Assembly (NCBI GenBank): GCA_014238205.1
Contig: JABABM010000014.1
Coordinates: 1 to 64,000, forward strand
Direction of reading: 5' to 3'
Source of the DNA: Phycisphaerales bacterium
Lineage (GTDB): Bacteria; Planctomycetota; Phycisphaerae; Phycisphaerales; SM1A02
Length of the DNA stretch: 64,000 nucleotides
Program-made: the position numbers and the translations under genes
Shown here: in pieces, positions 1-64,000 of the stretch
Layout of the letters: each line of letters begins with the position of its first letter
Position numbering within the stretch: the stretch's first letter is position 1
Notes under the pieces: model-generated
The model's database searches: none
Seen by the model: only the letters and a program-made list of their open reading frames with translations
What the model was told of the DNA's origin: nothing

Positions 1-2
1 TG

Positions 3-104
3 GATATGGACTATCTGGGTCCGACCCATCGTTACCCCATCCCCCGAAAGACCATTGTGATTGAGATGGCGCCACTCACGAGCGTGCCACCTGTTGCACC
101 ATGA
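3..104 (+). CDS. C-terminal end of a truncated CDS, unknown
   Basis: An open frame enters from the left edge and stops at TGA 102-104, giving 33 residues that end in PLTSVPPVAP. It is not recognisable. The support is positional: a perfect 12-bp stem-loop begins 7 nt after the stop, as expected for the end of a plus-strand gene converging on the metalloprotease. It could be chance. Confidence 0.35.
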   Translation, partial: DMDYLGPTHRYPIPRKTIVIEMAPLTSVPPVAP

Positions 105-110
105 ATTGAA

Positions 111-141
111 CAGGGGAGTTGCGGTCAAAGCAACTCCCCTG
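111..141. terminator. Bidirectional intrinsic terminator-like hairpin
   Basis: CAGGGGAGTTGC (111-122) pairs perfectly with GCAACTCCCCTG (130-141) around the 7-nt loop GGTCAAA. It lies between the stop of the left-edge frame (104) and the stop of the minus-strand metalloprotease (167), so it can serve both. There is no long T-tract on either side. Confidence 0.7.
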
Positions 142-166
142 CATTCAGTTCATCGTGCGACTGGAT

Positions 167-3019
167 TCAGTCGTTGGATTCCTGCTCCGGTGCTCCAAAT
201 GGCATGGTGATTGTGATCGGCCCGCCGCCACTGATGTCGCTGGCGTTGTAGATGTACTGGGCGTCCATGGCCCGATCGATCATCGCCATGGTTTCCTGGA
301 GATGTGCATTCGTATATGCATCAAGGTTGCCTTCATTGGCAATCATGAAATCAGGCAGCTGATTGCGAAGCTCTGAAAGCTGCATGCGACTGAGATCCCG
401 AACCGGTACGGAGGCTGCGCGGAACCCGTTGCTGGGCATGCTCATGTCGATGAGCCTCTCGAGATGCTCTCGCTGCAGGTTGCGGCGAAGGCTCGAGATG
501 TAGGGATTCCTTGCATCATGCATTCGGCTCGGATCATCATTGAGTTCACTCCAGACAGCCTGGTGAACTTCAGCCATGACTTCCGGCACGGTCACGACAT
601 CCTGGCCGGGATCGGCCCTGAACTCGTTGTCGTAGACACGATTGATGGTGGTCGGGTTGAGCAACTGCGTCAATGCCGAAGCCTGGATGCCGGAAATACG
701 TGAGTGGACCGGCCAGGTTTCGTCAGTCATGCTCATGGAGCGACCGTCGAACCATCGGTCGACCGTCATGTGGCGAAGCAGTTCCGGCGACAGGCCGAAG
801 GCGTCGTCATGCATGGAGTTGTCCAGGACGATCTTCAGGGCACGTCGTTGCTGATCTGCATCGATCATTTCGATCGGGGCTCGTCCAGCGGGATCACCCT
901 TCTTGTCCCGGTTCACCATGGATCCACCAACCCAGTTGGAGGCGATGCTGACCGCGGAGACATGCTTGTTCAGAAGCATTTCGTAGGCCCGCCTGGCCTT
1001 TGCCCAGGAATCACCATCCTCGACCATGTCCTCGAGAATTCGCTCTCGAAGCATCTTCACAAGCCGCATCTGCGACTCTGAATAGTTGAGCGGATTCTCA
1101 CCATGGTCGAATCGACGTGCACGCGGATCTGGACCACGGGTGTCCTCATCCGTTGCGTAGATCAGCTCGGGTTCGGCAACGCGCTCAAGGATCTTGTCCG
1201 TGTCACCCATGGTGTAGCCGTATTCAATCGCCCAGTAGTCATAGGGACCGATGGTGACCATCGTGTAGTCACCCTGGACCGGGCCATCATCCATGTTGAT
1301 GTTTACGGGCATGTAGTCCATGACCGAGCCGGCTTGTGCAGTTCCCTTGAAGGAATCCTGGTTGATTGCATTCAATGAATGGATCGTCGAGGCCTTGAAG
1401 TTGTGGCGAAGACCGATCGTGTGGCCGACTTCATGCATGATGACATCACGAAGAAGCGGGCCGATGTACTGCTCGGGAACACCATCCAGGAGTTGGACAT
1501 CCTCTTCCTCTTCCACGACCTCGACATCTCCACCTTCCTCGCCCTGCTTCTTCGACAGTTCATCGAAGACATCTGGACTGAGTCTGAACAGCGCAAGATC
1601 CATTGCCCTGACAGCACAGTGCTGGCAGGAGCCGTTGATCTGGCTGACACGATGTACGAGACCGTCGAACTCCTCGTCGCCGAGCAGCGTTGGATCGGTT
1701 GCAAAGGCAGGGTGGCTTATGCCACTGAGTCGAGCCCGTTCAATGGCCAACTCGTGTTCGACTTCGCTTCGGCGTGAAGGATCGACAAGCCGGATCCGTG
1801 GATCGTATTCAGGACGTTCCGCCAGCCACTCGATCGTATCTGGACCGAAGTTCTCCATTGCAGTCTGCGGAACAAGTTTTTCCCATGTCCGGACCCATCC
1901 GGAGATGAATCCTTCGTCCATGACGATGTCCGCATCAAGAATCTGTCCGGTCCTTGGATGGACACGGCTGGGGCCGATGGCGAAGCCCATGCCCGAGTTG
2001 GTCCAGAGGACGAAGTTGTAGCGGGCATCCTCCGGATCCTTCTCCATGTGTGCACCTGTTGCTTCATCCTGCTGGTACACCTCGATGGCATTGACGACGC
2101 CGACTTCCTCGAAGGCCTTGTTCCACTCCAGGATGCCGTCCCGTACCCATCGACGGTAGCGGACAGGGGTTGTGTGCTCGATGTAGAACACGATGGGTTC
2201 CTTCGGAGGGCTCAGCTTGAGCTTGGGGTCGGCTTTCTCAAGATGCCATCGATTGATGTATCGCTTCCGCGGCGTATCGGCCGAGGGATTGCCTATGTCA
2301 TCATGCCCCGTGACGAAGTAGCCGATTCGTTCGTCGGCGACGCGGGGCTTGTACCCGGTCTTTTCCGGGATCTCCGCGATCGAATAGTAGATCGTGCCGA
2401 AGTTGCCACCATTGAGGGGCATTTCGAAGGCGAGCTCCACATTCTTCGGGAAGGACTTTGCCTTCACTGTCTTGGCAAGTTTCGTGTTGGCGTTCCTGGT
2501 TGCGCTACCGAAGAAGGAACTGGAACGATTGACAAGAAGATTGCTCAGGTCGATGACGGGCCCGCCACCGGGTCCCATCGTCGTAATCGGAACGTCGAGG
2601 ATGACCCGGTCCGTATGGACACGTTCATGTCCGCTCTTTGACTGGGCATCACCCGTCGTTCGGATTTCGTAGTTCGGTTCGACGAGAGCCAGGCGCTTGC
2701 CGAACTTCTTCCAGTAGGCGTACATGTCTCCGTACTGGACGCCGGATGTCGGAACGCCACCCTTGATGGTGTAGGCAATGAAGACCTTCTTGTTCTCGAA
2801 GTTTCGCGGCAACTCTGCAAGGACATGACCATCCTTGTTCCTGTAGAGCGTGTACATCCCGGAGCCACCGTCTGCCGAGGAAACAACCTTGTCATGCCCC
2901 TTGGAGACATCTTCGAATTTCGGATAGTCGGGCTTATCCTGGCCGACTGCAGCGGGAGAGGCTCCGAGAATGAAGCCCAGAATCGTTGTCAGCATGAAAG
3001 TCGTATGCGTACTCTTCAT
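167..3019 (-). CDS. Secreted zinc-dependent metalloprotease (DUF5117/DUF4953 type)
   Basis: This is a 950-aa protein with a cleavable signal peptide (hydrophobic TTFMLTTILGFILGASPAAV, then GQ), so it probably acts in the periplasm or outside the cell. The metzincin-like zinc motif HEVGHTIGLRHNF lies near residue 528 (about 1398-1436). An SCQHC cysteine pair and an acidic EEEED stretch precede it. Length and motif fit the planctomycete/Bacteroidetes zinc-dependent metalloprotease family with DUF5117 and DUF4953 domains; its substrate is unknown. I chose the ATG at 3019 over upstream in-frame ATGs because GGAG lies 9 nt before it and the signal peptide begins there. A perfect palindrome (3059-3078) sits in the promoter region. 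The gene appears monocistronic and ends at a strong hairpin (111-141). Confidence 0.9.
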   Translation of the reverse strand: MKSTHTTFMLTTILGFILGASPAAVGQDKPDYPKFEDVSKGHDKVVSSADGGSGMYTLYRNKDGHVLAELPRNFENKKVFIAYTIKGGVPTSGVQYGDMYAYWKKFGKRLALVEPNYEIRTTGDAQSKSGHERVHTDRVILDVPITTMGPGGGPVIDLSNLLVNRSSSFFGSATRNANTKLAKTVKAKSFPKNVELAFEMPLNGGNFGTIYYSIAEIPEKTGYKPRVADERIGYFVTGHDDIGNPSADTPRKRYINRWHLEKADPKLKLSPPKEPIVFYIEHTTPVRYRRWVRDGILEWNKAFEEVGVVNAIEVYQQDEATGAHMEKDPEDARYNFVLWTNSGMGFAIGPSRVHPRTGQILDADIVMDEGFISGWVRTWEKLVPQTAMENFGPDTIEWLAERPEYDPRIRLVDPSRRSEVEHELAIERARLSGISHPAFATDPTLLGDEEFDGLVHRVSQINGSCQHCAVRAMDLALFRLSPDVFDELSKKQGEEGGDVEVVEEEEDVQLLDGVPEQYIGPLLRDVIMHEVGHTIGLRHNFKASTIHSLNAINQDSFKGTAQAGSVMDYMPVNINMDDGPVQGDYTMVTIGPYDYWAIEYGYTMGDTDKILERVAEPELIYATDEDTRGPDPRARRFDHGENPLNYSESQMRLVKMLRERILEDMVEDGDSWAKARRAYEMLLNKHVSAVSIASNWVGGSMVNRDKKGDPAGRAPIEMIDADQQRRALKIVLDNSMHDDAFGLSPELLRHMTVDRWFDGRSMSMTDETWPVHSRISGIQASALTQLLNPTTINRVYDNEFRADPGQDVVTVPEVMAEVHQAVWSELNDDPSRMHDARNPYISSLRRNLQREHLERLIDMSMPSNGFRAASVPVRDLSRMQLSELRNQLPDFMIANEGNLDAYTNAHLQETMAMIDRAMDAQYIYNASDISGGGPITITMPFGAPEQESND

Positions 3020-3058
3020 TGCAATCATCTCCAGCGGCCGGCGAGAACGGAGGATCTG

Positions 3059-3078
3059 CATCGTGACCAATCACGATG
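3059..3078. promoter_or_regulatory. Perfect inverted repeat upstream of the metalloprotease
   Basis: CATCGTGA and TCACGATG flank the 4-nt centre CCAA, giving an 8-bp perfect dyad 40-60 bp upstream of the metalloprotease ATG at 3019. Size and position fit an operator for a dimeric regulator. It could also be a short mRNA hairpin if transcription starts upstream. No regulator gene is adjacent. Confidence 0.4.
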
Positions 3079-3217
3079 TTTCTTCCAAGACGCGCGGCGG
3101 CATCCAGTTCATACATGTCGGGAGAGTCTTCCCTCTTCCCAGTGAACCCCAGATCGTAGCCGAGAAGGGTTGGTTTTGTGAAATTCACGCCCACAGCCCG
3201 GAATCGAGCCTGTTGAA

Positions 3218-4579
3218 TCAGGCGGGCCGCATGGTCTCGGATTCACTGTCCCAGAGCATCACCTTGTTCTGCCTGAGAGATTCAACGCCCATCTTGATGG
3301 CAACCATCGTGGAGGCACCGAGATCGACGTTGCAGGCCAATTCATCACCATTACGTATGGCATCGAGGAAGTTGCCCCGGTGATCACGCCGCCCTGGAGC
3401 CTCCATGGAGAAGGATGCCTGCCCGTGGGGAGGATCAGGCTGCTGGCGGCCCTTGTCATCCGTTTTGGTGCCTGTTGTGAGCAGGTCACTGTTGATTTTT
3501 CGGAACTCCGGGGCCCAGACGCCCTGTTCGCTGAGCGTGATTCCGTCCTCGAAGGTGAGGGTGCCACGCTGGCCCCTGATGACATCATCCACGCCCACAT
3601 TGTTGGTCATCACGCTGGCAAGCACGATGGTGTGTTCCGATGGGTAGTCGACCATCATCATGAAGGTGTCTGGAATGTCCCGCTAATCCTTCTCAAGGTA
3701 GGTTCCGCCTGAAGCGACGACCCGCTTGGGATATTCCCCGTTGTGTCCACTGATGGCCTTCGTGAATGGCGCAAGCTTGTGATACAGAAGGTCCGTGGCA
3801 AGCCCGCCGTTGTAGGCGTAGTACTTCCTGAAACGGAAGAAGTGATCTGCATTCCAATCGATCTTTTCCGCCAGGCCGTACTCATGACCAAGCCACCGAT
3901 CCCAATCAACGTACCCATCGCTTGATGTGTCGTTGTTCGGTCCTGCGTCTGGATCGATGTGCCAGTTGAACTGACCACCCCGTGAGTTTCGGCAGTAACT
4001 TCCCTGCGACCAGCTGACTTTCCCGATTCGCCCATCCTTGATGGCTTTCTGTGCAGCCCAGATGCCGGGGTTGCTCGTTCCCTGTGGTCCCACCTGGAGT
4101 ACCCGGCCTGTCCGGTGCACCGCGTCCCTGCAGGCAATCGCCTGTTCGGTTGTCAGTGAAAGCGGCTTCTCGCAGAACACGTCCTTGCCAGCTTCCATGG
4201 CTTCAATGGCAATCTTGGTATGCCAGTGGTCGGGGGTTGCAATGACGACCGCATCGACATCAGGATTGTCCAGGACCTCCTCGTAGCGCATCGTGCCGGA
4301 GTTGGGCCCCTTGTCGATGATCTTCATGTTGTTGTTCAATCGCCGGCGATAGACATCACACACCTGGATGACATCGAGGTTGTCTGCATCCTTTCTGTCC
4401 ACGAAGTTTCTCGTGTGACCTGTGCCCATGCCACCGGTACCGATGACAGCAATATTCAAACGGTCGTTTGATCCGAGAATCCGGGCGTAGCTCCGATTCG
4501 GCAGCCAGGCGAAGCCTGCGGCAAGAGCCGTTGAAGACTTGAGGAAGAGGCGGCGTGATGCGGTGGGATGATGGGTCAT
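3218..4579 (-). pseudogene. Tat-exported Gfo/Idh/MocA oxidoreductase interrupted by in-frame TAG
   Basis: The reading frame runs 453 codons with one internal amber codon at 3683-3685 (minus-strand TAG). The first part (298 aa) has a twin-arginine signal (SRRLFLKSS), the NAD-binding GTGGMGTGHT and the family motif CEKP. After the TAG the same frame continues RDIPDTFMMMVDYPSEHT and on to a normal C-terminus (154 codons). The total length of about 453 aa matches intact Tat-type family members, so no DNA is missing. AAGGAGA lies 7 nt before the start ATG. The family usually oxidises or reduces sugars or inositol-like substrates with NAD(P). The stop may be a real nonsense mutation, a strain polymorphism or a base-calling error. 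Recoding is unlikely because TAG is a normal stop elsewhere (e.g. 13221, 46886). Confidence 0.85.
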
Positions 4580-4634
4580 CTGTTCGTCTCCTTGGTTCCA
4601 GAGCCTACTCCCGATGCGGGGAGGATGCGGATCT

Positions 4635-5366
4635 TCAATCGAGATTCGCCCCCTGTGATCGGAAGAACGGGCCTGTTGCCGTCCGACGCGGCTGGGTGAA
4701 CTTCTCGATCATTTCCTGCGACCAGATCCGATCGCCTGCACCACGCTGGCGAAAATACTCGAGCATCGTGTCATCGAACTCATCCAGCATTGCGAGCATT
4801 TGACCGTCTTCGGGGTAGTGCTCTTCGAACAGGACACCCTGGAGCGGCAGGCGTGGACGAAGCATCGGTTCATCGGCTGGCCTCCCGACGCAGAGTCCAT
4901 AGAGCGGGTAGGTCCCCTCAGGCAGTTCGAGCAGTTCCTGCACGGCTGGCAGATCGTTTCGCAGCCCGCCGATGCAGCAGATCCCGTAGCCCATGGATTC
5001 GAAGGCGAGCGCGAGGTTCTGGGCAAAGAGGGAAGTGTCCACGACCGAGAGAAGGAAGGCTTCGAGTCGGGTCTCGTAGGGCCGCCCGGCTCGTTCGGCC
5101 AGCAGCCGATGCCTTCTCGTATCTCCGCAGATGATGAAGAAGGCGCCGCACCGGGCAACCTTGGTCTGGTCACCAGTCAACGTGACAAGACGATCAAGTC
5201 GCTGTTCATCACGGATTCGAATGAGGCAGTAAGACTGGATGCCGGCACTTGTCGATGCCATCTGCCCGGCTTCAACGGCCGCCGCGATATCGGTTTCCGC
5301 GACCTCTTCATCTGTGAACTTGCGGATGGATCGGTGGGAACGCATCTGTTCAATGACAGGATTCAT
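4635..5366 (-). CDS. nfsA: NfsA-type FMN nitroreductase
   Basis: This 243-aa protein belongs to the oxygen-insensitive NADPH nitroreductase (NfsA/FRP) family, which reduces nitroaromatics, quinones or flavins with a bound FMN. Near its start it has RSHRSIRKFTDEEV (phosphate/FMN contact), then MASTSAGIQSYCLIRI, LVTLTGDQTKVA, VVDTSLFAQN and IGGLRNDLPAVQELLELP. These blocks line up in order with E. coli NfsA. The length is normal for the family. I chose the ATG at 5366, with AGAGGA about 8 nt upstream, over an adjoining TTG. It starts 12 nt after the ThiF-family gene ends and is probably cotranscribed with it. Confidence 0.85.
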   Translation of the reverse strand: MNPVIEQMRSHRSIRKFTDEEVAETDIAAAVEAGQMASTSAGIQSYCLIRIRDEQRLDRLVTLTGDQTKVARCGAFFIICGDTRRHRLLAERAGRPYETRLEAFLLSVVDTSLFAQNLALAFESMGYGICCIGGLRNDLPAVQELLELPEGTYPLYGLCVGRPADEPMLRPRLPLQGVLFEEHYPEDGQMLAMLDEFDDTMLEYFRQRGAGDRIWSQEMIEKFTQPRRTATGPFFRSQGANLD

Positions 5367-5378
5367 CAACGTGTCCTC

Positions 5379-6428
5379 TCAGGATCCGATGTACTTGGCG
5401 TATACGGTCCGGGCATGATCGATCGAACTGCTGCCCTTCACCAGTGCACGCCCGTTCTGGAAGATGGTGAGTTCGATCCTCTCCCCATCGTCATTCAACT
5501 CGTTCACGAGGACCCCGTGCAACACCGAATCGGTGCAGCGAAACTCACCGTGGTGTGAAAGACGTTCGGCAAGTTCCTCCAACGGGACGGGTGAACTGTC
5601 CGCCCCGGGCTTTACCTGCACCGCGTTGCGACCACAGAGGATGGAAGCACCCTGTCCTCGACGACCTTCAAGCCACTGGAAGTCCCTGTGGGCACAGCAT
5701 GGGCACTCCGCCGAGGGTGTCCCGGGCTTCATCTCCTGCCGGGTGTTGTTCCAGGCATCGAAGGAATGGAGTGCCAGATCAAGCGCATCATCATGTCCTG
5801 TCAGGATCTTCAGGGCCTGGAGCACCTGTCGTGCCGCCACCATCGAGACAACCGGACCGAGTACACCGGCGGTATCACATGTCGGGGTCGTTCCCGGCGC
5901 GGGCGGCTCGGGAAAGAGGCACCTGAGGCAGGGCGTCCTGCCTGGAATGATGGCGGCGCTCATTCCCGTGGTTCCCACTGCGCCCCCGTAGATCCAGGGT
6001 CGGTTCGACGCTATTGAAAGATCGTTGAGGAGGTACCTGGCTTCGAAGTTGTCGAGTCCGTCCACGATGAGGTCGCACCCATCGGCGATCTGCTCGATGT
6101 TTGCTGCATCGATGTCATCGACGAAGGCCTCGATACGAATGCTTGAGTTGATCTCTTCCAGTCGATTCTTCGCGGCAAGTGCCTTGGGCGTTCCAGACTC
6201 GACGTCGAGTTCATCGTAGAGGGGTTGTCGCTGGAGGTTGGTGAGTTCGACGACGTCCCTGTCCACGAGCCGGAGGCAGCCGACGCCGGCCCGGGCCATG
6301 AGGTCCGCCGACATGGATCCCAGGGCACCACAGCCGACAACGAGAACGGTCGAGTTTCCGATTCGTTCCTGCCCGGCATGGCCGATCGAGGGGATGAGTG
6401 ACTGGCGGTGGTAGCGATCTTCCGACAT
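5379..6428 (-). CDS. ThiF/MoeB/HesA-family adenylyltransferase
   Basis: This is a 349-aa E1-like enzyme that would adenylate the C-terminal glycine of a small sulfur-carrier protein (ThiS or MoaD type). The sequence shows the ATP loop VVGCGALGS, DRDVVELTNLQRQ, the aspartate motif VDGLDNFEARYLLND, and two CxxC pairs (CLRC, CPCC) for a structural zinc. TCDTAGVLGPV covers the crossover-loop cysteine region. The last ~90 residues start at LCGRNAVQ and replace the rhodanese domain of many MoeB homologues. No thiS or moaD lies nearby, though thiC is in the window, so a thiamine role is only possible. The start at 6428 has no Shine-Dalgarno but has TACCCT 6 nt upstream, consistent with a leaderless mRNA. 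Confidence 0.85.
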   Translation of the reverse strand: MSEDRYHRQSLIPSIGHAGQERIGNSTVLVVGCGALGSMSADLMARAGVGCLRLVDRDVVELTNLQRQPLYDELDVESGTPKALAAKNRLEEINSSIRIEAFVDDIDAANIEQIADGCDLIVDGLDNFEARYLLNDLSIASNRPWIYGGAVGTTGMSAAIIPGRTPCLRCLFPEPPAPGTTPTCDTAGVLGPVVSMVAARQVLQALKILTGHDDALDLALHSFDAWNNTRQEMKPGTPSAECPCCAHRDFQWLEGRRGQGASILCGRNAVQVKPGADSSPVPLEELAERLSHHGEFRCTDSVLHGVLVNELNDDGERIELTIFQNGRALVKGSSSIDHARTVYAKYIGS

Positions 6429-6434
6429 GCAGAC

Positions 6435-6440
6435 AGGGTA
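6435..6440 (-). promoter_or_regulatory. Candidate -10 box of a leaderless ThiF-family mRNA
   Basis: On the minus strand TACCCT is followed by 6 nt and the ATG at 6428. A weak -35 (TTCTGC) sits 17 nt upstream. There is no Shine-Dalgarno between. It lies just before the end of rpsG (6490), so this gene may be transcribed apart from the ribosomal operon. Confidence 0.4.
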
Positions 6441-6489
6441 CCCGTTCATGCAGCGGGGCAGAACTTCATGAAGATCGAGGCACGAGGAG

Positions 6490-6984
6490 TTACCAGGCGA
6501 AGTGGCTGAAGGCCTTGTTGGCTTCGGCCATCCGGTGCGTCTGCTCACGGGTTGTCACGGCCTTGCCTTCACCGCGAGCTGCATCGAAGAGTTCCTTGCC
6601 GAGCCGTTTCGAGATCGGCTTACCTTTTTCGCCACGGGCGGCCAGGATGATCCAGCGGAATCCCAGGCTTTGTCGACGGCGTTGCGTGACAGGCATGGGA
6701 ACCTGGTAGTTGGCACCACCGACACGCTTTGATCGAACTTCGACGTTCGGCTTGGCATTGTCGATCGCCTGGTGAAAGGCTTCGATGGTCGTGGCGGGGA
6801 CATTCTCCGGCTTTTCCTTGTCGATGCGAGCCTGCATGTCATCGAGTGCAGCGTAGACACATCGCTGTGCAACGGCCTTCTTGCCATCGTGCATGACGCA
6901 GTTGATGAACTTTGCAAGCACCTTGTCCCCGTACCTGGGGTCAGGCTTCAGTTGTTGTTCAGACTTGGTAATTCGACCGGCCAT
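6490..6984 (-). CDS. rpsG: 30S ribosomal protein S7
   Basis: The 164-aa protein nucleates assembly of the head of the 30S subunit by binding the 3' major domain of 16S rRNA. It carries GDKVLAKFINCVMHDGKK near the N-terminus, the beta-hairpin KRVGGANYQVPMPV and the C-terminal EANKAFSHFAW. It is slightly longer than the usual ~156 aa, with a short insertion around LAARGEKGKPISKR. It lies 89 nt downstream of rpsL and is almost certainly cotranscribed. fusA and tuf, the usual next genes of the str operon, are absent and an E1-like enzyme follows. Confidence 0.97.
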   Translation of the reverse strand: MAGRITKSEQQLKPDPRYGDKVLAKFINCVMHDGKKAVAQRCVYAALDDMQARIDKEKPENVPATTIEAFHQAIDNAKPNVEVRSKRVGGANYQVPMPVTQRRRQSLGFRWIILAARGEKGKPISKRLGKELFDAARGEGKAVTTREQTHRMAEANKAFSHFAW

Positions 6985-7073
6985 CGTTGTTCTCCTGGCT
7001 CATCCGTCCCTTGAAGGGACCTCGTGTTCACCGCGATGACGATGTGATCGCGATTACTTGCCTGTTGTCACGG

Positions 7074-7445
7074 TTACTTACCGCGTTTGGTTCCGTATTT
7101 CGAACGACCCTGCTTGCGATCATCAACGCCGAGCGTGTCAAGCGACCCTCGGACGACGTGGTACCTGACACCGGGGAGATCTCGGACACGGCCACCACGT
7201 ACGAGCACGATCGAGTGCTCCTGGAGGTTGTGTCCCTCGCCACCGATGTAGGCAGTGACTTCCTTGCCGTTGGACAGCCGGACGCGAGCGATCTTCCTCA
7301 GAGCCGAGTTGGGCTTCTTTGGAGTCACCGTACGCACCTGGAGGCAGACACCACGCTTCTGAGGTGAAGCATCAAGGTCACGGACCTTCGATTTCACCTT
7401 CGGCGTTCGCCTTGGCTTGCGGACAAGTTGGTTGATAGTTGGCAT
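7074..7445 (-). CDS. rpsL: 30S ribosomal protein S12
   Basis: The 123-aa decoding-centre protein S12 carries the universally conserved [20 protein letters not shown] and [18 protein letters not shown]. The lysine in TPKKPNS and the RVRDLPGV loop are the unmutated forms, so nothing suggests streptomycin resistance. GGAG lies about 11 nt before the ATG at 7445. A good sigma70-type promoter lies at 7479-7507. It is the first gene of a short operon, rpsL-rpsG. Confidence 0.98.
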
Positions 7446-7478
7446 TCAGTAACGCTCCGTACTCGAATCGAGCCGGGC

Positions 7479-7507
7479 AGTGTACCAAGCCTTTGCGTGC
7501 CTTCCAA
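7479..7507 (-). promoter_or_regulatory. Sigma70-type promoter of rpsL-rpsG
   Basis: On the minus strand TTGGAA (7502-7507) and TACACT (7479-7484) are separated by exactly 17 nt. Transcription would start near 7472 and give a leader of about 27 nt before rpsL. This is one of the best matches to the -35/-10 consensus in the window. Confidence 0.65.
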
Positions 7508-7635
7508 GGCCATGGACCCTCAATTTGGAGTCCTTGGAGAAGGCTGGTATCGCGTATTCGCGTGTACCATGTGGCAGCTTTCTCTCGATTGGCATCGTTT
7601 ACAGGGCCTCAAAGGGCCCTTGGATCGGCCCCTGA

Positions 7636-8100
7636 ATGGATGACGGACCCGTTTTTACGCTCTTTACCGATGGTGCCTGCTCCATGAATCCAGGACCAGG
7701 TGGCTGGGGCTACATCCTCCGCTCTCCAGGGGGAGAGGAACAGGTCGAATACGGGGGCGAGCCATCGACCACGAACAATCGAATGGAATTGCTTGCCGTC
7801 ATAGAGGGTTTGCGTCTTCTTGAGGCGGGCTGTGTCGTCGACGTCTACAGCGACAGCAAGTACGTCGTCGACGGTCTTGCCCAGTGGTTGGACAACTGGA
7901 TTGCCAGGGGCTGGAAACGACCGAAGAACAAGCCGGTCAAGAACGAGGAGCTCTGGAGGGAACTGGATGACTTCCGAAAGACGCTGACGATCCGGACGCA
8001 CTGGATCCGTGGTCATGATGACCATCCTGAGAATGAGCGTTGTGATCGCCTTGCGGTCCAGGGGCGTGATGAAGCGGCGGCAGGTGCTGGAGGATCCTGA
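7636..8100 (+). CDS. rnhA: Ribonuclease HI
   Basis: This 154-aa enzyme cleaves the RNA strand of RNA-DNA hybrids, for example R-loops and primers. The metal-binding catalytic residues are all present: Asp12 in FTDGAC, Glu51 in RMELLAV, Asp73 in YSDSKY and Asp137 in ERCDRLA, plus His127 in RGHDDHPEN. The basic handle segment KRPKNKPVKNEELW, typical of RNase HI, is present. Length is normal. It diverges from rpsL, 190 bp away, and precedes purL by 42 bp. Confidence 0.96.
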   Translation: MDDGPVFTLFTDGACSMNPGPGGWGYILRSPGGEEQVEYGGEPSTTNNRMELLAVIEGLRLLEAGCVVDVYSDSKYVVDGLAQWLDNWIARGWKRPKNKPVKNEELWRELDDFRKTLTIRTHWIRGHDDHPENERCDRLAVQGRDEAAAGAGGS

Positions 8101-8142
8101 CTTCCACGGGTACCATGCCTACTCCCGGAGGCGGAGCCGGTC

Positions 8143-11076
8143 ATGAATGTTCACAGAATCGAGGTCCAGCCCACGGAAGGAGCTGGCGATCCGCGTGGCC
8201 ATGCGGCCTTGCAGTCGGCACGCCACGCTGCGCTGGACACCCTGCCCGATTCGATTCATTCATCAAGCGTCTACCTTCTCGAGGGTGACATCGATACGGC
8301 ATCGTTGGAACGAATTGCACATGAACTGCTTTGCCATCCGGTGACGGAGGCCGTTGTGATCGGGGCAAGGCCCTTGCGGGCCAAGTCGATGATCGAGGTT
8401 CATCCGCTGCCAGGTGTTACGGATCCGGATGCGGAAGCCGTGGAACTGGCCATACGGAGCCTCATTGGTTGCGACGTCCGTGTCAGGACGGGCCGGCGGT
8501 ACGACGTGGCGGGACTCGATACCGAATCAGCCCGGGACTTTGCCAGCAGGTGTCTTGCCAATCCGTTGATTCATGGTGTCTACACCGAGCCGTACCATCC
8601 AGATGCATTTCCAGAGGGACATGCCCAGGAGTTTGAAGTACGCACGGTTTCTCTTCGGACGATGGATGAGAACTCGCTGGAAACGCTTTCACGCGATGCT
8701 CACCTGTTCCTGAGCCTGGAGGAGATGAAGGCGATCAGGGATGCCTACAAGGACATGGGTCGTGATCCTCGTGAGATCGAGCTGGAGACCCTGGCACAGA
8801 CCTGGTCGGAACATTGCGTACACAAGACCCTCAAGGCTCGCATGACGTACAGGGGAGATCTGCCTGATGCTGCGAATCGACCCGGGCACCGCGTGGATGC
8901 GGATGGCCTCGTGCACATCGACAACCTCCTGAAGTCGACCGTGGCTGCTGCAACACATGAACTGATGGCGGATGGTCTTGGCGACTGGTGCCTTTCCGTA
9001 TTCGTGGACAATGCCGGGATCGTCGGATTCGACGAGGAACATGCGGTGTGCTTCAAGGTCGAAACCCACAACCACCCATCGGCACTCGAGCCGTATGGAG
9101 GCGCTGCAACGGGGATTGGCGGTTGCATCCGTGATGTCATGGGCACAGGGCTTGCAGCTCGACCGATAGCGGCAACCGACATCTTCTGTACGGCCAGGCT
9201 TGATGGCTTCGTTCCGGATACCGACCGAATGCTCCCTGCCGGGTGCCTGCATCCTCGACGGATTCTTTCCCAGGTTGTCGCAGGCGTTCGTGATTATGGA
9301 AATCGGATGGGAATACCGACCGTGAATGGAACGGTCTGGTTTGATGATGACTACGTCGGGAATCCACTCGTCTACTGTGGCTGCGTTGGAGTCATGCCAC
9401 GCAACAGGGTGCACGGTGACCCGATCCCGGGTGATCGGATCATCGCACTTGGCGGTCGAACAGGGCGAGACGGTATTCACGGAGCCACGTTCTCTTCAGC
9501 GGAGTTGACCGATACGCATGTCGACGAGTTCTCGCATGCGGTCCAGATCGGCAATCCGATTACGGAGAAGAAGACACTTGATGCCATCATCGAAGCTCGT
9601 GATGACGAGGAGACCTGTCTCTACAGCGCAATTACGGATTGCGGCGCAGGTGGTTTTTCGAGTGCCGTCGGCGAGATGGGTGAAACATTGGGAGCGGACG
9701 TTCAACTTGACCGGGCCCCGTTGAAATATGCGGGTCTCACGCCGGTTGAAATCTGGATCTCCGAAGCCCAGGAACGCATGGTGCTCTCCGTTCCATCGAA
9801 GAACGTTGCCCGCCTCCAGGAAATCTGCGACAAGCATGATGTTGAACTCTGCGACCTTGGAGAGTTCGGAACCGAGGGCCGGGAGTTGATCCTTCGACAT
9901 GGTGATGCCGAGGTTGGTCGCATGCCAATGGAACTGCTCCATGAAGGCCTGCCCGATCGCGTGCGAGAAGCATCATGGTCCCCTCCACGTCCCGACCCGT
10001 TGCCTCCGGTGGCAGCACCATCCGTCGCCGAGGCCCTTCCGTCTCTTCTTGCCCATCCCAACATCGCTTCGAAACGATGCATCATCGAACAGTATGACCA
10101 CGAGGTGCAGGGTCGCAGCGTCATTCGGCCCCAGGTCGGCGTGCATGGGACGGGCCCTTCCGATGCTGCAGTGATTCTTCCTGTCCCTGGTTCCCACAAG
10201 GGCCTGGGTATCGCCAATGGACTGGCGATGGGATTTCACATCGACCCGTATTTCATGGCGATTGCGGCCTTTGACGAATGCATCCGCAACCTTGTCTGCG
10301 TCGGGGTTGATCCTGCTCGCATTGCAGTACTCGACAACTTCTGTTGGCCTGGTTGTGATGATGAGCAGCGACTGGGCGAACTTGTCCGTGCTGCAGAGGG
10401 GTGTTACGACGCAGCCAAGGCCTACCGTGCGCCCTTCATTTCGGGCAAGGATTCCCTGAACAACCAGTTCACGACCGAGGAGGGGACGACCATCCGTATT
10501 CCTCCGACACTGCTCATTTCCGGCCTCGGGATCGTGGACGATGTCCGCCGTTGCATCACGATGGACGCGAAGCACTCGGACTCCGAACTGCTCATCGTTG
10601 GAGCAACATCGTCCGAGATCACCGGGTCCGTCTATGCTGAATGCTTCCAACCACATCGAACAGGAGACCCTGCTCGCCTGCCCGAAATGAACGTGGCGGA
10701 GATGGCCTGTACGGCCGCAAGGGTTGCCTCGGCGATCGCAGCTGGACTCGTACGTTCCGCACATGACTGCTCGGAAGGTGGCCTCCTTGTGGCGGCAGCG
10801 GAAATGGCATTTGCAGGAAACATCGGATTGGAGATCGACCCATCCTCTGTTCCTGGAACGACTGACATCGAAGCGGCGATGTTCAGCGAGACACCCGGTC
10901 GCTACCTCCTGGAAGTCGCACCGGGCAAGGGAGAGCCCCTTGCCGATCTTCTCGGTGACACCCCCCATGCCTGTTTCGGGCACTTCAACGATTCAAGCGA
11001 GTTGAAACTTGTAGATGAAACGAGTTTCAGTCTCGAGAACCTTCGCATGGCCTGGCTGGGGACCATTGACTGGTGA
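8143..11076 (+). CDS. purL: Phosphoribosylformylglycinamidine synthase, PurS-PurL fusion
   Basis: This 977-aa protein catalyses ATP-dependent amidation of FGAR to FGAM in purine synthesis, using ammonia from PurQ. Residues about 210-977 form the PurL core: SEHCVHKTLK, HNHPSALEPYGGAATGIGG, ISGKDSLNNQF and DCSEGGLLVAAAEMAFAG. The first ~200 residues resemble PurS: MIEVHPLPGVTDPDAEAVEL, then a region ending LANPLIHGVYTEPY, preceded by another ~40-aa segment that may be a second PurS-like half. The total is intermediate between small PurL (~730 aa) and the large form with a fused glutaminase (~1300 aa). The separate glutaminase, purQ, starts 4 nt downstream, so the complex is a two-gene version. 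Confidence 0.95.
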   Translation: MNVHRIEVQPTEGAGDPRGHAALQSARHAALDTLPDSIHSSSVYLLEGDIDTASLERIAHELLCHPVTEAVVIGARPLRAKSMIEVHPLPGVTDPDAEAVELAIRSLIGCDVRVRTGRRYDVAGLDTESARDFASRCLANPLIHGVYTEPYHPDAFPEGHAQEFEVRTVSLRTMDENSLETLSRDAHLFLSLEEMKAIRDAYKDMGRDPREIELETLAQTWSEHCVHKTLKARMTYRGDLPDAANRPGHRVDADGLVHIDNLLKSTVAAATHELMADGLGDWCLSVFVDNAGIVGFDEEHAVCFKVETHNHPSALEPYGGAATGIGGCIRDVMGTGLAARPIAATDIFCTARLDGFVPDTDRMLPAGCLHPRRILSQVVAGVRDYGNRMGIPTVNGTVWFDDDYVGNPLVYCGCVGVMPRNRVHGDPIPGDRIIALGGRTGRDGIHGATFSSAELTDTHVDEFSHAVQIGNPITEKKTLDAIIEARDDEETCLYSAITDCGAGGFSSAVGEMGETLGADVQLDRAPLKYAGLTPVEIWISEAQERMVLSVPSKNVARLQEICDKHDVELCDLGEFGTEGRELILRHGDAEVGRMPMELLHEGLPDRVREASWSPPRPDPLPPVAAPSVAEALPSLLAHPNIASKRCIIEQYDHEVQGRSVIRPQVGVHGTGPSDAAVILPVPGSHKGLGIANGLAMGFHIDPYFMAIAAFDECIRNLVCVGVDPARIAVLDNFCWPGCDDEQRLGELVRAAEGCYDAAKAYRAPFISGKDSLNNQFTTEEGTTIRIPPTLLISGLGIVDDVRRCITMDAKHSDSELLIVGATSSEITGSVYAECFQPHRTGDPARLPEMNVAEMACTAARVASAIAAGLVRSAHDCSEGGLLVAAAEMAFAGNIGLEIDPSSVPGTTDIEAAMFSETPGRYLLEVAPGKGEPLADLLGDTPHACFGHFNDSSELKLVDETSFSLENLRMAWLGTIDW

Positions 11077-11080
11077 ATTC

Positions 11081-11905
11081 ATGACCAAGGCACTTGTCAT
11101 CACGACGGCTGGAATCAACTGCGACCGTGAACTCGCAGAGGCCTTTGAACTTGCCGGGGCAACACCGGTGTCGATTCACCTCAACAGGCTCATGAAGGAT
11201 CCGTCTATCCTGGACGAGTTTGATCTTGTCGGTCTCCCGGGCGGCTTCAGTTATGGAGATGCGGTCGCTGCAGGTCGAATCGCCGCACAACTGGTTCGGA
11301 GCGGTCTGCATGGAGCTTTGCGCGCGGCCATTGATCGCGGTGTTCCGATGATTGCTCCATGCAATGGATTCCAGATCGCCGTGCAGGTGGGACTGCTCCC
11401 GGGACCCGGGGAAGGTGAGGAACCCGGTGTCGAGCCTCCCCCTCCGACAGTAGCGCTTGCAGACAATGACTCGGCGAGGTTCATCGATCGTTGGGTCGGG
11501 GTCGAGATCCCCGCCAACACCAGGTGCATCTGGACGAAGGACCTGTCACTCAACGAGTCCTCCTCGATCCTGCCGATCGCTCATGGCGAAGGCCGATTCG
11601 TTCCCACGTCTCCAGAACAGTTGGAGGAGCTTGCTTCAAGTGGTCGCATCGCAGTTCGATACCGTCCTGGCGACAATCCGAATGGTTCGGCGGGTGAAGT
11701 AGCGGGCCTCTGTGACAGCACCGGCCTGGTCCTGGGACTCATGCCGCACCCGGAGCGATACACCAGGTGGACTCAGCATCCGACCTGGACGCGGTTGGAA
11801 GGGTCCTGCATGAGCGGGGATCCCCCGGGGCTGCAGATGTTCCGCAATGCAGTTGCATGGGTACACTCGTCTCGCGGTGCCGCCACCTGCTCCAACGCTT
11901 CATGA
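11081..11905 (+). CDS. purQ: FGAM synthase glutaminase subunit PurQ
   Basis: The 274-aa class I glutamine amidotransferase supplies ammonia to PurL. It shows GINCDRE, the oxyanion segment LPGGFSYGD, the nucleophile Cys94 in IAPCNGFQIA, and the catalytic His in LMPHPERYTRW. The start is the ATG at 11081, 4 nt after the purL stop, which gives the expected MTKALVITTAGINCDRE N-terminus. It is somewhat longer than the ~230-aa B. subtilis type and contains a proline- and acid-rich insert (EGEEPGVEPPPP) after the nucleophile region. It is translationally coupled to purL. Confidence 0.95.
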   Translation: MTKALVITTAGINCDRELAEAFELAGATPVSIHLNRLMKDPSILDEFDLVGLPGGFSYGDAVAAGRIAAQLVRSGLHGALRAAIDRGVPMIAPCNGFQIAVQVGLLPGPGEGEEPGVEPPPPTVALADNDSARFIDRWVGVEIPANTRCIWTKDLSLNESSSILPIAHGEGRFVPTSPEQLEELASSGRIAVRYRPGDNPNGSAGEVAGLCDSTGLVLGLMPHPERYTRWTQHPTWTRLEGSCMSGDPPGLQMFRNAVAWVHSSRGAATCSNAS

Positions 11906-11937
11906 TCCGGGCATCGTGTTCCTGACCGGAGATATCC

Positions 11938-13221
11938 GTGTCCATTGATCCCCACTTCCTCTCAGGGCAAGACCGTCCCGAACGTGAGTACGATCATTCG
12001 TGCCCGAAGTGCGGCTACAACCTGAGAGGTCTTTCACCTGGTTCGGGATGCCCTGAGTGCGGCTATCGTCCTTCCACGAAGGCCCATGATGACGAGGCGG
12101 GCCATCCCGACTCATCACCCCTGCAGGTTCTCATTGATCCTTCATCTGCATTCGTCTCACCCGGCCCCGGAGAGCCCCCGGTCCGGTCGGAGAAGTGCGC
12201 TGGTTGTGGATACAACCTGTCGGGTCATCCTCTCTCTGGTCGATGCCCCGAATGCAGTCGAACGTATGGACCGGCAAACAGTCGACATGGCCAGCATTCC
12301 AGTTCGCTCATGCCTGACGATGTGATCCTGTCGGGAAAGTGGCGGGCTGGAACAGGACTGCTGCTGATTGCTGCCGGCTCGTTCGGACTCTTCAGTCTCA
12401 TCAGTCTCTATGGAGGAGATGTCAGTCCGATCGGCTTTGCAGTCGGGATGACCCTCATAGCAACTGCGTGGGCTGCGGGGTCATGGCTTGGCGTGCCTGA
12501 TTCCCTGGATGGCGGGAGCAGGCACTGGAGACTGTTGCGAATAGGAGCCTGCGCATCCCAGTCACTGTGGCCATTGTCCATCCTTCTTGCCTGGGCTGTT
12601 TTCGGCAACGTCGTCCACGCTGGATTCGGCAGTTTCGTCGGTGGGATATTCGACCTGTTTGCATTCTCCGGACTTGTCATCATCGTTCTGGAGTTCGTGC
12701 GAATGACCCGTGACATGGAGTTGCGGGTTTCTTCAAAGAGGCTCATCGCCGCCTTGTGGTTCATCGTGCCTGCGGGCCTGCTCACGATGAGCCTCCCCGT
12801 GCCGACTGTTGAAGACCCGGGGTTCGTGGGATCGGACGCATTTTCGGTCATTGTCCTGAGCATCCTTCTCATCCCGATGTTCACCATCACGGCCATCGTC
12901 ACACTCGGACTCTACGATCTTGCGTCCTACGGAATCTGGTCCCGTCGAATCCATGAACGCCTTGCAGAACGGTCTGCACGAATAGAAGCCAAGCGGGCAC
13001 GGCTGGCAAGAGGAGCAGAGTGGGTTCCCGAGGAGGATCGATCAGGTGTCGCCGGGGGCCATCGCTGCTGTGAACAGTGCGGCTACGACCTCCAGGGTCT
13101 TGATTCAGGCACGACCTGCCCGGAATGTGGTCATGCAGAAGACGAAGTCGGCGGAGTCTCATTTCCCCCCCCAAGACCGTCAGCTGGTGCCGAGCCGCCT
13201 GGAGACATCCCGTTGGAGTAG
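11938..13221 (+). CDS. Membrane protein with three CxxC zinc ribbons
   Basis: This is a 427-aa protein of unknown function. Two zinc ribbons are at the N-terminus (CPKCGYNLRGL...CPECG near residue 22 and CAGCGYNLSGH...CPECS near 87) and a third at the C-terminus (CEQCGYDLQGL...CPECG). Between them lie about six hydrophobic segments (residues ~135-330) and a basic stretch (RIEAKRARLARG). The ribbons would bind zinc and probably sit on the same side of the membrane. The GTG start has GGAG 7 nt upstream. A shorter relative with one ribbon lies at 47937-48947. The family is common in planctomycetes, without an assigned role. Confidence 0.8.
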   Translation: MSIDPHFLSGQDRPEREYDHSCPKCGYNLRGLSPGSGCPECGYRPSTKAHDDEAGHPDSSPLQVLIDPSSAFVSPGPGEPPVRSEKCAGCGYNLSGHPLSGRCPECSRTYGPANSRHGQHSSSLMPDDVILSGKWRAGTGLLLIAAGSFGLFSLISLYGGDVSPIGFAVGMTLIATAWAAGSWLGVPDSLDGGSRHWRLLRIGACASQSLWPLSILLAWAVFGNVVHAGFGSFVGGIFDLFAFSGLVIIVLEFVRMTRDMELRVSSKRLIAALWFIVPAGLLTMSLPVPTVEDPGFVGSDAFSVIVLSILLIPMFTITAIVTLGLYDLASYGIWSRRIHERLAERSARIEAKRARLARGAEWVPEEDRSGVAGGHRCCEQCGYDLQGLDSGTTCPECGHAEDEVGGVSFPPPRPSAGAEPPGDIPLE

Positions 13222-13245
13222 GTTCGTCGAGGGAGGCGGCCTTGG

Positions 13246-13251
13246 TAGAAT
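13246..13251 (+). promoter_or_regulatory. Candidate -10 box upstream of the second Gfo/Idh gene
   Basis: TAGAAT, preceded by GG, lies 24 nt before the ATG at 13275; the -35 region (TTCGTC, 17 nt upstream) is weak. The same GGTAGAAT octamer precedes tRNA-Gln and purE. AGGAG follows before the start codon, so this mRNA would have a normal leader. Confidence 0.4.
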
Positions 13252-13274
13252 CACCGTGAATGCAGGAGTAATCC

Positions 13275-14306
13275 ATGAGCAGTGAAACCATGCGATGCGG
13301 CGTCATTGGCGTTGGAAGAATGGGACGACACCATGCGCGTGTCTATGCCCAGTTGGAAGATGTGGAACTCGTCGGGGTCGTCGACCATGAATCCACACGA
13401 AGGGATGCAGTCACCGAGGAGTGGGGAGGAGTCGGATTTGAGTCGGTCGATGACCTGATCAAGGCCGGCGTCGAGGCTGTCACCATTGCAACGCCCACGA
13501 CTCATCACAAGGAAGCTGCGGAAGCACTCCTGGAGGCGGGCATCGCCTGCCTCGTCGAGAAGCCACTAGCACCGACATCTGAAGAGGCTGCTGCACTTGC
13601 CGAGATGGCCGAGCGATGCGAAACCATACTTCAGGTCGGGCATGTCGTTCGCTTTGATCCAGTCATGCAGGCCATCAAGGCACTTGGGCCCATCCAGCCC
13701 AGGCACCTCGAGCTGCATCGAATCAGTCCGATGACATTTCGGAGCCTCGATGTCAGCGTCGTGCTCGACATGATGATTCACGACCTGGACCTGCTCCTGA
13801 TGCTCGTGGGCTCCGAGCCTGCGGACATCCAGGCCAGCGGTGTTCCTGTCCTGACTGAGGAGCTGGATGTCTGCAACGCGAGGCTCACCTTCCCCCCCTG
13901 CGAACAGGGTTTTTCGACCGTGGCCAACGTGACGGCAAGCAGGCTTGCGTTGAAGACCGAGCGGAAGATCCGGATCATCAGTGAGGAGCTGTATCTGTCT
14001 GCGGACTTTGCTGCGAAGACCGGAACAATCGTGCGTCGAAGTTCCAATGAAGAGCGGATCGAGGATCTGCGAGCAAGGATTCGAAATGGCGATGACCTCA
14101 GCGATGTCAACTACCTTGATCTCGTCGAGTTCGATGAGCTCCAGGTCGACGATGTGGAGCCCCTTCGACTCCAGGCCGAGGATTTTCTTTCCAATGTTCG
14201 CAAGGGAACGCGACCTTCCATAGATGCCGAAGCGGGATTCGCCGCAGTTCGAACTGCTGAACGCATTCTTGATGCTGCCCGTGCAACGGGCGCCTGCGGC
14301 GTCTGA
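13275..14306 (+). CDS. Gfo/Idh/MocA-family oxidoreductase (cytoplasmic)
   Basis: This 343-aa NAD(P)-dependent dehydrogenase has the Rossmann motif GVIGVGRMGRHHARVY, the family motif VEKPLAPTSEEA and VVLDMMIHDLDLLLML, which contains the usual catalytic-region HD pair. It has no signal peptide, unlike the Tat-type paralogue at 3218-4579. AGGAG lies upstream of the ATG. In related organisms similar proteins act on UDP-sugars or inositol, but nothing here identifies the substrate. It converges on rlmE with no base between the two stop codons. Confidence 0.88.
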   Translation: MSSETMRCGVIGVGRMGRHHARVYAQLEDVELVGVVDHESTRRDAVTEEWGGVGFESVDDLIKAGVEAVTIATPTTHHKEAAEALLEAGIACLVEKPLAPTSEEAAALAEMAERCETILQVGHVVRFDPVMQAIKALGPIQPRHLELHRISPMTFRSLDVSVVLDMMIHDLDLLLMLVGSEPADIQASGVPVLTEELDVCNARLTFPPCEQGFSTVANVTASRLALKTERKIRIISEELYLSADFAAKTGTIVRRSSNEERIEDLRARIRNGDDLSDVNYLDLVEFDELQVDDVEPLRLQAEDFLSNVRKGTRPSIDAEAGFAAVRTAERILDAARATGACGV

Positions 14307-14978
14307 TCAGTTCGACCAGGCATCAGGTACAGGAGGCGGACCCTCGGCGCCAGGCTCAGCTTTTCCTGTCGTCATGCCGGCCTTCTTGTTCATTGCGACG
14401 ATGAACATTTCCCTTGAGACGCTCCTGGATGCGGGGGGCCGCATTGGTCGAACGACTTCGAACGTCGACTTCGTACGTTCAACCAGCCCTGGGTAGCCGG
14501 ATCCCTCGAAGACCTTCATCACGAGATGACCACCTACTCGAAGAAGCGTGCTGCACCGATCGAGGACCAGGTTGCAGAGGTCCAGTGATCGCAGGTGGTC
14601 GGTATCCCGGTGCCCAGTGGTATTCGGCGCCATGTCGGAGAGAACGACATCAAAGGCGTTCAACCTGCGAGGTTCCGCCAATGCCAGGATCTGTGCATCT
14701 TCGATCAGGCGGAGGTCGCCGACCAGTGTCCTGATCTGCCTGGAGGGCAGTGGGGGAAATTCCTGGAGATCGATTCCAGCGACGACCCCGTTGTCACCGA
14801 CCTGTCCGTCCGCATACTGGAGCCAGGACCCCGGGGCACATCCACAGTCGAGGACGGCGTCACCTGCACGAATGAGGCGACGTTTCTCGTCGAGAGCCTT
14901 GAGCTTGTAGTAAGCGCGGGATCGCCATCCTTCACGCTTGGCTTCCTTGAACCAGTGATCTTGCAGTTGTCGGGGCAT
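14307..14978 (-). CDS. rlmE: 23S rRNA (uridine-2'-O)-methyltransferase RlmE (FtsJ/RrmJ)
   Basis: This 223-aa SAM-dependent enzyme is expected to methylate U2552 in the A loop of 23S rRNA. The FtsJ catalytic tetrad is visible: Lys25 (AYYKLKALD), Asp115 (VVLSDMAPNT), Lys155 (LVMKVFEGSG) and Glu190 (SREMFIVAMNK). The SAM-binding motif is VLDCGCAPGSW. The C-terminus has an extra Gly/Pro-rich tail of ~20 residues. An ATG start at 14978 is assumed; a GTG directly before it is possible. It begins about 25 nt after the DUF4097 lipoprotein gene ends, so the two probably form an operon. Confidence 0.93.
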   Translation of the reverse strand: MPRQLQDHWFKEAKREGWRSRAYYKLKALDEKRRLIRAGDAVLDCGCAPGSWLQYADGQVGDNGVVAGIDLQEFPPLPSRQIRTLVGDLRLIEDAQILALAEPRRLNAFDVVLSDMAPNTTGHRDTDHLRSLDLCNLVLDRCSTLLRVGGHLVMKVFEGSGYPGLVERTKSTFEVVRPMRPPASRSVSREMFIVAMNKKAGMTTGKAEPGAEGPPPVPDAWSN

Positions 14979-15003
14979 CACCGTTTCCAGCAGGCAGGGT
15001 GCA

Positions 15004-15777
15004 TCAGTCCATGTGGAAGATGCCGTGCGGTTTCGGGTTGTGTTTCACGGTAAATCGGATGACCCCATGGGTCGTTCGTATGATGAGCGGCTCGGTACTG
15101 TCGCCCAACTGGCCTCGGCAACTGTCGTTGGAAGTACCCGGCTTGACGCGCATCTGTCCAGCGCGGACATACAGTCCGACTCGACCATCCTTTGCCATGA
15201 AATCGAGTTCCCCGCTCGTGCCCGCCTGCAGGCGGACATTGACGTCGCCTTCGCTTGTCAGGATCTTCAGCGGTCCACGGAGGGCCTGGTCGGAGAGCAG
15301 CTCCACACTGCCATCGGTCGTAACAAGTTCGACAGGGCCACTGACTTCATCAACCTCGATATCGCCTTTCGTGGTGTGCACCGACAGTCCATCCACGATC
15401 GGTACCGCGACAACGACATCCGCCCGGACTCCGGTTGAAGAGGGGGCAGTGGAGACCACGTCGACGATGAGGATCGGGCCCCGGTCGCCCCTGTCAATTC
15501 GTGCACTCCACGAAATGGAATCCATCGCCTCCCTGGCCTTGTCATATCTCCGGATCCCGTGAGAGGACTCTCGGGTAACCGCGACGTGGGGCCTTGCCCC
15601 TGTCCTGGGATCGATGCCCCTGACGGTGACATCACCGGCAAAGGAGTTCACCTGGACGGTCACAGGCCCTTCCAGGTCCAGTGGCTGGTGCTCAGCCTTC
15701 GACTGGATCGAGCAGCCCGTGGTTGTGAACAACAAGAGGCCCAGCAGGAAGTACATGGTTCGGAATCTGGCATTCAT
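15004..15777 (-). CDS. DUF4097-like lipoprotein
   Basis: This 257-aa protein starts with a lipoprotein signal (LLGLLLFTTTGC, lipobox TTGC), so it is probably membrane-anchored and faces the periplasm. The rest is built of short beta repeats typical of DUF4097/adhesin-like beta-helices: NSFAGDVTVRG, HTTKGDIEVDEVSGPVEL, TTDGSVELLS, TSEGDVNVRL and AKDGRVGLYV. The function is unknown. The frame stays open far upstream, but the lipoprotein signal fixes the start at 15777. No Shine-Dalgarno is present; TACAAT lies 7 nt upstream of the ATG, suggesting a leaderless mRNA. It is followed by rlmE. Confidence 0.8.
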   Translation of the reverse strand: MNARFRTMYFLLGLLLFTTTGCSIQSKAEHQPLDLEGPVTVQVNSFAGDVTVRGIDPRTGARPHVAVTRESSHGIRRYDKAREAMDSISWSARIDRGDRGPILIVDVVSTAPSSTGVRADVVVAVPIVDGLSVHTTKGDIEVDEVSGPVELVTTDGSVELLSDQALRGPLKILTSEGDVNVRLQAGTSGELDFMAKDGRVGLYVRAGQMRVKPGTSNDSCRGQLGDSTEPLIIRTTHGVIRFTVKHNPKPHGIFHMD

Positions 15778-15784
15778 GGTGACG

Positions 15785-15790
15785 ATTGTA
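15785..15790 (-). promoter_or_regulatory. Candidate -10 box of a leaderless lipoprotein mRNA
   Basis: TACAAT on the minus strand is followed by CGTCACC and the ATG at 15777. A TTGACA-like TCGACG lies 19 nt upstream of the hexamer. With a start site about 7 nt after the hexamer, the transcript would begin at or next to the ATG. Confidence 0.5.
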
Positions 15791-15850
15791 GGCTCAACCG
15801 GCAGGCGTACGTCGAGCTGCCCGGGACAGCAAATCTCTCCTCCATGTAGA

Positions 15851-15872
15851 CTGGTCGGGCAGGTCCCACCAG
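15851..15872 (+). other. Small hairpin in the thiC leader region
   Basis: CTGGT and ACCAG enclose an inner GGG/CCC stem. It sits directly before AAGGAA, the likely thiC ribosome-binding site, and overlaps the possible start of transcription. A candidate -10 (TAGACT, 15847-15852) overlaps its left edge. It does not match the conserved parts of the TPP riboswitch. Confidence 0.3.
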
Positions 15873-15891
15873 AACAAGGAAATCCAGGGCA

Positions 15892-17796
15892 ATGATCCAG
15901 CAGCCAGGTCTCGATTCGACCCACGTGGATGCCGCAGATATTGATTTCGTCCACGCCACTGACGCTGAGTTTCTCGATGTACTGCCACTGCATGGTGCTT
16001 CTGATCCGGCAGCAGAACCGGCAGGCACGACGCCGGGCAGTTTTGCCATGCCGGCGGATGTGGGGGGACCTCGCATGTATTCCAGCCCGGATACCCCGGG
16101 TATGCCTGCCCCCTCTGGGTTGACAGCCTGGGACTTCCTGCCCGAAGGATGGGTCATCGAAGAGCACCCTGAAGGATGTCTCGGTCACGGCAAGGGGGAT
16201 CAGCCGATTCGTGCGGTACCCCCGGCTGACTTTCAGCCTGTAACCCAGTTGGAACATGCACGCCTTGGTTTCATCACGCCCGAGATGGCACGCGTGGCTC
16301 AACGGGAGCCCCATCTTGAACCAGGCCAGGTTCGTGATGAGATAGCAGCCGGCCGTCTCATCATCCCCGCCAATCGTCATCATCTCGAGCACATGCTTGA
16401 CCCGATGTGCATCGGCCGCGCATCGAAGACGAAGGTGAATGCGAACATGGGGGCATCACCCGTGAGTTCTGGAACGGAGGAGGAAGTCGAAAAACTCCGC
16501 TGGGCTGAACGCTGGGGTGGCGATACCGTCATGGACCTTTCCACGGGAGGGGATCTTGATGCATGCAGGGAAGCAATCATCCAGAACTCGACGGTTCCCA
16601 TCGGAACCGTTCCGATCTATTCGATGATCATCGGCCGCCGGCTCGAGGATCTCGATGACAAGGTGATTCTCGAGACTGTCGAGCATCAGGCCAGGCAGGG
16701 CGTGGACTATTTCACGATCCATGCAGGCCTCCTTCGTTCTCATATTCCCTACGTGAAGGAACGGCTCATCGGAATCGTGTCCCGTGGGGGATCACTGTTG
16801 GCGAAGTGGATGCTGATGACCGGTCGAGAGAATCCCATGTATGAACTCTGGGATGATCTCTGCAGGATCATGCGTCAGCACGACGTGAGCTTTTCAATCG
16901 GGGACGGTCTTCGGCCAGGTGGACTTGCAGATGCGACGGACCGTGCACAGTTGGCTGAACTGGAGGTCATCGGTGAACTGACTGAACGGGCATGGCGACA
17001 TGGTGTCCAGGTGATGGTCGAAGGTCCCGGACACATGCCCCTTGACCAGATCGAATACAACATGAAGTTGCAGCGTCGGAAGTGTCACGGGGCCCCGTTC
17101 TACGTCCTCGGTCCCCTGGTGACGGACATCTTCCCGGGCTATGACCACATTACTTCCTGCATCGGGGCAACGAATGCGGCATGGCATGGAGCCGCCATGC
17201 TCTGTTATGTCACCCCAAAGGAACACCTCGGTCTTCCCAAGCGGGACGATGTAAAGCAGGGATGCATTGCATACAAGATTGCAGCCCATGCCGCCGACAT
17301 CGCCCTTGGCATTCCAGGAACACGTGACCGTGACGACGAATTGACGCGGGCACGGGCGGCGTTGAATTGGGAACGACATTTCGAACTGAGTTTCGACCCG
17401 GATACGGCGCGTGCACTCCACGATGAGGATCTCGATGTCGATACGGATTTCTGTGCCATGTGCGGACACGACTGGTGCTCTGTACGGATCAGTCGGGAGA
17501 TACAGGAAATAGCATCAGGCAAGGATGGCCGATACGCATGGGACAAGCCCAAGATCACCGATGCCCTGACCGAGGAACAACAGGAAATCCTCAGGCAGCG
17601 GGGTGTGCTTGATCCAGAAGAAATACACCGACTTGCCAGCAAGACCCAGACGGCCATGCAGGGTGAGGGCGAGAAGGCTTCCTGCCACAGTGACTCGACG
17701 GATTCTGCCGAGGCCAGGGCCAGGCAGGATGAGGTCTACATCGATTTGAATACTGCACCAGCTCACAATCTTCCGAAGCATGACAGCATCATCTGA
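15892..17796 (+). CDS. thiC: Phosphomethylpyrimidine synthase ThiC
   Basis: This 634-aa radical-SAM enzyme converts AIR to HMP phosphate, the pyrimidine half of thiamine. It contains the ThiC blocks [56 protein letters not shown] and [14 protein letters not shown]. The 4Fe-4S cysteines are CAMCGHDWC (CX2CX4C) near residue 521. Length matches the E. coli enzyme. AAGGAA lies about 10 nt before the ATG. No TPP riboswitch is visible upstream, unlike many bacterial thiC genes. The downstream membrane-protein gene overlaps its end by 17 nt. Confidence 0.96.
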
Positions 17797-18268
17797 TCAA
17801 TCCGAACAGGACAAGGGACGAACCACCTCGTCGATATCGAAGTGGTCCTTGCCTGTTCGGCACCCGAACCTCTATCTCTGGCTCATCTTCGTATCCGCAC
17901 TTGATGTGATTCTTACCAGGGTCGTCCTCTTCTTCGGTGGAAAGGAGATCAACCCGGTTGCCGATTACGTGCTGCTCAACTGGGGTCGCCTCGGCATGAG
18001 CCTGTTCAAGTTCCTGATCATCGGCTTCGTCATCATTGTCTGCGAATACATTGCAACACGAAATGCCGCCGTATCCAAGCGGTTGGCGATCATCAGCATT
18101 GTGATTTCACTGGTTCCCGTCATCTGGTCCTGCATCATCATCATCATGCTCATACTGAACCCACCGGTAGAGAAGGACGGGATGCTGGACGAGGGCGGGT
18201 ATGAAGTCCGCCTTCTCTTGCCGGTGTCACCGGAACCCGTGAACGATTGGGAGCGGGAGCGTGGCTGA
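17780..18268 (+). CDS. DUF5658-like small membrane protein
   Basis: This 162-aa protein has a polar N-terminus, about three hydrophobic helices ([60 protein letters not shown]) and a charged C-terminus. The segment with LDVILT and [13 protein letters not shown] resembles the DUF5658 signature (D...T...G..E.NP). No function is known. It overlaps the 3' end of thiC by 17 nt and the NADH dehydrogenase start by 8 nt, so the three genes are probably one transcript. Confidence 0.7.
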
Positions 18269-19619
18269 TCCAACCCGGATCGTCATCCTGGGCGGGGGGT
18301 TTGGTGGCGCGTACCTGGCCCAGTCACTGCAGAAGCATGCAAAGCGACATGATCTCGAGATAACGATCATCGATCGAAACAACTTCTTCGTCTTCTATCC
18401 ACTGCTCGTCGAAGCCGGGACGGGGTCGATTGAACCTCGTCACTGCACCGTTCCGATCCGTGAGTTCGCACGGTCAAGTGAATTGCTCATGGCTGAAGTC
18501 AAGGATCTCGACCTTGCCGAAGGAGAAGTGGTCTGCAGGCTCATCGGAGATGACCGTGATCGGCGGGTCGGGTTTGATCATCTTGTGCTGGCACTTGGAA
18601 GCGTGACCCGCATCCTTCCCGAGAACATCGTGTCCGGAGTCAGGGAACACGCCTTCGAAATGAAGCACATGACGGATGCCGTGGCGATCAGGGACAGGGC
18701 GATCGAACTTCTCGAACTTGCAAACGCAACCAGCAGTCTCGAGGAGAAGCAGCGCCTTCTCCATTTCGTCATCGTTGGAGGAAACGTCACGGGAATCGAG
18801 GTCGTCGGAGAACTCGAGAACTTCGTCCGGGATGCGACCGTGCAATATGCACACCTCAGGCGTGAGGACTGCTCCTTCACCGTGATCGAGGGTGCCCCTT
18901 CGATATTGAGCATCCTTCCCACCCACCTGCACGACTGGTCTCGGCGGAACCTGGAAGAGCGTGGAATCACGATTCAAGAAGGGTTGACCGTGAAAGAGGT
19001 GCATGGTGACCATGTCATCACCAGCGATGACAGGCGACTTCCCTGCAGTACGGTCATCTGGACAGCCGGGATCGCTCCGAACCCGATCCTGAAGAGTTTC
19101 AAGGGTCTGCCGCTGAACACGTTCGGCGGCCTTGAATGCAGCCCCGATTACTCGGCGAAAGGAATGAATGGAGTCTGGGGACTGGGGGACTGCGCAAGTA
19201 TCCCTGGTCTCGACGCCAAACCCATGCCTCCTCTTGCGCAGATTGCGATCCGGCAGGCGCCTCAGTTGGCATCGAACATCATCGCCTCGATCGAGGGTCG
19301 TCCCACGAAGCCCGCAGATGTCCACGTCCAGGGAATCCTCGTCCCACTTGGACGCCACAAGGGTGTTGCGAAACTCAAGGGCATTCGTATCGAGGGTTTC
19401 TTCGCCTGGGCGATGTGGAGGGCGATCTACCTCATGAAGACGCCTGGGTGGAGGCGACGCTTCCGCTTGATGATGGACTGGTTTCTCAATCTCTTCTGCA
19501 AGCGTGATTACGTGCAACTGGGCATGATCCCTGCTTCGCACAGGGAGTTTCACGGACAACTCCGAACCGGCCGAACGAATGACGGGGTTGGTTCCGATCG
19601 GCCAGCCGAGTCTGATTGA
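18261..19619 (+). CDS. ndh: Type II NADH:quinone dehydrogenase (NDH-2)
   Basis: This 452-aa single-subunit FAD enzyme would pass electrons from NADH to quinone at the inner membrane without pumping protons. The N-terminal FAD-binding fold is IVILGGGFGGAYLAQ, the second (NADH) fold FVIVGGNVTGIEVVGEL, and the flavin-contact motif GVWGLGDCASIPG. The C-terminus has an amphipathic/hydrophobic helix region (FFAWAMWRAIYLMKTPGWRR) suited to membrane attachment. The GTG start overlaps the preceding gene. A related pyridine-nucleotide oxidoreductase is possible but less likely. Confidence 0.85.
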   Translation: MADPTRIVILGGGFGGAYLAQSLQKHAKRHDLEITIIDRNNFFVFYPLLVEAGTGSIEPRHCTVPIREFARSSELLMAEVKDLDLAEGEVVCRLIGDDRDRRVGFDHLVLALGSVTRILPENIVSGVREHAFEMKHMTDAVAIRDRAIELLELANATSSLEEKQRLLHFVIVGGNVTGIEVVGELENFVRDATVQYAHLRREDCSFTVIEGAPSILSILPTHLHDWSRRNLEERGITIQEGLTVKEVHGDHVITSDDRRLPCSTVIWTAGIAPNPILKSFKGLPLNTFGGLECSPDYSAKGMNGVWGLGDCASIPGLDAKPMPPLAQIAIRQAPQLASNIIASIEGRPTKPADVHVQGILVPLGRHKGVAKLKGIRIEGFFAWAMWRAIYLMKTPGWRRRFRLMMDWFLNLFCKRDYVQLGMIPASHREFHGQLRTGRTNDGVGSDRPAESD

Positions 19620-19622
19620 TTT

Positions 19623-20378
19623 TCAGGAAGACGACTTTCGCTTCCAGAACCTGCCGAGCATTTCCACGGCTTCGCTGCTGCCCGCAAGAGGCGCAGAACC
19701 ATCGACTGGCCGCGTCCATCTTGAAGGGTCATTCGACCCATCAAGCTCATTCATCCACTTCTTCGTTGCCTGGACAGCTCTTGGAGGAAGAGCGGCGATC
19801 CGCCCAGCCAACTTCGCTGCTTCCTGTTCAACCATGGCTTCTGGAACGAGGTCAACGGCAAGTCCGGTTTCCAGGACTTCTTCTCCGGTTCGCAGTTGAC
19901 CATCCATGAGCAGTGCACGTGCTGGACCGCTTCCTGCGGATTGCGACAGTGTTGGAATCGTCACTGCAGGCGAAATCCCAAGTGCGTGAACAGGATATCC
20001 AACCCTGGTCTGGTCACCGAGAATGACGATGTCGGCTCCGGTCAGGAGAGCGCATCCACCTGCGATGGCAGTTCCCTTTGCCGCAAGAATGATCGGAGCC
20101 GGAACTGTACGCATGAGCATCGTGACACGACCAAGTCGTTCAACAAGTTCCTGCAGGAGCATCGGATCGTCGACGATTGCTCCAAGATCAAACCCCGCAC
20201 AGAAGAACGCACCTTCTCCCTTGAGGAGTACTGCCTGCACACCTGCATCCGATGCCAGCGATTCGAGTGATGTTTCAAGTTCATCGAGCATCGAGACGGA
20301 CAGGGCGTTGCGTCGCTCGGGAGCATTCAAGGACACGGTTGCCAGGGAGTCATCGCGAATGAGGAGCAGTTCAGTCAT
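19623..20378 (-). CDS. Crotonase-family protein lacking the hydratase glutamates
   Basis: This 251-aa protein of the enoyl-CoA hydratase/isomerase fold has the CoA-binding FFCAGFDLGAIV and AIAGGCALLTGADIV. At the two catalytic glutamate positions of rat enoyl-CoA hydratase (Glu144 in GGGCEL, Glu164 in GQPEI) this protein has Ala (GGCALL) and Val (GYPVHAL). Ordinary hydration of enoyl-CoA is therefore doubtful; another crotonase activity (isomerase, hydrolase) on a CoA thioester is more likely. It lies 3 nt after an AtoE-like fatty-acid transporter gene, which suggests a joint role in short-chain acid metabolism. Confidence 0.82.
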   Translation of the reverse strand: MTELLLIRDDSLATVSLNAPERRNALSVSMLDELETSLESLASDAGVQAVLLKGEGAFFCAGFDLGAIVDDPMLLQELVERLGRVTMLMRTVPAPIILAAKGTAIAGGCALLTGADIVILGDQTRVGYPVHALGISPAVTIPTLSQSAGSGPARALLMDGQLRTGEEVLETGLAVDLVPEAMVEQEAAKLAGRIAALPPRAVQATKKWMNELDGSNDPSRWTRPVDGSAPLAGSSEAVEMLGRFWKRKSSS

Positions 20379-20381
20379 GGA

Positions 20382-21764
20382 TCAATTCCACAGCAGCAGC
20401 CAGAGTGCCATCCATGTTCCAGCGACAACCATCACCATCGCCGTATACCCGACTATGTCCCGCGCCCGAACGCCCGTAATCGCCAGCAGCGGGAGGGCCC
20501 AGAAAGGTTGCAGCATGTTCGTCAACTCATCACCGTATGCAACAGCCATCACCATCTTTCCAGGCAGGACCCCGGCATCCATTCCCGATTGAAGGGCGAT
20601 GGGTCCCTGTATGGCCCATTGGCCGCCACCACTGGGAACGAAGATATTCACGACTCCAGCCGCAAGGAAGGCGAAGAAGGGCATGGTTGTCTGGTTCCCG
20701 ACCGATACGAAGCCTTCCGCGATCATCGTGACCAGCCCGGTTGCAGCCATGATTGCCATGATGCCTGCGTAGATGGGAAACTGGACGATGATTCCAGCAC
20801 AGCCCCGCGCTGCATCGCCGGCTGCATGCATGTAGGCCACAGGCGAGGCATGCAGCAGGAGGCCCAACGCAAACATGATCATGATCACCTGGTCGAGCCC
20901 AATCGATCCGAACCCCGATACCCAGATGTACCGTCCGACTCCCAGCAGGAGCGTGATTCCAAGAAGCCAGGCGACGATCCAACTGTTGTTGAGCAGGCGT
21001 GGGAGCCCTTCTTCGGCTGCTGCTGCACAGGGTTCTTCGACGAGAGGCTTGAATTCCCCTACGGGCTGCATGTCCTGGGTGCGTGAGGGCGCGAGCAGGG
21101 CGAGGAATGCTGGAATGATGACCAGCAGCCCGAGACAGATGACGAGATTCATCGGTGAAAGGATCGTTGCTTCGAGGGGAATCGTTCCAACCTCGGTTAC
21201 ATACGAGGATGAAAGGACCTTCTCAGCACCTGCCGTAGTCGTCATCGACAATGGAGCAGATCCTGAGAAACCTCCGTGCCAGGTGAGCAGGCCCATGTAG
21301 CCGGCAGCCGCGATGAGTGGATAGTGTGCCTTGATGTTTCTTTCGGCGAGACGTCGCCCCACGTCCCGGGCCAGCAGCGCGCCGACAATGAGCCCGAATC
21401 CCCAGTTGATCATCCCTGTTGCTGCGGCGATGAAACCGACCATGGCTGCGGCTGAACCGGTTCCGCGTGGGAGACCGGCGACGAGTCCAATGCAGGATCG
21501 CACCGGCCTGGTTGAAGCGAGGACATGACCTGTCAGGAGGATCAGGCTCATCTGCATGGCGAATGCCAGCAGTTTCCAGATCCCCGTCTTGCTGTCCTGC
21601 CATGCATCCAGGATCGTGAGCCATCGGTCAGAACCAGGTGCAAACCTGCCCCAGATCAATGCGGCCAGGATCGTGATCAGGGTCAGCAGAATTGCAATGA
21701 CCAGTGGATCCGGGATGAGCCTTCGGAACACGTGGCTGATGCTGAGTCCAAGTCGACTGATCAT
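20382..21764 (-). CDS. AtoE-type short-chain fatty acid transporter
   Basis: This 460-aa polytopic membrane protein has about 11-12 hydrophobic segments. Typical AtoE/TIGR00366 blocks are MINWGFGLIVGALLAR, WHGGFSGSAPLSM, FVPSGGGQWAIQGPI and YGDELTNMLQPFWALPLL. The family takes up short-chain acids such as acetoacetate or butyrate. It is upstream of the crotonase gene with a 3-nt gap. Its 5' flank holds three strong hairpins (21791-21970), the nearest 27 nt before the ATG. The ribosome-binding site is weak. Confidence 0.88.
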   Translation of the reverse strand: MISRLGLSISHVFRRLIPDPLVIAILLTLITILAALIWGRFAPGSDRWLTILDAWQDSKTGIWKLLAFAMQMSLILLTGHVLASTRPVRSCIGLVAGLPRGTGSAAAMVGFIAAATGMINWGFGLIVGALLARDVGRRLAERNIKAHYPLIAAAGYMGLLTWHGGFSGSAPLSMTTTAGAEKVLSSSYVTEVGTIPLEATILSPMNLVICLGLLVIIPAFLALLAPSRTQDMQPVGEFKPLVEEPCAAAAEEGLPRLLNNSWIVAWLLGITLLLGVGRYIWVSGFGSIGLDQVIMIMFALGLLLHASPVAYMHAAGDAARGCAGIIVQFPIYAGIMAIMAATGLVTMIAEGFVSVGNQTTMPFFAFLAAGVVNIFVPSGGGQWAIQGPIALQSGMDAGVLPGKMVMAVAYGDELTNMLQPFWALPLLAITGVRARDIVGYTAMVMVVAGTWMALWLLLWN

Positions 21765-21790
21765 GGCCCGCAGGATACCGCCGAAAAGTA

Positions 21791-21818
21791 CACAGGGCGG
21801 CCCGGAAGCCGCCCTGTG
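21791..21818 (-). other. Perfect 11-bp hairpin, third of three, next to the transporter start
   Basis: CACAGGGCGGC (21791-21801) pairs perfectly with GCCGCCCTGTG (21808-21818) around CCGGAA. On the minus strand it is followed by TACTTTTC and, 27 nt later, the ATG of the AtoE-like gene. It could be a terminator with read-through, an attenuator or an mRNA-stabilising leader element. Confidence 0.6.
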
Positions 21819-21856
21819 ACCTCGTTGCCGGTCAACCCCTCAGCGACCAGCAACAG

Positions 21857-21892
21857 GCGTACCGTGAGGTGACCTTCAGGTCACCGGTACGC
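21857..21892 (-). other. Two-part hairpin, second of three
   Basis: GGTGACC/GGTCACC (7 bp, loop TTCA) is extended by GCGTACC/GGTACGC (7 bp) with a one-sided 4-nt GTGA bulge. All 14 pairs are perfect. A bulged two-helix structure is less typical of a plain terminator and suggests a structured RNA or a protein-binding site. Confidence 0.55.
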
Positions 21893-21937
21893 ACCACACC
21901 TGGGGATCTCACGTGGCAGAGGCCGAAGCGCCTGCCA

Positions 21938-21970
21938 GGGATCATTCCTGATACGAACAGGAATGATCCC
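21938..21970 (-). terminator. Strong hairpin downstream of the 243-aa gene, first of three
   Basis: GGGATCATTCCTG (21938-21950) and CAGGAATGATCCC (21958-21970) form a perfect 13-bp stem with loop ATACGAA. It begins 26 nt after the stop of the minus-strand gene ending at 21997 and is the likely terminator of that gene, although the downstream T-tract is poor. Confidence 0.65.
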
Positions 21971-21996
21971 GGTTCTTGGGTGAGGGGTGATTCAGA

Positions 21997-22728
21997 TCAG
22001 AAATCTCCATGCCAGGTATTCCCTACGGCGTCATAGATCACCGATGTGTCAGCTGACTTGATCGTTCCATTCGGGCATGTACTGATGCCCACATCAACCC
22101 AGGTTGGATATGTTTCAGTTTCGATCGCTCGAAGGGCAATCGACCCCGAAGCATCCAGCAGTCCATGCACGAGCCCGGGTTCAGGAGGAGCAATGTCAGT
22201 TGCACTCTGCCCTCGTTGCGTTGCGACATGCGCCCGCAACACCTCTCCGGCAGCTTGCAGAACAACTTCTTCATCCCTCGCTCGAAGAACCAGGGTGTCG
22301 TTTGCGTCAACCTCCAGTGAGGCATTTGCCCTGATCTCGGCATTGAGCAGAGAATCACCGCATTCCCAGGCCCGCTGAATTGCCTGCGCATCCTCGACTT
22401 CGACGGGGCCATCGATCTGTACAACCCATGCGATCCGTCCAAGTATCGAGTTGTTCACGACGTGACCACTCTCCTGAATCCGTGGGGGACCGATTGGCGA
22501 TTCGCCTTCACCAGTACTGAACCCGACAAGAGTATGGGCCTCGTCGGAGATGCTGGACAGTACCAGCAGCAATCGATCGATTGACAGGCCGCATGTCTGC
22601 AGTTCCCACCCCTCCGGGAGTTGCCGCAAGGAACAGCGAACGGGAGAAAGGAGACCTGCAAGACTTCGATTCCGGGGCCCAAGAGCTGGTTGCCAGAAGG
22701 ATCCATGTTGTTCATCGTGGTAGGTCAT
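21997..22728 (-). CDS. Unrecognised 243-aa protein
   Basis: I do not recognise this protein. It is soluble-looking, with no signal peptide or transmembrane helix. It has a mixed alpha/beta pattern (LLLVLSSISDEAHTLVGF, NNSILGRIAWVVQIDGPVEV), many acidic residues, several cysteines (RCSLRQ, WELQTCGLS, WECGDS, STCPNGT) and a C-terminus rich in Thr/Trp/Gly ending NTWHGDF. The gene is supported by an excellent GGAGGTG 7 nt before the ATG, by a 4-nt ATGA overlap with a small upstream ORF, and by a 13-bp hairpin just after its stop. Confidence 0.7.
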   Translation of the reverse strand: MTYHDEQHGSFWQPALGPRNRSLAGLLSPVRCSLRQLPEGWELQTCGLSIDRLLLVLSSISDEAHTLVGFSTGEGESPIGPPRIQESGHVVNNSILGRIAWVVQIDGPVEVEDAQAIQRAWECGDSLLNAEIRANASLEVDANDTLVLRARDEEVVLQAAGEVLRAHVATQRGQSATDIAPPEPGLVHGLLDASGSIALRAIETETYPTWVDVGISTCPNGTIKSADTSVIYDAVGNTWHGDF

Positions 22729-22841
22729 GTTGCTTCACCTCCAGGTCCCTGCAGGGCAAGAACCTGCTGGACCGGGGCCCAGCATCGAGAAAGCTCGTTG
22801 AATCGGTCGTGGTCGGTGAAGTTCGTGATCTGGAAGTACAT
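22725..22841 (-). CDS. Small ORF (38 aa) overlapping the 243-aa gene
   Basis: This 38-aa protein begins MYFQITNFTDHDRFNEL and ends LQGPGGEAT. GGAG lies 8 nt before its ATG, and its TGA overlaps the ATG of the next gene (ATGA), a typical translational-coupling arrangement. The frame stays open for some codons upstream, so a non-ATG start is possible. It may be a genuine partner protein or a leader ORF whose translation controls the 243-aa gene. No homologue is known to me. Confidence 0.5.
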   Translation of the reverse strand: MYFQITNFTDHDRFNELSRCWAPVQQVLALQGPGGEAT

Positions 22842-22883
22842 GTTGTTGCTCCATGTTGTGGGGAAGAACCCCGTTGATAGAAC

Positions 22884-22911
22884 AACGCCCCATCCAGCTG
22901 GACGGGGCGTT
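22884..22911 (-). terminator. Intrinsic terminator-like hairpin
   Basis: AACGCCCC and GGGGCGTT form a perfect 8-bp outer stem; the 12-nt centre ATCCAGCTGGAC is itself nearly palindromic, so the stem can extend to the middle. On the minus strand GTTGTTCT follows. It is 27 nt past the stop of a possible small gene (22938) and 43 nt before the 38-aa ORF. Confidence 0.6.
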
Positions 22912-22937
22912 GGTGAAGTCGCTTTTGAGCGTCATGC

Positions 22938-23132
22938 TCAGTTTCTGCGATTCGGCCCCGTCCTGCGATTGGTGAGATGGCAGTAGATCGACCATGGAAG
23001 CTTGACCATCGTAAAGACGCCATGGGCCAGGGTCGGGTGGGAATCAATGAATACACGCAGACTGGACCGCTCGGCAGCGGCCTTTGCAATGGCCCGTGGT
23101 CGGGCGACAGGTTGTGTTCGGCGTGTAGTCAT
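22938..23132 (-). CDS. Possible small basic protein
   Basis: This 64-aa frame (MTTRRTQPVARPRAIAKAA, ending NRRTGPNRRN) is rich in Arg and has a hydrophobic middle (HGVFTMVKLPWSIYCHL). The frame can extend to 23165 or 23180. No Shine-Dalgarno is evident. The main support is the terminator hairpin 27 nt beyond its stop. The function is unknown and it may not be a gene. Confidence 0.3.
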   Translation of the reverse strand: MTTRRTQPVARPRAIAKAAAERSSLRVFIDSHPTLAHGVFTMVKLPWSIYCHLTNRRTGPNRRN

Positions 23133-23372
23133 GCTTTCAGGTGAATGATGCGTTTGTTTCGACATCGGGTCAACGCACAATCCAAGGATTCTTCTACTTC
23201 ATGTACGCATGGGAGTCGTGAAGGTTCTGCTGAATGCAACAACTCGTTCATGAGAGTCACTCGATGAGCTTTCCGGCAGTGTGAAGGCGGGTTATCGGCT
23301 GCAGACAGACGCACGAGGATTCCCGCAGGCGACCCGCTATAGTGGCTCTCCACTCAAGCAAGGGGGCTTCTC
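23133..23372. other. Noncoding region upstream of ubiB
   Basis: With the preceding stretch from 22842 this is the longest region without a confident gene. It holds the terminator-like hairpin (22884-22911), the doubtful basic ORF and, at its right end, the ubiB -10 candidate. Nothing else stands out: no tRNA, no repeat and no recognisable riboswitch. Confidence 0.5.
23338..23366 (+). promoter_or_regulatory. Candidate ubiB -10 box and ribosome-binding site
   Basis: TATAGT (23338-23343) is a near-consensus -10, though the -35 is poor. AAGGGGG (23360-23366) lies 6 nt before an ATC codon at 23373 that is in frame with the kinase, and 54 nt before the first ATG. This spacing favours a start at 23373. 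Confidence 0.45.
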
Positions 23373-25043
23373 ATCAGCGTCATTTCCACCATCAAGAATG
23401 CAAACCGATACCGACAGATCATGGCGGTGGTGGTGAAGTACGGTTTTCGGGAGTTTCTCACGGAATCGAAACTTCACCTGCTCAGTGGCAAGGGAGAGAA
23501 GGTCCTCAAGGAGGGAACTCCCGGCGAAGAGATGAAAAATTTATCGCGGGCAGCTCGACTTCGAAGGGCACTTGAAGAACTCGGGCCTACGTTCATCAAG
23601 CTCGGACAGATCCTGAGTACCCGCCCCGACATCCTTCCGCCCGACTGGATCGAGGAATTCCAGAAGCTCCAGAGTCAGGTTCCTCCATGTTCCTGGGACG
23701 AAATACATGCTGAACTGGTTTCGGAACTCGGTGACCTTGATGCTCTTTTCAGTTCCATCGAGGAAGAACCCCTCGCAGCGGCATCCATCGGGCAGGCGCA
23801 CAGGGCGATCAGGACTGATGGACAGCCCATGGTTCTGAAGATTCTTCGTCCGGGCATTGAGAAGGTCATCAAGTCGGACATGGAGATTCTCCATGAAGTT
23901 GCCGAATGGGTTCACAGGCACAAGGTTGACCTGCCCTTTGATCCACGAGGTGTCGTCAAGGAGTTTTCCGATTCGATTGAGAATGAACTGGATCTCATGC
24001 ATGAGGGTCGGAATACGGACATCTTCCGGCGAAACCTGGAAGAAGGTGAGCAGGCCTGGTTCCCCCTGGTGTACTGGGAGTACACGACTCGCAGGGTTCT
24101 TGGACTTGAAGAGATCAAGGGTGTTCACCTGGCACACTGGCGGGATGCGGGGCTGACAAAGGTTCAGTGCCAACAACTGGTTCGTGCCGGGGCGTACACG
24201 GTTCTTCGCCAGGTTCTCGAAATCGGGTTCTTCCACGCGGATCCTCATCCTGGAAATCTCTTTCTCCTTGATGACGGCCGACTGTGTTTCATCGACTGTG
24301 GGATGGCTGGTCGAGTCGACGAGGCGACTACATCTGAACTGGCGCTGCTCATTCACGGCGTAGCCACCAGTGACATTGAAAAGGTCTATGCGGCTTTCAT
24401 TTCGCTGGGAGAGGTAGACGAGGCGACTGCGAACGTGCGGGATATCCGGCGTGATCTTCAGGACTTCCTGGACCAGTACACCGGTGTTTCATTCAGCCAG
24501 ATCGACATGTCTTCGGTCCTGTCGGCGTTCATGGAGGGACTCCGGAAGCACGGTATCAAGTGTCCAAGTGACATCGTGATGATGATCAAGGCACTTACGA
24601 CCATCGAAGGGGTTGGCGAGGAACTCGATCCAGATTTTGATCTCATCGCCTTCGCCCGACCCCATGTCGAACAGATGATCAAGCGGCAATACAGCATGGC
24701 GGCGATCCGCAAGCGGATACAGCGCAACGCTGGAGAATGGGCCAAGCTCCTGGAGCACCTGCCCATGAACCTGGGCCGCGTCATGGATCGGTTCGGTCAG
24801 AACCAGATGTCGATGCACCTGGACCTCGAGGGAATCGAGGATTTGAACAAGACTGTTCATCACTCCAGTCGGCAGATTTCCTACTCGATGCTCGTGGCGG
24901 CCATGATCATGGCATCCGCAGTTCTCGTGTTGGCCGCAGGCAGGGAAGGGTATGCCCTTCGTTGGATCGGTGGGTTTGGCTTCTTCCTGTCATTCACCAT
25001 GGCCATCCTGATCCTGCTGGAGAATTTCATCAGGAAGCGCTGA
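23373..25043 (+). CDS. ubiB: ABC1/UbiB/AarF atypical kinase
   Basis: This protein-kinase-like membrane ATPase is of the UbiB/ADCK family, which supports isoprenoid-quinone synthesis. The family KxGQ motif (FIKLGQILSTRPD), the alanine-rich loop AAASIGQAHRA, the lysine in LKILRPG, ENELDLMHEG and the metal/catalytic motif HADPHPGNLF are present. Two C-terminal transmembrane helices follow (SMLVAAMIMASAVLVL, GFFLSFTMAILILL). The first ATG is at 23421 (540 aa) but lacks a Shine-Dalgarno. The 16 codons before it (ISVISTIKNANRYRQI) look like the usual UbiB N-terminus, and AAGGGGG stands 6 nt before ATC 23373. A rare non-AUG start is therefore proposed; otherwise the start is 23421. Confidence 0.88.
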   Translation: MSVISTIKNANRYRQIMAVVVKYGFREFLTESKLHLLSGKGEKVLKEGTPGEEMKNLSRAARLRRALEELGPTFIKLGQILSTRPDILPPDWIEEFQKLQSQVPPCSWDEIHAELVSELGDLDALFSSIEEEPLAAASIGQAHRAIRTDGQPMVLKILRPGIEKVIKSDMEILHEVAEWVHRHKVDLPFDPRGVVKEFSDSIENELDLMHEGRNTDIFRRNLEEGEQAWFPLVYWEYTTRRVLGLEEIKGVHLAHWRDAGLTKVQCQQLVRAGAYTVLRQVLEIGFFHADPHPGNLFLLDDGRLCFIDCGMAGRVDEATTSELALLIHGVATSDIEKVYAAFISLGEVDEATANVRDIRRDLQDFLDQYTGVSFSQIDMSSVLSAFMEGLRKHGIKCPSDIVMMIKALTTIEGVGEELDPDFDLIAFARPHVEQMIKRQYSMAAIRKRIQRNAGEWAKLLEHLPMNLGRVMDRFGQNQMSMHLDLEGIEDLNKTVHHSSRQISYSMLVAAMIMASAVLVLAAGREGYALRWIGGFGFFLSFTMAILILLENFIRKR

Positions 25044-25054
25044 GCAGGCTTCGA

Positions 25055-26074
25055 TCAGAAGTCATACGTCACTCCAAGAGTGCCCAGCAGGTCGTAGTTC
25101 TTGTTATCCGGGCTGACCTTCAACTGGTACTGGTACTTGATGCCAAGGGCAAGCGAGAGTCCTTCCATTCCCTTCATGTGAAGAGGCATCTTCCAGTTCA
25201 GATTCGCCTCGAACCTGTAATCCTTGTAGGCGAACAGGACCGGGTAGTAGCTGGCGTTCGCCTCGATCGTCTGATCTCCAGCAAAGGTCATGTTCAGGAT
25301 TCCCCCAAGTTCACCCTCAGTAACCAGGTCGGTTTCTATGCCTGCGAACTCCTTCCTGGGCCCGGCACCCACCCGCCCATCCAGGGTGAGGCTCTTGACC
25401 CAGAGATCCGGATTGGTTGCGCGGGACAGGTTCAGGAGTTGATACTGCCCACCGGAGTGTCCGGCGATTCGTTGTTCCCAGGTGTTGAACTCGGACCAGT
25501 CGAATTCGACATCTGCGAAGATGCCCCACGGAGAATTCTGGATCTTCCACAACTGGTTCCCATTGATGTTGAACCAGCTTTGCGTGGTTTCACCGCCTGA
25601 ACTGGCGAATCGATAGAACGTGGCAAGGGACGTTGTTTCACGGTCATTATCCCTGCCGTACTTCAGTTGGGTATAGAGGCTTGTGTTCCGACTTGTTCCC
25701 TCGTTCAAGCTGCCTGCAAGAGTAAACGAGCCTTTCCACTCGGAGTCGACATTCGCTGCAGGAGGATCATCGGTGCCATCCTGACCACCAACGCTGCCCT
25801 CCTTCTTCGTGGCTGCCGGTGAAGCAGTGCTGTCTGGTGCCGAATCGTCTTTCCCTGTGATCACAATCAATCTGCCATCGATCGAACGGATGTCCTTGAG
25901 AGGAACCTTTAGGGTTCCCAGGACCTTGTGCTGAATGACGACCGTTTGACCATCAACGGCCACGCTTTGCGCATCGAGCCTCTCACCCGTGGAAAGAACA
26001 ACGGTTTCTGAACGTGCTTGAGCAGTAGCTGTCAGGATCGCAAGAATCAGAACGGGTAGCGGGGGCAATCGCAT
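25055..26074 (-). CDS. DUF481 outer-membrane beta-barrel protein
   Basis: This 339-aa exported protein has a signal peptide (LPPLPVLILAILTATAQA), a short beta-rich N-terminal domain (ETVVLSTGERLDAQSVAVDG and VPLKDIRSIDG), a flexible acidic linker, and a barrel region with alternating residues ending GTLGVTYDF (C-terminal Phe). The pattern WKGSFTLAGSLNEGTSRNTS and the tail match DUF481 (YdiY-like) salt-induced outer-membrane proteins. I chose the second ATG (26074): GGAG is 6 nt before it, while it abuts the first ATG (26080). It ends 11 bp from ubiB, convergent. Confidence 0.82.
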   Translation of the reverse strand: MRLPPLPVLILAILTATAQARSETVVLSTGERLDAQSVAVDGQTVVIQHKVLGTLKVPLKDIRSIDGRLIVITGKDDSAPDSTASPAATKKEGSVGGQDGTDDPPAANVDSEWKGSFTLAGSLNEGTSRNTSLYTQLKYGRDNDRETTSLATFYRFASSGGETTQSWFNINGNQLWKIQNSPWGIFADVEFDWSEFNTWEQRIAGHSGGQYQLLNLSRATNPDLWVKSLTLDGRVGAGPRKEFAGIETDLVTEGELGGILNMTFAGDQTIEANASYYPVLFAYKDYRFEANLNWKMPLHMKGMEGLSLALGIKYQYQLKVSPDNKNYDLLGTLGVTYDF

Positions 26075-26181
26075 GTCCATCTCCGGAGTATTGGTTCGAA
26101 GAACAGGGGTCGTGGATCTGTTTCCAGTTCGATCATACAGTTGACATCAAGCTGCATGGAACTGCTGTCCTTCCGGACACA

Positions 26182-26637
26182 TCATGATTCAGAAGCACCG
26201 CCGGTATGTCTTGCCGCCTCATTCCTGTCCCATGGTCGATGCCATGGTGCGATCGGAATCGATCTGTAGGACGTGTGGCAGCCATAGCATTGAAGGTGCG
26301 TTCCTGCGAACAGCAGGATGCTGATATCGATCATGAGGACAACCGACATGCCGATGAGCAGTGGGATGTCCTCGGCGAATCCCAGGATGCCGACGAGCGC
26401 AAGAGCGAAGGCGAGGACGACGACGAATCCGGTCACCTGCGGGAAGGCTTTTCGCCTGTAGACCCCCTTGCCACAGACCAGGCAGTGCCGGAGGCGGCCC
26501 TCATCGTCCAATGCCTGCTCCCAATCGAGGAAGATGTCACGATCATCCTCCGCCGTTCGTACCCGTGTTGGACGGCGTTGGGGATCGACAATCAATGACG
26601 TGACCCGCCTGCCAGGTTGCTGGATGAGGATCCGCAT
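26182..26637 (-). CDS. Two-helix membrane protein with CxxC pairs
   Basis: This 151-aa protein of unknown function has an N-terminal cytosolic-looking part (RRPTRVRTAEDDRDIFLDWEQ), CLVCGKG near residue 60, two transmembrane helices (VTGFVVVLAFALALVGILGF and LLIGMSVVLMIDISILLFAG) and a second pair, CYGCHTSYRS, after them. The two CxxC pairs flank the membrane hairpin and could bind one zinc, echoing the larger zinc-ribbon proteins here. The start at 26637 is uncertain because the frame opens upstream to 26676. It diverges from tmk. Confidence 0.65.
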   Translation of the reverse strand: MRILIQQPGRRVTSLIVDPQRRPTRVRTAEDDRDIFLDWEQALDDEGRLRHCLVCGKGVYRRKAFPQVTGFVVVLAFALALVGILGFAEDIPLLIGMSVVLMIDISILLFAGTHLQCYGCHTSYRSIPIAPWHRPWDRNEAARHTGGASES

Positions 26638-26706
26638 GAAGCCAATGGTACGGGACGTCCTCAATGGGGTTGCCAACTCCGGCCTCGTTCCCGATGATCA
26701 TCGAGC

Positions 26707-27366
26707 ATGACTGCCCCGACACCATCCCCAGCAGGTCTCTTCCTCGTCTTCGATGGGCCAGATGGCTCAGGGAAGACGACCCAGTTCAACCGGTATGCGG
26801 AATGGTGTCGGTCCAGGGGCATGGATGTTGAACAGGTCCGTGAACCTGGAGGGACATCGATCGGGGAACAGATCCGATCCATGCTGCTCGATCGAAAGAA
26901 TGTCGAGATGACCGTCCCATGCGAGTTGTTCCTGTACATGGCCAGTCGGAGCCAACTGGTCAGGGATGTGATCGATCCGGCAATCGAACGAGGGGCCCTG
27001 GTACTGGCGGATCGATTCATCTCTTCGACACGTGCCTACCAAGGTACCGCAGGCGGGGTTTCGCAGGAGGACATCCAGGTCACGGGTGAAATTGCACTTG
27101 CAGGTCGTTGGCCTGATTGCACCGTCATCTTTGATGTTGATGGTCCTACCGCTTCTGCTCGTCGAAGTGATGCACCGGATCGCATGGAAGACAAGGGTGA
27201 TGCATTTCACCAGAGGGTCCGGCAGGGGTACCTCGACCAGATTTCAGCATCACCGGAGAAGACGATCCTGATCGACGCTTCCGGCAATGAGGAAGAAGTG
27301 TTCTCGCTGCTTGTGTCCGCTCTTGATGAATGGATCCTGGCAAATCATCCAGGTACTGCTGGTTGA
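26707..27366 (+). CDS. tmk: Thymidylate kinase
   Basis: This 219-aa enzyme phosphorylates dTMP to dTDP. It has the P-loop GPDGSGKT (residues 17-24), the dTMP-binding REPGGTSIGEQIR, the DR(Y/F) motif ADRFISSTRAYQG and a LID-like APDRMEDKGDAFHQRVRQGY. The length is normal. No strong Shine-Dalgarno precedes the ATG. It converges on the glutamate-cysteine ligase gene with a single base between the stops. Confidence 0.95.
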   Translation: MTAPTPSPAGLFLVFDGPDGSGKTTQFNRYAEWCRSRGMDVEQVREPGGTSIGEQIRSMLLDRKNVEMTVPCELFLYMASRSQLVRDVIDPAIERGALVLADRFISSTRAYQGTAGGVSQEDIQVTGEIALAGRWPDCTVIFDVDGPTASARRSDAPDRMEDKGDAFHQRVRQGYLDQISASPEKTILIDASGNEEEVFSLLVSALDEWILANHPGTAG

Positions 27367-27367
27367 G

Positions 27368-28504
27368 TCATGAGTCGCTGATTGGATCCCAGGGCTGACC
27401 CGTGGCATCAATCACGGCCTGCGTGACCTTCTTGAAATCATTCGTCTTCTCGTAGACATTGCGTTGCAGGGTAGCTCCCGAGCCGTGTTCGATGACCTCC
27501 TCGATGTACCCGAGTTCCTTTGCGCAGTCCAACCGTTCCGCATAGGGTGCGCAGCGGTCAATGAGCCTTCGTGCAACCTGCCGAGCGGGGACGGCGAGCA
27601 TCGTGTCGAAGTCGACGAAGTTGGCATTCATTCCATGCCGGACAGCCTGCCACTTGTTCTGCCTCGCGATCATCGGGTGTGAGTCATACAGGTACGCCCC
27701 ACGATCGATGTCTTCGGAAATACCTGCGACGATGCACTGAACCATTGAAACGAGTCCAAGGAGATGCTTCATCGATAGGGGCGTGTCCATGACACGTATT
27801 TCGACCGTTCCGAAGTGAGGGCAGGGGCGGACATCCCACCAGATCTCCTGGGCCGTATGTATGAACCCCGTGGAGATGAGGTGTTCGATCAACCAGATGT
27901 ACTCCGACCAGTTCCGAAGGGTTTCAGGCATGCCTGCGGTCGGGAGTGATTCCATCAACTTGGAACGATAGGAGTGCAGTCCCGAGTTCTCCCCGCACCA
28001 GTGGGGTGAGTTCGAGGACAGCGCCATGAGCGTCGGAAGGTGTCGCAGGAGACGATCGCACATCTGGATTGCCTTGTCTCCGCTGTCCACCCCGATGTGG
28101 ACGTGCAGTCCGAATACGACAAGCCTCCTCGCAACGTACTGCATCGTATTCATCAGCCATTCATATCGTTCACCTGGAGACAGTTCCTGGTCTCTCCACT
28201 GGCTTGTAGGGTGCGTTCCACTCCAGAGGAATGTGAGATCCTGCTCGGCTGCGGTTTCGTAGCCCCATTTGAGCTTCTCGCTGAGATCAGTCCGCACCTC
28301 TTCAACGGTGTTGCAGATGCCCGTATTGAACTCGCAATACGACTGCATGAACTCGGGTTTGATCGAGTTGTCCCAGCCATCTGGACAGTTGTCCAGGATC
28401 ACATTGATGCTGTTGGAGAGCTCGAGCGATGACCGACTGATCATGCCAAGTTCAATTTCAACACCAATAGTGTGCTCAAGTGATGGAGTGAACTTACGAT
28501 GCAT
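27368..28504 (-). CDS. YbdK-type carboxylate-amine ligase (glutamate-cysteine ligase family)
   Basis: This 378-aa protein belongs to the GCS2 family. It has HTIGVEIELGMI near the N-terminus (metal-binding glutamates), YCEFNTGICNT, the motif VFGLHVHIGVD, WWDVRPCPHFGTVEIRVMDTP and HGMNANFVDFD. Family members form gamma-glutamyl amide bonds using ATP, but the true substrate of YbdK proteins is often unknown, so a role in glutathione synthesis is not implied. GGAGACAGG lies upstream of the ATG. Upstream on the same strand TACAGT may be its -10. Confidence 0.87.
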   Translation of the reverse strand: MHRKFTPSLEHTIGVEIELGMISRSSLELSNSINVILDNCPDGWDNSIKPEFMQSYCEFNTGICNTVEEVRTDLSEKLKWGYETAAEQDLTFLWSGTHPTSQWRDQELSPGERYEWLMNTMQYVARRLVVFGLHVHIGVDSGDKAIQMCDRLLRHLPTLMALSSNSPHWCGENSGLHSYRSKLMESLPTAGMPETLRNWSEYIWLIEHLISTGFIHTAQEIWWDVRPCPHFGTVEIRVMDTPLSMKHLLGLVSMVQCIVAGISEDIDRGAYLYDSHPMIARQNKWQAVRHGMNANFVDFDTMLAVPARQVARRLIDRCAPYAERLDCAKELGYIEEVIEHGSGATLQRNVYEKTNDFKKVTQAVIDATGQPWDPISDS

Positions 28505-28657
28505 GACTACGCCTGTCTCCAGTCAGTCTTCTCCCGGGCACTGTACACGATCAAGCCCTCGCTCCGAGACCAGAATGTCTTCAGGGCCCGATCGGCAACA
28601 AGGTGTTGAAATGCATGTATTCTTGGTTCCTCTGAAGTCAATCGGGATAGAGAAGTC

Positions 28658-29164
28658 ATGATTCGTAAACGCACACCATGGATGACTGCAACAGGTGTTC
28701 TCGGCATCATCCTTGGGATGTTGGCGATGCTGTTGGCCGTGGCCTTGTTCATCGGAGGCCTGCAGGTCACATCCGCGGTCGAAACGATCACGACGAGCCT
28801 GGAGGGAACTTCGGCAAGAGAGTTCGTGACGAACGAGGCGATCCTCTCCGCTAACAAGGCCGAGCAGGAACTTGCCGCAGTCCAGGCATTCATTCTGCCG
28901 GATGCCGCCATGTCCTTCCTCCTGGGACTCCTCCTGGTCATTTCAGGCATCGGGACACTGAAGGTGGCTCGATGGGCACGTCCTCTCTCCATGATCTGGG
29001 CGGTGTCCTGCTTCAGCTGGCTCCTGCTCATGGAGATATTCAAGCCTGTTGACTTCGATCCACTGAGCTTCCTTCTGCTGATCTACCCGATCGTAGTCCT
29101 GTACCTCTTCAGTACGAGTGATTGGAAAAGGTCGTTCAAGCAGGGAACTGCAGTGGCTGAATGA
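28658..29164 (+). CDS. Four-helix membrane protein, unknown
   Basis: This 168-aa protein has about four hydrophobic segments (GVLGIILGMLAMLLAVALFI, AMSFLLGLLLVISGIGTL, MIWAVSCFSWLLLMEIF, LSFLLLIYPIVVLYLF). A soluble loop of ~40 residues lies between the first two and a short charged tail follows. I do not recognise the family. It is monocistronic between divergent and convergent minus-strand genes. A GATAGAGAAG stretch precedes the ATG as a weak ribosome-binding site. Confidence 0.65.
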   Translation: MIRKRTPWMTATGVLGIILGMLAMLLAVALFIGGLQVTSAVETITTSLEGTSAREFVTNEAILSANKAEQELAAVQAFILPDAAMSFLLGLLLVISGIGTLKVARWARPLSMIWAVSCFSWLLLMEIFKPVDFDPLSFLLLIYPIVVLYLFSTSDWKRSFKQGTAVAE

Positions 29165-29174
29165 AGAACGGCCA

Positions 29175-30203
29175 TCAGTCCCAGCGAAGAACGACCTTTC
29201 CGAACTGGTCTCCGGATTCAAGTCGCTTCCATGCTGCGGGAGCATCGTCCACCGTGTGCACGGAATCGATCACTGGCTGGAGATGTCCTGACATGTGGAG
29301 TGCGACGACCTCTCGGAATTCATCCATGTCACCCATCGTGGATCCCAGGATGGACAGTTGGTTCCAGAAGATGCGTACGAGATCGGTGGTTGCCCCTGGA
29401 CCGGACGTGGCACCACAGGTGACAAACGTGCCACCCCTTGCAAGTGAAGAAAGGCACGCCTGGTGGACGGCCATTCCAATTGAATCTACGCAGACATCCA
29501 CGCCACGTTTGCCTGTAATGGATCGGACCAATCCAGACCAGTCTTCGTTCGTGTCATGGACGACATGATCTGCGCCAAGTTCCCTGGCTCGTTCCAATTT
29601 CCATTCATGCCGTGAAGTGACGATGGTGGTGCATCCAAGCCACCTGCAGATGGCGAGGCACGACAAGGCGACCCCTCCACCTATTCCCGTGATGAGCACG
29701 TGTTGATCAGCCTTCAATCGTGCGCGGCTCATCAGCATTCGCCAGCCGGTAAGGAATGACAGTGAAAATGCCGCGGCTTGTTCAGGGTCCGCATCCCCGA
29801 TGTCCAGTACGTTGCCCGCAGGTGCCTTGAAGTATTCCGCATGGGTCCCCGGGAGCGTTTCGCCGATCATGTGGAGGGCTGAATCGGCCGGTTTCACGTC
29901 AGGATGATCCGCATCGAGATGCCGAACTGCCGCATTGAGAAGAACCCGCTTGCCGACCCACGCCTCGTCGACGCCCTCGCCTACCGACTCGATGCGTCCA
30001 CACCCATCGCTGCCGCTGATTCTGGGGAAGTCAGCGGCCCCAGGGAGACCGCGGCCTACCCAGATGTCAAGATGATTCAGTGCACTGGCCTCCGTCCGCA
30101 CGAGTACTTCACCCGCGGCGGGAGACGGCATGGGCCAGTCATGTTCCACAATGATGTTTGCAGAGACATCGTCGCCCAGGCTGTTGATTGTGACTGCTCG
30201 CAT
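29175..30203 (-). CDS. Zinc-less MDR-superfamily (quinone oxidoreductase-like) dehydrogenase
   Basis: This 342-aa NAD(P)-dependent medium-chain dehydrogenase has the N-terminal catalytic domain EVLVRTEASALNHLDIWVGRG, GSDGCGRIESVGEGV, and a Rossmann fold (LITGIGGGVALSCLAICRWLG). The active-site cysteine of zinc alcohol dehydrogenases is missing, and the four-cysteine structural-zinc lobe is replaced by NAAVRHLDADHPDVKP. It is therefore probably a zinc-independent quinone- or enoyl-reductase-like enzyme. AAGG lies 7 nt before the ATG at 30203. It follows the Tat isomerase by 17 nt and is the last gene of the alaS operon. Confidence 0.85.
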   Translation of the reverse strand: MRAVTINSLGDDVSANIIVEHDWPMPSPAAGEVLVRTEASALNHLDIWVGRGLPGAADFPRISGSDGCGRIESVGEGVDEAWVGKRVLLNAAVRHLDADHPDVKPADSALHMIGETLPGTHAEYFKAPAGNVLDIGDADPEQAAAFSLSFLTGWRMLMSRARLKADQHVLITGIGGGVALSCLAICRWLGCTTIVTSRHEWKLERARELGADHVVHDTNEDWSGLVRSITGKRGVDVCVDSIGMAVHQACLSSLARGGTFVTCGATSGPGATTDLVRIFWNQLSILGSTMGDMDEFREVVALHMSGHLQPVIDSVHTVDDAPAAWKRLESGDQFGKVVLRWD

Positions 30204-30220
30204 GAGTTCGCCTTGCCAGT

Positions 30221-31177
30221 TCAACACGCTCCGCCAAGTTTCATCAGCAGGTCGCGGGTCTGCTCGATGCCACGGGGCTCGTTGTCATCGGGTCCCTCGT
30301 ATTCGACGCCGATCCAGCCTCGGTAGCCTGCATCCTTGACGATCTGGATCATCCGTTCGTAGTCGGTTCCCGTTTCCAGTCCCTCTGAGTTGAATGCATG
30401 GCTCTTGGCGCTGACGGCCTTCGCCCAGGGCATGAGTTCAGTTGTTCCCCTGTACCGGTCGTATTCCTCCATCGTATTCCAGTCGAGGATGAAGTTGCCA
30501 AAGTCCGGGAGCGTGCCGAACCGTGGATTGTCCACGGTCTTCATGAGATTGCTCAGCCAGGCGCCATTGCTTGAATGGCCACCATGATTCTCGATGAGTA
30601 CATTCAGTTCAAGTGCGTCCGCATGCTCAAGGAGTGCACTCATGCCCTTCGCGCAGCAGGCGAGTTGTTCATCCGGCGTTCCTTCGGAGTTCGCATTGAC
30701 CCGTATGGAATGACATCCGAGCGCCTTGGCGATGTCGAGCCAGGCGCGATGATTCGAGACGGCTTCCATGCGAACCGCCTCATCGGGGGCTCCAAGCGGA
30801 CCTTCTCCATCGACCATGATCAGGAGGCTCTGGACTCCGGCATCCTCGGCCCGTTGGCGAAGCTTGCCTGGAAATGCGGGATCGTTCTTCTGGTCGCCAT
30901 AGAACGTGCTTACATATTCGACGCCTTTAATTCCGTACTGCTTCCGGGTGTGTTCCGGGAAGTCCATCGGCAGCAGGTCGCCCGCTCGAAGAGCGCGATG
31001 AAGTGACCATTGGGCCAGTGAAATGCGGAACCATGGTTCTGTAGTCATGCCGGTTTCCTTGGACAGGGCACTTGGGGTCGTCGGGTTGGAGATGACGAGG
31101 CCCGGAGTTGCAGCTACGGCGACGAATCCGATCGTCGTGTGAACGAAATCACGTCGAGTCGTCCCGAGATCATTCAT
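30221..31177 (-). CDS. Tat-exported sugar phosphate isomerase/epimerase-like protein
   Basis: This 318-aa TIM-barrel protein of the AP endonuclease 2/xylose isomerase-like family has a twin-arginine signal (GTTRRDFVHTTIGFVAVAAT). The barrel carries SLAQWSLHRAL, IKGVEYVS, VLIENHGGHSSN, GTLPDFGNFILD and GWIGVEYEG. Glu, Asp, His and Glu residues in these strands would bind a divalent metal. The substrate is probably a sugar or cyclitol in the periplasm. The ATG at 31177 follows the preceding stop closely; a GTG at 31189 overlapping that stop (GTGA) is an alternative start. Confidence 0.85.
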   Translation of the reverse strand: MNDLGTTRRDFVHTTIGFVAVAATPGLVISNPTTPSALSKETGMTTEPWFRISLAQWSLHRALRAGDLLPMDFPEHTRKQYGIKGVEYVSTFYGDQKNDPAFPGKLRQRAEDAGVQSLLIMVDGEGPLGAPDEAVRMEAVSNHRAWLDIAKALGCHSIRVNANSEGTPDEQLACCAKGMSALLEHADALELNVLIENHGGHSSNGAWLSNLMKTVDNPRFGTLPDFGNFILDWNTMEEYDRYRGTTELMPWAKAVSAKSHAFNSEGLETGTDYERMIQIVKDAGYRGWIGVEYEGPDDNEPRGIEQTRDLLMKLGGAC

Positions 31178-31185
31178 GGACGATA

Positions 31186-31536
31186 TCACGCTTTCTCTTC
31201 CTCAGCGTCGGTTTCATCAAGAACAACATGGAACCCGATTGTCGGCGAATCATCCTCTTCGTCCGGTTCTTCCTGGGCCTTCGCGAGGATCAAGGTGATG
31301 TCTGCGACCTGTTCACGATTCAGCGGAACAGAGACCACCCGATCATTTCGTATGCCCGATGCAACAGTGGTGAGAACCGCAACGGTTTCCGGTTGTTCAA
31401 GTGCTACAAGCACATGCTCGCCTACCTGGCGTTCGATCGTCAGGAGTTTCGTGATGAAACGCGATGCTGGAGCATCCTGTTCATCCCCAGACTGTTCCTG
31501 GTCCGGTTGTTCCTGGTCCGGTTGTTCATTGCTCAT
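31186..31536 (-). CDS. Acidic 116-aa protein in the alaS operon
   Basis: I do not recognise this protein. It starts with a tandem PDQEQ repeat (encoded by two 15-bp DNA repeats near 31496-31526) and has an acidic N-terminus and C-terminus (EEPDEEDDSPT, DETDAEEEKA). In between is a more ordered core (FITKLLTIERQVGEHVLVAL, TLILAKAQ). It is not membrane-bound. Its ATG overlaps the alaS stop by 4 nt and its own stop overlaps a possible GTG start of the next gene, so it is firmly within the operon. Confidence 0.7.
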   Translation of the reverse strand: MSNEQPDQEQPDQEQSGDEQDAPASRFITKLLTIERQVGEHVLVALEQPETVAVLTTVASGIRNDRVVSVPLNREQVADITLILAKAQEEPDEEDDSPTIGFHVVLDETDAEEEKA

Positions 31537-34346
31537 GCTAGTACCTCGCTTGCATAGTTAGTGGCTCGCTCGGCTGCCTCCGGAATCCTGCCCGGATCCT
31601 TTCCGCCGGCCTGTGCCATGTCCGCTCTGCCGCCTCCACTTCCTCCACATGCCTGGGCAGTCTCCCGAACCCAGTCACCAGCCTTCAAGCCACGTTCGTT
31701 GAGCGATTCGGGAACCCTGGCGACGATTGCAACTTTTCCACCATCGGCAAGTTCAGCCAACAGGAGGCAGGCGGCATCACCGTGACTGTTCCGGATGTAA
31801 TCAAGGGCGGCCATCAGCCCGTCTCGTGATGCTTCTGCAAGTGTGCCGACGATGAAGTCGCCCGAGCCGCTTTCCGATATTGCCCGTGCCTGCTCAAGTA
31901 CGGCTTCGATTCCCATGCTTGCAGCTTGTTTTCGAGCATCACGTACACGCGAGCGTTGCGCCTCAAGAAGTGACTGGATTTCCTGCTTCGTGACGATGCC
32001 GATGGTTCCAGTCTCGACGGCAGTGGACAACTCCGCGTACGAAGAGGCCAGTTGTTCACCTTCAAGGGTGGCGAGCTGACCGGCCTGCTCAAGCATGGCA
32101 TTGCCTTCTCGAACTGCATGTCCAGCCTGTTCGCCGGACAGGGCGACGATCCTCCGAATGCCTGCCGCCAGGCCCTGGTCTGAAAGAAGAACGAATCCAG
32201 TTGCGAGTGCCGTCGAATCAAGGTGGGTTCCGCCACAGAACTCGATCGAATGCTCTCGCCAGGCGGGATTCGAAGGAGATGCGGCGAGTTCTGAAACCGG
32301 AACACCGATGCTGACGACGCGTACCGGGTCGGGGTACTGCTCGCCGAACACGGCTCGAACACCCGTCATGTCCCGGGCAGTCTCGAGTGGGACCTCGGAA
32401 GCATCGACTGCAAGATCGAGCCTGATGGCTTCAACGACCCGCTGTTCGATCTCGGCGAGTTCAGCTGGGGCAGGCGGGGATCCATGGGCGTAGTCGAACC
32501 GAAGCCGATCGTCGGCAACAAGTGAACCTCGCTGCTCTACCTCATCCCCGAGCACTTCGCGGAGTGCGTGGTTCAGCAGGTGAGTGGAAGTATGGTTGGC
32601 TTCAATCCGAAGTCGCCTTGGCGCATCGACATGAAGAGACAGGGTGTCACCTACGTTGAGGTTGCCGTCGACTGCAGACCCGACATGGAGAATCCAATCG
32701 CCAAATCGGAGAACATCATTGATTTCAAATGCACCGTCGCTTTCATCATTGTCTCCTCGCCCGATATCCGCGATCTGCCCTCCCTGTTCGGAATAGAAGT
32801 TCGTCTGGTCAAGCACGAGCCCGATCGGCGTCGAGGCGGGAATCACGTTGACAAGTTCACGTCCGTTCCAGGCAGCCTCGATCCGGGCAGTCGTCTTCGT
32901 CATGTCGTACTTTGCGTCATCTTTCGTGGGAGAGACGCCTTGTTCCAGGGATGCAAGGGCATCGGGGGGAAGCCCCATTTCCGCCTGGTCTTCACCTGTA
33001 TTTCTTGAGAGCTTTCTTGCTTCTTCCATTCGTAACTCATATGCGTCCCGGTCGACGACCAGCTCGCGTTCAAGAGCCATCACCTCTGTCAGGTCGATCG
33101 GGAATCCAAAGGTGTCGTGAAGCTGGAATGCGGTCTCTCCATCGATCACATTGCTTCCCGAGGCACGAATAGCCTCCTCGGCAGCGGCGAATCGCTGGAG
33201 CCCGCGGTCCAGTGTCCGGAGGAAGGCTTCCTCTTCTCCGCGAATGATGTCGGACACCGCCTTCGGATCACGAGTGATCTCCGGGTAGGCCTCCCCGAGC
33301 GAGGATACGACTGCAGGCACGAGGTCGCAGAGGACAGGACCTTCAACACCGAAAATCTGTCTTGCAAGTCGCACGGCTCGTCGGAGGATTCTCCTGAGAA
33401 CGTAGCTGCGACCCTCGTTGCCTGGGCGACCGCCATCTGAAAGTGCGACCACGAGACACCGGGCGTGGTCTGCAAGGACCCGGTATGCAATGTCAACAGG
33501 ATCATCGAGGCCGCCCCCGTATGGGCGGCTTCCCGTGATGTTGCAGATGGCATCAAAGAGGGGTGTCCAGAGGTCCGTGTCGTAGTTGCTTCGCTTCCCT
33601 TGCAGGATCCGAACGACTCGTTCAAGCCCCATGCCCGTGTCGACATGACGAGAGGGCAGGGGAACAAGCCCGCCTCCATCTTGCCGATTGAACTCGATGA
33701 AGACCAGGTTCCAGATCTCGATGACATCCGGATGGTCCATGTTGACGAGATTTCCACCGGTTGCATCCGGCGTGCTGTCGTAGTGAATTTCCGTGCAGGG
33801 CCCGCACGGGCCTGTCGCGCCCATCTCCCAGAAGTTGTCCTTCCGACCCCATCGACTGATATGTGTCGGATCGATGTCGGTGAGCTTGCTCCACAACTCT
33901 TCCGTTTCCTCGTCAGGGCCGGTGCCGTCAGCGGAATCTCCCTCGAAGACGGTTACATACAGGCGGTTCTTGTCGAGTCCCCATGTATCGGTGAGGAGTT
34001 GCCAGGCCCACTCGATCGCTTCGGCTTTGAAGTAGTCACCAAACGACCAGTTCCCGAGCATTTCAAAGAAGGTGTGGTGATAGGTGTCTGTTCCGACATC
34101 TTCCAGGTCATTGTGCTTTCCACCAGCCCGAATGCATTTCTGTGAGTTGACGGCACGTGTGGTATCCCTGCTTCCAAGGCCCAGGAACACATCCTTGAAC
34201 TGGTTCATGCCGGCATTTGTAAACAGCAGTGTCGGATCATCATGTGGAATTACAGCCGAGGATGCGAGATAGGCATGGCCCGCTCGTTCCTTGAAGAACT
34301 CGATGAATCCATTCCGCACCTCTGCGGCTGTCAAAGCGGCTGACAC
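31533..34346 (-). CDS. alaS: Alanine-tRNA ligase
   Basis: This 937-aa class II synthetase charges tRNA-Ala. The aminoacylation core has LLFTNAGMNQFKDVFLG, HHTFFEMLGNWSFGDYFK and GATGPCGPCTEIHYD. The editing domain has the zinc motif HTSTHLLNHAL and EFCGGTHLDSTA. The C-Ala domain ends GGSGGGRADMAQAGGKDP. It is a little longer than E. coli AlaRS (~875 aa). The chosen start is GTG 34346, with AAGGG about 9 nt upstream and an N-terminus VSAALTAAEVRNGFIEFF aligned with the family. The frame is open upstream but that part is not protein-like. It heads an operon and diverges from tpiA. Confidence 0.95.
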   Translation of the reverse strand: MSAALTAAEVRNGFIEFFKERAGHAYLASSAVIPHDDPTLLFTNAGMNQFKDVFLGLGSRDTTRAVNSQKCIRAGGKHNDLEDVGTDTYHHTFFEMLGNWSFGDYFKAEAIEWAWQLLTDTWGLDKNRLYVTVFEGDSADGTGPDEETEELWSKLTDIDPTHISRWGRKDNFWEMGATGPCGPCTEIHYDSTPDATGGNLVNMDHPDVIEIWNLVFIEFNRQDGGGLVPLPSRHVDTGMGLERVVRILQGKRSNYDTDLWTPLFDAICNITGSRPYGGGLDDPVDIAYRVLADHARCLVVALSDGGRPGNEGRSYVLRRILRRAVRLARQIFGVEGPVLCDLVPAVVSSLGEAYPEITRDPKAVSDIIRGEEEAFLRTLDRGLQRFAAAEEAIRASGSNVIDGETAFQLHDTFGFPIDLTEVMALERELVVDRDAYELRMEEARKLSRNTGEDQAEMGLPPDALASLEQGVSPTKDDAKYDMTKTTARIEAAWNGRELVNVIPASTPIGLVLDQTNFYSEQGGQIADIGRGDNDESDGAFEINDVLRFGDWILHVGSAVDGNLNVGDTLSLHVDAPRRLRIEANHTSTHLLNHALREVLGDEVEQRGSLVADDRLRFDYAHGSPPAPAELAEIEQRVVEAIRLDLAVDASEVPLETARDMTGVRAVFGEQYPDPVRVVSIGVPVSELAASPSNPAWREHSIEFCGGTHLDSTALATGFVLLSDQGLAAGIRRIVALSGEQAGHAVREGNAMLEQAGQLATLEGEQLASSYAELSTAVETGTIGIVTKQEIQSLLEAQRSRVRDARKQAASMGIEAVLEQARAISESGSGDFIVGTLAEASRDGLMAALDYIRNSHGDAACLLLAELADGGKVAIVARVPESLNERGLKAGDWVRETAQACGGSGGGRADMAQAGGKDPGRIPEAAERATNYASEVLA

Positions 34347-34385
34347 GTCATCTGACCCTTCTGCTGGGGCTGTTGCATGCTCTGG

Positions 34386-34421
34386 CAGGGGCCCGAGGCC
34401 CCTGTCGGGTGTTCCAGTGTA
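34386..34421 (-). promoter_or_regulatory. alaS -10 candidate and leader hairpin
   Basis: On the minus strand TACACT (34416-34421) is a likely -10 with a weak -35. Just downstream, CAGGGGCC and GGCCCCTG (34386-34404) form a perfect 8-bp GC-rich hairpin with a 3-nt loop, placing it in the ~60-nt alaS leader. It lacks T-box features and could control stability or translation. Confidence 0.4.
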
Positions 34422-34485
34422 TCGCCGGCGGGTGGGGACGGCTTGGGGTATCCTGTGCGGCTCGATTCTCCGAAGGGAATGACAC

Positions 34486-35268
34486 ATGACCTCCCGTACG
34501 CCGTGTATCGGCGGCAATTGGAAGATGAATACCCGGCTTGAAGAAGCCCTGTCGCTTGCCAGGTCGATCGGCGAAGGCGTCGCCTCCATCGAGGCCAGCG
34601 TCGATGTTGTTCTCTTTCCTCCACTTCCATGGATCACCGGCGTGGCGGAAGTTCTCTCTGGAAGCTCGGTTTCCCTGGGTGGCCAGGATGTCAGTCCCCA
34701 TGGCGAGGGGCCATTTACCGGCCAGATATCTGCTGGGATGCTCCTTGATGCGGGTTGCACACACGTGCTCGTGGGGCATTCAGAGCGGAGGCATGGTCTT
34801 GATGAGACGAATACCCTGCTGAATGACAAGGTCCTGGCGGCATTGGAGGCCGGGCTCCAGGTCATGCTCTGCATCGGCGAGACGCTTGAGGAACGCGAGG
34901 CAGGGAAGACCGGCCAGATCATTTCGACCCAGGTCGAGGAATGCCTCTCCGGGGTTGACCAGGGATCGATTTCCAGAATGACAATTGCCTACGAGCCGGT
35001 CTGGGCGATCGGCACAGGGCGGACTGCAGAGCCGACGGACGCCCAGGACGTACATGCTCAGGTTCGTACTCAACTGGCAGACCTGTATGATGCTTCAATT
35101 GCCCAGGAGATGCGGATTCTCTACGGTGGGTCAATGAAGCCTGACAATGCCGGGGAACTTCTCCAGCAAACGGATATCGATGGTGGCCTGATCGGTGGTG
35201 CTTCACTGCACTCGGACAAGTTTCTTTCCATCATCAATGCATCAACGACGCAAGGTTCTGCACAATGA
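34486..35268 (+). CDS. tpiA: Triosephosphate isomerase
   Basis: This 260-aa glycolytic enzyme interconverts DHAP and glyceraldehyde-3-phosphate. It has NWKMN (catalytic Lys13), the electrophilic His in LVGHSERRHG, the catalytic-base loop AYEPVWAIGTG and the phosphate-binding YGGSMKPDN. The length is normal with a short extra tail (TTQGSAQ). AAGGGA lies 8 nt before the ATG. It heads a plus-strand set of closely spaced genes: tpiA, secG, yicC, a kinase-like gene and a PDZ protein. Confidence 0.97.
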   Translation: MTSRTPCIGGNWKMNTRLEEALSLARSIGEGVASIEASVDVVLFPPLPWITGVAEVLSGSSVSLGGQDVSPHGEGPFTGQISAGMLLDAGCTHVLVGHSERRHGLDETNTLLNDKVLAALEAGLQVMLCIGETLEEREAGKTGQIISTQVEECLSGVDQGSISRMTIAYEPVWAIGTGRTAEPTDAQDVHAQVRTQLADLYDASIAQEMRILYGGSMKPDNAGELLQQTDIDGGLIGGASLHSDKFLSIINASTTQGSAQ

Positions 35269-35293
35269 AGCAGAACACAGACAAGGGAAAACA

Positions 35294-35719
35294 ATGTCAA
35301 GCCTGTTCTTGATCCTGACGAGCCTGTTCATCGTGATTTCCGTCTCGCTGATCCTGATCATCCTGGTCCAGCGACCCGCCGGAGGTGGCCTTGCCGGAGC
35401 TTTCGGAGGTGCCGGTGGCGGAGGCAATGAAAGCGTCTTTGGTGGCCGGGTCGGCGATGCCCTGACCTACATGACCGTAGGTGCCTTTGGAATCTATCTT
35501 CTTCTGGCGATCAGCCTCAACCTGCTCAGCAGCGATGATGATGTAGCGGCCACGGTTCTTGCAACCGAAGAAACCATCGTCGAAGCCGAGCCGGTTGGAG
35601 ACGATGTCGTCACCATTCCCGGCACCGTCGAGGAAGAGCCGATCGTGGTTCCAGAAGCACCAGTCGAGGAACCTGCCGAGCCTGCAGAAAGTGATGGCGG
35701 GGGGAGCACGGCACCATGA
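35294..35719 (+). CDS. secG: Protein translocase subunit SecG
   Basis: This 141-aa inner-membrane protein is of the SecYEG translocon. It has two helices (LFLILTSLFIVISVSLILII, and a second around ALTYMTVGAFGIYLLLAISL) joined by the typical glycine-rich loop VQRPAGGGLAGAFGGAGGG with NESVFGGR. The C-terminal ~60 residues are an acidic Pro/Glu/Val-rich extension not found in short SecG proteins. AAGGGA is positioned well before the ATG at 35294. Its last codons overlap the yicC start (ATGA). Confidence 0.93.
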   Translation: MSSLFLILTSLFIVISVSLILIILVQRPAGGGLAGAFGGAGGGGNESVFGGRVGDALTYMTVGAFGIYLLLAISLNLLSSDDDVAATVLATEETIVEAEPVGDDVVTIPGTVEEEPIVVPEAPVEEPAEPAESDGGGSTAP

Positions 35720-36588
35720 TCAGGTCCATGACCGGATTCGGAAGTGCATCCAGCATTGTTGACGGAAGACACTTCTCACTTGAGATCCGATCGCTCAACG
35801 GAAAGCATCTGAAGTGCCATGTTCGACTGCCCGAGGAACTGGTCGGTCTTGAACCTGAACTTGAATCCATCGTGTCTGCAGAGATTCAGAGGGGAACAGT
35901 GACCATGACGGTGCGATTCCAGGATCGTTCCAGTCATGCTGCTGCCGAGATCAACAATGAAGCCCTTGCCAGTTACATCAAACAGATTTCCGGAATAGAT
36001 GGTGTCCACATCGATGCCGGCACACTACTCCAGTTGCCGGGGGTGCTCGTGCACAACACGGGCGAGGATGCCAGGGTCGAGGCATTGAACGAGTTGAAGC
36101 AACTTGCAAACGAGGCCTGCAGTGCGGTCATCACCATGCGATCGGAGGAAGGTAAATCACTCCTTTCAGATCTGATGGAGCATGTCGATCGAATTGCCGG
36201 TGAGGTCGTCCATGTCGAGGCAAGAATCCCAGAAGTCAACAAGCTGTTTTCAGAGAGGCTGAAATCAAGAATGTCCTCGATGCTTGGTGAGCTGGGTGCC
36301 GAAATACGAGAAGAAGACCTGATCCGTGAAGTGGCGATCTTTGCCGAGAAGTCGGATATCGCGGAAGAAGTCAGTCGCCTTCATGGCCACCTTGATCAGT
36401 TCAAGGAACTGATTTCAGTTGAGCCCGCGTCTCCAATCGGAAGAACGCTGGACTTCATTACCCAGGAAATGCTCAGGGAAGCAAACACGATGGGCAGCAA
36501 GTGCCTCGATCCAGTCGTGAGCAAGCATGTTGTTTCAATCAAGGGTGCAGTAGACCGGATCAAGGAGCAGGTCCAGAATGTCGAGTAA
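35716..36588 (+). CDS. yicC: YicC/YloC-family endoribonuclease
   Basis: This 290-aa protein carries the family N-terminus MIRSMTGFGSAS, the strand SLEIRSLNGKHLKCHVRLPEEL, and the C-terminal DUF1732 block EEVSRLHGHLDQFKEL then GRTLDFITQEMLREANTMGSK. Proteins of this family have been reported as RNA-cleaving enzymes that affect small-RNA turnover. The start overlaps secG by 4 nt. The frequent neighbour gmk is not present; a kinase-like gene follows 27 nt later. Confidence 0.92.
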   Translation: MIRSMTGFGSASSIVDGRHFSLEIRSLNGKHLKCHVRLPEELVGLEPELESIVSAEIQRGTVTMTVRFQDRSSHAAAEINNEALASYIKQISGIDGVHIDAGTLLQLPGVLVHNTGEDARVEALNELKQLANEACSAVITMRSEEGKSLLSDLMEHVDRIAGEVVHVEARIPEVNKLFSERLKSRMSSMLGELGAEIREEDLIREVAIFAEKSDIAEEVSRLHGHLDQFKELISVEPASPIGRTLDFITQEMLREANTMGSKCLDPVVSKHVVSIKGAVDRIKEQVQNVE

Positions 36589-36615
36589 CCTGCTCGGGAC
36601 CTCGCGAGGAAGATG

Positions 36616-37653
36616 ATGGCCGAACAGGCTGTACGCTCGAAACTTGGATCGCAGGAATTGACCGAGGTTCTTGAGTGCTATGACCTCGGGGTGGTTACCG
36701 AGATCAGGGCATACGAGCGAGGTTCCAGACGTTCACCCAAGGCCTGGATACGTGCGATCAACTCCAAATATCTTCTGAAGAGACGTGCTCCAGGTCGAGA
36801 CGATGCCGATCGAATCAGGTTCCAGCACGCGGTCCAGGTTCATCTGAAATCCCATGGATGCCGGCTTGCCGGACTTGTCGAAACACGAACGGGCGAGACC
36901 CAGGTCCTTCGAGGTAGCCGGGTCTACGAGTTGTTCCACTTCATAGAAGGAGATCGATTCAACTCACGGATCGGTCAACTGGAATCCTCTGGAACCGCGA
37001 TGTCCCGGTTGCACGACGAATGCGCCGCCTGGAAGGGTCCAGTGCATGGAGGGGCGACATTCCATGCAAGCATGGATGTCAAGACTGCAATGACTCATAT
37101 TCGGGAGAATGGAGACCCGGAGTTGATCAGTGCAGCAGCTCCGCTCCAGGACATGTTCGAGACCGCTCGTGAACAGGTGATGGATCTCGGCTGGCCTTCG
37201 ATGCGAAACACGATCGTCCATGGCGACTGGCATCCCGGAAACCTGCTCTTTGTCCGGGATGAAGTGGCAGCCCTGCTTGATTTCGACTCGACCAGAGCCG
37301 AGCCTCGGATCGCTGAGTTTGCGAATGGAGCGTTCCAATTCGCGATGCGACACGGAACCGGTTCAAGTGGTCGACTTTCGGGAGAACCAAGTCTTGAGGC
37401 TCTTTCAGCGATCCGTCGTGGATACGATGCGGGTACGTTCGAGCCACTCGAAGAAGAGGAGCGGTCCATGGTTCCTCCATTGATGATTGAAGCCATGATC
37501 GTCGAGGGGATCGTGCCAGTTGCGATGCACGGGAGCTTTGGAGATGTTCAAGGTGATCTCTTCCTCACCCAGGTGAAAGACACGGCAGATTGGATTACAT
37601 CCAACAGGGATGACATCCTGAAGGCCTTGAACGATGCAGGAGCACCCTCTTGA
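36616..37653 (+). CDS. Aminoglycoside phosphotransferase/homoserine kinase-like protein
   Basis: This 345-aa protein has the APH-type small-molecule kinase fold. It shows NSKYLLKRRAPGRDDADRI (ATP-binding lysine region), YELFHFIEGDRF (hinge), the catalytic loop TIVHGDWHPGNLLF, and the metal-binding ALLDFDSTRAEPR. The substrate is unknown; antibiotic resistance should not be inferred from this fold. Two ATGs are adjacent (36613, 36616); the second is better spaced from GAGGA. The stop overlaps the PDZ gene start (TTGA). Confidence 0.82.
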   Translation: MAEQAVRSKLGSQELTEVLECYDLGVVTEIRAYERGSRRSPKAWIRAINSKYLLKRRAPGRDDADRIRFQHAVQVHLKSHGCRLAGLVETRTGETQVLRGSRVYELFHFIEGDRFNSRIGQLESSGTAMSRLHDECAAWKGPVHGGATFHASMDVKTAMTHIRENGDPELISAAAPLQDMFETAREQVMDLGWPSMRNTIVHGDWHPGNLLFVRDEVAALLDFDSTRAEPRIAEFANGAFQFAMRHGTGSSGRLSGEPSLEALSAIRRGYDAGTFEPLEEEERSMVPPLMIEAMIVEGIVPVAMHGSFGDVQGDLFLTQVKDTADWITSNRDDILKALNDAGAPS

Positions 37654-38627
37654 TCGCCATGGTGATTGTCAGTCTGTGTCTTTACGCTCCTCTTCCGGGG
37701 GGAGGCATTTCGATATCGGAGCATGCACCGGTCCAGCCATTCACATCCCCGGAGTTCGAATTGCTCATCGATCAACTTGATGCTTCTAGTTGGGAAGTCC
37801 GGGAGGTCACGGTCAACAGGATCGCCCGCGATACGTCGGGTATTCCGCTGGAATGGATTGAGGCAAGGCTTGCCCGGGGAGGCTTGAGTCTTGAGCAGGT
37901 TGTCCGTCTGCTCCGAATTGCCGAGATTCGACTGCTCCACGCGCCTCGGGGAGCCATTGGAATCCAGATGGCGCCCGATGCCCTGCCCAGAGCGGATGAA
38001 GGGCCGGGAGGTGTCCGGATACGAACCGTCATTCGGGACATGCCTGCGGAGGGCATCCTTCAAGCCGGCGACCTGATAACCCACATAGAGAATGAGCCGA
38101 TCAAGACGCAGGAGGATCTTGCCACGATTGTCCAGCGTCATTGGCCCGGGGATACGATCACGTTCCGCGTGCTCCGAGGTTCATCCCCTGCAGGTGATGA
38201 GACCCAAGAGTCGCCCCTCCATGAGTTCGAAATCACGCTCGGCTCCACGAAGACTCTTCGAGAGTCCAACTCCGGGTTGAGCATCCGTGATCCTGATTAC
38301 GGTGAACGGAAGGACCGCTTCATTTCGTTGATGCAACGCCATGGCGTGGTATCGACCACCATCCCGCCTCCCCGTGCCGGATCGGGGTCTCGGGCCGAAC
38401 CTGGAGTGACGGGGGATCCGATCGTTGAAGGATTCATCAATCAGTTTGCAGATCATGCATCAGGGAAATACCCAAACTCACTGCCCCAGATCCGGCGTGC
38501 CTGTCTCATGGTGATCAATCGCACCATCAACCAACTGGATGATCAGGGTCTGCTTCCTGCTCACCGCGACGAGTTGGAACTTCGTCTTCGCCGCCTGGAA
38601 GCACTGCTTGAACAGAATCCTCCCTGA
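37650..38627 (+). CDS. Secreted PDZ-domain protein
   Basis: This 325-aa exported protein starts with a hydrophobic signal (MIAMVIVSLCLYAPLPGG). A region ~40-100 resembles short helical repeats (LLIDQLDASSWEVREVTVNRIARD). A PDZ domain follows (GAIGIQMAPDALPR, VIRDMPAEGILQAGDLITHI, GDTITFRVLRG). The rest is charged and ends in a helical stretch (LELRLRRLEALLEQNPP). No protease domain is present. TTG is the likely start codon: AGGAG lies 7 nt before it and it overlaps the preceding stop. It converges on the DUF2007 gene. Confidence 0.8.
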   Translation: MIAMVIVSLCLYAPLPGGGISISEHAPVQPFTSPEFELLIDQLDASSWEVREVTVNRIARDTSGIPLEWIEARLARGGLSLEQVVRLLRIAEIRLLHAPRGAIGIQMAPDALPRADEGPGGVRIRTVIRDMPAEGILQAGDLITHIENEPIKTQEDLATIVQRHWPGDTITFRVLRGSSPAGDETQESPLHEFEITLGSTKTLRESNSGLSIRDPDYGERKDRFISLMQRHGVVSTTIPPPRAGSGSRAEPGVTGDPIVEGFINQFADHASGKYPNSLPQIRRACLMVINRTINQLDDQGLLPAHRDELELRLRRLEALLEQNPP

Positions 38628-38631
38628 TGCA

Positions 38632-39039
38632 TCAGGCGAAGAGCATGACCGCGGCGACAGCCAGCAGTATCAGGACCATGATTGCCGTGACGAAGAATGC
38701 AAGCCTCGCCGGGATCGGCATGCCGGTCGTCAAGGGAGGGGAGTTCCCCTCGGGTTCTCCAAGTTCAACGGAGTCCCAGTCGATATCAATGGAATCACGC
38801 CGCGCCTGATCAAGTGCGTGTCGGGCACGTTCAAGATCGCTGGCCCGGACCTGGACCGGGGTACCCCACCCGAAGGTGTGGTGTCCCAGTGGAAAGCCAA
38901 GCCCGCCCTGGACCGTTCCGAAGGCACGTGCTTCGATTCCAGCGTCTTCCAGAACGACAACAACGGCATTCGCCGCGAACTCGCTTGTTGCGACCAGGAG
39001 CGTCTCCAGGCGATCGGCGTCTTCGTGGTGTTCAAGCAT
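38632..39039 (-). CDS. DUF2007 protein with C-terminal membrane anchor
   Basis: This 135-aa protein has a DUF2007 (putative signal-transducing, GlnB-like fold) domain: ETLLVATSEFAANAVVVVLEDAGIEA and later VQVRASDLERARHALDQAR. An acidic linker follows, and one C-terminal transmembrane helix (LAFFVTAIMVLILLAVAAVML). The domain would face the cytoplasm. AAAGG lies 6 nt before the ATG at 39039. It follows the 415-aa gene by 10 nt and is the last gene of the folC-leuS transcription unit. Confidence 0.75.
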   Translation of the reverse strand: MLEHHEDADRLETLLVATSEFAANAVVVVLEDAGIEARAFGTVQGGLGFPLGHHTFGWGTPVQVRASDLERARHALDQARRDSIDIDWDSVELGEPEGNSPPLTTGMPIPARLAFFVTAIMVLILLAVAAVMLFA

Positions 39040-39049
39040 GGGCAGCCTT

Positions 39050-40297
39050 TCAGTTCCCCTCCAGGTATGGATCGAGAGATCCCGGAATCGAGGGGTCTGC
39101 CGTGCCATGAGGCCCTTGCAGGATCCAGCCCGAGATTTCTTCGATTGTCACCTTGGTTCGCCATCCTGGTTCCACCCCCTCGACAAGTCGAGGGGCGTGA
39201 ACAAGTTCTGCTTCCACGCCATTTTCATCGATCGACACGATGCTCAGCCAGAGGTGTTCCCTGATTTCATCCTCCGAATCAACCTGTTCAAATGGCACTT
39301 GAACCAGACATGTGTGCTCGACCCCATTCTCGAGGAGTTGACTGCAGCACCGCACGAGATCATCCCAGCCAGCCTGTGCGCGAAGCGTATCCTGCCGGGT
39401 TCTCCGCTGTGTATGAAACAGGGCCAGTTCACCAGTCGACAGTGCCTCCAGGACTTCTGAAGGATGTGTTCCTCCGTCCTGCCCGGGATCAAGAATGACA
39501 GCGGCAAGGGGAGGATCATCACCTTCAGTGTCACGACTTGCATTCGAGCCAGGTATGGAATCGGGGAGACTGCTTATCACGTCATTGACCGGCTGAAAGC
39601 AGATCAGCATGCCTGGTCCGATTTCCATGGGTGTGCCCGCATCCGGCAGGTCGACCTCCAGGGACATTGCTGCAAGGTTTCCGACCAGGTCCACGGCCTC
39701 GGCAGTACGCGTGGCTGGTACGCCGATGCATTCCAGTTCAGCCCTTCCACATCGGACAAGGCCGGTTGTCCGGATCCAGCGGCCGGACTCGGGTGATGAT
39801 TCAGATTCGATGACATCGATGCGCCAGAGAACATCCTCCGGCGGTTCAAACTCATCTCCCATGAAGACATCATCGATCCATGTCCGTTCAAGCCAGTGCC
39901 CGCTGCCGGGATCGAGCATTGCCGGGGTCGGGCCCATGCAGGCGGAGGCGAGGCGAACAAGGTTGATGTAACTCGTGAGGGGGTCTTTCTCGGAGAGATG
40001 AACCTGGAAGGCGGCAAGCCATTCGTATCCCTCTCCGACAACCTGTTCAAAGTGACTCGCAAGGTCACCAGCCGGCTCGCACCAGAGTGTCAAGGGGCCG
40101 CCCAGTCCCTCCACGTTGCAGCCACAGAACCAGTTCATTTTCGGATCTGGAGGATCGCCGCTGCGTACATCGAGGTCCTGGCCCGTGTAGTCGGCAAGTG
40201 CCTGGAGAATCATCTCCATGTCCGGGGGGTCGACTCCCTGCATGGGAAGCAGGAGCAATGTGGCAACAGGGGAATCCTGTTTCCAGGGAGCCGCCAT
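39050..40297 (-). CDS. Unknown protein with DUF2314-like C-terminal domain
   Basis: This 415-aa soluble acidic protein has an N-terminal part (VATLLLLPMQGVDPPDMEMI) and a middle part with ESGRWIRTTGLVRCGRAELE, which together resemble DUF4026-type proteins. The C-terminal ~100 residues (EHLWLSIVSIDENGVEAEL, then GWRTKVTIEEISGWIL) resemble the DUF2314/YegJ fold. The function is unknown. The ATG at 40297 is assumed because a TTG frame start at 40369 would overlap leuS by 41 nt and is poorly placed. It is cotranscribed with leuS and the DUF2007 gene. Confidence 0.65.
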   Translation of the reverse strand: MAAPWKQDSPVATLLLLPMQGVDPPDMEMILQALADYTGQDLDVRSGDPPDPKMNWFCGCNVEGLGGPLTLWCEPAGDLASHFEQVVGEGYEWLAAFQVHLSEKDPLTSYINLVRLASACMGPTPAMLDPGSGHWLERTWIDDVFMGDEFEPPEDVLWRIDVIESESSPESGRWIRTTGLVRCGRAELECIGVPATRTAEAVDLVGNLAAMSLEVDLPDAGTPMEIGPGMLICFQPVNDVISSLPDSIPGSNASRDTEGDDPPLAAVILDPGQDGGTHPSEVLEALSTGELALFHTQRRTRQDTLRAQAGWDDLVRCCSQLLENGVEHTCLVQVPFEQVDSEDEIREHLWLSIVSIDENGVEAELVHAPRLVEGVEPGWRTKVTIEEISGWILQGPHGTADPSIPGSLDPYLEGN

Positions 40298-40328
40298 CTT
40301 CGTACTGTCCGAGGAGTTGCTCACGGAT

Positions 40329-43214
40329 TCACCCCGGAATGATGTTGATGATTCGGCCGGGAACGACAATGACCTTCAGAATCTCTGCATCACCAAGCAG
40401 GTCGACGATTCGTTCATCCGACAGGGCTGTTGTCCGCAGGGTGTCTTCGTCTGCATCAGCAGCCACCATGATCTTGCTGCGAATCCGCCCCTTGATCTGC
40501 ACCGGCATCTCGATCATCTGTTCCCTGAGCAGTTCGACATCATGGGTTGGCCATGTTGCGTGCCCGATCGTCGTCTCATGCCCCAATTTGTGCCAGAGTT
40601 CCTCTGCAACATGAGGCGCAAAGGGAGACAGGATTCTCGACAGCCGGTCGAGTTGGTCCTTCGTGACACCACCATGACCTGTTGCCGTATTGGTGAACTC
40701 GATCAATGCAGCAATCGCCGTATTGAATGCCAGCCGTTCAATGTCTTCTCCGACCTTCAGTATGGTCCTGTGAAGGGCCTGTTCCACGGCCTCATCGACT
40801 TCATCTGCAAGCTGCAACTCCCCCGTATCCTCGTTCACTGCAAGACGCCATGTTCGCTGAAGGAAACGATGGACTCCAACGATGTCACGTGGATTCCAGG
40901 GTTTGCTTGCTTCAAGTGGACCCAGGTACATCTCGTAGAGACGACAGGTGTCAGCTCCATATTCGGCAACGACGTCGTCTGGATTCACGACATTCTTGAG
41001 TGACTTGCTCATCTTCGCCGTTACCCGTTGAACGGCCTCGCCGGTCGCCTTCTCGATCCACTGTTCCTCGCCAACCTCTTCGACCTCGTCAACAGGCACG
41101 AGGGTCGTGTCGGGTCGCTGGTACGCGAATGAGGTCAGGATGCCCTGGTGAAACAGTTTCGAAAAAGGTTCCGATGAGGATACAAGTCCCAGGTCGAACA
41201 GGAGCTTGTGCCAGAACCGGGCATAGAGCAGATGCAGTACGGCGTGCTCTGCGCCGCCGATGTAGAGGTCTACTCCACCGGGCCCATCCTCTTGAGGGCC
41301 GAGCCAGTAGGACTCGGCTTCACTGGACACGAATCGATCAGTGTTGTGTGGATCGCAATACCGAATGTAATACCAGCAGGAACCAGCCCAGCCGGGCATC
41401 GTGTTGACTTCACGTCGGACAGGAGCTGCTGAATCGAGTTCGTCTGAAGGGACGCCTGCTTCACCGGCAGTCGTTTCAAGCCATTGAACCGCCTTGGACA
41501 GGAGGGGACTCGGCTCACTCGATTCGACAGGTTCGTAATCCGCGAGGGGAGGAAGTTCTACAGGCAGTGATCCGTCCTCGATTCCATGGTGATGCCCCTG
41601 CTCATCGAAGACGACGGGGAATGGCTCTCCCCAGTATCGCTGTCTCGAGAAGAGCCAGTCACGCAGTCTGAAGTTGACCTTTCCACGGCCAATGCCATGT
41701 TCTTCAAGCCATGCGATGACACCCGCCTTGGCTTCCGCCGTATGCATTCCGTCAAGCGACAGGAGATCACTGGAGGAGTTCACGTTGATTCCTTCGCCGT
41801 GGTAACACTCGGTCTCTGTTTCGGGCGACGGGCGCACGACTTCAATGATCGGCAGTCCGAATTCGAGTGCAAAGGCGTGGTCACGATCATCGTGCCCCGG
41901 AACCGACATGATTGCGCCGTGTCCATACTCCATGAGTACATAGTCAGAGATCCAAATCTGGAGTTCCTCACCGTTGAGGGGGTGCAAGGCATGGATGCCG
42001 CTGAATACTCCAGTCTTCACTCCAGAATCCGAACGGCGATCAAGATCCGAACGATCCTTGGAAGTCGACACGTAGGCCTCGATGGCGTGGATGTCTACTC
42101 CCTCCGGTGGATTCTTCATCAATCGGTCGACGAGGGGATGTTCGGGAGCGACCACCATGAAGGTTGCGCCGAAGAGGGTGTCTGGACGAGTCGTGTAGAC
42201 GACCAGGGAGTCTTCAAAGGGTTCTTCAAGTCTGAAATGAATCTCCGCACCCTCGCTTCGCCCGATCCATTCAGTCTGTTGCCGTTTCGTGGATTCGGGC
42301 CAGTCAAGTAGTCCGAGGTCCTTGAGGAGGCGATCGGCAAAGGAGGTGATCCGGTACATCCACTGTCGCAATGGTCGCCTGTGGACGGGATGTCCACCCC
42401 GTTCACTTCGACCATCAATGACTTCCTCGTTGGCTAGAACGGTTCCCAGTTTCGGGCACCAGTTCACGGTCTGTTCGGAGAGATAGGCCAGCCGCCGATG
42501 CTCGATGGCCGTTCGCTGCTCGACATGGTCGAGATCGTCCCAGGATCTCTGGCCCTCCCGGGCAGGGGCCTCGATGATTTCCAGGTCGTCTGTCACCGAA
42601 TAATCACCGCGTTCAAGCAACTCGACAAGTTCTCGAACCGGTCTGGCCCGGTCTTCATGATGGTCATACCAGGATCGGTACGCCTGCAGCCAGATCCACT
42701 GGGTCCACTTGTAGTAGTCCGGATCGATTGTTGCGAACTCACGAGACCAGTCGCAGGACAATCCGAATCGCTTGAGCTGGCTCCGGAATGTATTGATGGC
42801 ATTCCGTGTCGTCTCTTCCGGATGAACGCCTGTCTCGATCGCATATTGTTCTGCAGGGAGCCCAAAGGCATCCCAGCCCATGGGGTGGAGGACGTTCCGA
42901 CCCTTCATCCTGTAATAGCGGGCAACGATGTCATTCGGGATGTAATTGGTCAGGTGGCCAATATGAAGCCCGGCTCCCGACGGATATGGAAACATGCCCA
43001 TGCAGAAGAAGCGGGGCTTGGTGGCATCGAAGTCATCATCACCTGGATTGGGTGTTCGGAAGACGTCCTGTTCGCTCCACCAGCTCTGCCATCGCGATTC
43101 GATCGCTTTCGAGAGAACTGCACCGTATCGGAAGGGGGCCTTCGCCGCGGAGACGACTTCCGGCTGGTCTGGCTGGTCCGATGGCGTGGTACTCGACATG
43201 GCGAGGTTGTCCAT
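40329..43214 (-). CDS. leuS: Leucine-tRNA ligase
   Basis: This 961-aa class I synthetase charges tRNA-Leu and edits misacylated products. The HIGH signature is GAGLHIGHLTNY, the KMSKS loop is VTAKMSKSLKNVVNP, the zinc/catalytic region includes MPGWAGSCWYYIRYCDP, and the editing site has VYTTRPDTLFGATF. It is ~100 residues longer than E. coli LeuRS. A charged insertion of ~60 residues (LERGDYSVTDDLEIIEAPAR and onward) precedes VNWCPKLGTVLANEEV. No Shine-Dalgarno precedes the ATG. It starts 45 nt after folC, and a possible -10 (TAGACT, 43232-43237) lies in that gap. Confidence 0.96.
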   Translation of the reverse strand: MDNLAMSSTTPSDQPDQPEVVSAAKAPFRYGAVLSKAIESRWQSWWSEQDVFRTPNPGDDDFDATKPRFFCMGMFPYPSGAGLHIGHLTNYIPNDIVARYYRMKGRNVLHPMGWDAFGLPAEQYAIETGVHPEETTRNAINTFRSQLKRFGLSCDWSREFATIDPDYYKWTQWIWLQAYRSWYDHHEDRARPVRELVELLERGDYSVTDDLEIIEAPAREGQRSWDDLDHVEQRTAIEHRRLAYLSEQTVNWCPKLGTVLANEEVIDGRSERGGHPVHRRPLRQWMYRITSFADRLLKDLGLLDWPESTKRQQTEWIGRSEGAEIHFRLEEPFEDSLVVYTTRPDTLFGATFMVVAPEHPLVDRLMKNPPEGVDIHAIEAYVSTSKDRSDLDRRSDSGVKTGVFSGIHALHPLNGEELQIWISDYVLMEYGHGAIMSVPGHDDRDHAFALEFGLPIIEVVRPSPETETECYHGEGINVNSSSDLLSLDGMHTAEAKAGVIAWLEEHGIGRGKVNFRLRDWLFSRQRYWGEPFPVVFDEQGHHHGIEDGSLPVELPPLADYEPVESSEPSPLLSKAVQWLETTAGEAGVPSDELDSAAPVRREVNTMPGWAGSCWYYIRYCDPHNTDRFVSSEAESYWLGPQEDGPGGVDLYIGGAEHAVLHLLYARFWHKLLFDLGLVSSSEPFSKLFHQGILTSFAYQRPDTTLVPVDEVEEVGEEQWIEKATGEAVQRVTAKMSKSLKNVVNPDDVVAEYGADTCRLYEMYLGPLEASKPWNPRDIVGVHRFLQRTWRLAVNEDTGELQLADEVDEAVEQALHRTILKVGEDIERLAFNTAIAALIEFTNTATGHGGVTKDQLDRLSRILSPFAPHVAEELWHKLGHETTIGHATWPTHDVELLREQMIEMPVQIKGRIRSKIMVAADADEDTLRTTALSDERIVDLLGDAEILKVIVVPGRIINIIPG

Positions 43215-43259
43215 GAAAGGTGGCGGGGTGGAGTCTACAACGACAGCGTCCCGTCCGTC

Positions 43260-44711
43260 CTACTTCACAGGCTGTCGCTTCGCCTTGAGTTTGGCGAGGT
43301 GTGCCATCGTCTCACCTGCAAGGTAGAAGGAGCCCGTTACGCAGATGAGGTCTTCCCTGCTGACTGCCCTGGCAGCAATTTCAAGGGCTTCTTCGATCCC
43401 GGAGGCAACCTGGCAGGACTTGCCACGCTGTTCCATGAATATCCGGTTCAGCTCATGTGGATCCATGGCCCTTGGCTGCCCCTTGGCGGCGGTGAAGATG
43501 ATCTTGTCACCGCCTATGGCCAGGTTGTCCAGCATCGTCGCGACGTCCTTGTCTTCACAACAGCCGAAGATGCAGACCATTGAATCGTAGGGAACATGTG
43601 AGCCGACGCTCCGCATGAGAGTCGTAAGCGAGATCGGGTTGTGGGCACCATCGACAATGATGCGAGGTTGATTCCAGACCAGTTGCATTCGACCTGAAAT
43701 GCGGGTCTCGGCAAGCCCCCGGTAGATTCCACCGTCATCTATGTCAGTCTCGGTCTTCTTGAGATGGCTGACGGCAGAGAGTGCCGCTGCACAATTCGAC
43801 GCCTGGTGTTCCCCGGGGAGTGGGACTGGCAGATGCATGAACTGGCTTGTTTCAGAGATGACACAGACTCGCGTGTGTGCGCCAAGATCATCGGACATCC
43901 CGATGCGGTTGCTGAACTCGATATCTTCCCCGATGACATAGAGCGGGCAGTCGATCTTCTCCGCATGTTCCCGAAGTACAGCAGTGACCGCTGGGATTTG
44001 AGGTACCGAGTAGCAGGGTACACCTGGTTTCATGATCCCGGCCTTCTCGGCAGCGATGGCTTCAACCGTCGATCCGAGAATGTGCATGTGGTCCAGGTCG
44101 ATTGTCGTAATCACGGTCAGTTCGGGAGTAATGACATTCGTCGAGTCAAGCCGACCTCCAAGTCCCACCTCCATGAGAGCCATGTCAACCGCCTGATCCG
44201 CGAAGTACTTCAATGCTGCAGCTGTAAGCAGTTCGAAGTAGGTGGCATTTCGATCCGCCTGGTCGGCTGCCTGGATGACTTCACGCATGAGAGACGTGAA
44301 GGCTGATTGTCCGATCGGCTCGTTGTTGATCGCTAATCGTTCCGTGACTTCAACGAGGTGGGGGGAGGTATATGCTCCAACCGTGTATCCACAGTGTTGA
44401 AGCATGTTCGAGATCATGCTGCAGGTTGAACCTTTGCCTACGGTTCCAGCAACATGAATGCAACGAATGTTGTCCTGGGGATTTCCCAGTTTCTTGAGCA
44501 GTTTTCGCATTCGATCCAGCTTGAAGGTCTTCTCGTCGTACTTGACAACGCGAAGCCGTTCGTAATTCGTACGATCAAGCAGGTGCCGGACCACCGTGGA
44601 ATAGGTTCTGGGGAGCGTGGTCGATTTTGACGGGCTCTTTCCAGGTGCCTTTTTCCCCGCTTTAGGGGCGCCAGCACCGCCGGTAGTCTTCTTTTTACGG
44701 GTGGTTGCCAT
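43260..44711 (-). CDS. folC: Folylpolyglutamate/dihydrofolate synthase (Mur-ligase family)
   Basis: This 483-aa ATP-dependent ligase adds glutamate to folates and may also make dihydrofolate. It has the P-loop HVAGTVGKGSTCSMI, YTSPHLVEVTERL, ALMEVGLGGRLDSTN, TTIDLDHMHILGST, EKAGIMKPG and the C-terminal IIVDGAHNPISLT. An unusual basic N-terminal extension (KKKTTGGAGAPKAGKKAPGK and so on, ~35 residues) precedes the catalytic part and resembles disordered nucleic-acid-binding tails. No Shine-Dalgarno; a near-consensus promoter ends 9 nt before the ATG at 44711, so the mRNA is probably leaderless. Confidence 0.92.
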   Translation of the reverse strand: MATTRKKKTTGGAGAPKAGKKAPGKSPSKSTTLPRTYSTVVRHLLDRTNYERLRVVKYDEKTFKLDRMRKLLKKLGNPQDNIRCIHVAGTVGKGSTCSMISNMLQHCGYTVGAYTSPHLVEVTERLAINNEPIGQSAFTSLMREVIQAADQADRNATYFELLTAAALKYFADQAVDMALMEVGLGGRLDSTNVITPELTVITTIDLDHMHILGSTVEAIAAEKAGIMKPGVPCYSVPQIPAVTAVLREHAEKIDCPLYVIGEDIEFSNRIGMSDDLGAHTRVCVISETSQFMHLPVPLPGEHQASNCAAALSAVSHLKKTETDIDDGGIYRGLAETRISGRMQLVWNQPRIIVDGAHNPISLTTLMRSVGSHVPYDSMVCIFGCCEDKDVATMLDNLAIGGDKIIFTAAKGQPRAMDPHELNRIFMEQRGKSCQVASGIEEALEIAARAVSREDLICVTGSFYLAGETMAHLAKLKAKRQPVK

Positions 44712-44720
44712 GGGGCGGCC

Positions 44721-44749
44721 ATTGTAGCAAAAAGGGGCCTCCGTTTCAA
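44721..44749 (-). promoter_or_regulatory. Near-consensus promoter of folC, giving a leaderless mRNA
   Basis: On the minus strand TTGAAA (44744-44749) and TACAAT (44721-44726) are separated by 17 nt; only 9 nt separate TACAAT from the ATG at 44711. A start site 6-8 nt after the hexamer leaves a leader of 1-3 nt, too short for a Shine-Dalgarno, and none is seen. Confidence 0.7.
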
Positions 44750-44863
44750 ATAAACAACTGTAAGCACTTGTATTGCAGTAAGTTACATCATATTCGGCAT
44801 ATGCCTTCAAGGGCGATCCAATGGGTAGATATCTCTTTCAGGGTCAAATCTCCTGCTGCTGAG

Positions 44864-44869
44864 TACACT
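44864..44869 (+). promoter_or_regulatory. Candidate -10 box of a leaderless mgtE mRNA
   Basis: TACACT is followed by CCGGCAC (7 nt) and the GTG start at 44877, with no Shine-Dalgarno between. The -35 region is poorly conserved. The mgtE and folC promoters are divergent in a 165-bp intergenic region. Confidence 0.45.
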
Positions 44870-44876
44870 CCGGCAC

Positions 44877-46286
44877 GTGCCCGAAGATCTTCCCGCCCTT
44901 GAGCCAGATCGACCGGATTCCGCCGTGGAGCAGCGGGTCGAGGGCCTGATTGCGCACACCATTGATGCACCAGTTCTTGCAGAAATGGTGGAGCGGCAGG
45001 CTCCTCCGGACGCAGCCAATACGCTTGAGCGTCTTGATGAAGACGATGCGGTAGGTGTTCTTGCGGTCATGAATCACCAGGCCGCAGCCGATGCGTTGGT
45101 CGAGATGGAGCCTCACCTGGCGGCGATCATTCTCGAGGATCTCATCAATGCATCACGTGCAGGCGATCTGGCGAACATGATCGGCCATCTTGCGCCCGAT
45201 GATGCGGTCGGTCTCCTGAGGCGGTTGGATCCAGACAAGAGAGAGCCGATCTTCAGCGCTCTTGCTCACGAGATGGCCATTTCACTTCGTGACCTGATCG
45301 GGTACGAACCCGATACGGCAGCGGGCATCATGACGACTCGCTACGTTGCACTTCCAGCCGATGGAACCATCGGAGAAGCGACAAGTGTTGTCCGGTCCTC
45401 GGAAATCCATGAGGATCTCCAGTACCTGCCTGTCGTCGATGAAGGTGGATGCCTTGTCGGACTTGTCGCAATGCGAGACCTGCTTGTTCATCCTGATTCC
45501 CTGGAACTCTGCGAGGTTACGGGTCGATCAGTCAAGGCGGTTCGAGCCGATGTGGATGATGAAGATGTTGCGCGCGAATTCCGACGTCATGACTACACGA
45601 TGATGCCCGTCATCGACGGTGACGACAGGCTCCTCGGGGTCGTAACCGTCGACGATGTACTCGACCTGATCCAGAGTGAACAGACTGAGGATGTCCAGCG
45701 GTCGGTAGGTGCCGGAGCCGGGGAGTCCGTCTATTCCGCCCTCCCGGAGAAGATCCGTGGCCGACTTCCATGGCTGTTCATCAGCAGCCTGCTGATGGTT
45801 CCCGCCTCGATCGTCGTTCTGCAGTTCGATGGTTTGATCGAGCAGGTTGCATTCCTGGCTGTTCTCATGCCGATGGTTGCAGCGCTTGCCGGGAATGCGG
45901 GCCACCAGTCGTTGGCGGTTACCTTGCGCGGCCTTGCCCTTGACGAGGTCCATGGCGAGCGAATCGGATCACTTCTCCTGAGGGAGGTATGTACTGGACT
46001 CCTTTCAGGGGCATTGATCGGAATGCTGTTGTTTGGAATCGTGTTTCTCCTCTCGCTGGTAGTTGAAGGCGCATCCTGGTGGGTTGGGCTGGTCATGGCG
46101 ATCGCACTGGTCTTCTCGATGGGGATTGGGTCATTGACCGGAACAGCTGTCCCGCTCATCCTGAGGCGGATTGGAGCAGACCCGGCACAAGGTTCGTGCA
46201 TTGTCCTGATCATGATCACGGATGCCGTGGCATTCAGCCTGCTTCTGGGGCTGGCCTGGCTTGGATACGCATGGATTTCTCCCTGA
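44877..46286 (+). CDS. mgtE: Magnesium transporter MgtE
   Basis: This 469-aa channel-type Mg2+ transporter has an N-terminal superhelical domain (LERLDEDDAVGVLAVMN, HLAPDDAVGLLRRLDPDKR). Two CBS domains follow (YEPDTAAGIMTTRYVALPAD; VRADVDDEDVAREFRRHDYT to LLGVVTVDDVLDLIQ). The C-terminal five-helix pore includes MPMVAALAGNAGHQSLAVTLRG. The acidic residues between CBS domains and pore are consistent with Mg2+ sensing. The start codon is GTG with no Shine-Dalgarno. It ends 24 nt before hpt. Confidence 0.93.
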   Translation: MPEDLPALEPDRPDSAVEQRVEGLIAHTIDAPVLAEMVERQAPPDAANTLERLDEDDAVGVLAVMNHQAAADALVEMEPHLAAIILEDLINASRAGDLANMIGHLAPDDAVGLLRRLDPDKREPIFSALAHEMAISLRDLIGYEPDTAAGIMTTRYVALPADGTIGEATSVVRSSEIHEDLQYLPVVDEGGCLVGLVAMRDLLVHPDSLELCEVTGRSVKAVRADVDDEDVAREFRRHDYTMMPVIDGDDRLLGVVTVDDVLDLIQSEQTEDVQRSVGAGAGESVYSALPEKIRGRLPWLFISSLLMVPASIVVLQFDGLIEQVAFLAVLMPMVAALAGNAGHQSLAVTLRGLALDEVHGERIGSLLLREVCTGLLSGALIGMLLFGIVFLLSLVVEGASWWVGLVMAIALVFSMGIGSLTGTAVPLILRRIGADPAQGSCIVLIMITDAVAFSLLLGLAWLGYAWISP

Positions 46287-46298
46287 GGCCACACCGTC

Positions 46299-46304
46299 TA
46301 CACT
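46299..46304 (+). promoter_or_regulatory. Candidate -10 box of a leaderless hpt mRNA
   Basis: TACACT lies 6 nt (GCGTGC) before the ATG of hpt at 46311, just after the mgtE stop. There is no Shine-Dalgarno. The hexamer is the same as at mgtE; the -35 is weak (TTTCTC or ATTTCT). Confidence 0.45.
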
Positions 46305-46310
46305 GCGTGC

Positions 46311-46886
46311 ATGGACCAGGATCTTGAACGCATCCTGATTGATCGAACGGCCATTGCCGGACGAATCGCAGAGATCGGCCGTGACATCGTCTCCGACCTT
46401 GGAGAGGATTGTGAATCCGATGGAATTGTCCTCGTGCCGATCATGACCGGCAGCATCACCTTCATTGCCGACCTGATGCGGCAGCTTCCACTGCGGGTCC
46501 GTATCGGTCTCATTACGGCCTCCAGTTACAGGGGAACTGCCGTTGAATCCAGTGGGGAAGTGCTCCTGGAGGGAGAACATCTCCCCGAATCGCTTGAGGG
46601 CCGACATGTGCTCATTGTCGATGACATCCTCGATTCAGGCGGGACCATACGACGTGTCCGCGAGGAAATCGAGTCACGGAAGCCCAAGTCGGTCAGAACC
46701 TGCGTGCTCCTGAGAAAGAAGATCGAATCAGCGATGGAGACACCATGTGACTACGTCGGCTTCGACATCGAGAATGAGTTTGTTGTCGGATACGGTCTTG
46801 ATTTTGATGACTACTACAGGAACCTGCCTGACATCGGGGTCCTGAAGCCCGAGATCATCGAAATGCACCAGTCCATCGCAGAATAG
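46311..46886 (+). CDS. hpt: Hypoxanthine phosphoribosyltransferase
   Basis: This 191-aa purine-salvage enzyme makes IMP/GMP from hypoxanthine/guanine and PRPP. It has LVPIMTGSITFIADLMRQL, ASSYRGTAVESSGEV, the PRPP motif VLIVDDILDSGGTI near residue 100 and YVGFDIENEFVVGYGLDFD with the base-contact residues. Length is typical. It stands 24 nt after mgtE but has its own -10-like element. It converges on moxR-like with 21 bp between the stops. Confidence 0.95.
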   Translation: MDQDLERILIDRTAIAGRIAEIGRDIVSDLGEDCESDGIVLVPIMTGSITFIADLMRQLPLRVRIGLITASSYRGTAVESSGEVLLEGEHLPESLEGRHVLIVDDILDSGGTIRRVREEIESRKPKSVRTCVLLRKKIESAMETPCDYVGFDIENEFVVGYGLDFDDYYRNLPDIGVLKPEIIEMHQSIAE

Positions 46887-46907
46887 ACCCCGCTTGCCTG
46901 GAGAGAT

Positions 46908-47840
46908 TCAGGCCGGGCTCGTGATTGTCTCAAGCACCTGCTGCATGATGCGCCTCGTCGTCGTCGTATCGCCATCGTGCAAGGCGGTCTTGCTGATGAT
47001 TCGATGGGCACAGACGGAAAGTACATTCGAGACGATGTCTTCGGGCACGCAGTAGTCGCGATCGTCAAGTAGCGCGGTTCCGCGCGCAGCCTGTGCAAGT
47101 GCGATCGAGCCTCGTGGACTGACACCGACGAGCAGATCATCATGATCCCGTGTTGCCGTGGCCAACTGCAATATGTACTCGACCAGTGACTCGTCGAGTT
47201 TCACCTCGTCGGTTCTTGCCTGGAGGTCAATGACCGCCTGGGAATCGATGACCGGCTGAAGGGAACGCAACGTCGTTCTTGCAGGCTGCTGGTTGATGAT
47301 TCGAGTTTCATCACCCGGGGCCGGGTAGCCGAGCCCGAATCGCATCAGGAATCGGTCAAGCTGATTTTCGGGCAGCGTGTATGTTCCCTCGAACTCGTAG
47401 GGATTCTGTGTTGCGATCACCATGAACGGCTGGGGCAACTGGTGTGTTGTGCCATCAATCGAGACGGTTTCTTCGTTCATGGCCTCGAGAAGTGCCGATT
47501 GGGTTCTTGGCGTGGTCCGGTTGATTTCATCTGCAACAACGATGTTGTTGAAGATCGGCCCGGGTTTGAACTGGAACTCCTGGGTTTCACGGTCGTAGAC
47601 CGTCACTCCGGTTATGTCGGAAGGCAACAGGTCGGGGGTGCATTGGATGCGGGCGAAGTCACCCTCAAGCGATCGGGCAAGAGCACTTGCCAGGACGGTC
47701 TTGCCTGTCCCCGGCACATCCTCGATGAGGATATGACCTCGTGCAAGAAGACAGACAAGCAGTCGATCTACTGCTGTTGAATTCCCCATGTACACCGAAG
47801 TGATATTCTGACGCAGATGCTGAAGTGTCTTGTTCGTCAT
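46908..47840 (-). CDS. MoxR-family AAA+ ATPase
   Basis: This 310-aa ATPase of the MoxR class helps assemble or activate protein complexes, often with VWA-domain partners. It shows Walker A GVPGTGKT-like DVPGTGKTVLASAL, Walker B NNIVVADEINRTTPRTQSALLE, sensor 1 FMVIATQNPYEFEGTY, PENQLDRFLMRFGLGYP and sensor 2 VSPRGSIALAQAARG. The usual neighbours (DUF58, VWA and transglutaminase genes) are not nearby; it stands alone between hpt and a divergent zinc-ribbon membrane gene. Confidence 0.93.
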   Translation of the reverse strand: MTNKTLQHLRQNITSVYMGNSTAVDRLLVCLLARGHILIEDVPGTGKTVLASALARSLEGDFARIQCTPDLLPSDITGVTVYDRETQEFQFKPGPIFNNIVVADEINRTTPRTQSALLEAMNEETVSIDGTTHQLPQPFMVIATQNPYEFEGTYTLPENQLDRFLMRFGLGYPAPGDETRIINQQPARTTLRSLQPVIDSQAVIDLQARTDEVKLDESLVEYILQLATATRDHDDLLVGVSPRGSIALAQAARGTALLDDRDYCVPEDIVSNVLSVCAHRIISKTALHDGDTTTTRRIMQQVLETITSPA

Positions 47841-47936
47841 GATGCTTGACCCGGAGTTCTTCCTGCAATCGAGGGAGCGAGTCTAGCACACCGGGCAGAC
47901 GGCTATGGAAGGTCCTCTCATGCTGGTTGCCACAAC

Positions 47937-48947
47937 TTGAATCCTGATTCCCCAAACCCGTTCCTGCAGGGCATTGACGGCCCGGAGCCACTCTCCGGCC
48001 GCACGGTGGTTTCCCATGTTCCCTGTGCAGGATGTGCGTACGAACTTCGCGGACTCCATGCCGACAGCTCGTGTCCGGAGTGTGGCCGGTTGGTGCGTGA
48101 ATCATTGGCGAGGTGGATTGATCCCGAGGTTCACCGTCATCCAACCATTGCGAATCCGCGGATGGTGGCGATTGGTCTTCAGTGGTTCACCCTCATGCTG
48201 TGCCTTTCGTTTCTCAGTTGGGTGGTGGGCATGGCCTTGTCACACGCGCCTTTCAGTTGGTTTGACATTCCGTCAACACCCCCGTGTCCCTCGTGCTGGC
48301 CGGGTTGGGTTCGCGACACCGTCCAGATCGGGAACTGGATTCTCCTGGCTTCGATCGTGCTGGCAGTTCTGTCGATTCCTGTACTTGCCGCCTTGGCGCC
48401 ATTGCGTCGATCTCAGCGACGGAAGCAGGCATGGCGCATCATCGCCATGCTTGGCACGGGGTTGATTCTCTGGGCCTGTGCAATGATTCTCCAGTTGTAC
48501 ATTGAACCCGGCTATTCGCTGGTCGATCTTGCACGGGAAGCGTCTGATCTGGGCCAAGGTGGTCATTGGTCGACGCGTGATGTGATCCTTACCTGTTCTC
48601 CACTGCCGGGAGGATGGCTTCTCCTGCTGGGCATCCGCTCTCTCATGTCGGAACTTGGGCATCGAAGCAGAACGTTCAGGACTTCAACCACCAAACGTCA
48701 ATACGTGCTTGATGTTGTGTGGGCAACGTTCTTCTGGGCTTCCGGGACACTGCTTCAGTACGTGGGTGGTGGTCTTGGGATTCCGTTGCCTGTGACATTC
48801 GGGATGATCCTGAGACTTATTTCAGGGGCCTTCATTACCGTAGGGGTCCTCTATCTCGTGATGAACCTGACCTGGATTGCCAAGGCCATGGGGGCGCCTC
48901 CACCGAGGCTTCGATCACTCCTGAGCGAGGCTTCCGACTCCCAATAG
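47937..48947 (+). CDS. Single zinc-ribbon membrane protein
   Basis: This 336-aa paralogue-like relative of the protein at 11938-13221 has one N-terminal ribbon (CAGCAYELRGL...CPECG) followed by about six hydrophobic segments. A CPSC pair lies in the first long loop. The sequence of the membrane part is not closely alike by eye. The start is TTG, without an evident Shine-Dalgarno; a later start would cut into the ribbon. The function is unknown. A weak 6-bp hairpin (48959-48975) follows the stop. Confidence 0.72.
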   Translation: MNPDSPNPFLQGIDGPEPLSGRTVVSHVPCAGCAYELRGLHADSSCPECGRLVRESLARWIDPEVHRHPTIANPRMVAIGLQWFTLMLCLSFLSWVVGMALSHAPFSWFDIPSTPPCPSCWPGWVRDTVQIGNWILLASIVLAVLSIPVLAALAPLRRSQRRKQAWRIIAMLGTGLILWACAMILQLYIEPGYSLVDLAREASDLGQGGHWSTRDVILTCSPLPGGWLLLLGIRSLMSELGHRSRTFRTSTTKRQYVLDVVWATFFWASGTLLQYVGGGLGIPLPVTFGMILRLISGAFITVGVLYLVMNLTWIAKAMGAPPPRLRSLLSEASDSQ

Positions 48948-49225
48948 TCCTTCGTGAGCCTGCCAGTTCGGCAGGAAACGAGTACCAGTCGACTCCTGGT
49001 TGTCATGGGCAGGCTTGTTGCATACCTGGAATTCGCCCCTGGGACCCCCTTGGAGAGGGGCGGGGGTGATTGAAGTGCATGTTCAGGCTGGCGCGGGGTT
49101 TGATCTCCTTCAGGAGAGCGTGGATGGTGCGCTGTTCATGCTCGTGGTGGCTCCAGGCCCTGCAGATCGCCGGGATCGAGCCTTGGGAAGAATGAGAAGT
49201 CCAAAGCAACGCAGGGAGTTCAATC
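48948..49225 (+). other. Intergenic leader region of the groE cluster
   Basis: These 278 bp before groEL1 hold a 6-bp hairpin at 48959-48975 (CCTGCC/GGCAGG) and a 7-bp GC-rich stem CGCCCCT/AGGGGCG (49034-49040 with 49056-49062). No CIRCE element (TTAGCACTC dyad) and no convincing heat-shock sigma promoter is seen, so how the cluster is induced is unclear. Confidence 0.45.
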
Positions 49226-50935
49226 ATGGCCGTCAAGGACCTTGCCTTCGACAGGGAAGCCCGTACGTCCCTCCTCAGTGGGGTTGAAAAACTGGCTTCA
49301 GCCGTGAAGTCAACACTCGGTCCCCGAGGTCGCAACGCCGTCCTCGACAAGAGTTGGGGTGGCCCGACCGTTACAAAGGACGGAGTCACTGTCGCCGAGG
49401 AGATCGAACTCAGGGACTCGTTTGAGAACATGGGTGCCCGCCTCGTTCGTGAAGCTGCTTCGAAGACCAGCGACAAGGCCGGGGACGGTACGACGACCGC
49501 GACCGTGCTTGCCGAAGCGTTGTTTCGCAATGGGCTGAAGTACATTGCGGCAGGCGTTGATGCCAATGCTCTTGTTCGAGGCATGCGAGAAGCGACTACT
49601 TCTGTTGTTGCGAACATCGAGAAACTTGCTCGACCTGTAGAAGACAAGATTGAATCGGTGGCAACCATCTCGGCGAACAATGATCCAGCCATCGGAGCCA
49701 TCATGGCCGATGCATTTTCGAAGGTGGGCAAGGACGGTGTGATCACCGTCGAGGAAGGCAAGGGACTGGAGACCGATGTCGAGGTTGTCGAGGGGATGCA
49801 GTTTGATCGCGGGTATCTCAGCCCGAACTTCGTCACGAATGCCGAGACGATGACCGTTGAACTTGAGAAGCCCTTCATCTTCATCCATGAGGAGAAGATG
49901 GACTCGGTCAAGCAACTGCTCCCCGTCCTGGAGAAGATCGTTGAATCGAAGAAGCCACTGCTGATCATCGCCGAGGATGTGACCAGCGAGGCACTTTCGA
50001 CGCTTGTCATCAACAAGCTTCGAGGAGTTGCCCAGGTCTGTGCCGTCAAGGCTCCCGGCTATGGAGATCGGCGGAAGGCGATGCTCGAAGACCTCGCTGT
50101 CCTTGCCGGTGGCGAAGCATTCATGAAGGATCTTGCCATTGAGCCGGATTCCATCACCCTGGCCCAACTTGGCCGAGCGAAGAAGATCATGATTACCTCG
50201 GACGAATGCACGATTGTGGAAGGTGCAGGTTCGACCGAGAGCATCCAATCAAGAATCACGCAGATTCGAAGCGAGATTGAACGAAGTGATTCCGACTACG
50301 ACCGCGAAAAGCTCCAGGAGCGACTGGCGAAGCTCACTGGAGGCGTTGCCCAGATCAATGTCGGGGCAGGCAGCGAAGCTGAACTGAAGGAAAAGAAGGC
50401 TCGTGTCGAAGATGCCCTTCATTCAACCCGGGCCGCTGTCGAGGAAGGTGTCGTTCCAGGCGGAGGCGTCAGTTACATCCGCTCCCTGGGAGTACTTGAA
50501 AAACTCAGAAAGAAGCTGAAGAACGATTCAGCGTTCGGGGTTGACGCGGTCGCGGAAGCACTCGTCGTTCCCCTTCGCACGATTGCCGACAATGCAGGCG
50601 AGAAGGGTACGGTTGTCGTTGCCAAGGTCCTGGAAGGTGAAGAAGCCTTCGGCTTCAACGCACTGACTCGTACCTACGGCGATCTCTTCGCCGACGGTGT
50701 CCTGACGCCCGCCAAGGTCGATCGCTCTGCTCTGGAAAATGCAATGTCGATTGCCGGCCTCCTTCTTGCAACGGACTGCATCGTCACCGAGGCCCCCGTC
50801 GAGGATGACGGGGATGCTCATGATCATGACCACCATGGTGGAGGCATGGATCCAATGGGCGGCATGGGTGGCATGGGCGGCATGGGTGGCATGGGTGGCA
50901 TGGGCGGCATGGGAATGCCCGGAATGGGATTCTGA
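49226..50935 (+). CDS. groEL: Chaperonin GroEL, first copy, with His-rich GGM tail
   Basis: This 569-aa 60-kDa chaperonin subunit forms double rings that fold proteins with GroES. It shows STLGPRGRNAVLDKSWGGPT, the ATPase motif [33 protein letters not shown] and GGGVSYIR. The C-terminus has DAHDHDHHGGGMDP followed by six MGG repeats (9-bp DNA repeats, 50857-50913). The GGM tail is typical of the main housekeeping GroEL; the His cluster before it is extra. GGGAG lies 8 nt before the ATG. It stands upstream of groES, the reverse of the usual order. Confidence 0.97.
   Translation: MAVKDLAFDREARTSLLSGVEKLASAVKSTLGPRGRNAVLDKSWGGPTVTKDGVTVAEEIELRDSFENMGARLVREAASKTSDKAGDGTTTATVLAEALFRNGLKYIAAGVDANALVRGMREATTSVVANIEKLARPVEDKIESVATISANNDPAIGAIMADAFSKVGKDGVITVEEGKGLETDVEVVEGMQFDRGYLSPNFVTNAETMTVELEKPFIFIHEEKMDSVKQLLPVLEKIVESKKPLLIIAEDVTSEALSTLVINKLRGVAQVCAVKAPGYGDRRKAMLEDLAVLAGGEAFMKDLAIEPDSITLAQLGRAKKIMITSDECTIVEGAGSTESIQSRITQIRSEIERSDSDYDREKLQERLAKLTGGVAQINVGAGSEAELKEKKARVEDALHSTRAAVEEGVVPGGGVSYIRSLGVLEKLRKKLKNDSAFGVDAVAEALVVPLRTIADNAGEKGTVVVAKVLEGEEAFGFNALTRTYGDLFADGVLTPAKVDRSALENAMSIAGLLLATDCIVTEAPVEDDGDAHDHDHHGGGMDPMGGMGGMGGMGGMGGMGGMGMPGMGF
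50857..50913 (+). repeat. 9-bp tandem repeat encoding the GroEL1 MGG tail
   Basis: The unit GGCATGGG(T/C)G is repeated about six times with only synonymous T/C changes. It encodes the flexible Gly-Gly-Met tail inside the chaperonin cavity. Such repeats change length easily by slippage. Confidence 0.85.
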
Positions 50936-51002
50936 CGCTGTTGAGCCTGGAGTACATGAACCATACGGAGTCAATGGCTCCATCAAACGGAGAAGAAGAA
51001 CA

Positions 51003-51290
51003 ATGGAAGTCAAACCTCTTGAAGATCGCATCCTCATTCGCCCGCTCGAGGCGGATGACAAGACGGAATCCGGCATCTTTCTCCCCGAATCAGCCAAGGA
51101 AAAGCCCATGCGTGGCACCGTGGTTGCAATGGGGCCTGGAAGGTTGCTTGACAACGGAGAGCGTGTCTCCCCCTCGGTGAAGAGCGGGGATGTCGTGGTC
51201 TACAGCAAGTATGCAGGGACGGAAGTGGAGATCAAGAACGAGAACCACCTGATCATCCGCGAGAGTGAGCTACTCGGCGTCATTGAATAA
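51003..51290 (+). CDS. groES: Co-chaperonin GroES
   Basis: This 95-aa heptameric cap of the GroEL chamber has MEVKPLEDRILIRPLEADDK, the mobile loop TESGIFLPESAKEKP, the dome MGPGRLLDNGERV, and DVVVYSKYAGTEVEI. GGAG lies about 10 nt before the ATG. It is the only groES here and sits between two groEL genes, 67 nt after the first and 54 nt before the second. Confidence 0.96.
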   Translation: MEVKPLEDRILIRPLEADDKTESGIFLPESAKEKPMRGTVVAMGPGRLLDNGERVSPSVKSGDVVVYSKYAGTEVEIKNENHLIIRESELLGVIE

Positions 51291-51344
51291 CACGCGTGTA
51301 TCCATGATCACGGAACATCGCACAAGAAAACAGGGAAGAGTGAC

Positions 51345-52958
51345 ATGACAACCAAGCAGATGAAGTTCGATAACGAAGCCCGCCAGGAGTTCATGGAAGG
51401 CGTCGACAAGATGACACGAGCCGTCGCGGTCACGATGGGACCCAGCGGAAGGAATGTCGTCGTTTCGAAATCCTACGGTGGCCCGACTGTCACGAAGGAT
51501 GGTGTTTCGGTGTCCCGCGAAATCGAGTTGCCACAGCCCTTCCAGAACATGGGGGCCCAGATGGTCCACCAGGTGGCGAAGAAGACAGCTGACATTGCCG
51601 GTGACGGGACGACGACGGCCACGGTCCTTGCCAATGGGATCTTCAAGGCCGGCCTTCGACACATCAGCGCCGGAGCCAACGCCGTGGCAGTTCAGCGTGG
51701 CGTGACATCCGCGGCTGAAGTCGCATGCAGCCACTTCGAATCGATGACGAAGAAGTGCAAGGGGTCCGACGATCTTCGCAAGATCGCGACCGTCTCCTCG
51801 AACCACGATTCCGAGATCGGCGAACTCATCTCGCAGGCCCTCGATACGGTTGGAGCGGACGGAGTCGTCGAGATCGAGGAAGGGAAGACAGCCGATACAA
51901 CAGTCGAATACGTGGAAGGGATGGCCTTCGACAAGGGGTATCTCAGCCCCTATTTCATGACGGATCCAAAGTCTGCCGAGTGTGTTCTCGAGGATCCCTG
52001 CATTCTCATCCACGAAAAGAAGATATCGAGTCTCGGGGATCTGCTTCCGCTTCTCAACAAGACCGCGGCTACCAGCCGCCCACTGCTGATCATTGCGGAA
52101 GATGTCGAGAACGAGGCGCTGGCGGCACTTGTCGTGAACAGGCTGCGAGGTGTTCTCAACGTCTGCGCTGTCAAGGCACCCGGGTTCGGTGAACGTCGCA
52201 AGGCCATGCTTGGTGACATTGCTGCAACGACAGGCGGCCAGTTCTTCTCCGAAGATCTCGGCCAGAACCTGGAGGAGGTTGAACTTGAAGCACTTGGTTC
52301 CGCCAAGCGGGTCGTCATCAACAAGGATGGCACCACGATCGTGCGTGGGGGAGGCTCCAAGAAGGACATGGACTCCCGGATTGCACAGATCAGGGCACAA
52401 GTCGAGCGGTCAACCAGTGACTATGATCGCGAGAAGCTCCAGGAACGGCTTGCGAAACTCACCAGTGGCGTCGCCGTCATCAGTGTCGGTGGATCGACCG
52501 AGGTCGAGATGAAGGAACGCAAGGACCGGGTTGATGACGCACTTTCTGCGAGCAGGGCAGCTGCAAGTGACGGGTACGTTCCAGGTGGAGGTGTTGCATA
52601 TCTTCGGGCCAGGGACGCCGTGCTCAAGGCTGGCAAGGACATCGATGGAGATGAGGGTCTCGGGTACGAGATTCTCGCTGATGCTCTCGAGTCTCCATGC
52701 TGGCACATTGCGTCCAATGCCGGTGAAGATGGGGACGTCGTTGTCGAGAAGATCCGGGAAGGGAAGGGGTCATTCGGTTTCAATGCGGGTTCTGGCGAGT
52801 ACTGCGACCTTGTGAAGGAGGGGATCATCGATCCGACACTGGTTGTCCGTACGGCGCTTCGAAATGCCGCATCCGTGGCAGGGCTCATGCTTACGACGAA
52901 TGTCGCTATCACGGATCTTCAGGATGACGTGGATCCAATTCGGAACGCCATCGTCTGA
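51345..52958 (+). CDS. groEL: Chaperonin GroEL, second copy, without GGM tail
   Basis: This 537-aa second chaperonin retains the ATPase motif ([14 protein letters not shown]), the [19 protein letters not shown] block and [11 protein letters not shown]. It ends at [11 protein letters not shown] with no Gly-Met tail, and its apical region differs ([20 protein letters not shown]). The two copies diverge throughout, so this is an old paralogue rather than a recent duplicate. The lack of the tail implies altered cavity behaviour or specialised clients. Confidence 0.95.
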
Positions 52959-52993
52959 TCATGCTCAGCATGAGGGCTTGAGGACAATGCACC

Positions 52994-54151
52994 ATGCCGA
53001 CGACGCGATGCTACTACGAGATCCTGAACGTTGAACGTGCGGCGTCGGGGGATGAGATAAAGCGTGCGTATCGCCGCATGGCCATGAAGCATCACCCGGA
53101 CAGGAATCCGGATGATCCTTCAGCCGAAACCGCATTCAAGGAAGCTGCCGAAGCCTACGAAGTGCTTTCAGATGAAGAACGTCGACGTACCTATGACCAG
53201 TTTGGTCGAGACGGACTTCGATCACGGCCCGGGCATGATTTCCGGTCGATGAATCCAGAGGACATCTTCTCGATGTTCGATGACATCTTTGGTGGAGCCT
53301 TCGGAGGCCGACGTTCCGCCGGTGGAGGAAGAGCCCGTACCCGGGGCTTTGATCTTGAGACGGAAGTCGAGTTGACCATCGAGGAAGTTCTGACCGGGGC
53401 AACACGTGAAGTGGCGTTTACCCGCCTGGATGTCTGTGAAACATGCAGCGGGAATGGAGCCAAGCCGGGTACGGAACCTGAACGATGCTCGCGTTGTGAG
53501 GGTTCAGGGCAGGTGACACAGGCCGGCCTGGGAGGCATGTTCCGAATGGTGACCGCCTGTCCCGAATGCCAGGGACGTGGCTCAGTAGTTCTTGATCGCT
53601 GTGATGACTGCAAGGGTGCGGGCCGTATTCCTGTGGACCGTCGCATTGAAGTGAAGATTCCAGCTGGAATACACGATGGCCAGGCGGTCCGAATAGCAGG
53701 CGAAGGCGAGCCGCCTCCGCAGGAATCCGATCCTGCTGGATCGGGCACCCGGGGCGACCTGCACGTAGTCACACGGGTTGGGCAACATGAACAATTCGAA
53801 CGCGATGGAAATCACCTGCTCCTTGTTCTCCCCACGGTCTTTACTCAACTGGCCCTGGGTTCGACCGTCGAGGTGCCGGGTATCGGTGAAGGCGAGGTGC
53901 ATTCACTGGAACTGCCACCAGGGACGCAGCATGGAGCACTCTTCAGGATTTCCGGTGGTGGGTTGCCTGACCTTCGAACCAACTCCCGAGGCGACCTCGT
54001 CTCGATCATACATCTGGTCGTTCCGAAGAAACTCGATGCCGAGCAGCGTGAACTCCTGGAAGAGTACGCCAAGAGGGAAGATCTCGACTTGGACGATTCC
54101 GGTCCCTCGTTGTGGAATCGCATCAAGGATGCAGTGACAGGTCGTGGCTGA
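52994..54151 (+). CDS. dnaJ: Chaperone protein DnaJ
   Basis: This 385-aa type I J-protein delivers clients to DnaK and stimulates its ATPase. The J-domain has His34-Pro35-Asp36 ([10 protein letters not shown]), then a Gly/Phe region ([10 protein letters not shown]). Four zinc motifs CxxCxGxG follow ([32 protein letters not shown]), then the client-binding C-terminal domain ending [15 protein letters not shown]. All functional elements are intact. It follows groEL2 by 35 nt. No dnaK gene is in the window. Confidence 0.96.
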
Positions 54152-54162
54152 GCAAGGAAGAG

Positions 54163-54813
54163 ATGACAATGATGACTGACCCGAAGACCAACCCGGATAC
54201 GGACAGCGAGCCGTTGGATGAACAGGTTCTCACCGATGAGGTTGTTGAACAAGTGTCTGGAATCGACAAGACGGTTGATGCGACCGGGAACGACACTGAG
54301 GCGATGGCGCCTGCCGACATCGAGTCACACCTGGCTTCTGACGCATGTGATGAAGATTCACGTCGCTGCATTGAACAGTTGATGCAGGAAGTCATCGAGG
54401 CCAGTGAATCGAGGCAGCGTGCGCTTGCAGATTTCAAGAACTTCCAGAGGCGTTCCACCGAGCATGAACAGCGGATGACCCGAATCGCCTCTGCCGAAGC
54501 GTATCGGTCCGTTCTTCCCGTGCTCGACCAGTTGCGACTTGCACTTGACCAGGATTCGACTGGGGCCAGTGGAGAGCAGATTCTCGCGGGCGTCCGCATT
54601 GCCGGAGATGAACTAGAAAAAGTCCTCTCTGATCATGGAATCGACAGGATCGAACCTCAGTCGGGGGATGAGTTCGATCCGATCCATCATGAAGCGATGA
54701 TGAATGTCGAATCGACAGGGGTCGACTCCGGGAGGATCGTCGAAGTACTGCAGGCTGGTTTCGTGTTCGGGGAGCATGTACTTCGTCCAGCCAAGGTCAC
54801 GATAGCGACCTGA
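54163..54813 (+). CDS. grpE: Nucleotide exchange factor GrpE
   Basis: This 216-aa protein releases ADP from DnaK. It has an acidic disordered N-terminus, a coiled-coil helix (EASESRQRALADFKNFQRRS), RSVLPVLDQLRLALDQ, and the beta domain DEFDPIHHEAMMNVES with RIVEVLQAGFVFGEHVLRPAKV. The start among clustered ATGs (54163, 54169, 54172) is uncertain; AAGGA precedes them. It is 11 nt after dnaJ. Confidence 0.93.
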   Translation: MTMMTDPKTNPDTDSEPLDEQVLTDEVVEQVSGIDKTVDATGNDTEAMAPADIESHLASDACDEDSRRCIEQLMQEVIEASESRQRALADFKNFQRRSTEHEQRMTRIASAEAYRSVLPVLDQLRLALDQDSTGASGEQILAGVRIAGDELEKVLSDHGIDRIEPQSGDEFDPIHHEAMMNVESTGVDSGRIVEVLQAGFVFGEHVLRPAKVTIAT

Positions 54814-54819
54814 CCGATC

Positions 54820-55149
54820 ATGCCTACCTACGACTACGTCTGTAAATCCTGCGAGCATCGCTTCGAGCTCTTCCAGCAGATGTCTGCGCCGCATGAACGG
54901 ACATGCCCAGAATGCGGCAAGAACACATTGAAGAGACTCGTGGGCTCGGGCGCCGGGATCCTGTTCAAGGGAACGGGTTTCTACGAGACCGATTATCGAA
55001 GTGATTCCTATCGGAAAGGGGCCGAGTCGGAAAAGAAGTCGAAGGATTCGGACTCATCTTCCTCCTCTGGAACATCCGATGCACCCAAACCAGGGAAGAG
55101 TGAATCTTCCGGAAACGCCTCGTCGTCGAGCAGCGATTCTTCCGAATAG
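54820..55149 (+). CDS. FmdB-family zinc-ribbon protein
   Basis: This 109-aa protein has a classic FmdB domain: MPTYDYVCKSCEHRFELFQ, CPECGKNTLKRLVGSGAGI, with CxxC pairs for one zinc. The last ~40 residues are a Ser-rich, low-complexity charged tail (SDSSSSSGTSD, SSSSSDSSE). FmdB proteins are named as regulators, but the biochemical role is unknown. It lies 6 nt after grpE, in the chaperone cluster. Confidence 0.88.
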   Translation: MPTYDYVCKSCEHRFELFQQMSAPHERTCPECGKNTLKRLVGSGAGILFKGTGFYETDYRSDSYRKGAESEKKSKDSDSSSSSGTSDAPKPGKSESSGNASSSSSDSSE

Positions 55150-55171
55150 GAATCGCCATTGAAGGAATGGA

Positions 55172-57481
55172 ATGCCCGCAGCACTCGTTGAAAAGATAAT
55201 CAGGGAAGTTGCCTCTTCGAGTGATTCTCCGCCATCGAAGAAGGAACTTGGAAAACGCCTCAGGCTGGATCCTTCGGAGAGAGATCGGCTTGAAGTGGCG
55301 TTGGATCAACTCGTCAGTGAGTCGAGGGTGGTCATAGGCCACGATGGACGGATCAGTCTTCCTCCGATGAAAGATGAGATCGTGGGCATCTTCCGCATGA
55401 CTCGGAGGGGCTTCGGATTCGTCATTCCAGATACGCCGGCCAGGGAAGGCGATCTCTACATACCCGTGGAAAACACTGGTGGTGCGCTCGGGGGGGATCG
55501 GGTACGGGCATCCATCACGGGCCGTCGCCGCCACCGTGGTCGAAATCAACAACCCCAGGGTCGGATTGATGAGGTCACCAGGCGAGCGAATACGGTCTTT
55601 GCCGGACGCCTTGTAAAGAAGCGAGGCAACTGGATGATCGAACCCGACGGCAGAAACCTGTACGGCGATGTGCTCGTACATGATCCGCATGCACGGGGTG
55701 CGGGAGATGGTTCCAAGGTCGTCTTCGAACTTACCAGCTGGCCCGAAGGAGATTATCTGGCCGAGGCCGTCATCACGAAGGTGCTTGGCGTCGCCGGTGA
55801 GCCCGATGTCGAGACCGAGGCCGTGATTATTGCAAGCGGTTTCCAGACCGAGTTCGCCGAGGCCGCGATCGAGGAGGCCAGGACTGCAACAGCCTCCTTC
55901 AAGCCGGGTGACACATGGGATCCGGCGGACCGTGAATCCCTGCTCGACGAGTTCATCTTCACGATCGACCCGCCTGATGCAAGGGACTTCGATGATGCAA
56001 TCTCGGTGGAGTACCACGAAAAGGAAAACGAGTGGACGCTTGGAGTCCATATCGCTGACGTTGCTCGTTTCGTGCCGGGGGGAGGTCCACTTGATACGGA
56101 GGCCATCGCCCGGGGCAACAGTGTCTACCTGCCTCGCCATGTGATCCCGATGCTTCCCGAGATCCTCAGCAATGGAGTCTGTTCTCTCCAGGAGGGAGTG
56201 TCTCGTTTCACGATGTCGGCATTCATCAGGTATGACGCGAAGGGCAATGTGATCGGCCAGCGATTTGCACGAACCGTGATTCGATCAAGGAAAAGGTTGA
56301 CGTACCTCGAAGCCCAGTCCCTCATTGACGGTGAACTCGAGCAGGCTGCGTCCCATTCAAGGAGCGAGCCTGTCTACGATGATGAGCTTGTCGAGGCGCT
56401 CGGAAGAGCGGATACGCTTGCACGAATCCTTCGCAAGCGAAGGCATCGAGACGGGATGATCGTCCTTGAGCTTCCCGAATCCGAACTCGTATTCAATGAA
56501 GAAGGAGACGTGGTTGATGTCCGGCCCGAAGACGGGGCATTCACCCACACGCTCATCGAGATGTTCATGGTCGAAGCGAACGAGGCTGTTGCCAGGCTTT
56601 TCGATGACCTGAACCTCCCGATCCTTCGGCGGATTCACCCGGAGCCGAGTTTCGATGATCTTGAGGCGGTTCGTTCCATGGTCAGTGGCCAGGGAGTGAA
56701 GATTCCGGATCACCCGACCCATCGCGATCTGCAGCGGATACTTGATGCGACCCGCGACACCGATGCCGCTCGATCGGTGCACTTTGCAATCCTCCGTTCC
56801 CTGACGAAGGCGACATACAGTCCAGCTCCGGTTGGTCATTACGCGCTCGCTTCAGACCAGTACGTGCATTTCACGAGTCCGATTCGACGTTACCCGGACC
56901 TGACGGTTCACCGATCACTCGATGCGTGGCTCGATGCAACCGAAAATGGACGAACGATTGGCGGAGGAAGGAAGAGGAAGTCGCTCATCGACCATCTTTG
57001 CCATGACGAACGTGTTCTGGACGAATCGCTCCTGACGACGATCGGTGTGCAGTGCTCGATGACGGAAGAGCGGGCAACTGCCGCAGAACGGGACCTGAGG
57101 CAATACTTTGCACTCCGGTATCTCGAAGAGCATCATCTTGGTGATGAACTGCCGGGAGTCGTGACCGGATTCAACCGGAGCGGTGTCTTCATTTCCCTGG
57201 ACCGTGTCCTGGTCGAAGGCAATGTCAGGTGGGGGGACGTGGGCGGACAGTCCGATCAACGAGCGGATCGTTGGGTGGAGATCCATGGAACAGGGCGAAT
57301 CGTGGCCCAGCGGAGCGGAGCCATCCTCGCAATCGGTGATCCAGTGACAGCCCAGGTGGTGCAGGTCAATCCAGCGGCCAGGCACCTGGAACTGCGAATC
57401 ACCGGTCGACCGAAGCGTTTCGCGAAGCGTTCAGAGATGAAGCAATCGGGGCCTGGCTCTCGTCGAAAGCGACGACGCTGA
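55172..57481 (+). CDS. rnr: Ribonuclease R
   Basis: This 769-aa 3'-5' exoribonuclease degrades structured RNA. In order it has an N-terminal winged-helix region (KKELGKRLRLDPSERDRLEV), cold-shock domains (IFRMTRRGFGFVIPDTPAREG), the RNB catalytic domain with clustered Asp (DPPDARDFDDAISVEY), YHFTSPIRRYPDL-like VHFTSPIRRYPDLTVHR, an S1 domain (GVVTGFNRSGVFISLDRV) and a short basic tail (GSRRKRRR). AAGGA lies 5 nt before the ATG. Its place after chaperone genes hints at shared stress expression. Confidence 0.95.
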   Translation: MPAALVEKIIREVASSSDSPPSKKELGKRLRLDPSERDRLEVALDQLVSESRVVIGHDGRISLPPMKDEIVGIFRMTRRGFGFVIPDTPAREGDLYIPVENTGGALGGDRVRASITGRRRHRGRNQQPQGRIDEVTRRANTVFAGRLVKKRGNWMIEPDGRNLYGDVLVHDPHARGAGDGSKVVFELTSWPEGDYLAEAVITKVLGVAGEPDVETEAVIIASGFQTEFAEAAIEEARTATASFKPGDTWDPADRESLLDEFIFTIDPPDARDFDDAISVEYHEKENEWTLGVHIADVARFVPGGGPLDTEAIARGNSVYLPRHVIPMLPEILSNGVCSLQEGVSRFTMSAFIRYDAKGNVIGQRFARTVIRSRKRLTYLEAQSLIDGELEQAASHSRSEPVYDDELVEALGRADTLARILRKRRHRDGMIVLELPESELVFNEEGDVVDVRPEDGAFTHTLIEMFMVEANEAVARLFDDLNLPILRRIHPEPSFDDLEAVRSMVSGQGVKIPDHPTHRDLQRILDATRDTDAARSVHFAILRSLTKATYSPAPVGHYALASDQYVHFTSPIRRYPDLTVHRSLDAWLDATENGRTIGGGRKRKSLIDHLCHDERVLDESLLTTIGVQCSMTEERATAAERDLRQYFALRYLEEHHLGDELPGVVTGFNRSGVFISLDRVLVEGNVRWGDVGGQSDQRADRWVEIHGTGRIVAQRSGAILAIGDPVTAQVVQVNPAARHLELRITGRPKRFAKRSEMKQSGPGSRRKRRR

Positions 57482-57533
57482 GAACCTCCTTCCGATCGGC
57501 TACCCTGATGCCCTTGCAGAAGGGAGCCAGTCC

Positions 57534-59516
57534 ATGAGTGAACTCAACGACATTCAATCCGTCCTCACGGAGAATCGCATCTTCGATCCGCCCGCTGGAT
57601 TTCAGGAGAAACTGGGCGGGGCCTGGGTCGAATCCATGGAGGCCTATCGTGATCTTCATGCCAAGTCCATTGCCGACCCGGCGGGCTTCTGGGAATCAGT
57701 GGCGTCCAATCTGCAGTGGTTCAAGCCGTGGGACACGGTCCTCGAGTGGAACCTTCCAGACGCCAGGTGGTTCATCGGCGGCACCATCAACGCGTGTTAC
57801 AACTGTGTTGACCGGCATGTGGAGGACGGACACGGGGATGAAGTCGCCATCGTCTGGGAAGGCGAACCGATGGACAACGACGATCCGGATATCCGGCACC
57901 TCACCTATTCGGACATCCAGGACAAGGTGTCACGCTGTGCCAACGCGTTGAAATCACTTGGTGTCGGCAAGGGTGACGTGGTCACCATCTACATGGGCAT
58001 GGTGCCGGAACTGTCGATCGCATGCCTGGCGTGTGCTCGTATCGGAGCTCCGCACTCCGTGATCTTCGGCGGGTTTTCATCGCAGGCCATCGTCGACCGG
58101 GTCGAGGACGCCGACAGCAGGGTGGTCATCACATGTGATGGTGCCTGGCGACGTGGCTCGGTTGTTCCCCTGAAGGCGAATGTCGATGCTGCCGCGGCAA
58201 AGACGAAATGCATCGAGAAGACCATCGTCTTCAAGAGATGCGACAACGAGATCGCCTGGGATGATGCACGTGATCACTGGTGGCATGACCTGATGGAAGA
58301 GGCGGATGCGGAATGCCCATGTGAGCACATGGACAGTGAGGACATGCTCTTCCTGCTCTACACATCGGGCTCAACCGGGAAACCCAAGGGGATCATGCAT
58401 TCGACCGGCGGGTACATGGTCTACACGATGCTCACGAGCCGGTTCACCTTCAACCTGCGCCCGGACGACGGACAGGTGTTCTGGTGCACGGCTGATGTTG
58501 GCTGGATCACGGGCCACAGCTACATCATCTACGGCATCATGGCCAACCGTGTGCCGACTCTCATGTACGAGGGTGCGCCCAATCACCCCGAACCGGATCG
58601 CTTCTGGTCGATCGTGGATCGCCACAAGGTGACCCAGTTCTACACGGCGCCTACGGCCATCCGGGCCTTCATGAAATGGGGAGATGAGCATCCAGCAAAG
58701 CACGACCTCTCCTCGCTGGCGGTCCTGGGTACGGTTGGTGAACCAATCAACCCGGAAGCCTGGATGTGGTACCACCGCGTCATCGGGCAGGAGCGATGTC
58801 CCATCGTTGATACCTGGTGGCAGACCGAGACGGGTGCCATCATGATGACACCGTTGCCGGCAGCGACACCGACCGTGCCCGGGTCCTGCACGCTGCCGTT
58901 CTTCGGAATCGATGCAATCGTCTGTGACGAGCAGGGCAACGAGAAGCCACCGAATACAGGTGGCCTCCTCTCGATCCGCCAGCCCTGGCCGGCGATGCTC
59001 CGTGGCGTCCATGGAGACCGCCAGCGTTTCATCGACACGTATTTCTCGACCGTGGACGGAATGTACTTTGCCGGTGACAGCGCGCGACGTGATGAACGTG
59101 GTTACTTCTGGATCATGGGACGCGTCGATGACGTCATCAACGTCTCTGGCCACCGCCTTGGCACGATGGAGGTCGAGTCGGCCTTGGTGAGCCATGATGC
59201 AGTTGTCGAGGCAGCCGTCGTAGGAATGCCCCACGAGATCAAGGGCACCGGCATCGCCGCATTCGTCACACTCGGCGGTGGAGTCGAAGCCTGTGACGAG
59301 TTGAAAGCCAGCCTTCGTGAGCACGTTGCAGGTGAGATTGGCGCCATTGCCAAGCCGGACATGATCCGGTTCACCGATGCGCTGCCCAAGACACGCTCAG
59401 GCAAGATCATGCGGCGACTGCTTCGTGATGTGGCCTCGGGCAAGGAATCCACCGGTGACATGACGACGATCGAGGACTTCACTGTGCTTGCCAAGTTGCG
59501 TGACGACGAGGATTGA
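57534..59516 (+). CDS. acs: Acetyl-CoA synthetase
   Basis: This 660-aa AMP-forming enzyme makes acetyl-CoA from acetate, ATP and CoA. It has the N-terminal FWESVASNLQWFKPWDTVLE, the P-loop-like LYTSGSTGKPKGIMHSTGGY, WCTADVGWITGHSYIIYG, DTWWQTETGAIM, GDSARRDERGYFWIMGRVDD and the acetylatable lysine motif LPKTRSGKIMRRLLR. Length matches E. coli Acs (652 aa). GGGAG lies 7 nt before the ATG. Third positions are strongly C/G-biased, suggesting high expression. A 13-bp hairpin ends the unit. Confidence 0.96.
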   Translation: MSELNDIQSVLTENRIFDPPAGFQEKLGGAWVESMEAYRDLHAKSIADPAGFWESVASNLQWFKPWDTVLEWNLPDARWFIGGTINACYNCVDRHVEDGHGDEVAIVWEGEPMDNDDPDIRHLTYSDIQDKVSRCANALKSLGVGKGDVVTIYMGMVPELSIACLACARIGAPHSVIFGGFSSQAIVDRVEDADSRVVITCDGAWRRGSVVPLKANVDAAAAKTKCIEKTIVFKRCDNEIAWDDARDHWWHDLMEEADAECPCEHMDSEDMLFLLYTSGSTGKPKGIMHSTGGYMVYTMLTSRFTFNLRPDDGQVFWCTADVGWITGHSYIIYGIMANRVPTLMYEGAPNHPEPDRFWSIVDRHKVTQFYTAPTAIRAFMKWGDEHPAKHDLSSLAVLGTVGEPINPEAWMWYHRVIGQERCPIVDTWWQTETGAIMMTPLPAATPTVPGSCTLPFFGIDAIVCDEQGNEKPPNTGGLLSIRQPWPAMLRGVHGDRQRFIDTYFSTVDGMYFAGDSARRDERGYFWIMGRVDDVINVSGHRLGTMEVESALVSHDAVVEAAVVGMPHEIKGTGIAAFVTLGGGVEACDELKASLREHVAGEIGAIAKPDMIRFTDALPKTRSGKIMRRLLRDVASGKESTGDMTTIEDFTVLAKLRDDED

Positions 59517-59518
59517 TC

Positions 59519-59627
59519 AAAGAAAAGCGGCGAAGGCATGGGCCTTCGCCGCTTCAAGGCGAGAGTTGATCATCCTGATCGAATCAGAACTCGATGCGGA
59601 GTCCAAACTGCAGCGAGTGGTTGTAGA
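59519..59627. repeat. 109-bp near-identical 3' cassette, copy 1
   Basis: This segment (terminator hairpin plus the last ~15 codons of the first beta-barrel gene) is nearly identical to 60651-60759, offset by 1132 bp. Visible differences are the hairpin loop (ATGG against CAGA) and one base next to the stop codon region. The bodies of the two genes are far more diverged. Confidence 0.9.
59525..59554. terminator. Intrinsic terminator between acs and the first barrel gene
   Basis: AAGCGGCGAAGGC (59525-59537) pairs perfectly with GCCTTCGCCGCTT (59542-59554), 13 bp, loop ATGG. On the minus strand TTCTTTG follows the stem and continues its T-run, giving a classic terminator for the barrel gene. 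It is 9 nt from the acs stop and may serve both strands. Confidence 0.85.
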
Positions 59628-60519
59628 CAGCCTCGGTTTCAACGTCAATACGTTCAACAGCAAGGGCAGTTGCACCAGCACCAGTAAGCGGCCCAAAGTC
59701 TGCTTCTGTCAGACCAAGGAATCTATAACTGATGCTGAAGAACCAGTTATTCGTGATCTCGTATTCGATGCCAGCCATGGCCTGGTAACCAAAGACCCAG
59801 TCATTGCCACCGATGTTTAACTGGTTGGTGGCAAACAGGACTGGGAGGCCAGCGCCAGCTTCGAGTTTTGCGTCACTATCAATGTAGACAGTGCCGATGC
59901 CACCACCGATGTAGGGACTGAATCGCCATCCGGCCAGAGCACTTTTGTCAGTACGGTTGCCATCACCGAGATCAAACTCGTAGATCCCGGCAAACATGAT
60001 TGGAACCTGTGTCAGACTGCCGGTTTCAACGAGAAAAGCATCCGCAAGGTTGCCGGACGCAACCCGGGCTCCCAGTACTTCGATTGAACCATGGATTGTA
60101 TGGAACGAGTTATCCAGGATTCCGGTTTCCATTTGGATTCGGAAGTTGTCTGTGAGTTCGTACCCGATTCCGATATCCCACCGAACACCCAGATCGGTGG
60201 ACTGCTTTAGATCGGTTAATGAGATAAGATTTTGACCTCTGAAGAAGCCGACCGTCGGAACGAAATCAAGATCCTTGATCTTGATATCAGGTACCAAGTT
60301 CAAACCGACATCCGTCGTGAAGTACAGTTTGTCGGCAAATGAGGAACTGGCAGGGACGTCGGATTGAGCTGTGGCAGCAACCATCGCCGTCGTCGATGTG
60401 GATTTCGTCGCAACTGTGGATTCATAGGCGGGCCAGTTAGGTGCGACGTCACTTTGGGCAGTAACAGTCGTACAAAGCCCCGCACTTGTAACAAAACACA
60501 AAAGTACGTTCTTGTTCAT
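59584..60519 (-). CDS. Outer-membrane beta-barrel protein, first of a tandem pair
   Basis: This 311-aa exported protein has a signal peptide (LLCFVTSAGLCTTVTAQS), a Thr/Ser/Ala-rich linker with a repeated AQSDV motif, and a small beta-barrel of the OmpA/porin-like type. The barrel has FADKLYFTTDVGLNLVPD, VRWDIGIGYELTDNFRIQME, FSPYIGGGIGTVYIDSD and ends HSLQFGLRIEF with the C-terminal Phe needed for barrel assembly. It is paralogous to the gene at 60716-61633. The region is more AT-rich than most of the window. No enzymatic motif is seen; a structural or pore role is likely. Confidence 0.82.
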   Translation of the reverse strand: MNKNVLLCFVTSAGLCTTVTAQSDVAPNWPAYESTVATKSTSTTAMVAATAQSDVPASSSFADKLYFTTDVGLNLVPDIKIKDLDFVPTVGFFRGQNLISLTDLKQSTDLGVRWDIGIGYELTDNFRIQMETGILDNSFHTIHGSIEVLGARVASGNLADAFLVETGSLTQVPIMFAGIYEFDLGDGNRTDKSALAGWRFSPYIGGGIGTVYIDSDAKLEAGAGLPVLFATNQLNIGGNDWVFGYQAMAGIEYEITNNWFFSISYRFLGLTEADFGPLTGAGATALAVERIDVETEAVYNHSLQFGLRIEF

Positions 60520-60650
60520 AGTAGAAACCCTATTTGGTGAGAGGTAAGTTTGATTTTTGACCCAATATCTAGGGCAAGTCTAAATCGGCTGTGTGTAGTA
60601 GCACAAACTTTGCTTTCCAAAGTGCATTAATACTACTGACAGGTGGAGTT
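60520..60650 (-). promoter_or_regulatory. AT-rich leader region of the first barrel gene
   Basis: These ~130 bp between the second gene's terminator and the first gene's ATG are the most AT-rich stretch in the window. AGGG lies close before the ATG. Several -10-like hexamers are possible (e.g. in TTTAGACT, TAGATATT) but none has a clear -35, so the promoter cannot be fixed. Confidence 0.35.
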
Positions 60651-60759
60651 AAAGAAAAGCGGCGAAGGCCAGAGCCTTCGCCGCTTCAAGGCGAGAGTTG
60701 ATCATCCTGATCGAATCAGAAGTCGATGCGGAGTCCAAACTGCAGCGAGTGGTTGTAGA
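60651..60759. repeat. 109-bp near-identical 3' cassette, copy 2
   Basis: Second copy of the cassette at 59519-59627: the same 13-bp terminator stem, the same post-stop spacer and the same last codons (YNHSLQFGLRI). Both are followed in the same direction by diverged coding sequence. Confidence 0.9.
60657..60686 (-). terminator. Intrinsic terminator of the second barrel gene
   Basis: AAGCGGCGAAGGC (60657-60669) pairs with GCCTTCGCCGCTT (60674-60686), 13 bp, loop CAGA; TTCTTTAAC follows on the minus strand. The stem is the same as at 59525-59554, with a different loop. Confidence 0.88.
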
Positions 60760-61633
60760 TGGCTTTTGACTTGACGTTTATATTCCCTCTCAAGGCAAGA
60801 AGCTCTACACCGTTCAATTTCGGCCGACCGAAGTCAGCGGCGGTCAGGCCGAGGAATCGGTACCCGATGCTCAGGAACCAGTTGTCAGCAACCTGGTATT
60901 CAAGACCGACCATGGCCTGGTAGCCGAATACCCAGTCTCGACCACCCAGATCCAGTTCACTTCCCAGTCCGCTGACCTTCGAAGTGTTGTCGATGTACAC
61001 GGTGCCGAGACCAGCTCCGATGTACGGTCGGAAACGCCATGATGCTGAAGCACTCTTGTCCGTGTGGTCGACCTCTCCGACGTTGAAGTCGTAGATGCCT
61101 GAAAACATCAAGGGGACCTGGACCATCTTTCCGCTGTAGGTGACTCCCGGGACATCCGTAATATCACCGCTGATGGGACCAAACGGGGCAAGCCCGAATG
61201 AAGGAAGATTGGCCATCAGTGTTCCAGACCAGTTGTCGATGTTGTTGCTCAAGATGCCGGATTCGAACTGCACCCTGAAATTCTTGTTGACGTTGTACCC
61301 AATGCCGTAGTCCCATCGAATTCCCACTTCCGTCTTGTACTTCAGATCGGTAAATGTGAACGCGTTGAAGACGCCATTGATGACTGCCGAGTCACCGATG
61401 TCATCCAACTTCACGTTAGGCATCCAGTTGATGCCGAGATCTGTCGTGAAGTAGAGCTTGTCGACGAAACTTGAACTGTCGGCCTTCCAGCCAGGTCGAC
61501 CATCATTCTGGTTTGCAGCCTGTTTCGAGGGACCAGCAGGCCAGCCTGGGCGTCCCTCGTTCTGTGCATTGGCAAGTGAGCAGAATGCGAGGCCTGCAGC
61601 ACAGGCACACGTGACTACGATTGACTTCCTCAT
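60716..61633 (-). CDS. Outer-membrane beta-barrel protein, second of a tandem pair
   Basis: This 305-aa exported barrel protein has a signal peptide (SIVVTCACAAGLAFCSLANA) and a linker with two QN(E/D)GRPGW repeats. The barrel has FVDKLYFTTDLGINWMPN, IRWDYGIGYNVNKNFRVQFE, FRPYIGAGLGTVYIDN, DWVFGYQAMVGLEYQVADNW and ends HSLQFGLRIDF. It matches the neighbouring gene block for block. I chose the ATG at 61633: AAGGA lies 7 nt upstream and the signal peptide starts there; the frame further upstream is not protein-like. Confidence 0.84.
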   Translation of the reverse strand: MRKSIVVTCACAAGLAFCSLANAQNEGRPGWPAGPSKQAANQNDGRPGWKADSSSFVDKLYFTTDLGINWMPNVKLDDIGDSAVINGVFNAFTFTDLKYKTEVGIRWDYGIGYNVNKNFRVQFESGILSNNIDNWSGTLMANLPSFGLAPFGPISGDITDVPGVTYSGKMVQVPLMFSGIYDFNVGEVDHTDKSASASWRFRPYIGAGLGTVYIDNTSKVSGLGSELDLGGRDWVFGYQAMVGLEYQVADNWFLSIGYRFLGLTAADFGRPKLNGVELLALRGNINVKSKAIYNHSLQFGLRIDF

Positions 61634-61830
61634 CGTGCGTCCTTTCTCTCTGGTCCCATGGGGAGCTCCTGTTCCGACAGGTCTACCCGGCAACTCGTGA
61701 GGGTACAACAGCAACGTGCCGGTGGCCAATTGGTGTCTTGTCGCCTGCTTGCGTCAGGTTCAGGGTGGGCCTACAGTGCCATGTTCCGACTGTTCAAACG
61801 GCGAATTACCAACTCCAGGGGAGGAAATCC

Positions 61831-63636
61831 ATGTTGCTCAGAAATACGTGTACCCGCCTGATTCTCGCTCTTGCGGCATTGTTCATCGTGGTCCCGGGGG
61901 CTTCGGCTGCAGACCTGGCTGCTTCTCCGACCGTGCCCAGCGAGGTCTCGCGACTCATTCCAGAGGATGCGGTTCTCTTCGTCTACACCGCGTCTACGAC
62001 CGAGTTGACGAAGTCACTGTCGACGCTCGCCGCATCAGTTGATCCCCAGTACGCCGGCATGGTCGCCTTCATGGGACCACAGACACTCCTGTCACAGACA
62101 GTCAGAACAAAAGCCAAGTTCCTTGGAGACCAACCTGCGGCGATCGCGTTGGCTCCGGGCAAGACGCTCGAGGACGATCCGATCGTGACGTTCATCTTCG
62201 CGGTTGAAGGGGCCTCTCCCGAGACGGTCAAGCCCAAGTCAAAGGGTGATACCCTCATCTTCATCGAGGGAACAAACTGGGTCGCCACCACGAATGGGCC
62301 GCGGTATGAGCCTCGTGGAGCATCAGAGGCTCCCTCATCACTGACTACGAACATGCTTCCCGGGGCTGCCAGCCTGTCGTTCAGCCAGGCAGCGCTTGCT
62401 CGGACCCATGGAGCCGAGATGGAAACGCAGATCGCAGCAGCACTCAAGGCTCCGGACTCCCCGCTTCCATACATCGTCGGAGGCGAATCTGCTTCGACCA
62501 TCGTCGAGGCGGTGAGTCGTTGGGATCTTGCATTGGGGATGAAGGACTCCGAGGTCGATGTACTGCTCCAGTACGTGGCGAACAATCCATCGTGGGCAGT
62601 TGATGCCGAGGATGACCTTTCCCCATTGGTCAGCAGGCTTGCAGGGAAGCAGTCATTGCAGATGGTCATCAGCGATCAGATCCTCAAGTGGTACGTGCGG
62701 CTCATGGACTCGATTCTCAAGTCAGGGTTGGCGATGGTGTCGGATGACAAGAACAAGGTCAGCATGTCGAAGGTCAGTGAACTGCTCGCTGATGCGGTCA
62801 AGGTCGTCGATGAAATGGAATTGGGCGCTGCCCAATCGATTGGATTTGGCGAGAAAGGCATTGATCTCGTCCAGGTCTTCAAGGTCAAGGACAGGGACAC
62901 GGCCTTCTCGCTGGTCGACGACTACGCCGCAAAGGTGAATGCATCGAAACTGGGTTTCGAGGTGGATCGCATGCGCGTCCTGGTCGGTGGGGAAACCGCG
63001 CGTGCCTTCAAGGTGAAGTTCAACCAGGAAGAGTTCAACAAGGCCTTTCCAGGGCTTGCTTCAGGCATGGAAGGCGGCCCGGACATGTCCGAGATCATGG
63101 GCTTGTATGGTTCCCAGGACGGTTTCATCTTCCGGATCATCAGCAATGGAAACTGGATGGCCGTCGTAGCCGGTGCTGAGAATCTCGGGAGAACACGCCA
63201 TGCACTTGCTCAACCGTCCAAGGCGCAATCCCTCGAGAACATGACTGACTGCGTGACCAATGGCAACATGGCGATGGGCATGGCCATGGACTACAGGGCA
63301 ATGTTGGTCGGCATGATGCACAGTGCGGAATCCATGAAGGATTCAGCCCTCGCACAATCAATGGGTGGTATTGAACTCAAGCCCGGCCCGCCGGCCATGC
63401 TCGACATGGCCGTGAGTGCTCAAGGAGAGGCTACGCTCCTGAGTGTTCACGCAGATGTCGGCCGCATCGCCAAGCTGTTCATGGAGATGAACGAAGCATC
63501 GATGAAGGCCGCCAGGGAAAAGGCTGCCAAGGAAAAGGCTGCCAAGGAAAAGGCTGCCAAGGAAAAGGCTGAAAAGGAACACAAGGAACAGCATGACCAG
63601 GGCCATGAACATGGCCATGATTCGGACGGGAGCTGA
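61831..63636 (+). CDS. Secreted DUF3352-like protein with EKAAK-repeat and His-rich tail
   Basis: This 601-aa exported protein has a signal peptide (LILALAALFIVVPGASAA). The body has the pattern VSRLIPEDAVLFVYTASTTE, later MELGAAQSIGFGEKGIDLVQ and repeated helices and strands, resembling DUF3352-type planctomycete proteins; the function is unknown. The C-terminus is four (E)KAAK-like repeats followed by EHKEQHDQGHEHGHDSDGS, a His/Asp-rich stretch likely to bind metal. An excellent GGGGAGG lies before the ATG at 61831. A bidirectional hairpin follows the stop. It diverges from the second barrel gene by 197 bp. Confidence 0.75.
   Translation: MLLRNTCTRLILALAALFIVVPGASAADLAASPTVPSEVSRLIPEDAVLFVYTASTTELTKSLSTLAASVDPQYAGMVAFMGPQTLLSQTVRTKAKFLGDQPAAIALAPGKTLEDDPIVTFIFAVEGASPETVKPKSKGDTLIFIEGTNWVATTNGPRYEPRGASEAPSSLTTNMLPGAASLSFSQAALARTHGAEMETQIAAALKAPDSPLPYIVGGESASTIVEAVSRWDLALGMKDSEVDVLLQYVANNPSWAVDAEDDLSPLVSRLAGKQSLQMVISDQILKWYVRLMDSILKSGLAMVSDDKNKVSMSKVSELLADAVKVVDEMELGAAQSIGFGEKGIDLVQVFKVKDRDTAFSLVDDYAAKVNASKLGFEVDRMRVLVGGETARAFKVKFNQEEFNKAFPGLASGMEGGPDMSEIMGLYGSQDGFIFRIISNGNWMAVVAGAENLGRTRHALAQPSKAQSLENMTDCVTNGNMAMGMAMDYRAMLVGMMHSAESMKDSALAQSMGGIELKPGPPAMLDMAVSAQGEATLLSVHADVGRIAKLFMEMNEASMKAAREKAAKEKAAKEKAAKEKAEKEHKEQHDQGHEHGHDSDGS
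63511..63570 (+). repeat. 15-bp tandem repeat (four units) encoding AKEKA
   Basis: Four consecutive 15-bp units GCCAAGGAAAAGGCT, the first with one change, encode a charged helical repeat. The DNA identity between units indicates recent expansion by slippage. Confidence 0.9.
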
Positions 63637-63660
63637 TTCCCGGGCGCAATGAAACAAAAC

Positions 63661-63691
63661 CGGCCCTGGCGTTCATGTTTCGCCAGGGCCG
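63661..63691. terminator. Bidirectional intrinsic terminator
   Basis: CGGCCCTGGCG (63661-63671) pairs perfectly with CGCCAGGGCCG (63681-63691), 11 bp, loop TTCATGTTT. On the minus strand GTTTTGTTTC follows, a good terminator for tRNA-Gln. On the plus strand it ends the DUF3352-like gene 24 nt after its stop. Confidence 0.85.
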
Positions 63692-63702
63692 CTCTTGTTG
63701 AA

Positions 63703-63773
63703 CTGGGGATCAAGGATTCGAACCTTGACTAACTGATTCAGAGTCAGCCGTGCTACCGTTACACCAATCCCCA
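63703..63773 (-). tRNA. tRNA-Gln, anticodon CTG
   Basis: On the minus strand TGGGGAT pairs with ATCCCCA (7-bp acceptor), the D-arm has GTG/CAC with the GG pair, the anticodon stem GCTGA/TCAGT holds loop CTCTGAA (anticodon CTG, decoding CAG), and the T-arm is CAAGG-TTCGAAT-CCTTG. The discriminator base is G. CCA is not encoded, so it must be added by a CCA-adding enzyme. Confidence 0.96.
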
Positions 63774-63796
63774 TGGTGCCTTCCGGTCGGAGAGGC

Positions 63797-63824
63797 ATTC
63801 TACCGGCAGGGTGGGGGGCATCAA
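63797..63824 (-). promoter_or_regulatory. Promoter of tRNA-Gln
   Basis: On the minus strand TTGATG (63819-63824) and TAGAAT (63797-63802) are separated by 16 nt, with GG before TAGAAT. The start would fall near 63790, about 17 nt upstream of the mature tRNA. Confidence 0.65.
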
Positions 63825-63860
63825 CCAGCCTGCCTCCAAGCAAACGTGATCTCCTGCTGG

Positions 63861-63866
63861 TAGAAT
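63861..63866 (+). promoter_or_regulatory. Candidate -10 box of purE
   Basis: TAGAAT preceded by GG lies 32 nt before the purE ATG. The -35 region is weak (AAGCAA). The hexamer and its GG prefix match the tRNA-Gln promoter on the other strand. Confidence 0.45.
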
Positions 63867-63898
63867 CCCGCCCTTTCCAACCATGAGAGGAGTGAGTG

Positions 63899-64000
63899 AT
63901 GAGTGAATTCGTGACAGTCGATGGAGCAATGGTGGGCGTCCTGATGGGCAGCGCATCGGATTGGCCGACGATGGAAAAGACTTCACAGACGCTGGAGTCG
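63899..64000 (+). CDS. purE: N5-carboxyaminoimidazole ribonucleotide mutase PurE, N-terminal part
   Basis: The first 34 codons are present and the gene runs off the right edge. VGVLMGSASDWPTM is the PurE substrate-binding signature (GS.SDW) near the N-terminus, and the rest fits the first helix. PurE moves the carboxyl group in the step from N5-CAIR to CAIR in purine synthesis, so it complements purL and purQ here. AGGAG lies 6 nt before the ATG. Confidence 0.88.
   Translation, partial: MSEFVTVDGAMVGVLMGSASDWPTMEKTSQTLES

Follow-up and report, generated by a model that had tools for sequence, protein, structure and literature searches.

In marine planctomycetes P243, a protein of 243 residues, looks to be switched on or off by sm64, a small gene that precedes it and whose end can pair with a stop signal in the RNA. 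On balance the arrangement is best read as a ribosome-controlled transcription attenuator that feeds a bicistronic P38-P243 mRNA. The open reading frames (ORFs), the conserved competing pairing, the spacing and the coupling architecture were computed from the window (the whole 64,000-nucleotide stretch of Phycisphaerales DNA analysed here) and from related genomes. The elements are listed in the order in which the minus strand is read.

23145-23173, minus strand: promoter-like site, TTGACC-17-CATCAT, 12 nt upstream of the sm64 ATG.
22938-23132, minus strand: sm64, a 64-codon ORF and candidate leader peptide, ...RRTGPNRRN-stop.
22955-22963, minus strand: segment 1, GGACGGGGC, in the R-T-G-P codons near the sm64 end; complements the hairpin 5' arm (putative antiterminator strand).
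22883-22912, minus strand: terminator-like hairpin, proposed attenuator segments 2 and 3.
22725-22841, minus strand: P38, a 38-codon ORF with the Shine-Dalgarno (SD) site GGAG, its stop overlapping the P243 start in ATGA.
21997-22728, minus strand: P243, a 243-aa gene whose conserved part is the C-terminal domain (about residues 97-243).
21938-21970, minus strand: perfect hairpin between P243 and the atoE leader, read in the sequence as a 13-bp stem with a 7-nt loop.
21791-21939, minus strand: structured atoE leader, three helices and a terminator (21791-21818).
20382-21764, minus strand: atoE, short-chain fatty acid transporter, the next gene downstream (Pfam PF02667, E 1.3e-117).

The original prediction had described a 38-aa and a 243-aa ORF overlapping by ATGA, and both are present on the minus strand at 22725-22841 and 21997-22728. 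Both of its SD sites were located, GGAGGTG(A) at 6-7 nt before the P243 start and GGAG at 7 nt, not 8, before P38. The two hairpins said to bracket the unit are real as well, but the upstream one, a 13-bp stem with a 4-nt loop as read in the sequence, is better seen as part of a leader than as a boundary: it stands between P38 and the ORF at 22938-23132, which that prediction did not include. Its suggestion of a leader peptide was right in spirit; the better candidate is sm64, beyond the hairpin and outside positions 21997-22841.

The competing antiterminator is a predicted, lineage-specific pairing. The codons of the R-T-G-P motif repeat the 3' arm of the hairpin, which enables them to pair with the 5' arm; segment 1 and this 5' arm form 9 contiguous pairs in the window, where the duplex gave z scores of -4.0 and -5.1 in two dinucleotide-shuffle runs. 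Among the 70 P243 loci with a usable start, 62 carry an upstream GC-rich hairpin, with long U-tracts in many relatives. The U-tract of the window hairpin is weak, and a consensus terminator scan did not list 22883-22912. The P38-P243 unit was also considered as an Rfam element and rejected, the three covariance-model matches at E≤5 in window positions 21700-23600 all being far below gathering.

Pairing was scored by position only, taking the stretch 15-75 nt before the hairpin against the 5' arm and comparing it with dinucleotide shuffles of that stretch. The control set consisted of 52 terminators, each following a frame of 120 codons or more; genome G000 supplied 27 of these and seven further genomes of the family supplied 25. 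The 50 leaders had a mean z of -2.62, with z≤-2 in 35 (window included), and the controls had a mean of 0.09, with z≤-2 in 0/52. When the leaders were passed through the U-tract filter of the controls, 34 of 47 had z≤-2, and with one leader per genus the count was 15/20 (p 1.8e-9 vs controls). Genus medians reached z≤-2 in 14 of 20 genera, the exceptions being g7, g15, g52, g53, g17 and g44. Mononucleotide shuffles gave z≤-2 in 30/50 leaders vs 0/52 controls, and dinucleotide shuffles of a longer stretch, with every scorable hairpin included, gave 26/55. Duplex energies of -17 or below were found for 24 of the 50 leaders and 5 of the 52 controls. When arms were swapped among 20 genus representatives, none of 20,000 permutations matched the native sum.

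Segment 1 and the arm also carry matched changes, such as GGACAGGGTTGA/TCAACCCTGTCC (locus L020) and GCAGGGCGTG/CACGCCCTGT (L005). Within genera, GGCGGAGC/GCTCCGCC (L033) corresponds to GCGGGGC/GCCCCGC (L036), and AGGGCG/CGCCCT (L028) to GGGGCG/CGCCCC (L030). The longest contiguous helix has at least 7 pairs in 24/50 leaders and fewer in 26/50, mostly from g18, g52 and g53. In the window, the antiterminator state folds at -32.1 with the 3' arm blocked, compared with a full minimum free energy (MFE) of -39.8 for the terminator state. Among 11 loci folded, the terminator state was the minimum in 9, and the antiterminator was part of the MFE in L005 and L010.

The sm64 stop codon lies 28 nt upstream of the hairpin, counting from the first base of the stop to the first base of the hairpin, and an in-frame ATG at 23165 provides an alternative start. 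Open frames of at least 30 codons ending 25-38 nt before the hairpin (observed 27-35) were found at 50 of the 62 loci with a hairpin; the remaining 12 of these 62 had no open frame ending in that range, and 8 of the 70 loci gave no scorable hairpin. These frames are predicted to be translated leader ORFs lying shortly before a terminator, with a coding signal in four genera. For sm64, dN/dS was 0.51, 0.49 and 0.43 in the three g1 pairs. In g1, g18, g22 and g53 the sm frame displayed an excess of third-position changes in most pairs and dN/dS mostly of 0.2-0.6, the other frames being mostly at about 1 or above. Little constraint was seen in g7 (0.65-1.09), and the C-termini of g52 were mixed (0.23-1.88). 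A small stem, TGAGC...GCTCA, at 22926-22940 (minus strand) contains the sm64 stop codon, lies in the proposed antiterminator loop and is kept in all three g1 genomes.

The sm peptides and promoters were studied at 44 loci, that is, the 50 minus L007, L008, L016, L019, L085 and L090, whose start could not be fixed. A TTGAC-like -35 with a -10 was found 4-12 nt before the sm ATG at 32 of these loci, the window included, where 4.0 were expected from shuffles; no such site was found at 12/44. The site of the window taken on its own is at chance level (1 found, 0.8 expected). Since the promoter-like sites lie 4-12 nt upstream of the ATG, the mRNA probably begins near the start codon. Judging from the sequence, sm64 is an apparently leaderless ORF. 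Cysteine makes up 6.8% (36/530) of residues in the sm ORFs of 15 genus representatives, whereas long ORFs have 1.4%. In a set of 2337 random ORFs the share is 3.5%, a difference with P 0.00045. This enrichment is a lead only towards the signal that the switch may read.

The promoter, termination and the polarity of the switch we infer to be as follows. Transcription would start just before sm64, a nearly leaderless 64-codon ORF. Segment 1, in the R-T-G-P codons, would pair with segment 2 to form an antiterminator that excludes the terminator formed by segments 2 and 3. A ribosome trailing RNA polymerase to the end of sm64 would cover segment 1, allowing the terminator to form and transcription to stop; if the ribosome were absent or delayed early in sm64, segments 1 and 2 would pair first and the polymerase would read on. 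On the read-through mRNA, ribosomes would load at the P38 SD and pass via the ATGA overlap to P243, whose own SD lies inside P38. In the accessible text of PMC4824070, an E. coli terminator terminates at about 90% with a stop codon 28 bp upstream and at less than 10% with the stop 5 bp away. By the same spacing effect, a ribosome at the sm64 stop would, at 27-35 nt, leave the terminator free and cover segment 1. Hence translation of sm64 to its end should lead to termination, and a lacking or late ribosome to read-through. P243 starts less than 90 nt after the hairpin at 37 of the 62 loci, where hardly any space, if any, is left for a further promoter; at 30 of those 37 it starts within 50 nt and so probably depends on read-through there. 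Counting against the attenuator, 15/50 leaders fall short of z≤-2 and 27/52 controls come from one genome.

It is possible, though we doubt it, that sm64 stands as a small-protein gene of its own, closed by an ordinary terminator, and that P243 is expressed by leakage, with the pairing tuning a fixed leakage level. Stop-to-hairpin spacing at the control terminators is 15-60 (median about 30), and the 27-35 of the leaders falls within this ordinary range; the hairpin could therefore be no more than the terminator of the sm gene. The moderate purifying selection on the sm ORF in several genera also fits such a gene, as does genome G082 (L149, genus g39). A profile search found no P243 match there; a relative of the sm ORF is kept (E 3.2e-5), followed by a terminator hairpin and, after that, AtoE (397 residues aligned at 49% identity), and the pairing is retained as well (z -2.7, mononucleotide shuffles). 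The element is thus not tied to P243 alone: the leader would either control the operon rather than P243 specifically or belong to a gene of its own. Against this reading, the competing segment was seen at none of the 52 control terminators and changes together with the arm between genera, and the close P243 starts point to read-through. That the pairing is itself an artefact of GC-rich terminators and related genomes we consider very improbable. The hairpins were chosen by score and the best contiguous helix is shorter than 7 pairs in over half of the leaders, yet no pairing appears at control terminators drawn from 8 of the same genomes, and the swap test keeps composition while using one locus per genus.

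A role for sm64 as a nascent-chain arrest peptide, in which a stalled ribosome rather than plain translation works the switch, appears quite unlikely. RTGP, which may count as an R-A-P-P-like motif, lies near the sm C-terminus in g1 and others, the ending being variable elsewhere, and arrest peptides with RAPP-like ends are described as widespread in the accessible text of PMC10987492 and PMC12992588. Across 52 loci, 12 of 21 genera have one or more members with x-[TA]-G in frame close to the stop, the ends including RTGP (g1, g4, g20), RRTGL (g43), KAGP (g50), RAGH/KAGH (g39) and KAGA (g18), among others. On the other hand, many genera have a residue other than Pro following Gly, the RNA pairing constrains the same codons, and RTGP is absent from the text of PMC12992588. 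A role as an export sensor, suggested by the R-T-G-P end, was considered and rejected, as the motif varies. A more ambitious scheme, which we hold to be unlikely as a whole, would combine these elements. Here a leaderless R-[TA]-G leader peptide would both arrest or pace its own ribosome and supply the antiterminator strand with the same codons. It would sense a specific signal, cysteine supply or other, and govern both fatty acid uptake and a protein specific to the lineage, and a natural bicistronic element would follow it, making a new planctomycete class of attenuator.

Downstream of the attenuator that we favor, the probable role of P38 is to deliver ribosomes to P243 rather than to act as a partner protein. 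A P38-like ORF (SD-led, 31-42 codons, with a TGA overlapping the P243 ATG) was found at 14 of the 25 loci with room for it (at least 90 nt from hairpin to P243 start), where dinucleotide shuffles predict 0.46. All 14, from seven genera, end in TGA at +1 with the exact ATGA overlap, the arrangement being that of a first ORF with its own SD and a second SD inside it. This recurrence in the same coupled position argues that the coupling is real. On a tree of 68 P243 domains the P38 trait requires 7 changes, 2 of these being forced by well-supported branches. The P243 start region has an openness of 0.42 with P38 (n=14) and 0.52 without (n=56), p 0.004 by a statistic that ignores kinship.

The original prediction had offered a true partner as one role for the 38-aa ORF and proposed checking whether the pair stays together in relatives. 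A P38-like ORF accompanies P243 at the 14 loci and was not found at 56 of the 70 P243 loci. Random sequence in place of the 38-aa ORF beside a retained 243-aa gene, named there as the observation that would speak against the pair, was seen in part: G001 has a 38-codon ORF of the same length, and G002 (L003, the window's genus) has no P38, its P243 (50% identical) starting at the place of the P38 SD and start. Changes between the window and G001 are spread evenly over the codon positions of P38 (10/12/11) and give no coding signal; because of this and the loss in G002, a specific partner protein is unsupported in the window's genus, and by themselves these two observations would suit random sequence. 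At E≤1, a search with P38 returned matches in 45 of 181 genomes, of which only G001 was convincing (E 4.8e-6); the next best (E 0.013) was located elsewhere in its genome. P38 was accordingly rejected as a conserved protein, and the P38-like peptides of different genera are mostly unrelated sequences in which we recognized no relatedness by eye. Genus g22 provides the exception. Its P38-like peptide is conserved, with dN/dS of 0.14, 0.34 and 0.42 in three pairs and a third-position excess. In g22 (L014, L080, L083 and L084) the C-terminal half reads HPCLRRGRGxSPSGGAA in three of the four members, with one more change in L084, and there are several synonymous changes. The g22 peptide, the ATGA overlap, and the similar length and same place in seven genera would suit a working microprotein produced together with P243, a subunit for instance. 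We nevertheless judge this improbable for P38, and a coupling minicistron is the simplest account, fitting better than a partner except in g22.

P243 itself is a real protein family without a named family or clear fold. Relatives occur in 71 of 181 genomes of the window's Phycisphaerales-type family, counting that of the window. When 400 genomes sampled from the order were searched with a profile, P243 turned up in 70, all within the window's family. Ten named relatives are metagenome-assembled genomes of Phycisphaerae, Phycisphaerales or Planctomycetota. Conservation is found mainly in the last 147 residues. Compared with G001 (L002), P243 has 35/31/137 changes over the codon positions and a dN/dS of 0.09, indicating clear purifying selection. 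AlphaFold2 (AF2) models the protein with a mean pLDDT of 84.9 overall and 94.9 for residues 97-243. Start codons of P243 and the sm ORFs were picked by hand from SDs and alignment.

The view that neither protein is recognizable was upheld, and the profile and structure searches proposed at the time yielded, for P243, no family and no clear PDB relative. For P243, P38 and sm64 alike, there were 0 families in Pfam and NCBIfam (E≤1; the upstream ORF in its 75-aa form) and 0 in PHROGs and PADLOC (E≤0.1). Foldseek found no PDB match at E≤0.001 for the whole P243 model or for residues 97-243. With VIA-align, the best match of the whole model had Z 5.4 (87 residues, rmsd 3.0) and that of residues 97-243 had Z 4.9 (78 residues, rmsd 3.9). 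A PDB sequence profile gave two matches (E 0.32 and 1.6), nothing usable for a function. Similarly, 30 P243 members searched against Pfam at E≤0.5 hit 8 families with one member each (best E 0.00075; YbjN E 0.032), which we treated as chance.

The genomic place of P243 is often kept. In short flanks of 37 loci (L002-L038), an AtoE relative (PF02667) was found at 19 and a relative of the divergent ABC1/UbiB-type kinase (PF03109) at 13. Further neighbours, from their sequence, we take to be enoyl-CoA hydratase, ThiC and thymidylate kinase. Among 16 genomes without P243, a strong UbiB match was found in only 4, with no such module on their divergent sides by eye, a result of little weight. An AtoE search of 9 g50/g17 genomes gave no match and was counted as uninformative.

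Between P243 and atoE lies a structured leader that is a candidate riboswitch on sequence comparison. Two-sided changes affect 15 of 42 consensus pairs (6 sequences), three helices have compensatory changes, and two conserved blocks, CAGGTGT.GTG and GAGGGGT, precede the terminator. No Rfam match came near gathering. Among 181 genomes, the model recovered its six source loci, from g1 and g7 only, and one weak g36 match (E 0.001); the idea of a widespread riboswitch was therefore rejected. The neighbouring hairpin 21938-21970 has no U-tract on either side, and L002 has a shorter hairpin with a similar loop. Elsewhere in the window, two nearly identical terminators (GAAGCGGCGAAGGC...GCCTTCGCCGCTTT) at 59556 and 60688 on the minus strand, 1.1 kb apart, follow two ORFs and may reflect a tandem duplication.

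To our knowledge, leader-peptide attenuation has been described mostly in Proteobacteria, Firmicutes and Actinobacteria. The present candidate comes from a comparison of 20 genera, mostly uncultured marine planctomycetes, and is clear by median in 14. Coding and pairing constraints fall on the same codons, so effects of the peptide and of the RNA are separable by synonymous changes. The P243 tree further provides natural replicates of a coupling minicistron of 31-42 codons, gained or lost several times, and P243 adds a compact protein family without a recognized fold.

Among known systems, ribosome-mediated attenuators of the trp/his/ilv type likewise have a leader ORF close to the 5' end, an antiterminator and a terminator that exclude each other, and a structural gene reached by read-through. 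In contrast, the leader ORF here is longer (25-81 codons as read here), its codons themselves would be the antiterminator strand, there is no run of one regulatory amino acid, the target gene has no named function, and the polarity is one that we infer. Mycobacteria have leaderless cysteine-codon attenuators. Like these, the sm ORFs are apparently leaderless, precede an operon and are enriched in Cys; unlike them, their Cys content is only twice that of random ORFs, they have no poly-Cys run at the end, and the gene downstream encodes a fatty acid transporter instead of being a sulfur gene. The R-T-G-P end of sm64 recalls the R-A-G-P of SecM, and in genus g1 Arg-(Ala/Thr)-Gly-Pro lies only a few codons from the stop, a feature shared with arrest peptides of the SecM/RAPP type. 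SecM-type control acts through a masked SD, where sm64 has a transcription terminator. Moreover, the sm motif varies across genera, the downstream gene differs, and arrest by sm64 is a candidate property.

Other upstream ORF peptides, with an LPPP end, occur in Phycisphaerales and two related orders in the accessible text of PMC10987492. The element described here does not appear in the accessible open-access literature, including PMC4833913, PMC12992588, PMC10987492 and PMC4824070, which is weak evidence. The accessible part of PMC4833913 describes ribosome reinitiation and short leader genes that lie closely upstream of structural genes, in Planctomycetes too; those leader genes are non-overlapping and peak at 10-11 bp, whereas P38 and P243 overlap in ATGA. 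As far as the available text of PMC6728339 and PMC5995908 describes them, synthetic bicistronic designs and ATGA coupling likewise use a short first cistron and a 4-nt stop/start overlap. The P38-like cistrons differ from these in that they are natural, have 31-42 codons, keep their position as their sequence drifts, and stand behind a putative attenuator.
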